A DNA stretch of 45,747 nt from Candidatus Obscuribacterales bacterium (GTDB lineage Bacteria; Cyanobacteriota; Vampirovibrionia; Obscuribacterales; Obscuribacteraceae). A program made the translations under genes and the position numbers. Position 1 is the stretch's first letter; the number at the start of each line of letters is the position of its first letter. Of the stretch, positions 1 through 45,747 are shown piece after piece. The notes beneath the pieces are model-generated. The model was not told the DNA's origin. It worked only from the letters and a program-made list of their open reading frames with translations, and made no database searches. The stretch spans positions 1 to 45,747 of the forward strand of contig JAGVKB010000152.1 of the NCBI GenBank assembly GCA_020050835.1, read 5' to 3'.

Positions 1-24
1 AGCCCGGTTGGGAACGGAATCATA

Positions 25-104
25 GCTACGCAAAGGATTCCGAAGAGGAATCCGCAGCGTAGCGTCTTGACGCGCGGAGGGCGAGTGAAGCGAGCCCGGA
101 GCGC
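25..104. repeat. cluster of three adjacent palindromes/stem-loops
   Basis: Three inverted repeats lie side by side. The first, 25-63, has two 7-bp stems (GCTACGC/GCGTAGC and GGATTCC/GGAATCC) separated by a symmetric 3x3 internal loop and closed by a 5-nt loop. The second, 62-73, is GCGTC-tt-GACGC. The third, 72-104, pairs GCGC and GGGC with GCCC and GCGC around a GGA/GGA internal loop. The block sits just after the stop codon of the minus-strand gene ending at 109. It could be a terminator region or a REP-like intergenic repeat. There is no T-run, so a simple intrinsic terminator is not demonstrated. Confidence 0.6.
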
Positions 105-108
105 TTAC

Positions 109-762
109 TTATGGATTCGTCCACAAGAAACTCCAGCTCTGGAACATCTCGTACGTTTCCAGCGGGAATTCGACCGACGTTCTAAACACTAATGTCCCTG
201 AATTGCCATCGTTACTCGCCCATTCGAAATCGTTTGGATAGAGATCCCAATTGGCGAGTGCGTTGCCATTTACGTCTGTGATAATCAATTGAATGGATTT
301 GATCGAGCTGACAAATCGATTGATGTTCACGACTGGACCTACAATCAAGACATTTACGTTGAGCTTGCCTTCCCGCCATTGAGTGCGCAGGTGAACTTGA
401 AAGCCTGCTTCGGGCCCGTCGACTGGCCACCATTCGTGCACCTGGGCTACTTTTGCCAGGCGCTGCGGGTCGTATCTGCTCCAGGGACCGCTGGCATTGC
501 CTGGTCCGCCACCACCTTGCGGTTGGGCAGGCCTATTTTCTCGTCCTGCTTCATCCGAAAGAAGCTTGCGAAACTTGAACTGATGCGAAGAGGAAGTAGG
601 TTGCGCTGTGTTTTTAGGCTTTGCGCTCAGGTTGACTTTGAGCATCGGCTTATGGCTTGCCGCCGAAGGAGCCGGTGTCTCTTGGCTGGCGCACCCGACA
701 AGAATAACGCCTGCTGAGGCGGCTGATATTGTTTGTCCGGTGAGAATGAGAAGTCTTGCCAT
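109..762 (-). CDS. putative lipoprotein of unknown function
   Basis: The protein is 217 aa when started at the ATG at 760-762. The reading frame is open upstream to 858, but that extension is charged, whereas residues 1-24 from this start form a lipoprotein signal ending LVGC, with Cys24 as the likely lipidated residue. AGGA lies about 10 nt before the ATG. After the signal comes a Pro/Ser/Gln/Gly-rich linker (about residues 25-95), then a compact C-terminal domain of about 110 residues rich in beta-strand-like, Trp-containing segments. No family was recognised. It is divergent from the secreted gene at 901. Likely envelope-located; function unknown. Confidence 0.6.
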   Translation of the reverse strand: MARLLILTGQTISAASAGVILVGCASQETPAPSAASHKPMLKVNLSAKPKNTAQPTSSSHQFKFRKLLSDEAGRENRPAQPQGGGGPGNASGPWSRYDPQRLAKVAQVHEWWPVDGPEAGFQVHLRTQWREGKLNVNVLIVGPVVNINRFVSSIKSIQLIITDVNGNALANWDLYPNDFEWASNDGNSGTLVFRTSVEFPLETYEMFQSWSFLWTNP

Positions 763-900
763 AGCCAATATCCTAGCTCTATTCTTGCACTCTTTTGCCC
801 ATTCGTCAGATCGGTCCGCTTCTGCTCGGGAACATCTCCTTTTGGCAGGCGTCTGCAAGCTTGACTCGCAGAAAAACTGATGTGCAAGAAGGAGGATGTT

Positions 901-1365
901 ATGAGAGTCAATTGGAAGGTGGCACTATCTGCAGTAGGCATTACCGCTCTGGGAATTCAGGCAGCAGCTACGCCAGCTCTAGCTCAAAACAATCAGTCCG
1001 GTTATGTTCAAAGAACCTATCGTAAGCCGGTCACTTTCAAGCAATATCTTAGCGATCATCCGAAGATCAAATCAGCAACAGTCGGTGCCGGGGTCGGCAC
1101 TGCTGCCGGTGCAGTTACCGGTCTCGTAACTGGTCGCGGCGTCCTGCGCGGAGCAGCGGTAGGAGCTGGTACTGGTGCTGGGGTCGGTCTGATTCGCTCG
1201 AGCAATATTTTGTCCAGGCACCCAATTGTGCGCGATCTGGCAACCGGTGCGGCAGTCGGCGGAGGATTGGGCTGGGCTGGTGGACGCACCGGCGGAACAG
1301 TCGGCAAGTCGGCGGCTGTCGGTGGCGCCGTTGGGCTTGGTATCGGTATGCTCAAGCACCTTTAG
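901..1365 (+). CDS. secreted glycine-zipper protein
   Basis: 154 aa. The ATG at 901 is preceded by a good ribosome binding site (AAGGAGG about 6 nt upstream), so it is preferred to an in-frame ATG at 880. Residues 1-25 form a Sec signal peptide ending TPALA|Q. From about residue 60 to the C-terminus there are two glycine-zipper segments with repeated GxxxG/AxxxG spacing, separated by a short polar linker near the sequence SRHPIVRD. Such segments are typical of small envelope proteins that insert into or oligomerise in membranes; the role here is inferred only from composition. The last 4 bp overlap the convergent gene at 1362. Confidence 0.7.
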   Translation: MRVNWKVALSAVGITALGIQAAATPALAQNNQSGYVQRTYRKPVTFKQYLSDHPKIKSATVGAGVGTAAGAVTGLVTGRGVLRGAAVGAGTGAGVGLIRSSNILSRHPIVRDLATGAAVGGGLGWAGGRTGGTVGKSAAVGGAVGLGIGMLKHL

Positions 1366-2576
1366 TTGGCAACAAGAGCTTCCGGCGATTCGGATAAAGA
1401 TAGTTGAGCACCTTGGTCGCCGATCTGTTCCTTAAGAGTCCAACCGAGCCCTAACGCGCTTGGCGGAACAGGTACCTTCGATTCGTAGGCAAGCTCGTAC
1501 TTCAAATGCTTGAAGAGCCGGTTGAATAGCGGGTTGCGATGTTTGAACATGACGAAGCTCGCAATGATCTTCGCCTTGCCGAGCTTCGTCTTCAACTCTT
1601 TGCCGGTGCAACCGAGATCGATAGTCGGAATTTCGTTGTCGATGCAGTAGGTGACGATGTCCATCCAGCTTCGGAAGTAGAGGTTGTGCTCTCTGCCGGG
1701 ACCTTCGTCAATTGCTACGAACTTGGAAAGGAGGCAATTGGGCAGACGGCAAAGCAGCTCGAAGCCGATCAATTGACCGTTCAGCACATAAAGAAAGTAC
1801 TCGGCGCTCGGATCTACCTGGCAGGCATCGGCAAAGTAGCTCTTGTTTTGAGTGCCGTTTAAATTTAGCTCGCTGCGCGCAACTTGCTTGAGATAGAGTT
1901 CGTAAATCGAATCGAGCCAGACCTGCGGATCGCGTGTTCTGATTGTCTCGACCGGTTGAGACTTACGGCAACTGCGGCGCAAGAAGTGACGAGTGTCTTT
2001 GGGCAGGCTCATCAGGTACGCGTCAACACTCGGAAAGTCAACCGGTATCTGAATGAAGGGCGCACCATCGGCGATTACAAAGTCGCTCAATTTGTCCAGC
2101 GGCAGCATTGAACCGCTTTCCGGTGTAAACTCAGTAAAGGCCAGTATTTGAATTCCTTCGGCATCGCAGAAGATATCGAGCGCTTTCAGCGCCAAATCCC
2201 ACGCAAGAGCCAGATCGTTCTTGGGAAGATCGCGGCAGAAGCCGACCTCTCCCCATTGCTGGTCCACGATCCCAACCCGCAAGAGCGGCATGCGAAGCAG
2301 TCTGGGCATGAATCCATCGATCATGTCTGCGGTCTTTTTTAAATTCGCTTCCAGGGTTGAACCTAAATAGTGATCGGTTTTGAACAGCGGCAATAGTAGA
2401 ACGGGACGATGCTCGAACCGAACCAATATGCTGTAGAACTGGAACTCTTTTACTCCCGATCGCTGCAGTAGCGCGATCGTCTCGAAAGTATTCGGGCTGT
2501 CGGGAAACAGGTGGCACCATTGTGATGCAGTGACCGGATTCAGTTGATTTCTGATTTCAACGGTAAACTTTTGCAT
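1362..2576 (-). CDS. GNAT-fold acyltransferase, CelD/BcsL (FemAB-like) type
   Basis: 404 aa, no signal peptide. The central and C-terminal part (about residues 150-370) resembles the Acetyltransf_6/CelD-like family: a basic LRRSCRKSQ segment, a region like a small-molecule binding core (YFLYVLNGQLIGFEL), and a family-like ending with DLGCTGKELKTKLG. These enzymes transfer acyl or aminoacyl groups to polysaccharide, lipid or peptidoglycan substrates; the substrate here is unknown. It is the last gene of the efflux operon, 15 bp after the adaptor gene, and ends in a 4-bp tail-to-tail overlap with the glycine-zipper gene. The ribosome binding site is weak. Its position suggests modification of an exported compound or of the envelope, which is inference. 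Confidence 0.65.
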   Translation of the reverse strand: MQKFTVEIRNQLNPVTASQWCHLFPDSPNTFETIALLQRSGVKEFQFYSILVRFEHRPVLLLPLFKTDHYLGSTLEANLKKTADMIDGFMPRLLRMPLLRVGIVDQQWGEVGFCRDLPKNDLALAWDLALKALDIFCDAEGIQILAFTEFTPESGSMLPLDKLSDFVIADGAPFIQIPVDFPSVDAYLMSLPKDTRHFLRRSCRKSQPVETIRTRDPQVWLDSIYELYLKQVARSELNLNGTQNKSYFADACQVDPSAEYFLYVLNGQLIGFELLCRLPNCLLSKFVAIDEGPGREHNLYFRSWMDIVTYCIDNEIPTIDLGCTGKELKTKLGKAKIIASFVMFKHRNPLFNRLFKHLKYELAYESKVPVPPSALGLGWTLKEQIGDQGAQLSLSESPEALVAN

Positions 2577-2591
2577 TTCCCTGGCGTACCT

Positions 2592-3863
2592 CTAGTCTCC
2601 TTCGTCGTCGCTGCCTGGTTTTTGTCCATCGGCAGAGGCATGCACATGCTGTCCCGGCTTGATTTCATCCGAGCCGCGCAGTGAGACTTCATCACCTTCT
2701 TTGAGGTTACCGAATACCTCTACGAGATCCCCCATCGGCTGACCACGCTTGATGTCCACCCAGCTAACCGTTTCGTCCTTGATGCGCACGACGAAAGTAC
2801 GTTCGGAGGTGGCCGCCACCGCTGATGATGGCACGAACAAAGAAGGCTCGGTGCGCGTGCTCGGCCAAAACACATCTGGAAACATGCCGGGAGACAATTG
2901 CCATTTTGGATTGTGTACGTTTAGTTCTACCGGCATGGTGCGAGTCTTCTCGTCGAGATAGTGCCCGATTCGCCTGATCAAACCGCTGAACTTTTGGTCA
3001 GGATAGGCGGGCACCGTGAAGTAGATCTTGTCTCCTTCCTTCACTCCGCCGACAGCTATTTCGGGTACGGGGATAACCAACCGTAAAAGGGAAAGCTCCC
3101 TTATCCTTACCATCGGAACCGGACCGGCTGGAGGACCGACGAAGCTGCCAGTGTGCGTGTTGCGTTCGGTTATGATACCGTCGAATGGCGCTGTCACAGT
3201 TAAGTATGCTCTTATATCGCTTTTCGATTTGAAGTGTTTTTCTGCAGCCTTAACTTTTTCTTCTTCCGATTTCACCTGTGCTTGAGTGGATTTAATGACC
3301 TGCTCGACTGAGCGCACCTGGGCCAGATCGGCTTCAGCAAGTTTCTCGGCAATCTCGACGTCGTTGTATGCCACCACTCCCGGGGTTCGCGCGGCATCTT
3401 TCAAGCGCTCGTATGTGTCGTGATTCGCCTGATACTTGGCTTGAGCCTTCGATCGTTGCTCCTGGTGGCTAGATAGTTTGGCCTCAGATTCCCGAAGCGT
3501 GGCTATCGCCGACTTGACTTGCGCCGCCGCCTCTTGCACCTGCGCGTCCAGTTCAGGAGCGATTACTTTGATCAAAACTTGATCTTTCTTCACGATCGAG
3601 CCGCGGTCTATTCCAATCCATTGGATGAAGCCTGGCACTTTCGGGTAGATAGGCACGTCCTGGAACGCCAAGATCTCGCCGGGAAGTATCATTTCGCGAT
3701 TGAGTCTTTTGGCAACCACTTTAGTGACAATCACGTTTTGTAGACTCTTGTCCGCGCGTGGTGTCTCGCTGGGTTTGGAGCCGCAGCCAGACAGAACTCC
3801 AGCCAGGAGAAATGCCAATGCCGTTAAGGGGAGACCAAGCCGTATTTCTTTTGCTCTTGGCAT
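2592..3863 (-). CDS. RND efflux periplasmic adaptor (HlyD/MFP family), lipoprotein
   Basis: 423 aa. The N-terminus carries a lipoprotein signal with the lipobox LSGC (Cys27), so the protein should be anchored by lipid. It has the usual adaptor order: a first half of a lipoyl-like domain (VPIYPKVPGFIQWIG, around residues 70-85), a long alpha-helical hairpin of Ala/Lys/Glu/Gln-rich coiled coil (about 105-215), the second lipoyl half (TAPFDGIITERN), then beta-barrel and membrane-proximal domains. The adaptor should link the RND pump (4 bp upstream) to TolC. It is paralogous to the adaptor at 17696, which instead has an N-terminal membrane anchor. The substrate cannot be read from the sequence. 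Confidence 0.9.
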   Translation of the reverse strand: MPRAKEIRLGLPLTALAFLLAGVLSGCGSKPSETPRADKSLQNVIVTKVVAKRLNREMILPGEILAFQDVPIYPKVPGFIQWIGIDRGSIVKKDQVLIKVIAPELDAQVQEAAAQVKSAIATLRESEAKLSSHQEQRSKAQAKYQANHDTYERLKDAARTPGVVAYNDVEIAEKLAEADLAQVRSVEQVIKSTQAQVKSEEEKVKAAEKHFKSKSDIRAYLTVTAPFDGIITERNTHTGSFVGPPAGPVPMVRIRELSLLRLVIPVPEIAVGGVKEGDKIYFTVPAYPDQKFSGLIRRIGHYLDEKTRTMPVELNVHNPKWQLSPGMFPDVFWPSTRTEPSLFVPSSAVAATSERTFVVRIKDETVSWVDIKRGQPMGDLVEVFGNLKEGDEVSLRGSDEIKPGQHVHASADGQKPGSDDEGD

Positions 3864-3867
3864 CAGT

Positions 3868-6800
3868 TTATTCGCTCCGCGTTTCGCTGCTTTGATCGTC
3901 GGGATGCAAGCTCGGCAATTTACGGCTGGCGCGACCTTGCACTATCGCAAAAACGAGCGGAAGAATCAATAGAACAGCCGGCGTGGAAGCGAGCAAGCCG
4001 CCGATTACTGCTCGACCCAGCGGAGCCGATCGGGAGCCTCCCTCAGACAGTCCCAGAGCCATTGGAATCATGCCAGCGGTCATGGCGATCGACGTCATCA
4101 AAATGGCTCTCAGCCTGCTTTGAGCTCCCCTGACCGCGGCTTCATCGCTGCCCGCTCCGGCTTGCCTGTTCTCCTCCGAGAATGTAACCAGCAAGATTGC
4201 GTTGGCAACTCCGACTCCCACCGCCATGATCGAGCCCATGAAAGACTCGATGTTGAGCGTTGTTCCAGTAATGTAAAGCATGACCACCACGCCGGTTACT
4301 ACCGCTGGTATCGTCGTCAGAGTTACAAAAGCCAGTCTGAATGATTGATAGTAAGACAGCAGCAGCAAGAAGATTGTGACGATCGCCAGTGAAAGTCCCA
4401 GCGTCAGACCTTCGAAAGTATCTTTCATCGGCTGAACCTGCCCGCGGGTTTGAACCATCACCCCTCGCGGCGGTTTGCCGGCGCGCTCGATCGCTTCCGC
4501 CACGGCTTTCGATGCTCGCCCGAGATCGGTGCCGGCGATATTAGCGCTGATAGTCAACATCCGTTGCTGGTTGTAGTGATCGAATTCGGCAGGCATCGTT
4601 CCGTAGCTGACATTCGCCACATCGCGCACATAGGGGCCGAGCGGCTCGTGTCTGACCAGCGGAATGGTTTGCTCCTGATGATTCAAACTCATCACTTTGT
4701 TGGGCATCTGCACCGGAATCGTGCTGGTGCGAGGCATCAGTGGAATGTTTTCGACCTGCCGAATACTGTTCATGTGATACTGCGGAACCTGGACCTGCAC
4801 CTGGTAGGAATAGCCGCTCTTGGGATCGCGCCAATACATCGGTTGATAGAAGCGGCTGGAATAAGTAGATGTAAGCAGCGACTGCCCGACCTCTTCGACT
4901 GTCACGCCTAGCTGTCCGGCCCGTTCTCGATCGACTCGCACGTCGATTGTCGGATAATCGAGCGGCTGCTCGAATTCAACGTCTACCAGATGTGGTACCT
5001 TCTTCAGTTGCGCCAGAACATCGCCGGCAAATAGTCGATCCTGCTCTAGATTGGGTCCGTTTAACGCCACTTCAATCGGAGTTGGGGCGCCGAAATTCAT
5101 CACTTGATTGACGATGTCGCCGGCCTCGAAAGAGAATTGCACTCCGGGCATCTCTTCGTTCAAACGCTTGCGGAGATGTCGCTTCACGGCATCGCCGCTC
5201 AGTTTGCTGTCCGGTTTGGCTGCCACTAAAAGGATTGCCTCTTGTGGTCCGCTGGTCCAGATGTACATATTGAGAATGGCATAAGTCGGCGGTTGAGTGC
5301 CAACATAGCCGAGCGTCATCTGGATGTTGTCTTCACCCATCTCCGAGCCGATAATCTTGAGGGCCTTAAGCGCGAGCTCTTCTGTTTTCTCGATGCGCGT
5401 CCCTGCTTTTGCCCGCATTCTCAGGCTGAAACTGGGGCTGTTGCCCTGGGGAAAGATCTCGGTGCCCAGCTGCGGATAAACCAACCCCAGCACCAGGCCG
5501 ATGATCAAAGCGTAGGCGCCCACTATCAACCAGCGGACAGCCAGCATCCGTTCTACCAGCGCTTCATAAGCATGTCGAACGGACTCGAAGACGGTTTCCA
5601 CTTTTTGAGAGAAAGCAGCTCCAAACCTGGCGATTGGTGACGTCGGACGAGCGGGTGAATGCTCGTGCTTGAGCAAGTATGATGAAAGAATAGGCACCAA
5701 CGAGTTGGACAACAGATAAGAAGCGATCATTGAAAAGCCGACCGCCAGTGATAGCGGAATGAAGAGCGCCTTGACCGCTCCGACCATGAAGAAGGACGGC
5801 ATGAATACCGATAGGACGGCCAGCATTGACAGCAAGCGTGGTGTTACGGTCTCGTGACAGGCATTCATGGCCGCGACATTTGAGGGTTCGCCTCGGGCTA
5901 AATGCGTGTGAATGTTCTCGATCGCTACTGTCGCTTCGTCGACGAGAATGCCGACTGCCAGGGCCAGTCCGCCCAGAGTCATGATGTTAATCGTCTGCCC
6001 GGTAAACCATAGCGCCACCACCGATGCCATCAAGGCGCAAGGGATATTGATCACCACAATCAGTGCGGATTTCAGATCGTGCAGGAACAGCAATACCATC
6101 AAGCCGGTAAGACCTGCTCCCATCGCTCCTTCAAACAAGAGCGAGTTGATCGCTTCTTTCACGTAAATCGACTGATCGAACTCGAATGAGATCTTGATAT
6201 CCTCGGGTATTCGAGACTGCATAAATGACAGATTTTGCTTGATTGAGCTGACCACGGTTAGCGTCGAGGCGTCCGAGCGTTTTGTCACCGGAATGTAAAC
6301 TGTTCGCTTGCCATCGACCAGTGCATAGCCGGTGGTGATGTCCATCGAGTCTTCGAGCTGGCCGATGTCACGCAGGTATACTGCCGGCCCGTGTCCGGTT
6401 CTAATCGGCAACATCTTGAGGTCTTCGACGATGTCCTTCGGCACACTGTTAATCGAGGCGATTCGCCAGAGAGCGTCGGTTGCCACGATTCCGGATGGAA
6501 TGATGATGCTCCCTCGCAGGACGGCATTTACGACCTCGTCAGGGGGCATTCGATAAGCCCGCAGGCGCTCCGGGTTAACCGTGATGACAATTGTGCGTTG
6601 ATTGCCTCCGACCGGAGGCGGAGCGGAGACTCCCGGCAGGGTGGCGAAGATCGGTCTGACCCGGAAGAGCGCCAGGTCTTGAATCTCTTTGACGCCGCGC
6701 GTCTCACTGGAGAAGACAAGATAGCCCACCGGAACGCTGCCGGCGTCAAAACGCATGATGAACGGACCAACCGTGCCCTGCGGCATGAACGCCTTCGCGC

Positions 6801-7140
6801 GCTCTACCTGTGCCACTACCTGCGCCATCGCGTCGGCCATATTGGTGCCGGGGTGAAACACCAGCTTCATTAAAGATGCGCTCTGAATAGATTTCGATTC
6901 AATGTGCTCGATGCCGGAGATGTACAGGAAGTGATATTCGTAATACGAGACCAGATAGCCCTCCATCTGTCCGGGATCCATTCCGCCGTATGGCTGAATC
7001 ACGTAGACGACTGGCATGTTCAGGTCCGGAAAGATGTCTACTTGCATTCTCGACAGCGCAAGTGCGGCCACCAAAATTATGCTGACCACAAAGACCAGAA
7101 TAGTCATAGGGCGACGCAGTGCTGTGTTGATGATCCACAT
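3868..7140 (-). CDS. RND efflux permease (AcrB/CusA superfamily)
   Basis: 1090 aa, within the usual size for an RND pump. TM1 is at residues 12-30; DIFPDLNMP follows at 35-43; two large periplasmic loops and two groups of membrane helices are evident. The TM4 motif reads [14 protein letters not shown] with Asp401-Glu402, where AcrB has Asp-Asp. In TM10 the motif [13 protein letters not shown] has Ala979 where AcrB has its relay lysine. The C-terminus carries LPSLHPDD, also found in the second pump at 14558. It is the middle gene of a TolC-RND-adaptor operon with 4-bp gaps on both sides, so the three products should form one tripartite complex. Substrate and coupling ion are unknown. Confidence 0.92.
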
Positions 7141-7144
7141 AAAG

Positions 7145-8602
7145 CTACTTCCCTTTTGCTTCCGAACTTGAGACGAGCGTCAAGAAAGGCTTGACAGTGC
7201 CGTGAGCAGCTGATGCTACCAGCAGCGAGCGCCAAACGTCGGCGCGCGCGATAGCGTCCGCGATTTGAGATTGTGCCAGCAGTTGCTCGGCTTCGGCTAC
7301 TTCCACTACATTGGCCAGCGCGACTTTGTAACGAGTGCGAGCTCGCAATTCGGCTTCTTGCGCGGCTGCCAATTGAAGCGGGGTATTGGCGGCGATTTTC
7401 AGCGACCCTTCAATCAAGGCGCGTGACTTTTCGTCTTGAAACTTTAGGTTTTGCATTACTAGATCGTAACGAGCGCGTTCCAATTGCTCGTTGTGCCGCT
7501 GGACTCTCTTTCTGCTGTTGATTGAGAAAATGTCCAGCGATCGAAAAATTACATTCAGTCCGATTCCATAGTCCGGTACGGTCAGAAGCAGACCGTTGCG
7601 GCTGGCATAGCCACCTTCGTCGTAGCTGCTTCCCCGCCCCCAGAAGGCTCCCAGAATCTGGAAGTGGGGATAGTAAGTGCGGGTCAAGGCGTGATAGCGG
7701 GCCAGCACCGTTTGGATGTCGGCTTGCCTTTTAAGGGCCAGCGGATGTGCTTCGAGCCCGGGCAGAAGCTCTCTTTTGAACTCGCCCGGCATTGACAATA
7801 GCGGTCCAGCGTCAATTTCGACCTCGGTTCCGGCAATTCCAAGCGCTTCGGCTAGAGCGGCTTTGGCGATTCTAGCTCTCTCCTGGGAGAGGATCAAAAC
7901 GTTCCTGGACTGGAGCAGAGCTGCATCGGCTAAAGACTTGTCCACACCTGCCCTCAAGTCTTTGCTGACCAGCGCGCTGACGGTGTTGTAAAAGACTTGA
8001 AGTCGGTCGACAGTCGCCTGATTAGCAATTACCTCCTGTTCGGCGACCAGAGCGCCGATAAAGGATGCTGCCGCGCCGACTTGTACATCCAGCTCGGTGA
8101 CGGCAGTCGACCAGCGAGCTTGATCGTATAGCGATTTAGCCACGTTGATTTCAGCTTTGTGCAATCCAAAATCGACCGGTTCCCAGGCAAAGAATGCACC
8201 GGCGCTGGACCCCCAGCGGGAGATCATGCTGGTGCCTGGTCTGACCGCACCGGAGATGGTGGGAATTATCTCGTGCGTTCCAAGCAGAGTCCCTGAGATG
8301 TTATTGCGAGTGGAAGTCAGCCCCTGCCAGAGGAGGTCCAGCTTCGGCATATATTGCGTGAGCTTTTCAAGATGAACGTTTTCTCGCGCTGCCAATTCGC
8401 GTGCTTTAGATTCGCGGATGCTCGGATAGTTAATCTTTGCCAGTTGAACAGCTTGCTCGAGTCCAAATCGTTTGGGGATTTCCGGGCGCAATTGAACGAC
8501 TTCCGGCGCCGGAGATTTTTCCGCTGCGCGCTGCGCGCGCACTTCGAGCCAGCATTGGAACGTAAGTATGAGGAGAACTGTCAGCAGCTGGCTGAATGGC
8601 AT
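7145..8602 (-). CDS. TolC-family outer-membrane efflux protein
   Basis: 485 aa from the ATG at 8602. The frame is open to 8767 but only the later start puts a signal peptide ([15 protein letters not shown].. to VRAQ) at the N-terminus; no clear Shine-Dalgarno is seen, so the start is provisional. The body is the TolC/OEP two-repeat alpha-helical barrel, with a family-like motif at the start ([19 protein letters not shown]) and the C-terminal helix containing [17 protein letters not shown]. The C-terminus ([18 protein letters not shown]) closely matches the TolC protein at 13060, showing paralogy. First gene of the minus-strand efflux operon; forms the outer-membrane exit duct for the RND pump. 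Confidence 0.88.
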
Positions 8603-8861
8603 GATCACCGTGGTAGCGCGCCGTTTGGCACCTTTACAACGCTCGCGTGGAGTCCGCTCCCAGACATTTCCGAGCAAGTATATTTTGAACCTTAATGTAC
8701 TTATGGTGAGAACTTTTGGAGCGCTATTAGTAAATAAATTTTTTTCGACCGATGAAAAGCGCACCATGATCCTGCTTGAAAGAATTCTGAAAGCTAGAAC
8801 TTAAGCCAACTCTATCTGATTTAGGAGTAGAATTAGGGGCCGGATCTGACGCCAGTCATGT

Positions 8862-10514
8862 ATGCGATGGAAATCGAGGGTAATCTTGAAGTCAAGGGAT
8901 CCAGGAGTTCGATCAAAGCAAGCGCACCGCCGGTGGGGCAAGTTTCATTGGAACCGCTATCTTCATGCCGCCCTCGCGATGCAGGTCTTGGCTAACTATT
9001 CTGCCTCCTGTTACGGAGCGTCGACGACTCAGCTAGATTCGGCCGGGAACCAAAAGGGAGGATTCTCCGGTTACCCCTCCTGGGGGACCGGTACCAACCT
9101 TGGTGCATCGCCGCTGCTCGGTGGACATATTCTGGCGCAAGCAGCCAACCCCGAAAAAACTAAGAGCGAGGACATACCGCCGCCGCTGATTAAACTGCCG
9201 GCTCCCAGCGAGGCCCCTTCGCCGAAGTCGGACGCGAATCCTGAAGCCGCCACCGCCGGTGCGCCTTCGCCGGCAGAAGCTGGTAGCGTTGGCAGTGGCA
9301 AACCGGTGCCGGTTCAGCCGATAAAATTGCGAATCGCCTTGAACGAGGGGTTGATCAAGAGCCCACGTACCGCTGCCGTGCGGGCTTTGCTCGGAATTCA
9401 AAAAGCCGGCTACTGGGCCGCTACTGAAATGCCCAACCCCGGACTGTTTCGCGACGAGGGAGCGATTGCCGAACAGACCCGGCGCATCGGTTTCAATTTG
9501 ACATACGATCCACCCTGGAAAATTGTCTTCAGGCTGCTGGCCACAAAGGCGCAGATGGTGGCAACCAAAAGCGAAATTCTCAGCACGCTCTGGCAGTTTC
9601 GAGCCGATGTTCGCAAAGCTTATACGGAATGTGTAGTGTCGGAAGCGATGTATCAGACGCTGACAGAGATTGTCGAGCTGACGCGCCGGCTCTGGCAAGT
9701 ATCGCAAAAGCGTTTCGAGGCTGGCGACGTACCCGAGCTCGATGTGCTGAAGGCGCGGCTGGTGGTTTCTCAGGCGGAGATCGATCAACAACAGGGGCGG
9801 ACCAGGGTGCTGCGTGCCAAGCAACAGTTGAACGTGATGCTGGGTCGCGAAGTTGAAAATCCGATCGAGGTTCTCCACCTGCCGGGCTTTTTCCAGTTGA
9901 AGGCAGTTAAGAGCGAGTTTCTTCCGGACTTCGAGGACCAACTTCCGCCGTTGAAGGATTACCTGGCGGTTGCAGTTGTCACTAGACCAGAGTTGAAGGT
10001 GATAAAAAATCGTATCAAGCTCAATCGAGCGCAATTGCGCAGTGCTTATGGCAATATCGTTCCGGACCCCAATTTCAACGTGGGGGAATCCGTCTCGAAT
10101 AACCCCGCGACCGGTCCAAAGCTCAGAGGAATCTTCGTCACGCTCAACATTGAGGTGCCGGTTTATACTTTCCAGCAGGGTGATATATTCCGGTTGAAAG
10201 CCACTGAGAAGCAGCTGCAGCTCGAGTACCTGTCGGTGAAGAATCAGGTCATCGGCGAGGTTTCCGAGGCCTATCAAAACCTGGTTGTGGCTCGTAACCG
10301 GATTCGCACCTACCTGGAGCACGTGCTTGCTGATTCCGATGAAGTTGCCAGGCTAGCCAGAAGGAGCTATGAAGTAGGACAATCGGACATCACGTCCACT
10401 TTGCAAGCGCAGCAAGCTAATATCCAAATTAGAATTCAGTATCTTGATTCGGTCATGGCTTATCAGCAAGCTTATACAGATCTGGAAAGATCGGTGGGCG
10501 AACCGTTGGAGTAA
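8862..10514 (+). CDS. orphan TolC/CzcC-like outer-membrane protein
   Basis: 550 aa. Residues about 20-60 form a poor, basic signal-like region (HAALAMQVLANYSAS). Residues about 85-155 are a Pro/Ala/Ser-rich, probably disordered linker. The OEP domain follows from about residue 155, with a clear signature FEAGDVPELDVLKARL near residue 285 and a second-repeat helix (RSYEVGQSDITSTLQAQQ) near the C-terminus. It is divergent from the first efflux operon (259-bp gap) and has no RND or adaptor gene of its own next to it; an unknown secreted protein follows after 30 bp. It may serve as an alternative exit duct for one of the two pumps here, which is inference. Confidence 0.8.
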   Translation: MRWKSRVILKSRDPGVRSKQAHRRWGKFHWNRYLHAALAMQVLANYSASCYGASTTQLDSAGNQKGGFSGYPSWGTGTNLGASPLLGGHILAQAANPEKTKSEDIPPPLIKLPAPSEAPSPKSDANPEAATAGAPSPAEAGSVGSGKPVPVQPIKLRIALNEGLIKSPRTAAVRALLGIQKAGYWAATEMPNPGLFRDEGAIAEQTRRIGFNLTYDPPWKIVFRLLATKAQMVATKSEILSTLWQFRADVRKAYTECVVSEAMYQTLTEIVELTRRLWQVSQKRFEAGDVPELDVLKARLVVSQAEIDQQQGRTRVLRAKQQLNVMLGREVENPIEVLHLPGFFQLKAVKSEFLPDFEDQLPPLKDYLAVAVVTRPELKVIKNRIKLNRAQLRSAYGNIVPDPNFNVGESVSNNPATGPKLRGIFVTLNIEVPVYTFQQGDIFRLKATEKQLQLEYLSVKNQVIGEVSEAYQNLVVARNRIRTYLEHVLADSDEVARLARRSYEVGQSDITSTLQAQQANIQIRIQYLDSVMAYQQAYTDLERSVGEPLE

Positions 10515-10544
10515 GTAGAAAGGAGTTTGAGGGGCAGCTATTAA

Positions 10545-11405
10545 ATGAGAACGCGTGTAAGACTGTTGAACATTGCCCTTGCTCTGACACTTGTCTTGAG
10601 TGGTGGCTTCGCTCAGGCTGCCACGATTGATTTCACACCGGATATTACAGGCAAGTCCGGCACGGTTCGCGGCAAGATACCGCTGGAGAAGTTGGCTGGA
10701 GTGGATATTCCCCGCGGGCGGGTAGCTTTCAAGGGCGGGCTGCTGGAAGTGACGACGGTGCCTGAGTGGCAGTTCGATCGCAGTGTAGTTCTTTCCGGAC
10801 CAGTCCTCAAGACCGAAGCGCGCATCGAGCATGGCGAGGCTTATATTCATGGTCTTGCCTACCTCTGCGATGGAGATTGGGTTAGCTATATCAGCCCGGC
10901 GATTGTCCGGGAGACACTCGTCACGGAAAAGTCCGAACTTGTAGGACAAGTCGAAAGGATTGAAAACGGCGCAATCGAGTTTGTCGAGTTGAACGGTCAG
11001 CGTAGCCAGATTCCAGTTGCGGCGGTAAAGGCGATTTATTCTCCGAAAGCGTTCTCTTTCGATCTGCAAGCGCCGGCTCCTGGAGCTGTTTCCGGTCAGG
11101 CGTTTCAGACAGAAGTGAATCGCATCGCAATCAGGCCCAATTCGCGAGTGTTTCGGGCAGCGGCGCTCAGGACTGAGCTTCGCAAGCAATCGGACGGCGA
11201 TCTCACAACCGGCCAGTTGGTCGCCATCGGAACAGCAATTAGCGCGTTGCAGATCGGGCAGATGGTGCCGATGTTGGTCTATCCGCTCACGTCCAATCAT
11301 CTCTGGCGACAGGCCAATAGTGTTCAGTATCAGAGCTTGGCCAACCCGTTTGGTTTTCAGCCGCTAGTCGGAGTGCCGGTCACTTCGGTGCCGCCACCGC
11401 GATGA
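10545..11405 (+). CDS. secreted protein of unknown function
   Basis: 286 aa with a clear Sec signal peptide (residues 1-25, ending FAQA|A). AAAGGAG and GAGGGG lie upstream of the ATG. The mature protein is beta-rich; a segment around residues 125-165 (VGQVERIENGAIEFVELNG followed by QIPVAAVKAIYSP) looks like a small beta-barrel repeat of the kind used as a scaffold, but no named family was recognised. A moderately hydrophobic stretch lies near residues 225-250 (VAIGTAISALQIGQMVPMLV). It follows the orphan TolC gene by 30 bp and probably shares its transcript. A 315-codon frame on the opposite strand over this gene is treated as a shadow because it also runs into the TolC gene. Confidence 0.65.
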   Translation: MRTRVRLLNIALALTLVLSGGFAQAATIDFTPDITGKSGTVRGKIPLEKLAGVDIPRGRVAFKGGLLEVTTVPEWQFDRSVVLSGPVLKTEARIEHGEAYIHGLAYLCDGDWVSYISPAIVRETLVTEKSELVGQVERIENGAIEFVELNGQRSQIPVAAVKAIYSPKAFSFDLQAPAPGAVSGQAFQTEVNRIAIRPNSRVFRAAALRTELRKQSDGDLTTGQLVAIGTAISALQIGQMVPMLVYPLTSNHLWRQANSVQYQSLANPFGFQPLVGVPVTSVPPPR

Positions 11406-11432
11406 AACGTCGGGTTGTGGAGATTCGTTTGC

Positions 11433-12596
11433 TTAGACCCGCTGCCTGATCCATTGAGCGATCTCATATCGCAAAGATGGCATCATCTCGTAGCAGCCGT
11501 GGCTGGCATTTGGGATAAACAAGAGTTTCTTGTCGACCGAGCCGGCCAGATCGTAGATGGATTTGGTATCACTGGCCGGTGCCAATATATCTTTACCACC
11601 ACCGACGGCCATTAAGGGGCAAGTGAGCTGTCTGAGATCTGCTGCGCGCGGCATGCGGGTCGCAAACCCGCGCAAGACATCTTCGGCACCGTCTGTGAGG
11701 CTGAGCGCTTCTCGACGGACGGCCGGCAACAATCTCTCCAGAGTCGATTCCAGCTGATAGGGAGCTGACAAAGTTGCCACAGCCTGGTAGCGGTCCGGAG
11801 TGAGAAGGACCAGGGTAAGCGCCAGCGCACCGCCAATGCCCAACCCATGTAGCGCAAGCCGCTCCGGATCGATCTCTTTGTGCTGGTTGAGAAAGAGATA
11901 GAGGGCATTTCCCAAGATTTCGAAATCTCCTGAATCAAGGTGATCGTCGAAACTTTCACCGAAGCCGGGAAGGTCGAAAGATAATGTAGCGATGCCCATC
12001 TTGAGGAAGGCATTTTCGGTGTAATGCAGCTCTTCTTTCGCCGAATTGACACTGTTTACGATTACCACGCACGGCGCCTGTGCATGTGCCTCAATCACCG
12101 GTAGTCTCAGATATCCCTTCAGGCTGCCTGCTTGATACGGTATTTCGACCGCGGTTGCCGCATACTCGAAATGTGGTGCCGCATGCCGGTAGCTTCTTGA
12201 GCAGCGAGCATAAAAGAGCGAGCGGTTGTCCTGGTCGCGCAAAATCAAAAGTTGCGCATAAAAATCCCAAAAGGACGACTGCAAGTAATGCGCTGCCGCG
12301 CGAGGATTCAAGCCGAGGTCATCCCAGTAGAGAGCCTTTTCGTGCAACTCGCCGGCGATGGAAGAGAAGATGTGTGGCAGGTGTTCCCAGCGCTTGGCTT
12401 GCCGAAGAGCTGTTTCGACTTCTTCGCGAATCAGTCCGTTGGCGGCAGCCCGATTCACTAAGAAGGATGGAATCGATCGGCCGCGTAAAGTACTCAAAAT
12501 ACGGCTAAACAGATTCGACTGCGCGGCATGCTTGCGGACAGAAGAGGCCATGCGTTGCGTAATCGGCAGAGTTTCTTTGTTGGTGGGTCTAACCAC
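11433..12596 (-). CDS. FrsA/DUF1100-like alpha/beta hydrolase, nucleophile substituted
   Basis: 387 aa from a GTG start; an in-frame ATG at 12551 is an alternative, and neither has a good ribosome binding site. An alpha-helical N-terminal part of about 150 residues precedes an alpha/beta hydrolase fold, as in the FrsA/2,6-dihydroxypseudooxynicotine hydrolase group. The oxyanion-side strand reads PCVVIVNSVNSAKEEL and SFDLPGFGES follows. The nucleophile elbow reads HGLGIGG, so position 253 is Gly (GGC) where active relatives have Ser (often AGC). Asp336 (GGGKDIL) and His366 (NASHGCYE) are present. It may be catalytically dead, or use a different mechanism. It converges with the secreted gene at 10545, 27 bp apart. 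Confidence 0.75.
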   Translation of the reverse strand: MVRPTNKETLPITQRMASSVRKHAAQSNLFSRILSTLRGRSIPSFLVNRAAANGLIREEVETALRQAKRWEHLPHIFSSIAGELHEKALYWDDLGLNPRAAAHYLQSSFWDFYAQLLILRDQDNRSLFYARCSRSYRHAAPHFEYAATAVEIPYQAGSLKGYLRLPVIEAHAQAPCVVIVNSVNSAKEELHYTENAFLKMGIATLSFDLPGFGESFDDHLDSGDFEILGNALYLFLNQHKEIDPERLALHGLGIGGALALTLVLLTPDRYQAVATLSAPYQLESTLERLLPAVRREALSLTDGAEDVLRGFATRMPRAADLRQLTCPLMAVGGGKDILAPASDTKSIYDLAGSVDKKLLFIPNASHGCYEMMPSLRYEIAQWIRQRV

Positions 12597-12757
12597 GTTC
12601 AGTGCACCGTATCATCCGGAAGCCTTTCTCAGCTGTCCGTGCCAGTTGATGAGCAATTTTTGCAGTTGCGTCCATTCTACAAAAACTGTCAGGGCAAGAC
12701 CTTAAGCAACTAGTATCTCGTTTCGGAAATGACGCGCTACTGGAGGGGGCATGCCCA

Positions 12758-12786
12758 GTCGGGGCGATGCATGGCATCGCCCCGAC
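12758..12786. repeat. perfect 13-bp hairpin, REP-like
   Basis: The arm GTCGGGGCGATGC is followed by a 3-nt ATG loop and its exact reverse complement. GC-rich perfect palindromes ending in GGGGCGA/TCGCCCC are a recurring type of intergenic repeat in bacteria, but only one copy occurs in this window. No T-run follows on either strand, so a terminator is not supported. Confidence 0.7.
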
Positions 12787-12811
12787 GGATCGTTAATTCG
12801 GAATCGCTGTA

Positions 12812-12916
12812 CTAGTACCGTTTCACAGAGGAAATGATCGATTGGGAAACAAGGTGCGATGCAGGTTATCCCCGGGCGAACTGCAATCATTCAAAATCAC
12901 TGTGAAACGGTACTAG
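12812..12916. repeat. 105-bp segment bounded by 17-bp perfect inverted repeats
   Basis: The left arm, 12812-12828 (CTAGTACCGTTTCACAG), is exactly repeated as its reverse complement at 12900-12916. The 71 bp between the arms encode nothing recognisable. The arms match perfectly over 17 bp and then diverge on both sides. The layout fits a MITE-like or palindromic element, or a pair of operator sites for the efflux operon starting at 13060. No flanking target-site duplication was found. Confidence 0.6.
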
Positions 12917-13059
12917 CAGTGGAAGATTAATTGCATCTATTGACAGGTCGCCAATGCCAAGAACCATCAAAACCTAACTTTACTTAGATCACTCTAAAAA
13001 CTTTTGTTCATATAACAAGTAAGCTGAGTATTTGATCAGCTAAGCTTGAAAGGACTCTG

Positions 13060-14556
13060 TTGGCAACCGGCTGTCGATCCTGGCCTGAGGAAAGAAGCTC
13101 GTCTTGGGTACGAGTGCTCTTTTTATGCCTTTGCTGGCTTTTGCTGCTGGTATTGCCGGCTCACGGTCAGGGGCGGGATCAGCCGCTGACCGATCTCAAA
13201 TTTCAAGCGCAAGCTCCGCAACGCGTTTTTACGCTAAGAGAGGCGGTCGATGTTGCTCTCACCAACTTTCCGTCGATTCAAGCGGCACGTTTCAAGCTAA
13301 AAGCGGCCCAGTCCGATATTACGCTAGCAAAAACCGCCTACCTTCCCAATCTCAATCTTGACGTTCAAGAGATGCGCAACAGTCAGAACCTGATTGCCAG
13401 AACGATCATGCCGGCCGTGTCCGGCTTGGACGTCATTCCGATTCAATCCGGGCAGGAAAGCCACAGCTCGAGCATGAGGAGCATCTTCGGCAACAATATG
13501 GGCGCCAACTTCTCCTGGCTGCTCTACGACTTTGGTCAGCGCGGAGCTAATGTCGACGTGGCGCGAGCCGAGACGAAGCTGGCGCGGGCGAATCTCCGTC
13601 TGACTCAGCTCGATGTCGCATATGCAGCGTCTGACACTTACTTGACGGCAGTCGAAGCCAAAGAGACTATTCGGGCGGCCCAGGCCACGCTCGACCGGAT
13701 GCAAGCGGCAGCGATCACCGTCAAGACCCTGGTCGACAAAGGTCTTCGTCCGGGCGTTGATGCCGCTCGAGCCGATTTCGATGTTTCACAGGCTAAAATC
13801 GGTTTGATCAAAGCCAATCGGTCTACCAAGCTTGCGCGCGTGGACCTCGCTGAGCGATTGGGCATCGCCAGCGCCGACGTCGACATCGTATCGCAACCGC
13901 TGGTGCGCGGTCCGAAGCAGCCCTTGCTCTTCGGCGCCGTCGATCTCAATACCCATCCGCTCGCCCTGTTGCGGCAGTCTTCGGTGCAGACCTGGGCCGC
14001 CAAGGTCCATCTGCTCGACCGTACCTGGTATCCGCATCTTTGGCTTGACTCGGCTTTCTGGGGAGCTGGCAGTGGAGCGAAAGGCCAGTCGCCGCCGATT
14101 GCGCGCGGCATCATTCCGCAGGCAGCCAATTACATGGCCGGTCTGTCGCTGAGCTTCCCGGTCATGGATATCTTCGCAATCAAGGCGCGCAAGAAATCTG
14201 CGTTTAATACGGAGAGAGCTGAAAAAGCCAATCTCGATCTTGCCATCCAGATCCTCGAGCAGAAGGATGCGCGAGCGCGAGTACTGCTGTCCGAGAACAA
14301 GCGGATCGCTGAAGAGACACCACGAATGGTGCAGGCCGCCAGGGAAAATGAGATCAAAATTCTGGAGCGATATCAACAGGGGCTGACAAACATGGTGGCA
14401 GTCGCGGAAGCAGAAAGAATTCTGGCGGAAGCGGAAGTCGAAGACGCGATCGCTCAAGTCGAAGTCTGGCGATCGGTTCTGGCATTGGGGTATGTGCAGG
14501 GCGATTTGAAGCCGTTCCTGTCATTGGTGGCAGCGGCCGAGGGGAGCACGAAATAA
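13060..14556 (+). CDS. TolC-family outer-membrane efflux protein
   Basis: 498 aa from a TTG start at 13060; AAAGGA at 13049-13054 lies 5 nt upstream, which supports this start over later codons. A signal peptide spans about residues 17-36 (VLFLCLCWLLLLVLPAHG). The OEP/TolC fold follows, opening with FTLREAVDVALTNFPSI and containing WLLYDFGQRGANVDVARAE, a typical first-repeat motif. The second repeat ends in NMVAVAEAERILAEAEVEDA and a C-terminal VWRSVLALGYVQGDLKPFL, matching the TolC protein at 7145. It heads the second efflux operon, with the RND gene 1 bp downstream. Confidence 0.9.
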   Translation: MATGCRSWPEERSSSWVRVLFLCLCWLLLLVLPAHGQGRDQPLTDLKFQAQAPQRVFTLREAVDVALTNFPSIQAARFKLKAAQSDITLAKTAYLPNLNLDVQEMRNSQNLIARTIMPAVSGLDVIPIQSGQESHSSSMRSIFGNNMGANFSWLLYDFGQRGANVDVARAETKLARANLRLTQLDVAYAASDTYLTAVEAKETIRAAQATLDRMQAAAITVKTLVDKGLRPGVDAARADFDVSQAKIGLIKANRSTKLARVDLAERLGIASADVDIVSQPLVRGPKQPLLFGAVDLNTHPLALLRQSSVQTWAAKVHLLDRTWYPHLWLDSAFWGAGSGAKGQSPPIARGIIPQAANYMAGLSLSFPVMDIFAIKARKKSAFNTERAEKANLDLAIQILEQKDARARVLLSENKRIAEETPRMVQAARENEIKILERYQQGLTNMVAVAEAERILAEAEVEDAIAQVEVWRSVLALGYVQGDLKPFLSLVAAAEGSTK

Positions 14557-14557
14557 G

Positions 14558-17500
14558 ATGGGCATCATCGGCGGAGCGCTAAAACGTCCAATCACCGTTC
14601 TGATCGCCGTGCTGAGCGTGATGCTGATCTCTGTCATGGCAATAACCGGCATGAAGCAGGATATCTTTCCTGATTTGAAGATTCCGGCGATTTACGTGAT
14701 TCAGGGATATGGCGGCATGTCGCCCGGGCAGATGGAAGGCTATCTCGTGTCGTCATACGAGCTGTTCTTCCTTTATGTTCCGGGCATCGAGCACATCGAA
14801 TCTCAATCCATTCAAAACGTTGCTCTGATCAAGATTTACTTTCAAGCTGACACCGACATGGCCAGTGCTATGGCGGCGGTGGTGGCGATGGCTAATCGGG
14901 CTACCTCTCTGGCTCCGAAGGGAACGCTCAATCCGTTTGTTCTGAGATTCGACGCCGGCAGTTTGCCAGTCGGACAGCTGGTTCTGTCATCTCAGACAAA
15001 ATCGGTCAGGCAGCTGCAGGATCTCGCCTACACGCGCATTCGTCCTCAGCTCGCGACGGTGCCTGGAGCCGAGGCGCCGCCACCGTTCGGTGGAAACATT
15101 CGGACGATTGTAGTCAATGTCAATGCCGACAAGCTGCGACAATACAACATCTCCGGCGACGAAATAGTCAAAGCGCTGGCCGCCGGCAACTCTGTCTTGC
15201 CATCCGGCAACGTGCGTACCGGCGATCTCTTGCGGATCGCTCCGGTCAATACTGATCTGCCGGATATTCACCAGCTAGACTACTTCCCGATTCGAACCGG
15301 CGCCGGTCCGCAGATCTTCATCAGAGACGTGGGCACGGTCGAGGATTCGGAAGACATCTTAGCTGGGTACGCGCTCTACAACGGACAGCCGACCGTATAC
15401 ATACCTGTAATCAAGCGGGCGGATGCCTCTACTGTGGCTGTGGTTGACTCACTTGGCAAGGCGATGCCGAAGATGCAGGCAGTATTGCCAAGCGACGTCA
15501 AAATTAGTTATGAGTTCGACCAATCGAAGTATGTTCGCGAGGCGATCGACGATGTGCTGCATGAGGGCATGCTGGGCACCCTCCTTCCCGGTCTCATGAT
15601 CTTGCTGTTCTTGCGGGATTTGCGAAGCACCGCGATCGTGGTGACAACCATTCCCTGCTCGTTGTTGGCTTCCTGTGTCGGGCTCTGGTTGACCGGTCAA
15701 ACCTTCAATATTCAAACATTGTCCGGTTTGGCTCTGGCGATTGGCATCCTGGTCGATGAGGCGACAGTTACGATCGAGAACGTTCACAGCCACCTGGCAC
15801 GGGGCGAGCCCGTTTCGCGGGCGGTATACGAAGCCTGCGTCGAGACGATGGTGCCTAGCTTCCTGGCTATGTTGTCGGTGGTGGCGGTTTTCGTGCCCTC
15901 CTTCTTTATGGTCGGAATTACCAGGTATCTTTTCATTCCGCTGTCGCTGTCGGTTGGATTTGCGATGTTTGCCTCGTTCATACTGTCGGTTACGCTCGTG
16001 CCGGTAATGTGTGTTTGGATCTTAAAGCCGCATCAGCATGGACAACAGGAAGAAGAGGACGGTCCGGTGACGCGTCTGCGTGACGGGCTCGGCAGTTTCG
16101 TGTCGACTTTGATGCCGGTAAGAGTTCTGGTAGTGCCGATTTATCTGTGCTCGGCGGTCATTCTCATGCTCATCTTATATGGGCAGATTGGACGCGAGAT
16201 GTTTCCTGATGTCGGCAGCAGCGAGTTTCGAATTAGAGTGAGCGCTCCGACCGGCACGCGTCCGGAAGCACTTTTGACAATCGTCCGGAAGATGCTGAAG
16301 GAGACCGACGAGGTAGCCGGAAAAGGCAAGCTGGAGAGTTCGCTTGGTTATGCCGGGCAGCAGCCGCCGATGTTCCCGATCAGCTCTGCCTATCTCTGGA
16401 CGAGCGGGCCGCATCAGGCGGTGATCGACATCAAGATGCACGAAGGCTCGATCAGCAATATGACGGAGTTTAAGGACCGCTTGCGCGGCCGGTTTAAGGA
16501 CGTCTTTCCGGGAACCCACTTCTCATTCGAGCCGGGCGATATCGTCAGTCAGATTATGAACCTGGGATCTCCGACTCCGATTTCGGTCAATATCATGGGA
16601 CACGAGTTGATCGTCGACCGGCTCTTTGCCGAGAAAATCAGAAAAGAGATGGCGAAAATCCCTTATCTGCGTGACCTCTTCTGGGGGCAGCCGCAGGAAT
16701 ATCCGACCTGCGAGATCAAGATCGACCGCGAGCTGGCGGGTCAGCTTGGAATAACACCGCATCAAATCGGTATGTCGCTGCAGCCGGCCTTCTTCTCCAG
16801 CCGATTCGTGTTGCTGTCATTCTGGCGCGATCCCGAAAGCGGATTCTCCTATCAGGTGCAGGTGCAAGTTCCGCAAGATCAGATCAAGTCAAAGGAAGAC
16901 ATCGAGCAATTCCCGACGATGGGAAGCCCATCCATGCAGCATCCTTTGATTGGTGACGTGGCGAAGGTGGAGTATGGCACCACCAATGGTGAATACGATC
17001 GTTACAACATGATGCGAATGGTTTCACTTACCGCCAACATCGCCGGAAAGGATCTCGGCACGGTCGGCAAGGCGGTGCAAGACGCGGTGAAGCGCGCGGG
17101 CAAGCCGCCGCAGGGGGTTTTCCCTGAAGTGAAGGGGCAGGTTCCCCTGCTGGCGGACACCTTCAATCACCTCTTTACCGGGTTGATTCTGGCGGTAGTT
17201 GTCATCTTCTTGATGCTGTCGGCTTACTTCCAGGCACCACGCCTGGTGCTAGTTGTGCTGTCCACCACGCCGGCTATTCTTGTCGGCGTATTGATAGCGC
17301 TCTTCGTGACGGGCACCACTTTGAACGTTCAGTCCTTCATGGGGGCGATCATGGCAATCGGTGTTGGAGTCTCCAACTCAATCTTGTTGGTGGTTTTCGC
17401 CGAAAAGAATCGCCACGATGGAATGACGGCGGAGGCTGCAGCCATTCAGTCCGCTCAAAGTAGAATGCGGCCGGTTCTCATGACTTCCATCGCCATGGTG

Positions 17501-17683
17501 GCAGGTATGGTTCCGATGGCGATTAGCAGCGGGCAGAGCGCATCGCTCGGAAGAGCCGTGATCGGTGGATTGACGATGTCGACATTGTCTGCCCTTACGT
17601 TGTTGCCGCTTGTATTTGCGATGATTCAGGGGCCGGCATCCCTGGCATCACCATCGCTTCACCCTGATGACCGAGGAGAGTAG
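14558..17683 (+). CDS. RND efflux permease, paralogue of the pump at 3868
   Basis: 1041 aa. It aligns along its length with the pump at 3868: QDIFPDLKIP at 34-43, the segment [17 protein letters not shown] near 52-68, and the same C-terminal SLHPDD. TM4 has [14 protein letters not shown] with Asp400-Glu401; TM10 has GVGVSNSILLVVF with Ser939 in place of the AcrB relay lysine. Both pumps therefore share a modified proton-relay set, as expected for a common subfamily. The start is 1 bp after the TolC stop codon and the adaptor follows 12 bp downstream, so translation is probably coupled. Substrate unknown. Confidence 0.92.
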   Translation: MGIIGGALKRPITVLIAVLSVMLISVMAITGMKQDIFPDLKIPAIYVIQGYGGMSPGQMEGYLVSSYELFFLYVPGIEHIESQSIQNVALIKIYFQADTDMASAMAAVVAMANRATSLAPKGTLNPFVLRFDAGSLPVGQLVLSSQTKSVRQLQDLAYTRIRPQLATVPGAEAPPPFGGNIRTIVVNVNADKLRQYNISGDEIVKALAAGNSVLPSGNVRTGDLLRIAPVNTDLPDIHQLDYFPIRTGAGPQIFIRDVGTVEDSEDILAGYALYNGQPTVYIPVIKRADASTVAVVDSLGKAMPKMQAVLPSDVKISYEFDQSKYVREAIDDVLHEGMLGTLLPGLMILLFLRDLRSTAIVVTTIPCSLLASCVGLWLTGQTFNIQTLSGLALAIGILVDEATVTIENVHSHLARGEPVSRAVYEACVETMVPSFLAMLSVVAVFVPSFFMVGITRYLFIPLSLSVGFAMFASFILSVTLVPVMCVWILKPHQHGQQEEEDGPVTRLRDGLGSFVSTLMPVRVLVVPIYLCSAVILMLILYGQIGREMFPDVGSSEFRIRVSAPTGTRPEALLTIVRKMLKETDEVAGKGKLESSLGYAGQQPPMFPISSAYLWTSGPHQAVIDIKMHEGSISNMTEFKDRLRGRFKDVFPGTHFSFEPGDIVSQIMNLGSPTPISVNIMGHELIVDRLFAEKIRKEMAKIPYLRDLFWGQPQEYPTCEIKIDRELAGQLGITPHQIGMSLQPAFFSSRFVLLSFWRDPESGFSYQVQVQVPQDQIKSKEDIEQFPTMGSPSMQHPLIGDVAKVEYGTTNGEYDRYNMMRMVSLTANIAGKDLGTVGKAVQDAVKRAGKPPQGVFPEVKGQVPLLADTFNHLFTGLILAVVVIFLMLSAYFQAPRLVLVVLSTTPAILVGVLIALFVTGTTLNVQSFMGAIMAIGVGVSNSILLVVFAEKNRHDGMTAEAAAIQSAQSRMRPVLMTSIAMVAGMVPMAISSGQSASLGRAVIGGLTMSTLSALTLLPLVFAMIQGPASLASPSLHPDDRGE

Positions 17684-17695
17684 GAGAGATTAGAC

Positions 17696-19018
17696 GTGCA
17701 ATCTGAACCACCAACCAAGCCCACTTCCAATCGATTGCTTGTGATTGCAATTGCCGTGATTGCCGCCGGCGGTCTGGCATTCTTCGCATATCAATTCTTC
17801 TTCGGTAAGCATGAGGCCTTCGTGCCCGACAAGAATGAGCCGCTGCCGGTGGCAGTCGTTTCGATCGTAAAGAAGACACTCTTTCGTGACGATCAGCTGC
17901 CCGGCGAGATTCAGGCCTATCAAGACGTGAAAGTCTATCCGAAAGTCCCGGGATTCATAAAGTGGATAGGCGTTGACCGCGGCTCGATCGTCAAGAAAGG
18001 GCAATTGATGATCACTATGTACGCGCCTGAATATGATTCGAGGCGCAATGAAGCCGCGGCCAAAGTCGCCGCAGCTAAGGCGCAGTTGGCTTCCGGGCAG
18101 TCAAAACTGGAGAGTGCGAGAGCACGCTGGCGTGAAGCGAAGGCTAAGCTTACCGGTGACGACTCAACTTATGTCCGATTGAAGGCTGCTTCATTAGTGC
18201 CGGGGGTGGTGGCTACCAACGATGTAATCGTGCTCGGGCAGGTTGTCGATGCCGACAAGCAAGCGGTCAGCACCTGGGAGAGCAATATCGCCGCGGCCGA
18301 TCACGAAGTCTCCGCCTTGAAAGACACAGTTACTGCCGCTCAGAAATCGCTCGATGATTACAGTGATTTTGCGTCATATCTGGAGTTGCGAGCGCCGTTC
18401 AACGGCTACATCACAGAGCGCAACATGCACGTCGGAAGCTTCGTCGGACCGCTTGGCAGTGGCGCCTATTCGGAGATCTGCCGGATCCAGCAATTAGATC
18501 TATTGAGAATCGTCTCGCCTGTACCCGAGCGCGACACCGCTGGTGTTCTGCCGGGAGCGACCGTGGAATTTTCGGTGTCGACTTTTCCCGACAAGCGATT
18601 CAAGGGCACGATCGCTCGCATCGGCAATTATCTGAATGTCTCAACCAGAACAGAGCCGGTTGAGCTCAGTTACAACAACCCTGACTACAAAATATTGCCG
18701 GGCATGTTTTGCAAAGTTTACTGGCCGACGCGGCGTCCGAGCCCGACTCTGTTTGTGCCAATCAGCGCGGTGGTTGCGACCGCACTTGAAACTTTCATTT
18801 GCAAAGTCAAGGACGGCAAAATCGATTGGGTGAAAGTGCAGAAAGGGCAAACGATGGATAATCTCGTCGAGATTTTCGGTGACGTCAAAGAAGGCGATCT
18901 TGTCGCTAAGACCGGCAGCGAAGAGCTCCAGGAAGGCACAGCGGTCAAGCCTATCGCACAAACTCCCAGTTTAGAACCAGAGCCAAAACGCGAAACCTAT
19001 CACATGCCGGCTCAATAA
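17696..19018 (+). CDS. RND efflux periplasmic adaptor (HlyD/MFP family), membrane-anchored
   Basis: 440 aa from a GTG start with GGAGAG just upstream. Residues 12-36 form one membrane-spanning anchor (LLVIAIAVIAAGGLAFFAYQFFF), in contrast to the lipid-anchored paralogue at 2592. The lipoyl halves (VYPKVPGFIKWIGVDRGS and RAPFNGYITERN) flank an Ala/Lys-rich helical hairpin at about residues 115-220; beta-barrel and membrane-proximal domains follow. Last gene of the second efflux operon. The final 33 bp before the last base of the stop codon are repeated exactly at 23340-23372. In that second copy the frame continues 41 codons beyond CAA, so this C-terminus (..ETYHMPAQ) may be an end created by an insertion. 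Confidence 0.9.
   Translation: MQSEPPTKPTSNRLLVIAIAVIAAGGLAFFAYQFFFGKHEAFVPDKNEPLPVAVVSIVKKTLFRDDQLPGEIQAYQDVKVYPKVPGFIKWIGVDRGSIVKKGQLMITMYAPEYDSRRNEAAAKVAAAKAQLASGQSKLESARARWREAKAKLTGDDSTYVRLKAASLVPGVVATNDVIVLGQVVDADKQAVSTWESNIAAADHEVSALKDTVTAAQKSLDDYSDFASYLELRAPFNGYITERNMHVGSFVGPLGSGAYSEICRIQQLDLLRIVSPVPERDTAGVLPGATVEFSVSTFPDKRFKGTIARIGNYLNVSTRTEPVELSYNNPDYKILPGMFCKVYWPTRRPSPTLFVPISAVVATALETFICKVKDGKIDWVKVQKGQTMDNLVEIFGDVKEGDLVAKTGSEELQEGTAVKPIAQTPSLEPEPKRETYHMPAQ
18985..19017 (+). repeat. 33-bp direct repeat, left copy (adaptor gene 3' end)
   Basis: Exact match to 23340-23372. It begins AAAACGCGAAACC and ends GGCTCAATA, covering codons for the last ten residues of the adaptor and the first two bases of its TAA stop. 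Matching ends abruptly on both sides (C versus T before it, A versus C after it). Confidence 0.9.
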
Positions 19019-19147
19019 CCTGCTGACTCCGCTCTTGGTTCGCAGTGCGGGCTGCCAGCAGTCACCTGATCATCGGGTCAGCGTACAGCAGCGAAGCACA
19101 TTGCGCAAAATGTAGTAGCCGACGCGACGTACGAGCGCTGATCGCTC

Positions 19148-19813
19148 TCAGAGGCTGAAGTTTTCACCTAAGGTCGATCGCAAGATTGTCGATAACAAGT
19201 CAGAAACGTGGTCGCGTATTCTTGGACGTAAGTAGTATTCGTAGATGTAACCGATTTCTCCCTTGTAACGGCCTTCAGTCACTTTTACCTTCACGACTTG
19301 GTTGAGGAAATCTAGTTGCAGCACTAAGACTTTATCTTTCGTCTCTACTGCCGGGGACTCTCCGGGGTTTACTGTGGGAGAAAGAATATTATGTGCGTCT
19401 GGAGAGAGTGGAACGGAAATCAAAGAGATGGTCTCGATCTGCCATTCTTGTCCTGGGAGTGGGGTGGGCTGATTTTGAAGGAGATTCAGCATCGCAAAGA
19501 GCAAGAGAGCTAAGCGAGCTATTCTCCTTCTTGCACCACCTTTGGTATTGCTATTCGCCTCTCGTGTTTTTTCTCGCCCAAGTGCAATTCTACGCTTGAT
19601 CCAAAGGTACCAGGGAAAGACTATGGGCCACAGGCCAGAACATAAGACAAACAGTACGAGCGGATGACAGGAAAGGACGGAGTCGTATTTTCTGAGTCCT
19701 ATCTTGGCTGAATCCCATGATGCCCAGGTTGAGCTAGCCAGGACTAACAGGATTAACCATGGAACATAAGTGAATAGGCTCAGGACTAGCCAAAAATAGG
19801 ACGCGACCGACAC
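19148..19813 (-). CDS. membrane protein with C-terminal SH3-like region (copy 1)
   Basis: 221 aa from a GTG at 19811-19813. Hydrophobic segments lie at about residues 5-30, 47-72 and 95-115, followed by a linker and a C-terminal domain with VKVKVTEGRYKGEIGYIYEYYL, which looks like a bacterial SH3-type fold. It is a clear paralogue of 24301, with near-identical stretches (SVLSCHPLVLFVLCSGLWPIV, YLWIKRRIALGREKTREA). The sequence upstream of the GTG also matches copy 2, but where copy 2 has GTG TAT GAA this copy has GTG TAG GAA, a stop at codon 2. The original start is thus broken and an internal GTG must be used, if the gene is expressed at all. Function unknown. Confidence 0.6.
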   Translation of the reverse strand: MSVASYFWLVLSLFTYVPWLILLVLASSTWASWDSAKIGLRKYDSVLSCHPLVLFVLCSGLWPIVFPWYLWIKRRIALGREKTREANSNTKGGARRRIARLALLLFAMLNLLQNQPTPLPGQEWQIETISLISVPLSPDAHNILSPTVNPGESPAVETKDKVLVLQLDFLNQVVKVKVTEGRYKGEIGYIYEYYLRPRIRDHVSDLLSTILRSTLGENFSL

Positions 19814-20057
19814 TACAACGAAGATAACTTCCTACACGGCTTGAACCAGCGCACCGCATCACTAGGGGAGTTTGTACAGATAGAGAATCATCGGGTCTAA
19901 TACCGCCAAAATACTGCAATCAGGACATTAGGTCGTGCAAGCAAAAGATAGTCGCTCCCAGCAGGAAAGACAATAGCCAGGAAGGCACACGAGCCATGTA
20001 AATAGCTGATTTGTTTAATCTGTTGACCTGCGCAGTATATTTTGCAATTTAGTCAGT

Positions 20058-20139
20058 TTGTGAAATAAGGGAGGCGTCTGCGGGTCGTAGTTGAAGCTGC
20101 TTTGAATAAGAATCGGGCTGAATGCTGCTTATTTCACAA
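20058..20139. promoter_or_regulatory. 12-bp inverted repeat upstream of the Fic gene, possible operator
   Basis: TTGTGAAATAAG at 20058-20069 is exactly inverted as CTTATTTCACAA at 20128-20139. The right arm sits at about the -35 position relative to the TATAAT at 20153. The Fic protein carries its own winged-helix-like region, so self-repression is possible; that link is inference. Confidence 0.5.
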
Positions 20140-20149
20140 TATGGCGATA

Positions 20150-20158
20150 TGCTATAAT
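20150..20158 (+). promoter_or_regulatory. extended -10 promoter element for the Fic gene
   Basis: TGCTATAAT matches the extended -10 consensus TGnTATAAT perfectly, about 52 nt before the Fic start codon. No good -35 was seen at normal spacing, which is usual for extended -10 promoters. The spot is preceded by the right arm of the inverted repeat. Confidence 0.6.
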
Positions 20159-20210
20159 AAGAGGTGGTTGGGGCCGATTATATTACAGCCTGGTCTAATT
20201 TGGTGAAGTA

Positions 20211-21899
20211 ATGGCGTCAGGCAGAGCAGGAAGGTACTTTAAGCAGCAATCGGGTTACTTGGCGTTTGTGCCAATACTGCTCAATCAGCCTCCCAAACTG
20301 CAGTGGGACGACGAATTGGCGTCGAGATTGGTCAGGGCTGCAACCGCACTGGGCCGCCTAGATGGGCTCACGAGGCGGATTCCCAATCCTAATCTATTTG
20401 TATCCATCTTTGTAAGGCAGGAAGCAGTGCTGAGTTCGCAAATCGAAGGAACTCAATGCACTCTAGAAGATGTACTTAAGTTTGAGCTGGAAAAACCTTC
20501 GAAGGAAAAAGAAGGTGATGTTCAGCAAGTCATCAATTATGTTGAGGCAATCAACTATGGACTATCGCGGCTTAACGACCCTGATCAAGGATTGCCATTG
20601 TGCTTGCGGTTGATCCGCGAAATTCACTCTGTGCTCATGGAGGGACGGCGCGGAATGCACAGGTCGCCGGGAGAATTCCGGCGGACCCAAAACTGGATCG
20701 GTCCCTACGGCAGCACGCTCATGACCGCAAGTTTCATTCCGCCGCCGGTTCCAGAGATGCACGAAGCGCTGGGAGATTTTGAAAAATTTCTGCAGTTGCG
20801 CAGTGGAATAGAATCCCTGATACAGATCGGGCTTGCGCATGCACAATTTGAAACCATCCATCCGTTCTTGGACGGTAATGGCAGGTTGGGAAGGTTGCTG
20901 ATTACGCTCTTTCTTTGCGAACGCGACATTCTCAAGAGACCCGTTCTTTATCTGAGTCACTACGTGAAAAGCAACCAGCACGAGTACTACCGGCGTTTGA
21001 CTGCTATTCGAGAAGATGGTGATTGGGAAGGTTGGCTCAAATTTTTCTTGTACGGGATAGAAGTCGTTAGTAACCAAGCTATTCGAAATGCGGAAATCAT
21101 CTTGGATTTGCGCGAGTGCCACCATGCTTTGGTGGCAGAGAATGTGAGCACGTTGGGAGCTGTCCAAATGCTGGATTATCTGTTTGAGAATCCGGTTATT
21201 AATGTTCAGCGGCTATCGGAACATCTCGATTGCACGTTTGCGACTGCTTCCAAGCTTGTAGACCAGTTTGAGCAGCTAGAACTCTTGCGCGAAACTACTG
21301 GACAGAAGCGCAACAGGCAGTATGAATACACACCCTACATGAAGTTCTGGAAAACCGCCCAGGAAGACTTTGGTGGCATTGAGACCGCAGAGGCGCTAAC
21401 AGGAGCGGTGCAGAATAATGTGCTGTCGACCGCTGGCAAGGCAACCACTCAGACCGAAGCAGGTGAGCACCGGGTCCTAGCGGTGCTCACGCACACACGA
21501 AAACGAATCGCGATTGAAGCAAAGGCAATTGAATGGAGAGAAGAATCCAAGTCAGGCAAATTACTCGCCCGCTTCACCATCGGAAATGGGTGGCTTCAAT
21601 TGAGGCTTGAACGCCATTCCAAGGTGGGCAGGCCTGCGGAGTTGCATCCAACACTAAACGAAGTATACATTTATCAACCGTTTGGGGAGGTCCTATACGC
21701 AAGTTTTGGGTCGAAAGGCGGCGGTGCCGACATTGTTTGGGCGTTCGAATTTCAAATATACAACGGTAGGCCGTCCTTTAAACCCGTATGGGAGCACAGT
21801 CCTTATGTTGAGCCCCTCTCGGCCGGCGAGCTTGGTAAGTCGTGCTTGGACCAGCTTAAAATCATCGGTGCCGAGTCCTCAAATACGGTGGCGGTATGA
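20211..21899 (+). CDS. Fic-family AMP transferase-like protein with extra C-terminal domain
   Basis: 562 aa. A Fic_N-like region at about residues 20-110 contains SSQIEGT, matching the inhibitory helix motif (S/T)xxxE(G/N) (Ser75, Glu79, Gly80), which marks a self-inhibited protein with an N-terminal inhibitory helix. The catalytic loop HPFLDGNGRLGR (His217 to Arg228) is complete, so activity (usually AMP transfer to Ser/Thr/Tyr of targets) is expected. A winged-helix-like region follows at about 315-380. The remaining 180 residues or so (385-562) were not recognised; relatives of this layout usually end after the winged helix at about 370-380 residues. It has its own promoter and lies inside the 33-bp repeat-bracketed interval. 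Target unknown. Confidence 0.85.
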   Translation: MASGRAGRYFKQQSGYLAFVPILLNQPPKLQWDDELASRLVRAATALGRLDGLTRRIPNPNLFVSIFVRQEAVLSSQIEGTQCTLEDVLKFELEKPSKEKEGDVQQVINYVEAINYGLSRLNDPDQGLPLCLRLIREIHSVLMEGRRGMHRSPGEFRRTQNWIGPYGSTLMTASFIPPPVPEMHEALGDFEKFLQLRSGIESLIQIGLAHAQFETIHPFLDGNGRLGRLLITLFLCERDILKRPVLYLSHYVKSNQHEYYRRLTAIREDGDWEGWLKFFLYGIEVVSNQAIRNAEIILDLRECHHALVAENVSTLGAVQMLDYLFENPVINVQRLSEHLDCTFATASKLVDQFEQLELLRETTGQKRNRQYEYTPYMKFWKTAQEDFGGIETAEALTGAVQNNVLSTAGKATTQTEAGEHRVLAVLTHTRKRIAIEAKAIEWREESKSGKLLARFTIGNGWLQLRLERHSKVGRPAELHPTLNEVYIYQPFGEVLYASFGSKGGGADIVWAFEFQIYNGRPSFKPVWEHSPYVEPLSAGELGKSCLDQLKIIGAESSNTVAV

Positions 21900-21908
21900 A
21901 CTGATAAG

Positions 21909-21928
21909 GGAGATCGCTAGCGATCTCC
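21909..21928. terminator. 20-bp perfect palindrome after the Fic stop codon
   Basis: GGAGATCGCTAGCGATCTCC is a perfect palindrome starting 10 nt after the Fic TGA, between the Fic gene and a possible minus-strand ORF. It can fold into an 8-bp stem with a 4-nt loop. The following bases (AATTAGTG) are not a T-run, so it could be a weak terminator or a protein-binding palindrome. Confidence 0.45.
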
Positions 21929-21930
21929 AA

Positions 21931-22182
21931 TTAGTGATCTGCCGCGACCAGCCATCCAAGTATGGCATCGAATCTGCATGCACCATATAAAAGCATCAAA
22001 CCAAAGAGACCATACAGTGAGCGTCTGAGTGCTGTACTGCGCCTCATAGCCAATACCAACAACCATAGCCCAATACAAGCAATAAGAAGCTGAACAACTA
22101 ACTGTGGAACTTCGAGTGATTCTCGTTCAAAGCTCGTTTCAATTCTGGCCAATCGTCGTAGCCAGACGAATCCTGTAACCAC
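21931..22182 (-). CDS. possible small membrane protein
   Basis: An 83-codon frame. Two hydrophobic segments (VVQLLIACIGLWLLVLAM and a second around SLYGLFGLMLLYGACRF) are separated by a basic turn (RRSTALRR), the shape of a small two-helix inner-membrane protein. The stated ATG overlaps the small ORF at 22098 by 85 bp, so the true start may be later, but no better start with a ribosome binding site was found. It converges on the Fic gene. No family recognised. Confidence 0.35.
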   Translation of the reverse strand: MVTGFVWLRRLARIETSFERESLEVPQLVVQLLIACIGLWLLVLAMRRSTALRRSLYGLFGLMLLYGACRFDAILGWLVAADH

Positions 22183-22286
22183 TCTTCAAACAGTTGTTTG
22201 ACTTGTCTGACGCGCGAACTCTCGGTCCTGGACAACTTACTAGGACGACCTTTCTTTACTGGTTCTTTCTTTCCTGCAGAGTCCAT
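22098..22286 (-). CDS. small basic/acidic protein, hypothetical
   Basis: 62 aa from the ATG at 22284-22286; the frame is open from a TTG at 22358 but the extension looks unstructured. The N-terminal part is basic (KKEPVKKGRPSKLSR) and the C-terminal part reads VRQVKQLFEEWLQDSSGYDD then WPELKRALNENH. That tail resembles short conserved proteins found next to small membrane or toxin-like genes in environmental bacteria, but I cannot name a family. No clear ribosome binding site. It overlaps the next small ORF. Confidence 0.4.
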   Translation of the reverse strand: MDSAGKKEPVKKGRPSKLSRTESSRVRQVKQLFEEWLQDSSGYDDWPELKRALNENHSKFHS

Positions 22287-22444
22287 AGTGGAATACTCCG
22301 GACTTGGTTCAAGTACTATCTTACCAGAGGATAAGACGGCAACCGGACTAAGCCGCAAGAGGCAGACATTCAGAAGGATTGACGCATTGGCGCTAGTCGA
22401 TGGCGTAACTGAGACTAGGCGGATACCTTCGTTTTGTCAGGATA

Positions 22445-23221
22445 TTAGCCGACTTCTCCGGCTTCGACAAACTCTTGCTTGAATGATTCTCTAAAGAGTT
22501 GCAGGATATCTTGGTCGAATCGAGGTGGCGCAATTGGACTTGCTTTCCCGACATCTATTGAAACTGAAAAGCGCGTAACTCCACCGCCCTTAAATGGTAG
22601 CGCCGTCTTGCTGTCCCATGCTAATGCCCAGGACTCATTGTTTGTAGGGTCGTAAATCTCCTGACACAGAGAGCAGCGAAAGGCAATTTTTCTTTCTCCT
22701 GCAAAGCAGAAGCCTGGCAGCACCTCAAGCTCCAGAAAATTTCCGCATGGACATTCTGTTGACTCTATTTCTCCGAGCAACATATTGAGGGCTACATCTT
22801 CGTAGTCATGCGTTGTGGCTATGGTAAAAAAGTAATCGCAGTCGTCAGCGGTGTGACCAAGTAACGGATGACGCAGCCCTAACGCTCCTCTGGATTTGAC
22901 AACCCAAGTAATACTCAAGTCATGATTGTAAAATTGCTGCAACCATTTGCCATCAGGGCTAGCTTCTAACGGCTGGTCTAAGGAGTCTCGTAGTTTGCTA
23001 ATCGACTCTTTATTCTGACTGTGATTTTGCCATAACTCAGCACATTTATCTGGCTCAGCAAGGCTGGAAAGAAAACATTCAAAGTGTTGAAGAGTCTGTA
23101 AGGTACTGTTTGGCAAGAACAAAGATTCCTGCAATCGATCAACGAACAGTCCCAGTGCATTCGTTGCTGGTCGAAAAGTTCTGTCCTTTGGAAACAGAAA
23201 GTGCGTGTATTCGGTACTCAT
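22445..23221 (-). CDS. hypothetical protein with a zinc-ribbon-like insert
   Basis: 258 aa, no signal peptide. The ATG is preceded by GAGG at good spacing. Cys157-Pro-Cys159 and Cys183-Ser-Leu-Cys186, 23 residues apart, form a likely four-cysteine zinc ribbon. The rest is soluble, with acidic and aromatic stretches; no family was recognised. It ends 86 bp before the small ORF start region and begins 118 bp before the right 33-bp repeat. It is the last gene inside the repeat-bracketed interval, so it may be cargo with the Fic gene. Confidence 0.6.
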   Translation of the reverse strand: MSTEYTHFLFPKDRTFRPATNALGLFVDRLQESLFLPNSTLQTLQHFECFLSSLAEPDKCAELWQNHSQNKESISKLRDSLDQPLEASPDGKWLQQFYNHDLSITWVVKSRGALGLRHPLLGHTADDCDYFFTIATTHDYEDVALNMLLGEIESTECPCGNFLELEVLPGFCFAGERKIAFRCSLCQEIYDPTNNESWALAWDSKTALPFKGGGVTRFSVSIDVGKASPIAPPRFDQDILQLFRESFKQEFVEAGEVG

Positions 23222-23339
23222 TGTTAAACCTCGTCACTAACTGCTTTTGCTAAGCCAGCTTGAAAGCGAGTCTAAAGTTGCCTCGTTACAAAGTTGTGAA
23301 AGGCGGAACTTCTGTTGTCTATTAGCTGTTTACGCAGAT

Positions 23340-23372
23340 AAAACGCGAAACCTATCACATGCCGGCTCAATA
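23340..23372 (+). repeat. 33-bp direct repeat, right copy
   Basis: Exact copy of 18985-19017. In the reading frame of the adaptor gene, the sequence after this copy stays open for 41 further codons and stops with TGA at 23494-23496, 11 nt before the ATG of the gene at 23508. This is what would be seen if the region between the copies had been inserted into a longer adaptor gene followed by the 23508 gene. Confidence 0.85.
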
Positions 23373-23507
23373 CCTTTTCAAATCTCCCCTTAACGCCTTC
23401 GTAACAACCACAAACTATCCTTCCGACAACAAACGTATCCACGAAACAAATCCCGTAAGGCACCATTTGTTTCGCCGGTGGATTCCAGCTTTATGAAGGA
23501 GTTAAAT

Positions 23508-24098
23508 ATGTCCCTAGACAAAGTTACCGGCGGCCAAGAGCGCCTAGATACTCAGAGTCAATCTCTAATCTCGCTTGCAGACATGGAGCAATTCATGCAG
23601 AGCAGACAACAGACGGTTAGACCGCTGCACTATATGAGCGAACAAGAAAACAAGGAAGTCTCAGACAAGCTCACACTGCCTAAATTAGAGTTGTTGGTGT
23701 CAGACAAGCAAGCAGAAGTAACGAAGAAGGCTGTCGAACTTCTTACTAAAGGCAATCCCAGCGAGCTAAAACAGCTGTTCGATAAGATCAGAAAGGACGG
23801 GGACGATGCTTCGGAAGTTGCACTTGTGAAGGCGATAGAGAAGCAAACAGGCATCAAGGTAATCTACGATGGCAAGTCTCTGAAGCTAGATTGTTTGATC
23901 AATCCCGGACAGAGGGACAACGAGAAGCGGCTCGGTATAACTGTAGACGCGAAGGGAAATACGTCGGCCTACAGTACTGAGCAGACTGGTCTGGGCAGCG
24001 GGCTGATTACAAAACAGGAAAAGGATCAGGATAAAGTTATCTCCGAGATAAAGAAGATTGCTAGCGATCGTCTGGCAGAGTACAACAAGAAAAATTAG
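23508..24098 (+). CDS. hypothetical soluble protein
   Basis: 196 aa from the ATG at 23508, chosen because AAGGAG at 23496-23501 lies 6 nt upstream; the frame is open to 23478 but without such a site. The protein is Lys/Glu/Gln-rich and predicted mostly helical, with no signal peptide or membrane segment. The central part (SDKQAEVTKKAVELLTKGNP) looks like a helical repeat and is followed by a beta-like segment (GIKVIYDGKSLKLDCLI). No family recognised. It may once have been the gene immediately after the adaptor at 17696. Confidence 0.6.
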   Translation: MSLDKVTGGQERLDTQSQSLISLADMEQFMQSRQQTVRPLHYMSEQENKEVSDKLTLPKLELLVSDKQAEVTKKAVELLTKGNPSELKQLFDKIRKDGDDASEVALVKAIEKQTGIKVIYDGKSLKLDCLINPGQRDNEKRLGITVDAKGNTSAYSTEQTGLGSGLITKQEKDQDKVISEIKKIASDRLAEYNKKN

Positions 24099-24300
24099 AC
24101 TTGTTAATGCAAGAGAAATCGAGACAAGGTGACATTCTTCTTTCACCAGGCGGATCTGGCAAACGGGAAAGGTAATTGATATGCCTACAGGGAGCTTTTC
24201 TGTTTGCCACGAAACGTCTGTGGCTGTCGCTGACATACTTCGCAAAATGTATTAGCCGACATGGTGCCCAAGTGACACTTCCTTGTTCAAGTAAAGGATA

Positions 24301-25032
24301 TCAGTGGTTGAAGTTAAAGTCTTCGCCGAAGGTTGAATGCGCAATCGTCCAGAAGAAGGCAGAAATGTGGTCGCCTATTCTTGGACCTAACTCCCATTCA
24401 TAAATGTAGCCAATCGCCCCCTTGGATGCACCTTCGAGCACCTTTACTTTCACTAGAGGGCTGCCGCCTAACAGAAGGAGATCTCGTTGCAGTACTAAAA
24501 CCTTGTCTTTGGGATGTACTTTTGGATAAGTATTATTGGTATTCCCAGAAGTGGTAGTCTGTGCGTCCGGAAGAAGAGGAAGGTTCTCCGAATCTAAGGT
24601 GGGAGGCGCCCTGAAGGGAAACGGACCCGCTCTCCCAACTTTCCATTCCTGTCCAGCCATTGGAGTGGGCTGATTTTGAACTAAATTCAGCACTGCACAG
24701 AATACGAGAGCAAAGCTGGCTATTACCCTTTTTGTACCACTTTCGCTAATCGCTTCTCGTGTCTTTTCTCGCCCAAGTGCAATTCTACGCTTGATCCAAA
24801 GATACCAGGGCAAGACTATGGGCCACAGGCCAGAACATAAGACAAACAGTATGAGCGGATGACAGGAAAGGACGGACTCGTATCTCCTTAGCTCCATCTT
24901 CGCCGAATCCCGTGCTACCCAAGCAGCGCTGGCCAGCACTAGCAGTAGCAACCATGAGCCGGAAGTAAACAGGCTAAGAAATTGCCACAAGATGTGAGCG
25001 ACAATAAATCCAAATTTTATTACTTCATACAC
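24301..25032 (-). CDS. membrane protein with C-terminal SH3-like region (copy 2)
   Basis: 243 aa from a GTG at 25030-25032. It has the same layout as 19148: hydrophobic helices near residues 8-38, 60-85 and 105-125, a Pro/Thr/Asn-rich linker, and a C-terminal VKVKVLEGASKGAIGYIYEW segment that looks SH3-like. Here codon 2 is TAT, so the full N-terminus is intact, unlike copy 1. Similarity to copy 1 extends into both flanks (about 24240-25130 versus 19103-19935), showing a block duplication. No family name could be assigned; likely an inner-membrane protein whose SH3-like part may bind the cell wall. Confidence 0.6.
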   Translation of the reverse strand: MYEVIKFGFIVAHILWQFLSLFTSGSWLLLLVLASAAWVARDSAKMELRRYESVLSCHPLILFVLCSGLWPIVLPWYLWIKRRIALGREKTREAISESGTKRVIASFALVFCAVLNLVQNQPTPMAGQEWKVGRAGPFPFRAPPTLDSENLPLLPDAQTTTSGNTNNTYPKVHPKDKVLVLQRDLLLLGGSPLVKVKVLEGASKGAIGYIYEWELGPRIGDHISAFFWTIAHSTFGEDFNFNH

Positions 25033-25152
25033 AGCTAAACTAACCGGCGCAATGGTATTGCATTTGAGGTCGTGTGGATAAGGACTGAGTTGAGATCATG
25101 CCGATTCATATATGCAGTCAGGACACTAGTTTAAGCAAATATCGTGAGATGC

Positions 25153-27450
25153 TCAAGTACTCAAGTTTTTCTTTTGCGATCCGAAAAACTTTCGAATCCA
25201 GTAGGCTAGCAGCGCGAGCGCTGTACCGGTGCTAATGCACATTCCGAGCAGAAACCCCGGTGGTCTGTATTCAAAAATGATTCGTCCCTGACCGGCAGGC
25301 AGTCGAACGCCCATGATAAGATGATCGACCAATTCCACTGGCAAAGTTCGACTGCCGATTCGTGCGTGCCAGCCAGGATCCCACACTTCAGCTACGACTA
25401 ATCGAGCCGGCCGATCGGACCTCCAATCGATTACCCAATGACCAGGGACTTGCTCGACGATTCGCAGTCCATCGCCGGAGAATTCTCCTTTCCTCACAGA
25501 GATCGGGACCGGTCCCGATGCGGTGCTGATTTCAATGTCATTGCTCTGCCAGCGCACCACTGGCAGAGCTGTTTGTCGCTCGTAGATGCGCGCATCCTGT
25601 CCACAATAAGCCAGCCGCCAATTAGGGATGGGTGCCGGCTCATGAGGACCTGCCACCACCCACCGAACAGCCAAGAGATCCAGCAGCGGATGGGACCAGT
25701 TCGCGATCGGTTCGAAAGCTAAAGACTTGACCGGCGCGAGCGATGAGTATGCGTTTGCGAAACGTTCGAGCTGTACCGGATCATCGCCTCTCAGGTCGCG
25801 TATGCTATAGACCATTGCTGCGTTAGGACGCAACGAGTATCCCAATCCCGCTGTGCGCTCCGCTCGTTGCCTGAGGAATTCGGTGGCTCCGGTCGCCGGA
25901 TAAAAGGATTGGACTGGCACTCCTGGAACCAGCTTACCGTGTGCCAGAAGCAGATCAGTTGCCACCAGAAGAAGAAGGACAGGCCAGAGCCGCCTCCGCC
26001 AGCGAGTTGAGAGCGAAAGCGATCCGGTCAGCAAAATAGCAATACAGGTTCCACCAGCTATTTGAGCGATCTGTCCAGACAATAATTCGTGGGTCGCCCA
26101 GTTTGGCTCGAAAATGCACCATCCGATTCCGAACATGGCTATTAGCAAAAGGCAGCCTATACCTAGTGAACGTCCGTGTCCTGAAAGCCAACGGTGACAA
26201 CCGGCACCAGCTAAGAGAGCCAGGCCCAGCTCGACAAAAAACAACAGTCGATGATGGAGCACCCGGTTCAAAACAGGAAGACTTTTCAACAGGTAATAGG
26301 GACCTGGCAAATGGTAGGCGGTAATCAGGCAGAGCAGCAGCAGGGCTGAGACAGCGAACCAGCGACGGTTTCTGACTGACAACAACAGTCCGCTTACAGA
26401 TAAAACTATCGGTGCGATGCCGACGTACACTGCTGTTGCTAACGAATCGAATGGACCCCACCAGGTTCCGGCCGCTGGGTCTCCATATAGATCGGGCAAG
26501 ATCAGGCGGAAGGGAAGTTTGAGCAGCAGTCCGAGTTCCGGTTCGGAACCAAGCGAAAACTGTTTCCACCTGGCACTTTCCAGTATAGAGTGAAGGACTG
26601 GAATGACATAGATTGCTGAAAGAGTAGCGGCCAACAGCCAGCCTCCTACCAACCCAATTGACACTCTGATAATGGCGGTCGGACCGGTTGGTACGCTAGG
26701 CTGCTCTCCTTGAGAGGAAGCTCCTCTAAGGAAAAGATAGAGTGCTGACACCATTGCCGTATGAATAACTGTCTCAGGATGCCCGGACATAAGCTGCAAA
26801 GCGCCAATGATCCCCACGCTCAGCCAGCTTCCACGCCCGTTGGCTAGACGTTCGACTGCCCAAAGTAAGAATGGAACCAGCGCAATCGCACTACCGATTG
26901 GAAAGTCGAGGAAAGATACGAACAGACCGGAGAGCGGAAAGATAATCGCTGCCAGAGCGGCACTTCTGCTGCACAAGCCGAGCTCGCGCGCCAATGCCCA
27001 GGTACCCGCTCCCGCCACCACAAATTTGATCCAGGGAAGGAGATTCAATCCGAGCTGAACTGGCAGGAATGCGAATAAAATGTTGAGCGGAAACAAAGGT
27101 GCACTCTGCCCGTTGCTCCAGAAAGGAGTACCGCTGAATTGGTACGGATTCCAGAAAGGCGGACGCCCGGCGCGAAGCTCCTGCCGCAGAAACATGAGCC
27201 ATGGTTCAATTGCGCACAGGATGTCGTATGACTGAGGGTTGATCCGGTAGCCACTTTGACTGCCCTGCCATGGTGGCATGGTGGAGAGCAATCCGGCTGG
27301 GCTGATGACTCCAGTCGGCAGTTGAAGCGAGGGAGTGAGCAGTAGCATGGCAGTGAGTCCAAGCAGCGCTATTATGCGTGCGAGCTCCCCCCTGCTGAAA
27401 AAAATCCCGCCCAAGCTAAGTAAAGAAAGCAGCGCTAGAGCGGGATTCAC
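25153..27450 (-). CDS. YfhO-like polytopic membrane protein
   Basis: 765 aa with a GTG start that overlaps the stop of the upstream gene (GTGA). About a dozen membrane helices fill residues 1-520, and a beta-rich extracytoplasmic domain follows, with one last helix near 735-755. Characteristic family-like motifs are the early PPFWNPYQFSGTPFWSN segment (97-113) and SGHPETVIHT (222-231). YfhO proteins belong to the GT-C-like group that moves or transfers sugars on surface polymers such as lipoteichoic acid. As the last gene of the glycan cluster it is probably a membrane glycosyltransferase acting outside the cytoplasm. Confidence 0.8.
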   Translation of the reverse strand: MNPALALLSLLSLGGIFFSRGELARIIALLGLTAMLLLTPSLQLPTGVISPAGLLSTMPPWQGSQSGYRINPQSYDILCAIEPWLMFLRQELRAGRPPFWNPYQFSGTPFWSNGQSAPLFPLNILFAFLPVQLGLNLLPWIKFVVAGAGTWALARELGLCSRSAALAAIIFPLSGLFVSFLDFPIGSAIALVPFLLWAVERLANGRGSWLSVGIIGALQLMSGHPETVIHTAMVSALYLFLRGASSQGEQPSVPTGPTAIIRVSIGLVGGWLLAATLSAIYVIPVLHSILESARWKQFSLGSEPELGLLLKLPFRLILPDLYGDPAAGTWWGPFDSLATAVYVGIAPIVLSVSGLLLSVRNRRWFAVSALLLLCLITAYHLPGPYYLLKSLPVLNRVLHHRLLFFVELGLALLAGAGCHRWLSGHGRSLGIGCLLLIAMFGIGWCIFEPNWATHELLSGQIAQIAGGTCIAILLTGSLSLSTRWRRRLWPVLLLLVATDLLLAHGKLVPGVPVQSFYPATGATEFLRQRAERTAGLGYSLRPNAAMVYSIRDLRGDDPVQLERFANAYSSLAPVKSLAFEPIANWSHPLLDLLAVRWVVAGPHEPAPIPNWRLAYCGQDARIYERQTALPVVRWQSNDIEISTASGPVPISVRKGEFSGDGLRIVEQVPGHWVIDWRSDRPARLVVAEVWDPGWHARIGSRTLPVELVDHLIMGVRLPAGQGRIIFEYRPPGFLLGMCISTGTALALLAYWIRKFFGSQKKNLST

Positions 27451-28961
27451 GTTCTAATGCCATTCTCGCACTTGGTGGTCAGGTTTGCCCTTGCTTGATC
27501 AGCCAGAGCTGCAAATGCGCTTTCGGTATCCCAATAGTCACGATATTTCTCGTAAATTCTAATTGTCCAAGCTTGATTGTCGTACTGTGGTTTCGAGAAG
27601 CGCCTGTATTCTGCGGTCACTCCTGGCACTCTATGGAAGTCGACAGACCGCGACATGCGGATCCAGAGGTCCCAGTCTTCTAAGAACTCTAGTGTCTCGT
27701 CGAAGGGCCCTGAGAGTTCGAATAGCTCTCTGCGAAACATGGCGCACATGAAAGCGATAAAGTTTTCTCTATCTAGTCTTTCGCGATCGAAATCAGTTCC
27801 GTTGAACAGTCTCCTTTCGCTGGCAGGTATCCATGCATCACCGGCCCAGCGATAGTCGCATGTCTCACAATCACTGTAGGCAAACTGCTCTCCTGCCGTC
27901 TCAAGATAGTTTGCCAGCTTTTCGAGGTGCTGCGCGTAGAAAATATCATCGTCATCGAGAAAGTTGACGTATTTCCCCTTCGCTGCGCGCAGACCGGAGT
28001 TGGCTGCTACAGCTCGTCCGAGCGGCTCGACGTGACAGATGTGCTGAATACGCAGGTAGCCGTGGAATTCGTCCAGTATCCGTGTGATGTCTTCTCCGCC
28101 ATCGTTAACTACTACCACTTCGATGTTTCGATAAGTTTGGGTCAGAATGCTGGCAATCGCTTCACGCAACAGAAGTGGCCGATTTCGTGTACGAATAATT
28201 ACGGAGACCAATGGCGGTAAATCGTGCCCACTGGCGGGAAGGAATTGCTTGACGGTAAACGTCTCGATCGGGTGCCCCCAGATCTCCCGGGACTCCATTA
28301 AGTAATAGCCCTCGGCGTACAGGCAGCCGGGTGACACGGTTAGAGAGCGATATCGGTTCAGGCTGATTGCACAGTCAGCATATGGGTAATACTTGAGCTG
28401 GCTGTGGTAGCAGTTGCTGGCCTCGCGTTTCTTCTCAATCACCGCAGTTATGTCGACCAATGTGTTGATGTTAACCGGGCGGTTGTAGTCGTAGAACGCG
28501 ACTTTACAACCAATCATGGTCTTCTGCACCACCTGCCAGACCAGTCGGGCTGTTGCACGGTGGTCCGGGTGAAATTCGTGTGGGGACGGGGCATACACAA
28601 GCGTCGGCTGGTATTCTCTAAACAAGCTGCACAGCCGATCCGAGATATGGTGAGCCTGTGCCAGTCCTCTGTCCGGTGCATTCCAGAACTCGATGTCGGT
28701 AATTCCTAGAATTGTGGTGGCATGTTTTGCTTCATTCTGCCGCAACTGCACATATTCATCGTGTGAATACTCTGCTCTGGTATCAGCTTCGGCGCCGTCA
28801 GTCAGAAATACTACTTTGACCGGATCCCCGTTCATGACATGAAGAGCCAGGGATCCTCCGCTTGTCAGAGATTCATCATCGGGATGTGGTGACAACAACA
28901 ACACCTTGTGACCGGTAAGATCAGTGGTGGTAAACGGGTAGTATTGGCTTTCGTCGTCCAT
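27447..28961 (-). CDS. PIG-L deacetylase / family 2 glycosyltransferase fusion
   Basis: 504 aa from the ATG at 28961, chosen because AGGA and GAGG lie at suitable distances upstream; the frame is open to 29021. Residues about 18-240 form a PIG-L/LmbE domain with SPHPDDES (24-31) and SPHEFHPDHRA (126-136), the metal-binding signatures of sugar N-deacetylases. Residues about 250-460 form a GT2 domain: LVSVIIRTRNRP, VVNDGGED, FLDDDDI (the metal/nucleotide-binding aspartates near 336-339) and LEDWDLW. One protein could thus deacetylate an amino sugar and extend the glycan. Tightly packed between YfhO and the GNAT gene. Confidence 0.88.
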   Translation of the reverse strand: MDDESQYYPFTTTDLTGHKVLLLSPHPDDESLTSGGSLALHVMNGDPVKVVFLTDGAEADTRAEYSHDEYVQLRQNEAKHATTILGITDIEFWNAPDRGLAQAHHISDRLCSLFREYQPTLVYAPSPHEFHPDHRATARLVWQVVQKTMIGCKVAFYDYNRPVNINTLVDITAVIEKKREASNCYHSQLKYYPYADCAISLNRYRSLTVSPGCLYAEGYYLMESREIWGHPIETFTVKQFLPASGHDLPPLVSVIIRTRNRPLLLREAIASILTQTYRNIEVVVVNDGGEDITRILDEFHGYLRIQHICHVEPLGRAVAANSGLRAAKGKYVNFLDDDDIFYAQHLEKLANYLETAGEQFAYSDCETCDYRWAGDAWIPASERRLFNGTDFDRERLDRENFIAFMCAMFRRELFELSGPFDETLEFLEDWDLWIRMSRSVDFHRVPGVTAEYRRFSKPQYDNQAWTIRIYEKYRDYWDTESAFAALADQARANLTTKCENGIRT

Positions 28962-29001
28962 TGACCTCATTCCTGCTGAAAGACTTTTTGCTGACTTGCC
29001 G

Positions 29002-30030
29002 TCACACCAGGTCCGAATCACCCATTGTGAAATAGAAACTCTCGAGAAGCTTCCTTTCGTCCAGCGCTGGATTGAAGGAGATGGAAGTCATATGCAATTT
29101 CTGTGGGTGTTCGCCCATGACCCAGCCTCTCTGCTCAAGGATCTCGGCAGCTTGCAGGTCTTGTGCCAGCCACAGTTCCAGTCTGTCTACTTGATTCTCT
29201 TGCGCTATCTTTTCGGCGGCATCATCCAGAGCGATTAGTGAGTGCTGATCTTCGCCATCCCAGAGCAGATCTATCCATTGCAGCACATTCCCGGCGCGCT
29301 TAAGCACTGCCCAAGCGTTAATATCGTTACCTTTGCCTGCGGTTAATTGAACATAGTCGTGATTGGGCCTGCTAAGATAGCGTCGCAAAAGCCGCTCGCT
29401 ATTGCGCACAACCGCCACCTGATAGCGGTGTTCAGAGCGCTTCCACAGCGCATCGATGGTTTTCGACTCACAGTCCTGGCTGACCTCGTAACGTTTCCAC
29501 CATAACCGCTTTGCACCAACTGTTCTGCTCCAGACGGGAACAGGAACTGGAGCGGCGTATCCTAAGCGATCTCGACCCATTTCCATATGACGAGTGCCTG
29601 GGAATCCAAACAAGAAGCTAATCTTGTCCACCTGACCATATCGACGATAGAAGTCTTGCACAGTTGCGGTGAACACGCGCTTTTCCTGCGTGCCATGGCG
29701 TTTGAGGCGATAGACATCCATCGCCTGACCGGCGCAGTGGATATCTGCAAAGACTTTTACCCAGTGCCGGTTGACTCCGAAGTGAGCGATCAGCTCACCG
29801 GCCTGGTCGATTGCGACAGTTATCCAACAATCGTTCGCTTCGGGCTGGAACTTCCAACACCACTCTTCGAGCGGGCGTTGTTGTCCAAAAATTTCATTGA
29901 AGCCTCGATTGATGGCTGGTCCGTCGCCATGCTGGTACGGACGGACGAGAAAACCCTCCTCCTGCAGAACTGCTGCCGGGTCGTTCAAACTCACTACAGC
30001 GACCGCTCCTGCTCCCGGCAACTCATGCAT
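29002..30030 (-). CDS. GNAT-family acyltransferase
   Basis: 342 aa, no signal peptide. A GNAT-like N-terminal core opens FLVRPYQHGDGPAINRGFNE, followed by WCWKFQPE and a strand IDQAGELIAHFGVN typical of the acetyl-CoA-binding fold, and a FLFGFPGTRHMEMG segment seen in related glycan-cluster acetyltransferases. The C-terminal half looks like a second degenerate GNAT fold. It overlaps the upstream GT2 gene by 8 bp, and is probably co-translated. It may acetylate a sugar in the glycan, perhaps an amino group exposed by the PIG-L domain of its neighbour; that pairing is inference. Confidence 0.7.
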   Translation of the reverse strand: MHELPGAGAVAVVSLNDPAAVLQEEGFLVRPYQHGDGPAINRGFNEIFGQQRPLEEWCWKFQPEANDCWITVAIDQAGELIAHFGVNRHWVKVFADIHCAGQAMDVYRLKRHGTQEKRVFTATVQDFYRRYGQVDKISFLFGFPGTRHMEMGRDRLGYAAPVPVPVWSRTVGAKRLWWKRYEVSQDCESKTIDALWKRSEHRYQVAVVRNSERLLRRYLSRPNHDYVQLTAGKGNDINAWAVLKRAGNVLQWIDLLWDGEDQHSLIALDDAAEKIAQENQVDRLELWLAQDLQAAEILEQRGWVMGEHPQKLHMTSISFNPALDERKLLESFYFTMGDSDLV

Positions 30031-31147
30031 ACCCGATTCCTCCTTGCACTACTTCACGCGTACCAAGCTTTACTTCAAATCTAAAATGTTGCAACTCTGT
30101 CCCTAGATCGTCGAGAGTTTGCAGGCAATAAGTTCCCGGTGACATATGGTCCCACAGATCTGCCGACAATTCCCAGTTGCCGCTGTCGCTCACATGAGCG
30201 CCGGCTGCCGGGAAGCCTGTCATCAGCGGAGAGAGCTCGATCCAGCGGCAAGTTGATGGTACCAAAGTTGCAAGCGCGATGTTGATCTCGGAGCGAGCGC
30301 CGGCCAGTAGATGGGCATTAGCGCGCGCCGGCGGAAGATTGTTAGGCAGCCGGTCCAGTAATGACGTCAACAGTTCACCGTAATAGCGTTTTTGAAATCT
30401 TTTGGTGGAGGAGGCACACCAGATAACAGCCTGACTTTCTTTGACTGCGCTTTGATTGTAAAGATGAACCGCTTCAGCTGCCGGCACGTAGTACGACTTT
30501 AAGCCTTTCTGTTGCAGGCGTAGCAGCCAATCCGTCTCTTCGTAATAGAGTTTGAAGCCGTCATCGAATGGACCGGTCCGATTCCACGAGTCTCTCCTGA
30601 CTCCCAGGAGCGCCCCGCTCAGTGCCGAACTGCGAAGTATCTGAGTCGCAGTCCAATGCTTGTAGGCGTGCCGGCGCCAGTGAGCGCGAGCCTTTGCCAT
30701 CCAGTGTTCGCCCGTGCCGGAAAGGCGTCGCCACATTTCACTTATGAGTTGGCGATCCTCCGTCGGTGGCAAGACCACTGTCTTATCTCGGTCCCAGTAA
30801 AACTTGGGGCCGACAGCAGCGGCGCCTTGGCTCAGAGCCTGCACTAATAGCCCGATGCAGCCCGGCAACACTTCGACATCGCAGTTCATGAAGAAAAGAA
30901 TGTCGGCATCGGTATCTCTGACGCCGAGATTCAGGGCACCGGCGTAACCGAGATTGCTGCCAGGATCGATCCAACGAACCGGCAGTCCACGCAAAGCCAC
31001 TCGGTCAGCTTCGGTGCTCCCGTTATCCACAACGATTAAATCCGCCTGGAGATGACATTTTGATAGCTCTGCCTGCAAAGCCGCGACAGCACCGGCCAAC
31101 AAATGGGCGGTATGGTAATGAACAAGGATGATTGCAATACGCGTCAT
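30023..31147 (-). CDS. family 2 glycosyltransferase (rhamnosyltransferase-like)
   Basis: 374 aa. The GT2 (GT-A) fold is at residues about 3-260: IAIILVHYHTAHLL, LIVVDNGSTEAD, LGYAGALNLGVRDTDADI and FFMNCDVEVLPG, with the Asp-containing metal motif in NCD; YEETDWLLRLQQKG gives the catalytic-base region. This pattern matches the WcaA/rhamnosyltransferase group. The last 100 residues are an extra beta-rich region with no recognised family. No signal peptide, so it acts at the cytoplasmic face. Follows the GT4 gene by 25 bp. Confidence 0.85.
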   Translation of the reverse strand: MTRIAIILVHYHTAHLLAGAVAALQAELSKCHLQADLIVVDNGSTEADRVALRGLPVRWIDPGSNLGYAGALNLGVRDTDADILFFMNCDVEVLPGCIGLLVQALSQGAAAVGPKFYWDRDKTVVLPPTEDRQLISEMWRRLSGTGEHWMAKARAHWRRHAYKHWTATQILRSSALSGALLGVRRDSWNRTGPFDDGFKLYYEETDWLLRLQQKGLKSYYVPAAEAVHLYNQSAVKESQAVIWCASSTKRFQKRYYGELLTSLLDRLPNNLPPARANAHLLAGARSEINIALATLVPSTCRWIELSPLMTGFPAAGAHVSDSGNWELSADLWDHMSPGTYCLQTLDDLGTELQHFRFEVKLGTREVVQGGIGYA

Positions 31148-31172
31148 GACTTCGTGCTTACCACTAACTCCT

Positions 31173-32177
31173 TTAACTCCTTGCCGCTTCCTGAGCCCAG
31201 TGGATCGCCTCTGCCAATTGTCTGGCGATCAAGCGCGGATAGAACCTTCTAGCGGCGCCATAGCCCAGGCTACGTGACTTTCGCCACCGGAGACGATCGT
31301 CGAGGATATGCGCTGCTTCAGCAGCAAAGGCCCGAGCATCCCGGGGTGCAACTAGCGTTAGATCGCCTTTGCCGATAAATTCTGTCGCCGGAATTCTCGA
31401 GGCGACCGCCGGAACTTTTGATACCATCGCCTCTAGCAGCGGCAGTCCAAAGCCTTCCATCGGAAGTGACGGAAACATCATGAGGTCACACTTGCGCAGC
31501 TGTCGAGCGAGAGCTTGGGAAGGCAGGCGAAAAAGGTATACGTCTGGTTCAAGAATTCTTCGTTCTTCTGCCGTCAGCGGAAGTGACGAGCTCCTCACCA
31601 CCTTGCAGGAGCGACCAGCGGCACGCAGTTCAAGCACTGCCTCCAGTGCGGTTGTGACTCCCTTTACCTCGGCCTCAAAGATTCCTGGAATGAATATCCA
31701 CGGACATTTGCGCGGACCATAACGAAGAGACGGACGGAAGGAAAAGTCAACTGGTGGTGGCACAACGCGTGATTCACGACCGAAACGCTCCGAGAGAAAG
31801 TTGGCTAGATGTGGAGTGACAACTAGTGCTGGAATCTTGCGGGAGTAGGCTGCCTCTATCTGTGGCAGCTCAGCTGCAAGATGAGCCAGGTCTCCTTCGT
31901 ATCCCTGGCAAAAATGAACAAGAGGTCCCAGATTCATGGCTTCCGCAATCGGAATCGTAGCGAAATATGTTGCAATTACCAGGTCCTGCGGACCGATTTT
32001 GGGCTGCTCTTGATCATAGTTGAAATAGGTACCGTGAAATTGGACCCAGTTGGGTTTTGGACCACACCCAAGTACACTAACTTCATGTCCCTGCATCTGC
32101 AATAGCTGGGCATGCTGAAAGACGACTTTGACACCACCGCCTAATTCCGGATGCAGCAGGACGTACGCAACCTTCAT
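31173..32177 (-). CDS. family 4 glycosyltransferase (GT-B fold)
   Basis: 334 aa. The N-terminal domain begins MKVAYVLLHPELGGGVKVVF with the glycine-rich loop typical of GT4 enzymes. The C-terminal domain holds FPSLPMEGFGLPLLEAM, the E-x7-E donor-binding signature. The middle strand PWIFIPGIFEAEVKG is a typical start of the second Rossmann domain. A retaining glycosyltransferase using a nucleotide sugar. Its ATG overlaps the stop of the preceding gene by 4 bp, so the two are probably co-translated. Confidence 0.85.
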   Translation of the reverse strand: MKVAYVLLHPELGGGVKVVFQHAQLLQMQGHEVSVLGCGPKPNWVQFHGTYFNYDQEQPKIGPQDLVIATYFATIPIAEAMNLGPLVHFCQGYEGDLAHLAAELPQIEAAYSRKIPALVVTPHLANFLSERFGRESRVVPPPVDFSFRPSLRYGPRKCPWIFIPGIFEAEVKGVTTALEAVLELRAAGRSCKVVRSSSLPLTAEERRILEPDVYLFRLPSQALARQLRKCDLMMFPSLPMEGFGLPLLEAMVSKVPAVASRIPATEFIGKGDLTLVAPRDARAFAAEAAHILDDRLRWRKSRSLGYGAARRFYPRLIARQLAEAIHWAQEAARS

Positions 32178-33358
32178 GGTGATCCCCGACGCATCCGCTC
32201 AGCTGCCGCGCTGAGATCAGAGAGGACCTGCCCAACCGGATTCTGCTTACCAACGCGGTTGCCGCTAGCAATGCTGTTTTCAGCGTACTCCGGTGGGCTG
32301 GATTTGACAGCATATGCAGCCTCCAGCTCTTCAGTTCTAGTAGCTAGAGCTCGCCGCACCCTGGCCAGCTCTTCGATGGACTTATGCAGCTCAGACTCCC
32401 GCTCCGCCGCCCGGCGCCGCTCTTCATCCAGCTCTGCCCCCCGCTCTGTTACCAGGCGCCGCGCTTCATCTAGCTCTGCCTCCATGGTAGTCAGATGTCC
32501 TTCAACACTTTCAAGCTCGCCTACCAACCTGTTCACTTCGGACTGGGAGCTCGAGAGTTGATCATTCAGCTTCTCAGTCGTTTCAAGCGACAAGCGCATC
32601 TTTACTTGTAATTCGACATTGGCTGCGAGAATGCCGACAAAGTCGAAGTTGCCTTCGTATAGCTGTTTGATTCGATTGAGAATCTCCGGCACATGCCGGC
32701 TATCCTTACGGTGGATCAGCCCGATCTGCGAGTCCGCACAAAACGGACTGATCTCTTTCAGTAAGGATAATTTGTAATAGGGGTGATTGCGACAAACGGT
32801 CAGTGCTGATGCCAGGACCGGGCAGCTGCCGACTTCGCCCAACGGTGTCAGAGCGAGAATTGCCTTGTCGTGCTCGGTCAGCAGGCGGTCGAGCCGTCCT
32901 TCCAGCTCGTCGGAGCTCTCTAATTCAGCCGCGAGCAGAAAGAGCGGTGGGGATACCGGTCCGATCAATGCGCCCAGATCGGGTTCTGAATTCATTTCAT
33001 CTGAATCGGGCGCGAGGAAGACGAGCTTGTCGCTAGTTTGACCAGCCTCTCTCATAGAATTCTTCACCAGTTCCTGCCAGTCAACTGTTCCTTGAGTCGG
33101 TGTCGATGCGATTACGACAATTTTGTCGACTCGTGAAAGCGCGCTGCAGAAAATGGTTGACATACCTTGCGTGGCCTCTGCAGCTAGATCTACCAGCGCG
33201 AGCTTGGCTGGGTAGTAGTCCACCAATTGCTGCAGTATGAAAGTATCGATCGGGGTAAGCTGCACCGACGGTTCCAGTGGAAAACCAAGCGTAGCCTCGG
33301 CCAGCCTGAGATAATGCTGGACGGAGTTGTAAGTTTCAAAAATGGTTGCTGTTCTCAT
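32174..33358 (-). CDS. Rossmann-like domain plus coiled coil, unknown function
   Basis: 394 aa. Residues about 1-240 alternate hydrophobic strands and helices (KLALVDLAAEATQGMS, KIVVIASTPT, KLVFLAP) in a pattern like a SAM- or nucleotide-binding fold, but no catalytic signature was found. Residues about 250-350 are a heptad-patterned, very charged coiled coil (ELDEERRRAAERESELHKS). The tail is disordered. Coiled coils attached to methyltransferase-like domains occur in glycan chain-length or scaffold proteins, so a scaffold for the neighbouring glycosyltransferases is possible; that is inference. It lies between a GT2 gene (12 bp upstream) and a GT4 gene (4-bp overlap). Confidence 0.6.
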   Translation of the reverse strand: MRTATIFETYNSVQHYLRLAEATLGFPLEPSVQLTPIDTFILQQLVDYYPAKLALVDLAAEATQGMSTIFCSALSRVDKIVVIASTPTQGTVDWQELVKNSMREAGQTSDKLVFLAPDSDEMNSEPDLGALIGPVSPPLFLLAAELESSDELEGRLDRLLTEHDKAILALTPLGEVGSCPVLASALTVCRNHPYYKLSLLKEISPFCADSQIGLIHRKDSRHVPEILNRIKQLYEGNFDFVGILAANVELQVKMRLSLETTEKLNDQLSSSQSEVNRLVGELESVEGHLTTMEAELDEARRLVTERGAELDEERRRAAERESELHKSIEELARVRRALATRTEELEAAYAVKSSPPEYAENSIASGNRVGKQNPVGQVLSDLSAAAERMRRGSP

Positions 33359-33370
33359 CGTTTGCTCTTG

Positions 33371-34240
33371 CTAGATATAGCCTGTGTCGGGGTGATAGCG
33401 TAACTGTCTTGTCTTAAGTGGCTGCACATCCCTGATGCGAAGCTGGTCAAAGACTCTTTGGAGATGCTCGGTCATTTTTTTGACATCATCTTCGCCGGCA
33501 GCACGCACCCTCGACTGCTCCAATTCGTGATAGATTCCGAACACAACCGGCACAAATACTAGCTTTCGTCCAGCTGCCGCAAGATGCAGGACTAACTCCC
33601 AGTCCTCATGGGCAGGCATCTGGAAGTCTTCCGTGTAGCCGCCGGAGTCAAAAATTTGTACGCGGTCATAGAGGGCGAACGTGTCTATATAATTTCGGCT
33701 GATGATGCGATCTTGAAAGCTTTCGTTGTTGATAATCATCGAGACTTTTCCGGTTTGATCTCGATAAAGCAGGTTGCCATAAACCATAGCAGCTTGTGTT
33801 TCTACGATTGCTCGATAGAAAGTGTTGATATTGCTGCTAAGCAGCTCATTGTCGGCGTCCATAAACAGGATATGGCGATAGGTGGCTTTCAACAGGGCCA
33901 AATTGCGGACGTACACAACGTCACTATTGCGAGGAAGAGCTAGAACTCGCAATCCGGCGTTGTAGTACAGCGCTTCCAGCTGGCGTAAGAGAGTTAACGA
34001 TCCATCCCGAGACTGATCGTCGATTACCAGTACTTCAGCTGGAATCTGTAACTCCGAGAGTAATCGGACAGCATTAAGTGCTGAGAGTATTGCCCGCGGC
34101 AACACATATTCGTGATTCCAATTCGGAATCACAATTGTCAATCCGCGCGGGGGGTCTCTCAAACTTGTAACCAATGCATCTGGAATGATGCGAGGAACAG
34201 CTTTCGCCATAGCAAAATTATTCAAGATTTCGTACCCCAC
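33371..34240 (-). CDS. family 2 glycosyltransferase
   Basis: 289 aa. The GT-A fold has LTIVIPNWNHEYVLPRAI, EVLVIDDQSRDGS, and HILFMDADNELLSS with the DxD-type metal site, followed by PAHEDWELVLHLAAAG around the catalytic base. The stated ATG overlaps the upstream gene by 19 bp; an in-frame ATG at 34210 is an alternative. No membrane segment. The C-terminal residues (VKKMTEHLQRVFDQLRI) are helical. A cytoplasmic glycosyltransferase of the surface-glycan cluster; donor and acceptor unknown. Confidence 0.85.
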   Translation of the reverse strand: MGYEILNNFAMAKAVPRIIPDALVTSLRDPPRGLTIVIPNWNHEYVLPRAILSALNAVRLLSELQIPAEVLVIDDQSRDGSLTLLRQLEALYYNAGLRVLALPRNSDVVYVRNLALLKATYRHILFMDADNELLSSNINTFYRAIVETQAAMVYGNLLYRDQTGKVSMIINNESFQDRIISRNYIDTFALYDRVQIFDSGGYTEDFQMPAHEDWELVLHLAAAGRKLVFVPVVFGIYHELEQSRVRAAGEDDVKKMTEHLQRVFDQLRIRDVQPLKTRQLRYHPDTGYI

Positions 34241-35247
34241 TTACAGAGGAGATCCGAAACGCTTGACTCAAGGGAAGGCAGCGCAAGAAACTGAGCGACA
34301 AAGTCTTGCCGGGCAGTCTCGAAATCGAGCGCTCGCAGGCGATCGATCCATTCAATCTCATTGAAAATGATCGAGGAGAACGGTGCAGCCGGGCTAGCAT
34401 TTTGAGTACCGGCAGTGATCTTAACCGGCACGCAGCCGTTTGCTAGAGCCAGTCTGAATCGAATGCTCTCGAGATAGTAGTAAGGGTGGTGCGAGCACCA
34501 GATTTTATAACGAGTGCGCTGGAGAACACGGTTCAACTGTTGACCATTTAGATGGGGGCCGTTCTCCTGGTAGGGAACGTGCCTGACTAGATAGACAAAA
34601 CCCGCCGGATCGTATTCCTGGACCAGCCGCTCTACCAACCTGAGCCGTTCTCCGGTCGCTTGACCAACGAATGTCCATGGTATCGGTCGCTCAATCGGTG
34701 AGATTGCTGAAGGCGACGACTGTACGGACTGCCTCTCCCCGTTGGTCAAGCCGTTGAAGAGGCTGCAATACTCGTATTGGGAGCTGTCCGACAGTAGCGC
34801 TTGCTGATTCTCGAAGCCCAAATCTAAGATGGTATGCAGATCCGCTTCAGTCATGATCTGAATTGAATCATTGAACCACTTGGTTTGGACCGATTCCAGT
34901 AAAGCAGGGATGACGAAATTGCAGCTGGATTTGAGCTTTTGAATCTCCCGCAAGAAGCCAGGACGGTCACGGTAAGCGAAGTCTATCTCATACAGATTGA
35001 ACAGGAAGCACCAGTCATACTTTCGCTCGACATAGGAGTCGAGTGTACCAAGGGTTGCTTGGCAACCCAGGTTTGTCAGCGCCTCTGCCAGTCGTTTGCC
35101 CTCAACATTGTAGAAATAATTTACGGTGCCTGGTATGAGCACTAAGGCACTTGACCCGCTGAGCACATTCGGCGACGACGAAGCACTGCTGCCAGTGTCG
35201 ATCCGCCAATTTGCCGCGCTCGTCGTCAAATCATTTGTGGAAATCAT
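34222..35247 (-). CDS. GT-B-like glycosyltransferase-related protein
   Basis: 341 aa from the ATG at 35247; the frame is open from a TTG at 35286. The C-terminal half has YKIWCSHHPYYYLESIRFRL followed by ALANGCVPVKI, the pattern found in the donor-binding part of GT1/GT4-like and exostosin-like proteins. The N-terminal half (ALVLIPGTVNYFYNVEGKRL) looks like the first Rossmann domain. The classical E-x7-E motif was not clear, so the activity is uncertain. It ends overlapping the next GT2 gene and is separated by 232 bp from the radical SAM gene, so a secondary promoter may lie before it. Confidence 0.6.
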   Translation of the reverse strand: MISTNDLTTSAANWRIDTGSSASSSPNVLSGSSALVLIPGTVNYFYNVEGKRLAEALTNLGCQATLGTLDSYVERKYDWCFLFNLYEIDFAYRDRPGFLREIQKLKSSCNFVIPALLESVQTKWFNDSIQIMTEADLHTILDLGFENQQALLSDSSQYEYCSLFNGLTNGERQSVQSSPSAISPIERPIPWTFVGQATGERLRLVERLVQEYDPAGFVYLVRHVPYQENGPHLNGQQLNRVLQRTRYKIWCSHHPYYYLESIRFRLALANGCVPVKITAGTQNASPAAPFSSIIFNEIEWIDRLRALDFETARQDFVAQFLALPSLESSVSDLLCKWGTKS

Positions 35248-35479
35248 TTTCCTGCTGCAGTCCTCTAAATAGACACGCACAGTCAACCTATGCAGCTCAT
35301 ATTATGCAAACAGCCTGCAACTGCCGCTACACAGCCGAGAGTTACTGTTTCACTGTCGGCTCTGAGTCAGGAGAATTGAGGGTATTGTACTAAATATGCA
35401 GGAAGCCAAGATGTATATTCATGATTACTAACAATAAGAGTAAATTTAAGGCGTGCGGGCCGTGACCGATCGTGCAGAT

Positions 35480-36595
35480 TCATCCGGTCCGCGCAAAAAC
35501 ACACTTTCGGCACATGTAGTCATCCGGTGCATCCTCCTGTCCGTATGACCACCGTCGGAACTTTGAGATCGCCGGTCCGGTCAGGATGTTATGGATGCTC
35601 TGGTTTGCTAAATCACCGATCTCGTGTGTTTCGTCATAGTCTTCACAGCATAAAATGCACTTCCCGTAGGGCGTGATGTGCAGATGCTGAAGCGGCCGTG
35701 AGCCGATATTGTCGCAGCCGCGCAGTCGTGTATGAGGCTGTGAGGGCTTCAGTCCGAGCGGAAGATAGCCAGCTCGGTCCATCACCTCGAAGTATTTGAC
35801 ATTAAAGTGGGAGTCTTGGAAGTGTTGTGCTATCTCTCGATAGTTCTCCCGATGTTTGTCGTCGCCCTGTCCCAATACTGCAAGATCCATCTGCTGAGCT
35901 ACTGCTTTGGTCTTGATGTAATCCAAATTATTCAAGACGATCTGCACATGATCTCGACCGCGGTCACTTAAGTACGAATCTCTGTCCAGCGTCGAAAAGT
36001 TGACGGAAAGGTACCGAAGACCTCCGAGTGCAAGAATCGCATCGACCTTCTCGGCTGTAAGCCCGCTCCCGTTTGTATTTACAGCTGGTGGCAACCCATG
36101 TGATTTTAAGACCCTGATCCGATCCACGAACAATCTGTCGATAGTCGGCTCATTGTAATTTATCATGATCACGCCGTCGATCGTCTTTCTATAGTGAGCT
36201 AATTGCTCAACGATGATCTCATATGTCTCCATCGGCATTGAGTAATGCTCTCGAGGATTGATGGAGACCGGGCAAAAATAGCAGCTCTGATTGCAGGCTG
36301 TAGTTGCTTCAAGCGTTACGTACTTGAGAAAAAAACGGTTGCTCAGGTCTGCATTTTCAGCAATCAGCCAATTTTTTTCTATCAGTCCGGATTTCAGCCA
36401 GTCTGTAAGCTCATCGATTGAGAGCTCTCCCGCGTGGAGTCGGCGCAATTCGAAATACCCTGTTTCGCCCTCGCATAATGTCCGGTCGGTGAGTGGATTG
36501 TAAATTCGATCGGGATCCAGATGCAGGTACGGTTCAATAGTCCAGCTGAGTAGTGGTCTGGCAAGTTTTTCGGAGCTGAGGTTTTGCGGATTCAT
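35480..36595 (-). CDS. radical SAM protein with SPASM-like C-terminus
   Basis: 371 aa. Cys101-x3-Cys105-x2-Cys108 (ATTACNQSCYFCPV) is the binding site for the radical SAM [4Fe-4S] cluster. MINYNEPTI is a GGE-like region, and further TIM-barrel strands follow. The C-terminus has several more cysteines (RGCDN, GKCILCCEDYDE, MCRKCVFAR) in the order of a SPASM domain, which binds extra Fe-S clusters in enzymes that modify peptides or sugars. An N-terminal 90 residues precede the barrel. It lies 9 bp after the repeat-protein gene in the glycan cluster. Candidate substrate: a sugar or a peptide carried by a neighbour. Confidence 0.88.
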   Translation of the reverse strand: MNPQNLSSEKLARPLLSWTIEPYLHLDPDRIYNPLTDRTLCEGETGYFELRRLHAGELSIDELTDWLKSGLIEKNWLIAENADLSNRFFLKYVTLEATTACNQSCYFCPVSINPREHYSMPMETYEIIVEQLAHYRKTIDGVIMINYNEPTIDRLFVDRIRVLKSHGLPPAVNTNGSGLTAEKVDAILALGGLRYLSVNFSTLDRDSYLSDRGRDHVQIVLNNLDYIKTKAVAQQMDLAVLGQGDDKHRENYREIAQHFQDSHFNVKYFEVMDRAGYLPLGLKPSQPHTRLRGCDNIGSRPLQHLHITPYGKCILCCEDYDETHEIGDLANQSIHNILTGPAISKFRRWSYGQEDAPDDYMCRKCVFARTG

Positions 36596-36604
36596 GCTAA
36601 CTTC

Positions 36605-37954
36605 TCATCGTCGCCGCTCTGACAGGCTTGCTAGCAGTGTTCTGGTGTCCAACAGCTCCGAGCACCCGGAAGCGAGCATCCGATAATCCGACTGCCAGGC
36701 ATCAGTGGTACCACTGGTGGTGATCTTCTCTTCGACCCGTTCGAATGCGGCACCGTTGTCGCTAACTTCAAGACCATAGGGTAGGTTGAGTTTTTCGATC
36801 AGTTGGCTCAATCCGAAACGCTGTCCCATTTCGTACCTGATGTGCAGCTTGTCTAACTGAGCCCAGCGTAAGAGCCCGATCAGCTCATCGAGCTGATCAG
36901 CCAGGGAAAACAGGCACGAGCAGACCTGATCGTCATTGATAATCGCCAATACGTAATCATTCTTTCCAGCTTCCCTGGGATCCCCCGCTCGTCTGTGCAG
37001 GGCAATCACCGATGTTAGTGGACCGTACAATCGGCGCAAGCAATCGGAGATCTGTCGCGTATCGATATGCTCACTCTCGATGATGTACAGGACTATCGGC
37101 GTGCCCTCCAGCGCAAGTCGCTCAAATCGGGCTACTTTGACCAGGTCCTTTGGGAGAGCAAACCGCGGAGAGGCATTTCTGGCGTTGCCAAATTGAATGT
37201 AATGTGACAGAGGGTTTACTCCGGCAATCAGCACGTCCGGATAGGTTTGCAGATAAAAGCGCGTGTCGAAGCGTCGGCTCGGATTGTAGCCTTTGCTTGC
37301 GCCGGTCAAAAGGTAATGTACCAGTGGATTCATACCTGATGCCACCACGTCCGGATGCTCGGACAGGTAGTATTCCAGGTCGAAAAACGCATTCGGATTT
37401 GCTCCTTCCAGGCAACCGACCTTCAAGAAGTGGTCCAGTAGACAGACGTTTTGATTGTCCAGCGCCGGATACTGAGCAAGATAGAAGTCCGAATCGAAGA
37501 GAGGATGGGGATTGCGTAGCTCTCTTGTGCCTTCGGAAATGTAATGAACAAGCGGATTGATTGCCTGGTTTAACAGCGCTGCGTTTTGACCCAGGTAGTA
37601 TGCAATATCAAAAAGCGGATGAGGATTCCAACCGAGGGCAGTACCAGCCAAAAGGAAATGATCCAAGGGATTTGAGATTGTGCGGGCAAAAGATGGGTAG
37701 TTGAGAGCGTAATAATTCGCATCGAAGAGCCCACTCTTTTCGATTAGTATCTGCCACTGCCTTAGTGTTTTTGGGTCGGCAATTGGCTGGGATATCTCAT
37801 TCTGCCCGCGGTCGTTTTCGGCGCGATTCGCTTGAGCGTCCACCGAGTTATCTGAACCAGCGAATAGTCTGGCCCAGATGGATTGTGGCTTAGAGCGAGA
37901 TTCCAACTGCCGCCCTCCAGTTTCTGCCGGAATCACTGTGCATCGGCGAAGCAT
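36605..37954 (-). CDS. protein with five 38-residue repeats, glycan-cluster type
   Basis: 449 aa. After a disordered charged N-terminus (1-70) come five tandem 38-residue units (residues 77-266), each starting FDxxYYL and ending with NPLxHYL.xG...NP. This repeat is commonly found attached to glycosyltransferases of surface-polysaccharide clusters. The C-terminal 180 residues have Rossmann-like strands (TPIVLYIIES, KNDYVLAIINDD) but no glycosyltransferase motif that I can identify. It overlaps the WbsX gene by 22 bp. Role unknown; a binding or scaffold role is plausible. Confidence 0.7.
   Translation of the reverse strand: MLRRCTVIPAETGGRQLESRSKPQSIWARLFAGSDNSVDAQANRAENDRGQNEISQPIADPKTLRQWQILIEKSGLFDANYYALNYPSFARTISNPLDHFLLAGTALGWNPHPLFDIAYYLGQNAALLNQAINPLVHYISEGTRELRNPHPLFDSDFYLAQYPALDNQNVCLLDHFLKVGCLEGANPNAFFDLEYYLSEHPDVVASGMNPLVHYLLTGASKGYNPSRRFDTRFYLQTYPDVLIAGVNPLSHYIQFGNARNASPRFALPKDLVKVARFERLALEGTPIVLYIIESEHIDTRQISDCLRRLYGPLTSVIALHRRAGDPREAGKNDYVLAIINDDQVCSCLFSLADQLDELIGLLRWAQLDKLHIRYEMGQRFGLSQLIEKLNLPYGLEVSDNGAAFERVEEKITTSGTTDAWQSDYRMLASGCSELLDTRTLLASLSERRR
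37157..37726 (-). repeat. five-unit, 38-codon tandem coding repeat
   Basis: Five consecutive 114-bp units inside the preceding gene encode F-D-x2-[YF]-Y-L...NPL-x-H-[YF]...G...NP. The DNA copies are diverged, so this is an old protein repeat and not a recent expansion. Confidence 0.75.
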
Positions 37955-39453
37955 GCCTCTCTATTCTCTTCCAGCAAAGTCAACCGGAGCTTCTGGTAAG
38001 TACCATTGGGCGAAACTACATAAATAGCCAGGCACTCCAACTTAGCATTCAAGAGGACCTTGGAGCTTAGGCGCACCGTAAACCCGGATTTGAGACTATG
38101 CATTCCCTGGGTGACGGCCAATTCCGGTCGATACTGAACCGCCTTTTCGGTGGTCAGTAGCTTGTCGTTGCAAAAAACCAACACTTGAACCGTGCAATAC
38201 GGTGCAGATTGATCGAGAGCCCATCCGGCAATGATAATCTCATCATGATCAGTAATCACGAAGGAGCTCTCTCCACAGATCCGATCGGAGACTGGGAGAT
38301 GCTTGCTGTCCTTGAGCAGCGCTCCACTTTGGTCCAGTGTATATGAGCCGTAGCGCATTGTGAAATCGGTCACCGCTTCTGCGGGAACATCCTGGCTGTT
38401 TAAGGCATTCATGGTCGCTTCGAGATATTGTCTGCCGTAACGCTGATCGGGTTCCAAATGCGCCCCTTCTGCCCACTCGTTCCAAGCATTGATAAAAACA
38501 AGGCGTTCGTCACCGTCCCTGTGTTCACGGGTCCATCTGACGAGCTCGGACAGCCACTGTGAATAAGCAGACGGTGATGATCCGAGGAAGAGCGAAGGAG
38601 CTGATGGCCGACGTGCTGTATTGTCCCAGTCGGTCATAGCTGTGCGGAATAGCTTGTAAGTCGGATTGCTGCGATGAATTGAATGAAATGCGGCCTCCTG
38701 GTAGTCGAAGATATTGCCTGGCGAAATATCGATACCAGGCATGATCAGCTCTGTAAGCGCTGAGGCCTTTGTACAGTGGGGTGGAAATTCGAGCGCTGCA
38801 TCGAAGCCCTGCTCTACTGGATTGATATATTGCCCGTGCGGCGTGAAAGTCTCGGCTTTCACAAGATAGAGGTCATCAAATCCAGCTGTGCGAGCGAGAT
38901 CTCTCCAGCGGAAAGTGCTTTCCTTAGCATTGGGCAGAAGATCGGGTCTGTAGACAATCAAGAGTGGCTTGTTGCCAATTCTGATGTAGCGGTGGTCCTT
39001 GAATGCCGGGACAAGCGATGCGATAAATTCTTCTGCCTGACTGTCTGAGTATGTTTGTTCAATCAGCAGTTCTTGATCATTGCCGTCCCAGCGTCTCGTC
39101 CAATTTTCATTAGCCCAGCACAAGCAAAAAGGGAAGTCCGGCTCTCCTGATGCCAGAACCTCCTGAAATGGCCGCTCTAGCAGTTTGATACCACCGAACC
39201 AGTAGTGGTAGTAGCAGAAGCCGAAGATGCCGTAGGACCTGGCCAGATGCGCCTGCTGAGTTCTTGTCTCAGCCAGGCGAAGATCATAAAAACCGAGCTC
39301 ACCGGGAAGGCGTGGTTGGTAGTGTCCCGGAAAGACAGGCTTGGCCCGCGTTACGTTACGCCATTCGGTAAAGCCAGCTCCCCACCACCGATCATTTTCC
39401 GGAATCGGATGAAACTGAGGAAGGTAAAAGGAGATCAATCGTACGTCTGTCAT
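37933..39453 (-). CDS. WbsX-like / GH99-like protein
   Basis: 506 aa. The N-terminal 345 residues match the WbsX family, found in O-antigen and rhamnan clusters and related to GH99: it opens ISFYLPQFHPIPENDRWWG then GFTEWRNVTRAKP, with GFCYYHYWFGG, CWANENWTRRWDG and VFINAWNEWAEG. The family is thought to act on glycan chains, as hydrolase or transferase. The C-terminal 150 residues contain a beta-sandwich-like module (IIAGWALDQSAPY, YRPELAV) often attached to such proteins. First gene of the minus-strand glycan cluster; no signal peptide. Confidence 0.88.
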   Translation of the reverse strand: MTDVRLISFYLPQFHPIPENDRWWGAGFTEWRNVTRAKPVFPGHYQPRLPGELGFYDLRLAETRTQQAHLARSYGIFGFCYYHYWFGGIKLLERPFQEVLASGEPDFPFCLCWANENWTRRWDGNDQELLIEQTYSDSQAEEFIASLVPAFKDHRYIRIGNKPLLIVYRPDLLPNAKESTFRWRDLARTAGFDDLYLVKAETFTPHGQYINPVEQGFDAALEFPPHCTKASALTELIMPGIDISPGNIFDYQEAAFHSIHRSNPTYKLFRTAMTDWDNTARRPSAPSLFLGSSPSAYSQWLSELVRWTREHRDGDERLVFINAWNEWAEGAHLEPDQRYGRQYLEATMNALNSQDVPAEAVTDFTMRYGSYTLDQSGALLKDSKHLPVSDRICGESSFVITDHDEIIIAGWALDQSAPYCTVQVLVFCNDKLLTTEKAVQYRPELAVTQGMHSLKSGFTVRLSSKVLLNAKLECLAIYVVSPNGTYQKLRLTLLEENREACFADAQ

Positions 39454-39829
39454 GTAAATTGAGCATCAAATGGTTAAAACTAACATACATTACCGATCCT
39501 GAAATGGTACGAGCCGACCAAAGTGCTTAAATAAGCTTCACGGCAGATTGCCCATCCAGCAAGGTTCAGACTGCTGTGCGAACAGCGAAACACCTGGGTT
39601 ATTCGGCGATGTCTCTGTCCGAGGCTGCTTTAGCCGTTCGTAAGTAATGGGACAGGAGCGATCTTGCAAGCAACAAGCGGTTCTAAAACGCGAAAGCGCA
39701 TCCTTGATGCGCTTCGGAGCGGCAGTCGGCAAGTCAAGTGGCCGTGAATATTTGCTAATGCCTACGCTTGCCCTTGTAACCGAGTGATATCATGACCCGC
39801 ACTGGTGTTTAAATAGGTCACAATTTACT
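39454..39829. other. 376-bp divergent intergenic region
   Basis: This lies between the WbsX gene (minus) and the GT2 gene (plus) and must hold the promoters of both the glycan cluster and the GT2 gene. No strong -35/-10 pair was found. An 8-bp hairpin is present at 39694-39714. Short open frames here show no coding features. Confidence 0.5.
39694..39714. repeat. perfect 8-bp hairpin
   Basis: AAGCGCAT, a 5-nt loop CCTTG, and ATGCGCTT. It is not followed by a T-run on the plus strand. It may be an RNA leader structure or an intergenic repeat. Confidence 0.45.
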
Positions 39830-41107
39830 ATGTCTGAACCGTTGGTCTCGGTTTGTCTCCCGGTTTACAACGGTGAGCAGTATTTGGTTCAAAGCATTGA
39901 AAGTGTGCTGGCTCAGACCTATTCCAACTTCGAGCTGCTTATAGCTGACGACTGCTCTGGCGATACATCGACTGAGATTTGTCAAAAGTTTGCGAAGCTG
40001 GATAAGCGCATCCGATTTTGGCGCAATGATACTACCCGTGGACTGTTTGCCAACTACAACCGATGCATCAAGCGGGCAAGCGGCACCTTCATAAAGCCGT
40101 TTGCTCAGGATGATGTATTGCATCCGGAAATGCTGGCCAAGTCGGTGGCAGTGCTGCAATCTCACAAGGGGGTCTCCCTGTTGAGTGTAGGGAGAAGCTG
40201 GATTGATGCTAACGGAGCGGACATCACAGACGGTGTTACAAGCCCACTTGCAGAGAGGTTTGTTCCTGCCGACTGTCCTGTTCCCGGTTCCGTCGTGATT
40301 CGCAAGGCGCTCACACCGGTTACCAATTTCATCGGCGAGCCGGTTGCAGTCCTATTTAGGGCGGCCTTGAAGGGGACTGGATTTGACGAGGATCTGGCTC
40401 ACATTGGTGATCTGGAATACTGGATCAGGCTGCTCAACAAGGGATCCTTTTATTTCTTGAGCGAGGTGTTGTGCAGTTATCGCTCTCATCCTGAAAGCCA
40501 GACGCGCAGAAACTGGGAAAATTGCTCGATTTCAACTGATTTCCTCAAGCTCGGTGAGAAGTGCACGTGGGTGTTGGATGAAGTGGGTATCGCGCAGGAA
40601 GATTTCCTTGCCAAAAACATTCAGTCCGCTGCGGTCGGCGCAGTATGTGTCTGGGATGGGAAGCGCCTGGAAGCCGTCCCAATCGAAGACCCATTTTCAC
40701 CAGACATCTCAGCAACGCCTAGAGAACGTGCTCTTTTGCAGGTATTGACCAGTATAAGGAAGCTGCCGCTGCCGTCACTTCTGCAGCTTGGACATGATGC
40801 ATCCATGCGCGACAGAGTGGCAAAGAATGCAAAGTCGATTCGCGCTCTGGAGCGAAAGCTCAGTAGAATACTCTCCAGCGCTTCATGGAGATCTACCAAG
40901 CCTTTAAGAGATCTCAACCGGCTGATTGGCAGAAGCACGAAAGCTGTAGATATCGTAGAGTTGGCAGAAGAGAGGCTGCCTGATCCGGTGTTGAAAGGGC
41001 TTGATGAGCAGAGAGCGTACATGGCCTATCTGAGAAAGGTAATCGGTGCTGTGCGCTCTAGTCGTTCGTGGCGTGTCAGTGCACCACTAAGAATGTTCCA
41101 GCCGTAG
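39830..41107 (+). CDS. family 2 glycosyltransferase
   Basis: 425 aa. The GT-A domain has VSVCLPVYNGEQYLVQSIES, LLIADDCSGDTS, FIKPFAQDDVLHPEML with the metal-binding QDD, and GDLEYWIRLLNKG. After about residue 330 the tail is helical and holds two copies of a short motif (SASWRSTKPLRDLNR and SRSWRVSAPLRMF), a tail often seen in large glycan-cluster glycosyltransferases. It is the only plus-strand gene belonging to the glycan set, divergent from the WbsX gene. Cytoplasmic. Confidence 0.85.
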   Translation: MSEPLVSVCLPVYNGEQYLVQSIESVLAQTYSNFELLIADDCSGDTSTEICQKFAKLDKRIRFWRNDTTRGLFANYNRCIKRASGTFIKPFAQDDVLHPEMLAKSVAVLQSHKGVSLLSVGRSWIDANGADITDGVTSPLAERFVPADCPVPGSVVIRKALTPVTNFIGEPVAVLFRAALKGTGFDEDLAHIGDLEYWIRLLNKGSFYFLSEVLCSYRSHPESQTRRNWENCSISTDFLKLGEKCTWVLDEVGIAQEDFLAKNIQSAAVGAVCVWDGKRLEAVPIEDPFSPDISATPRERALLQVLTSIRKLPLPSLLQLGHDASMRDRVAKNAKSIRALERKLSRILSSASWRSTKPLRDLNRLIGRSTKAVDIVELAEERLPDPVLKGLDEQRAYMAYLRKVIGAVRSSRSWRVSAPLRMFQP

Positions 41108-41353
41108 GACCAGTCCGCACCGTGATCGACGATTTCCACAGCGTGACCTGGAAGGACCGTCAGGACTCTAGTGTAAAATCCGAATTGTGTTATGAAGGAC
41201 GAATGCTTGCTGCAGCGCGGAACTTCTGAATCTGCAAGACAATAGTCAGCAGGCACACTGGCAATCTATTAGCTGATATGCTTAAACCGTTGATCTGTAC
41301 AATCGGCAGTTGCGACGGTTGTGGCTTACAACGTCACATTCGGTCAAGGGTCC

Positions 41354-44152
41354 ATGTCTCTCAAGATCGAGCCAGCGCTCTTACTTTCTTTGTGCATTTA
41401 CGTGACTCTGCAGTCACCGGCATGCTATGCGCAGGAAATTCTCTGGAAGACCTTCTTCGAATCGGGCGAGGCGGCCCTCAAGCGGGCAGACTTCGTCGAA
41501 GCTGAGAAACAATTTGAGTCGGCAGTCAAGGATGCTGAATTCATGCCGAAGAAAGATCCTCGTCTACTGCGCAGTTTGAGAAAGCTGGCGGAAGTCTATG
41601 ATGAGCAGGGAAAGTACTCGCAGGCCGAGCCACTCTTGCTCAGAGTTGTTGATTGGGATGCCAAGCTGCCTGGCAAGGAGCAATGCAGTCTGGCCACTGA
41701 CCTAAACAGTTTGGCTATGGTCTACACGCATGAGGGGAAGTATGGCGAAGCAGAGCCGCTTTATAAGCGGGCTTTGTCAATATGGGAAAAGGCGCTGGGC
41801 TCGGAGAATCCTAATGTTGCCTCCGTTTTCAGCAACCTTGCGATGCTTCATATGAATCAGGGTGATTACAAGGAAGCGGAGCGATTGCTGAAAAGCTCAC
41901 TTACGGTCTACGAAAAGGCCAAAGGCGATTCGGACCCGCTGGTGGCGCGTGGATTGGATAACTTGGCGAAGCTCTACTTTCTGGAAGGAAAGTATTCTGA
42001 AGCTGAGGCTCTCTACAAAAGAGCTTTGACAATCAAGGTGAAATCGCTCGGACCGGTCAATGTCGAGGTCGCTGCTACATTGACGAAGCTCGGACAACTC
42101 TATGAGCAGCAAGGGCGGAGCGCGGAGTCCGAGCCGCTGCTTAAGCGAGCGCTGGCTATTACTGAGCAGGTTGCCGGACCCAATAGCCCGCAGCTTGCCG
42201 AGCAGTTAGTAATCATGGCGGACCTGCTGGAAGCTGAAGGAAAAGGGGCGCAGGCGAAGGACCATTATCTGCGCGCTCTTCGCATCAGAGAAAAGGCATT
42301 GCCTGAAAATCATCCGAAACTTGCTGAGAGCTTGAGCCGCCTGGCTGATTCTTACTTCGATGATTTCGATTACTCCAGGGCTGAAGAGCTTTACAAGCGA
42401 GCCTTGAAGACTGGATTAGAAGGAGGTGGACGTGCCGATCTAAGTATGGCGAAAGATCTTAATGCGCTCGCGCTGCTTTACATTCATCAAGGGCAATATG
42501 AGCAGGCAAAGCCGCTTTACGAGAAGGCATTGGCGACGGTGCGCGAGAAGCTCGGACCTGATCATCCCGATGTCGCCGCTTGCCTAAACAACCTTGCATT
42601 CTTGTTTCAAAATCAAGCCAAGTTTGAGGAAGCAGAGCCACTCCTGAAGGAAGGGCTTGCGATTCGGCAAAAGGCGCTTGGTGCAGAACATCCTAGCGTC
42701 GCGCAAAATCTTGCCAATCTCGCCTCTCTTTACAGGTCTGAGGGACGCCTGGCTGATGCCGAGACTGAACTGAAGCGTTCTCTTGCTATCGCAGAAAAGG
42801 CTCTTGGTGCTGACCATAAAGATGTTGCGCAGATTCAAGGAGATCTTGCCGCAGTCTTGTGCGACCAGAAGAAGTACTTCGACGCCGAGATTCTATATCG
42901 CAAACTACTCGAGCGAGACGAAAAGGTGCTTGGGTATGAGAATCCCGCAGTTGCAGGTGACCTGGAGAACCTGGTAGCAGTCTTGGCAGCGCAAGGAAAG
43001 CAGGCTGAAGCTGAACCTTATCGCAAGCGGTCTGTCGCCATCAAAACGAGATTACCCGGCGGTAGATCCGTTCGAGCTGATTATGTCACGGAAGCTCAAA
43101 CAATCATCTCTGATGCAAAACACCGGCGGCCAGTCAAAGATAAGTGGGCTCTAGTAGTGGGAATCAGCAACTACAAGGATCCGGCGATTAACCTTAAGTA
43201 TGCAGCGAAGGATGCAACCGACTTCCGAAATTTTCTAGTGTCGGAAGCGCATTTTAAGCCCGATCACGTCAAGCTGCTCACAGATGGCAATGCTACTCGC
43301 GCCAATATCGTTGCTAGCCTCGGCGAAGGATGGCTGGGTCGCGTGGCGCATCAAGGTGATTTGATTGTCGTTTACGTCTCGACGCACGGAAGCGCATCTA
43401 AGCGCGAAGCCGGGGATACGAATTTCATCGTGCCGTACGAAGCCAATCTGGACAACCTGGTATTGACCGGTATTCCGATGCAGTGGTTAACGGTCGGATT
43501 GAAAGAGATGTTGCATTGCGACAGGCTGCTGGTGATTCTCGATGTCTGCCACAGTGGTGCCGCAGCCGGTGGCGGCGAGACGACGATGACTGAAAGCAAA
43601 ATAGAAACTTCGGTTGCAACATTGTCCGGGCAGAAGGGGTTGCAACGGATGCAAGGTGTCGATGCGGGTAAACTGCAGGCAGCATCGCAAGCGGAACCGG
43701 ATGATGAGGCGGCTAAGGGGCTGGAGAGGGCTTCCGGTGCCGATGCAGGCAAAAGCTCTGCCGGTTATGGCGAGATGGTTCTGGCATCGAGCGCTTCTGA
43801 TCAGGTTTCTTGGGAGTCAAAAGGTTATCCCAACAGTGTGTTCACCCGGCGGTTGATAGAGGGGTTGCGTTTGAACGGAGACCGGACGAGCTTGACCGAC
43901 GCTTACTTCTTCATGCGCGATCAAGTGGAAGAGGAAGTGCTTCGCGATCGGGCTCAGGTTCAAACCCCGGTTTTGATGAAACAACAGTGGAAAGGTGAAG
44001 ATGTAGTGCTGGGCCTTGTGCCTGACAGTGCTGCTGCCGACGATCAGTCCGCCCCTGCCGGCAAAGGCACTACAAGTGGTGCGCAGCCTCCAGCTGGTGC
44101 GGCCGGGAGCAAGATTGTTGCGCCGAAAGGCAAGCTGGAATTAAGTAAGTGA
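41354..44152 (+). CDS. secreted TPR protein with caspase-fold (C14-like) domain
   Basis: 932 aa from the ATG at 41354, chosen because it starts a signal peptide (MSLKIEPALLLSLCIYVTL.. ending CYA|Q) and has AAGGG just upstream; a GTG frame opens at 41321. About twelve kinesin-light-chain-type 42-residue TPR units fill residues 30-560 (for example AEPLYKRALSIWEKALG). The caspase-fold domain starts near residue 596 (KWALVVGISNYKD). The catalytic pair is present: His678 in YVSTHGS and Cys732 in LDVCHSG. A Gly/Ser/Ala-rich insert follows, then MVLASSASDQVSWES and FTRRLIEGL, the p10-like part. Likely an exported, TPR-docked metacaspase/orthocaspase-like protease. The gene at 44174 follows 21 bp downstream. 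Confidence 0.88.
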   Translation: MSLKIEPALLLSLCIYVTLQSPACYAQEILWKTFFESGEAALKRADFVEAEKQFESAVKDAEFMPKKDPRLLRSLRKLAEVYDEQGKYSQAEPLLLRVVDWDAKLPGKEQCSLATDLNSLAMVYTHEGKYGEAEPLYKRALSIWEKALGSENPNVASVFSNLAMLHMNQGDYKEAERLLKSSLTVYEKAKGDSDPLVARGLDNLAKLYFLEGKYSEAEALYKRALTIKVKSLGPVNVEVAATLTKLGQLYEQQGRSAESEPLLKRALAITEQVAGPNSPQLAEQLVIMADLLEAEGKGAQAKDHYLRALRIREKALPENHPKLAESLSRLADSYFDDFDYSRAEELYKRALKTGLEGGGRADLSMAKDLNALALLYIHQGQYEQAKPLYEKALATVREKLGPDHPDVAACLNNLAFLFQNQAKFEEAEPLLKEGLAIRQKALGAEHPSVAQNLANLASLYRSEGRLADAETELKRSLAIAEKALGADHKDVAQIQGDLAAVLCDQKKYFDAEILYRKLLERDEKVLGYENPAVAGDLENLVAVLAAQGKQAEAEPYRKRSVAIKTRLPGGRSVRADYVTEAQTIISDAKHRRPVKDKWALVVGISNYKDPAINLKYAAKDATDFRNFLVSEAHFKPDHVKLLTDGNATRANIVASLGEGWLGRVAHQGDLIVVYVSTHGSASKREAGDTNFIVPYEANLDNLVLTGIPMQWLTVGLKEMLHCDRLLVILDVCHSGAAAGGGETTMTESKIETSVATLSGQKGLQRMQGVDAGKLQAASQAEPDDEAAKGLERASGADAGKSSAGYGEMVLASSASDQVSWESKGYPNSVFTRRLIEGLRLNGDRTSLTDAYFFMRDQVEEEVLRDRAQVQTPVLMKQQWKGEDVVLGLVPDSAAADDQSAPAGKGTTSGAQPPAGAAGSKIVAPKGKLELSK

Positions 44153-44173
44153 TACGAAGGAGAGTCCAGAATC

Positions 44174-45229
44174 ATGTCATACAAACATTGCGAAGAGCAG
44201 GAAGCTATGTCTGTTTCAGTTAGGCGTCTTTCGCGCCGAATCAGTTGCGCGTTTCTTTCGGCGGTTTTAGTGATTGCGTCGGCAGCGGCTGTTTCTCCCG
44301 CGTCTGCCTGGTGGATCTTTCATAAGAAGAAATCAGCAGATGGTGAAGCGGCCAAGCTGGTTCGCAAGAAGCGAGAGCTGGCGGCGACAGCGGTTGGACT
44401 CATTGCCGGAAATCCGCCGGCGCTTTTTTGGAAACCTTCCGGTCAACCGAAAGCAGCCCTGCTCTGCTTGCACGAATTAGGACTCTACAACGGAGTCTTT
44501 GACGATCTGGGCAAGCGCATGTCGTCCCAGGGTGTCGCTGTCTACGCGATTGATTTGCGTGGCTTTGGTGCCTGGAGAGATGTGAAGGGTGCAGAAGGCC
44601 GGATGGATCTGGACAAAACTCTTGCTGACGTAAAGGGTTCAGTTGAGGTCATTCACAAACTGAATCCGGACGTGCCTGTTTTTGTCTTAGGTGAAGCGAT
44701 GGGCGGAGCGCTCGCTTTGAAGGCCGCATCGACTTTCCCACAGTTGATTCAAGGAGCGATTTCGGCAGCACCGGGCGGTGAACATTACAAGACGGCAAAG
44801 AACTACATGGCGGTCGCTGGCAAGATAATGGCCGGCGGTCCAAATGGCGATTCCGGAATGGCTGAAGACCTGATGGAGATGGCTACACCTAAAAAAGAGT
44901 TGCGAGAGGCGTTCCAGTCAGACGAGATGGTTCGGTTAGATCTCAAGCCGCGCGAGTTGATGGACTGTCAGTTCTTCATGTACAAGACCAAGAGATTCGC
45001 TCACGATATTAAGAACACTCCGGTTCTAATCGTTCATGGCAAGAATGATGGTGAGTCCAGGGCGGAAGGCTCGACCAGGGTGTATGAGAAGCTGGCGACC
45101 AAGGACAAGAAAATGCTCACAGTCGATGATGGCGATCATTATGTGTTTGAAGACACGAAGGTGAGCGACAAGGCGATGGACAGTACGCTTGCCTGGATCG
45201 ATGAGCACTTGAAGCCGGCGATCAAGTAA
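44174..45229 (+). CDS. secreted alpha/beta hydrolase-fold protein, nucleophile substituted
   Basis: 351 aa. AAGGAG at 44157-44162 precedes the ATG by 11 nt; a second ATG at 44207 (AGGA upstream) is an equally good start. A signal peptide ends near SPASAWW. The fold is of the monoglyceride-lipase/lysophospholipase type: ALLCLHELGLYNGVF, VYAIDLRGFGAW. The nucleophile elbow reads VLGEAMGGAL, so residue 175 is Ala (GCG) where active enzymes have Ser (GESMGG). Asp292 (HGKNDGES) and His322 (DGDHYVF) are in place. Probably not an ordinary serine hydrolase. It follows the caspase-fold gene by 21 bp and should share its transcript. Confidence 0.8.
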   Translation: MSYKHCEEQEAMSVSVRRLSRRISCAFLSAVLVIASAAAVSPASAWWIFHKKKSADGEAAKLVRKKRELAATAVGLIAGNPPALFWKPSGQPKAALLCLHELGLYNGVFDDLGKRMSSQGVAVYAIDLRGFGAWRDVKGAEGRMDLDKTLADVKGSVEVIHKLNPDVPVFVLGEAMGGALALKAASTFPQLIQGAISAAPGGEHYKTAKNYMAVAGKIMAGGPNGDSGMAEDLMEMATPKKELREAFQSDEMVRLDLKPRELMDCQFFMYKTKRFAHDIKNTPVLIVHGKNDGESRAEGSTRVYEKLATKDKKMLTVDDGDHYVFEDTKVSDKAMDSTLAWIDEHLKPAIK

Positions 45230-45293
45230 CCAGGTCGAGAGATTTTACCGTTGACTGCTGCTTCCGTGATTAGTTGATTGCGTGCTTGCGATG

Positions 45294-45312
45294 GAGCGGA
45301 CGGCAACCGCTC
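45294..45312. terminator. hairpin between convergent genes
   Basis: GAGCGG, a 7-nt loop and CCGCTC (45294-45312), with an alternative pairing GGAGCG/CGCTCC that extends to the right. It lies between the plus-strand hydrolase gene and the minus-strand TPR gene, a good place for a shared terminator. No strong T-run, so this is tentative. Confidence 0.4.
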
Positions 45313-45323
45313 GCTCCTATTAC

Positions 45324-45747
45324 TTAGCGAATGGCAGCAGCTCTTATCTCTAGCTTGTCAGATTCTTCCGTGCGATTCATTTTGCGCAAGAGGGCCGCAT
45401 AGTCTCTCAAGCAGGCTGCCACGGACGGATCTTGCGCTCCGTGAGCGCTTTCAACGCTGGCCAGCGCCTGCTTGTAATAGCTCTCCGCATCAGCTAACTT
45501 TCCTTCCTGGCTATAGAGGAAAGCCAGACGATTAAGCAGGTCGGCGGTTTCGGCGTCATTGTTGCGAAACTGTTTCTTTGCCAATTCGAGCGCTTCTTTA
45601 TATGTGATCTCCGCTTGAGCGAGATTGCCCATCTGTTCAAAGACAGAGCCCAGAAGCGTTCTCGTTTTAATGACAAGCAGATTGCTGCTGCCATAGAACC
45701 CGTCGTAAATGGCCAGCGCGCGTTTGATGAGCGGCTCGGCTTCAGAG
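45324..45747 (-). CDS. TPR-repeat protein, 3' part only
   Basis: The frame runs through the right end of the window, so the gene start lies outside; the ATG at 45632 is internal, since upstream codons continue the TPR pattern (AEPLIKRALAIYD). Visible residues form at least three TPR units (LAQAEITYKEALELAKK, LADAESYYKQALASVES) of the kinesin-light-chain type, like those of the caspase-fold protein at 41354. The gene ends in KLEIRAAAIR. It converges on the hydrolase gene. Cellular location and role unknown. Confidence 0.75.
   Translation of the reverse strand, partial: SEAEPLIKRALAIYDGFYGSSNLLVIKTRTLLGSVFEQMGNLAQAEITYKEALELAKKQFRNNDAETADLLNRLAFLYSQEGKLADAESYYKQALASVESAHGAQDPSVAACLRDYAALLRKMNRTEESDKLEIRAAAIR

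Follow-up and report, generated by a model that had tools for sequence, protein, structure and literature searches.

Here we describe a conserved two-gene unit in which the gene for a TPR-bearing caspase-fold protease, with an intact His-Cys dyad, is followed on the same strand by the gene for an alpha/beta-hydrolase-fold protein that lacks a serine nucleophile. From the sequence comparisons, this module appears to have originated once, within one family of the Obscuribacterales, and to have been kept or lost as a unit. We give about an even chance to the interpretation that the non-hydrolytic hydrolase fold serves a regulated, exported protease as a dedicated partner, either regulating it or sensing a ligand.

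The unit lies in a stretch of 45,747 nucleotides (the window), which is one whole contig of a 7.0 Mb genome. The host belongs to the Obscuribacterales (Melainabacteria), a lineage of non-photosynthetic relatives of the cyanobacteria. Residues of the caspase are numbered with the ATG at 41354 as residue 1; an alternative GTG start at 41321 would give a protein of 943 aa and is less likely. Start codon and signal peptides were assigned from visual inspection and hydrophobicity. The features are as follows:

41354..44152, + strand: predicted exported TPR-orthocaspase, 932 aa (Pfam TPR_12 6e-97, Peptidase_C14 5e-20; signal-peptide-like N-terminus after ATG 41354)
41354..41431, + strand: predicted signal peptide of the caspase, MSLKIEPALLLSLCIYVTLQSPACYA, then QE (from the sequence; most full-length orthologs also begin with a hydrophobic stretch)
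41489..43033, + strand: TPR array, about residues 46-560 (8 TPR_12 stretches)
43142..43975, + strand: caspase (Peptidase_C14) domain, residues 597-874 (Pfam; nearest solved relatives are metacaspases)
43385..43387, + strand: catalytic His678 (invariant in 25 paired and 35 other caspases)
43547..43549, + strand: catalytic Cys732 (invariant in the same 25 paired and 35 other caspases)
43715..43729, + strand: K-G-L-E-R (K788-R792) in the p20/p10 linker, candidate self-cleavage site (recurrent motif, putative cleavage)
44174..45229, + strand: predicted exported alpha/beta-hydrolase-fold protein without nucleophile, 351 aa (Pfam; pLDDT 82.6; nearest solved structures are monoglyceride lipases)
44174..44308, + strand: predicted signal peptide of the hydrolase, to ...SPASA (from the sequence; hydrophobic N-terminal stretch in 25/25 orthologs)
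44474..44476, + strand: Glu101, replacing Gly of the oxyanion-hole HG (Glu, GAA/GAG, in 25/25 orthologs; Gly in 13/13 paralogs; aligned with the HG of monoglyceride lipase)
44696..44698, + strand: Ala175, nucleophile position (Ala in 25/25, four synonymous codons; Ser in 13/13 paralogs)
45047..45049, + strand: Asp292, kept triad acid (invariant in orthologs and paralogs)
45137..45139, + strand: His322, kept triad histidine (invariant in orthologs and paralogs)

A preliminary description of the locus had placed the two genes 21 bp apart, and the caspase stop (44150-44152, a TGA) is indeed followed by a gap of that length, in which a GGAG precedes the ATG of the hydrolase ORF at 44174. In the window the two genes are, by chance, in frame with each other. 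The retention of His678 and Cys732, the signal peptide (seen here as a signal-peptide-like N-terminus) and the long TPR array attributed to the caspase were borne out as well. The convergent TPR gene reported just beyond the pair is real, a minus-strand ORF with its stop at 45324 and its start beyond the contig end, but it is not kept beside the pair in relatives and was ruled out as a third component of the unit.

The Peptidase_C14 match exceeds the Pfam cut-off and places the protease in the caspase p20 fold; the nearest solved sequence to its caspase domain is metacaspase-1. It resembles orthocaspases and type I metacaspases in having the p20 His-Cys dyad and the DxCH motif, but differs in its predicted export, in its long N-terminal TPR array and in belonging to a clade whose gene travels with a pseudo-hydrolase gene. 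Prokaryotic caspases with TPR fusions and possible signal peptides have been catalogued earlier (PMC3501461). Orthocaspases cleave after positively charged residues (PMC6426788). A K-x-[LIV]-x-R motif, exact or slightly varied, lies within the otherwise variable p20/p10 insert of most caspases of the family and is a likely self-processing site. Unpaired caspases have it too, which ruled it out as a mark of the paired clade.

The match of the caspase to the NCBIfam family caspase_w_EACC1 is weak, at about 71 bits (71.3) against a cut-off of 140. EACC1-type conflict systems have the caspase domain in common with the unit described here, whereas this protein is predicted to be exported and no third recurrent gene lies beside the unit. 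PADLOC gave no defence system at this locus: its hits were limited to the general models for caspases and TPRs and a weak one to PDC-S39. The PADLOC result, the NCBIfam score and the lack of a third recurrent gene together rule out a known defence or EACC1 conflict system.

The downstream protein belongs to Hydrolase_4 (Pfam 3.5e-33), a profile matched by all 25 members of its group, and in the window its nucleophile motif reads Leu-Gly-Glu-Ala175-Met-Gly-Gly. Across 50 genomes of the family, 24 further orthologs were identified, one per genome, from 12 further genera and with 51-64% identity; the paralogs, at 45% or less, are set apart by a clear gap. All orthologs have GEAMGG, with Ala175 in 25/25, and Ser is found together with HG in all 13 paralogs sampled from the window genome and five others. 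The hydrolase fold with a signal-peptide-like N-terminus and Ala at the nucleophile position, as first described, is thus confirmed, and an intact GESMGG among the relatives of the partner, a point that the preliminary description had raised, occurs in no ortholog and only in paralogs that are not beside this caspase. Because all 24 orthologs share the alanine, the loss of Ser in the window is not due to chance; its presence in 24 other genomes also rules out sequencing error.

The earlier account had not mentioned that the Gly of the oxyanion-hole HG is replaced as well, by an invariant Glu101 (HE in 25/25 orthologs, HG in 13/13 paralogs). Two parts of the serine mechanism are therefore gone, and with Ala in place of the Ser of G-x-S-x-G in 25/25 proteins the group is, by sequence, a member of the fold but not a serine hydrolase. 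Synonymous codons vary among the orthologs at both positions (GCG, GCA, GCC and GCT for Ala175; GAA and GAG for Glu101), so it is the residues, rather than the DNA, that are conserved. Of the triad, Asp292 and His322 never vary, whether among the orthologs or among the paralogs. The changes that set the group apart are concentrated at the catalytic motifs (G101E, S175A, L294E, E321D and L323Y, and changes to H204, C265, Y270 and G293). His204, Cys265, Phe267, Tyr270, Gly293, Glu294, Asp321 and Tyr323 are invariant in the group and differ from the paralogs, and several of them stand directly beside catalytic motifs.

In a tree computed without the two diagnostic columns, the 25 GEAMGG proteins form one clade with support of 100/99 and a long stem. 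The dN/dS of the hydrolase is 0.01-0.06 in the pairs where it was estimable, and that of the caspase is slightly higher in each pair with both values. Given the single clade and these values of omega, the sequences indicate that the hydrolase-fold gene is not decaying and that remodelling was followed by strong constraint. A random or decaying Ser mutation is ruled out by the same dN/dS range, by Ala in 25/25 and by its four synonymous codons. An AlphaFold2 model from a 25-row alignment has an overall pLDDT of 82.6, with most of residues 70-345 confidently folded, and the top Foldseek ranks are monoglyceride lipases of yeast, human and Mycobacterium (E about 1e-17). The window group shares the fold and the triad Asp and His with monoglyceride lipase-like Hydrolase_4 proteins (human MGLL, Mycobacterium Rv0183, yeast Yju3) but has Ala for Ser and HE for HG (25/25) and is predicted to be exported. 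A codon scan of viral contigs for GEAMGG gave 13 matches.

The survey of gene neighbourhoods that had been set beforehand as a test showed the pairing to be conserved across 13 genera. The caspase gene lies directly upstream on the same strand in 24/25 hydrolase loci, with ORF spacing of -47 to +132 bp as called; in the one exception (L033) three genes stand between caspase and hydrolase. Every other gene family next to the 25 loci occurs there in two genera at most. All 25 hydrolase-bearing genomes have a caspase of the paired clade. The 25 genomes of the family without the hydrolase comprise 8 without a caspase at E<=1e-50 and 17 in which the best caspase falls outside that clade. None of the caspase paralogs examined, in pair-bearing and pair-less genomes alike, adjoins such a hydrolase. 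In a tree of 62 caspase domains the 25 paired caspases belong to one clade (100/99), and the caspase and hydrolase trees have their main subclades in common. It is because the paired caspases form one clade and were not found in the family genomes without the hydrolase that a single origin, with the genes kept or lost together, seems the best account. One more member of the paired clade, an additional caspase on a long branch that comes from the same genome as the window (L088), has no hydrolase neighbour, and we count it against the reading of the pair as a module.

Searches of three sister-family genomes and of the remaining genomes in a class-wide set of 289 did not turn up the pair. A scan of 84,980 species with two narrow peptide patterns, which could miss a distant analogue, did not find it elsewhere, one broken remnant (L137) excepted. 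With the neighbourhood conserved and no ortholog having GESMGG, a functional link between the intact protease and the serine-less hydrolase is well supported. The preliminary description had proposed a regulator, substrate or binding partner, and no single one of these relations is singled out.

The case for a regulatory partner combines adjacency in 24/25 loci, co-occurrence, the GEAMGG clade, the invariant Ala175 and Glu101, the clustered changes, the low dN/dS, the fold and the precedent of ABHD5 (CGI-58). ABHD5 is an alpha/beta hydrolase fold without the serine nucleophile; it is highly conserved, has a close paralog that keeps the nucleophile, and lacks hydrolase activity, yet it activates ATGL (PMC5314347). 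The window group is alike in its lost nucleophile, conserved fold and strong constraint, and ABHD5 is the closest working analogue. It is eukaryotic, however, and its partner is a lipase rather than a protease; we use it as an analogue only and claim no orthology.

The changes from Ser to Ala, from oxyanion-loop Gly to Glu and at positions near the kept Asp and His occurred once, in the ancestor of the clade, and the partner has been under strong purifying selection ever since. In the mechanism that we propose, both proteins would be sent to the cell envelope, and the partner would be without serine-type ester hydrolysis. Its remodelled pocket may bind a ligand, or it may present a surface, and by acting on its neighbour, at the TPRs or at the caspase domain, it would switch or target proteolysis. 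ABHD5 works on its lipase by the same logic, and hydrolase receptors of the GID1 type follow it too. The protease probably cuts after basic residues and probably matures through a cut in its own p20/p10 linker at K-x-[LIV]-x-R. We infer physical contact of the two proteins and the direction of control. A fused-chain AlphaFold2 model of the caspase domain and the partner, in which the in-frame TGA was read as Trp as a modelling device only, had a pTM of 0.49 and gave two folded parts with no confident arrangement; it comes from a shallow and mostly unpaired alignment and weighs little either way. The kept Asp292 and His322 count against a pure binding role, for which they would not be needed.

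A more specific form of the regulatory reading is an envelope receptor-protease, in which the ex-lipase pocket would be a non-hydrolytic sensor of an outside lipid- or hormone-like signal and would directly gate the exported caspase. We regard this as tentative and somewhat unlikely. The alpha/beta hydrolase pocket of the plant receptor GID1 serves perception. So does that of KAI2 (PMC8837635). The kinship claimed with receptors of the GID1/D14/KAI2 type is that of the superfamily only, and D14 and KAI2 retain the Ser, whereas the window group does not. If true, such a receptor-protease would turn extracellular chemistry into regulated proteolysis.

The invariant Asp and His could also mean that the partner is still an enzyme with non-serine chemistry (a lyase, decarboxylase, oxygenase or one with a displaced nucleophile) in the same pathway as the caspase. 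It would use the Asp292-His322 dyad together with Glu101, His204, Cys265, Tyr270, Glu294, Asp321 or Tyr323. Cofactor-free dioxygenases and lyases of this fold exist and rely on His instead of an acyl-enzyme. The residues around the catalytic motifs have been replaced by a new invariant polar set, not relaxed, and the dN/dS is very low, both in favour of this reading. Ordinary hydrolysis is nevertheless disfavoured by the acidic oxyanion-loop residue and the missing nucleophile, and the tight linkage to a protease points to no pathway; we consider such an enzyme unlikely.

Another relation would make the partner a dedicated substrate, freed from the membrane or envelope by a caspase cut in the basic linker before its folded domain. 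The orthocaspase MaOC1 cuts an antitoxin encoded next to it (PMC7935541), and the preference of orthocaspases for basic residues (PMC6426788) would suit R67, which closes a disordered basic linker and is at least 90% conserved. Basic residues in roughly this position (RRGNAPC) are, however, also present in several paralogs that do not adjoin a caspase, so R67 is no evidence for a substrate and was set aside as a specific caspase cleavage site. The basic site is missing in two loci (L055 and L056), and a substrate role would not account for why Ser was lost throughout the group or why new residues surround the active site; we consider a substrate distinctly improbable. Co-transcription might, finally, be the whole of the link, with two products that serve in one compartment or under one condition and do not interact. 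The fused-chain model predicted no interface and the L033 pair is split by three genes, as this would allow, but against it stand the lack of any further retained neighbour, a distribution over 50 genomes that follows the caspase clade, and main subclades common to both trees; we judge mere co-transcription very unlikely.

In the open-licence literature we found no description of a caspase that has a pseudo-hydrolase as its dedicated partner. That prokaryotic caspases can bear TPRs and may be exported was already known (PMC3501461). Bacterial caspase homologs are numerous, their known regulators or substrates are few, and exported forms have been little studied. For one orthologous group of caspases predicted to be exported there is now a single strictly coupled partner in which the enzymatic loss is fixed and under selection. 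This suggests an enzyme turned sensor or control partner for a protease, and it makes the partner a concrete candidate regulator with one origin within one Obscuribacterales family.

TPR-caspases are strongly expanded in the family, with up to eight strong copies per genome (E<=1e-50). The window's genome carries five at this threshold, besides weaker candidates, and TPR-caspase copies lie outside the window on contigs C62, C51, C69 and C151. At locus L090, on C69, a caspase gene is directly followed by another in a tandem pair. Also present in this genome are several paralogs of the hydrolase that retain the serine (GESMGG; L003, L004, L005 and L007). These are long ORFs of 530-660 aa, and the extra part of at least one of them (L007) appears to consist of TPR-like repeats.

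Two further loci are related to the caspase-hydrolase pair:

G000:C62, 6463-8961: L088, a caspase of the paired clade without a hydrolase neighbour
PLZS01000057.1, 4213-6282: L137, a remnant of the pair

With L088 the window's genome has a second caspase that groups with the paired ones; it sits on a long branch and is perhaps a freed duplicate. In L137 the caspase gene has kept its TPR part, its caspase domain bears a frameshift and an internal gap, and the hydrolase is represented by its C-terminal part alone. This broken pair reflects either joint decay or misassembly.

The partner in the window has His322 followed by Y-V-F-E-D (45137-45154); ABHD5 has an HYVYAD motif, the Asp of which is functionally important (PMC5314347). 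The resemblance is possibly due to chance or convergence.

Adjoining the catalytic Cys, at residue 734, most paired caspases read CHGG and almost all unpaired ones CHSG; the window's caspase has CHSG, unlike most of its paired relatives. Most family caspases, paired and unpaired alike, share K-x-[LIV]-x-R (window 43715-43729) within an otherwise variable p20/p10 insert, a probable autoprocessing site.
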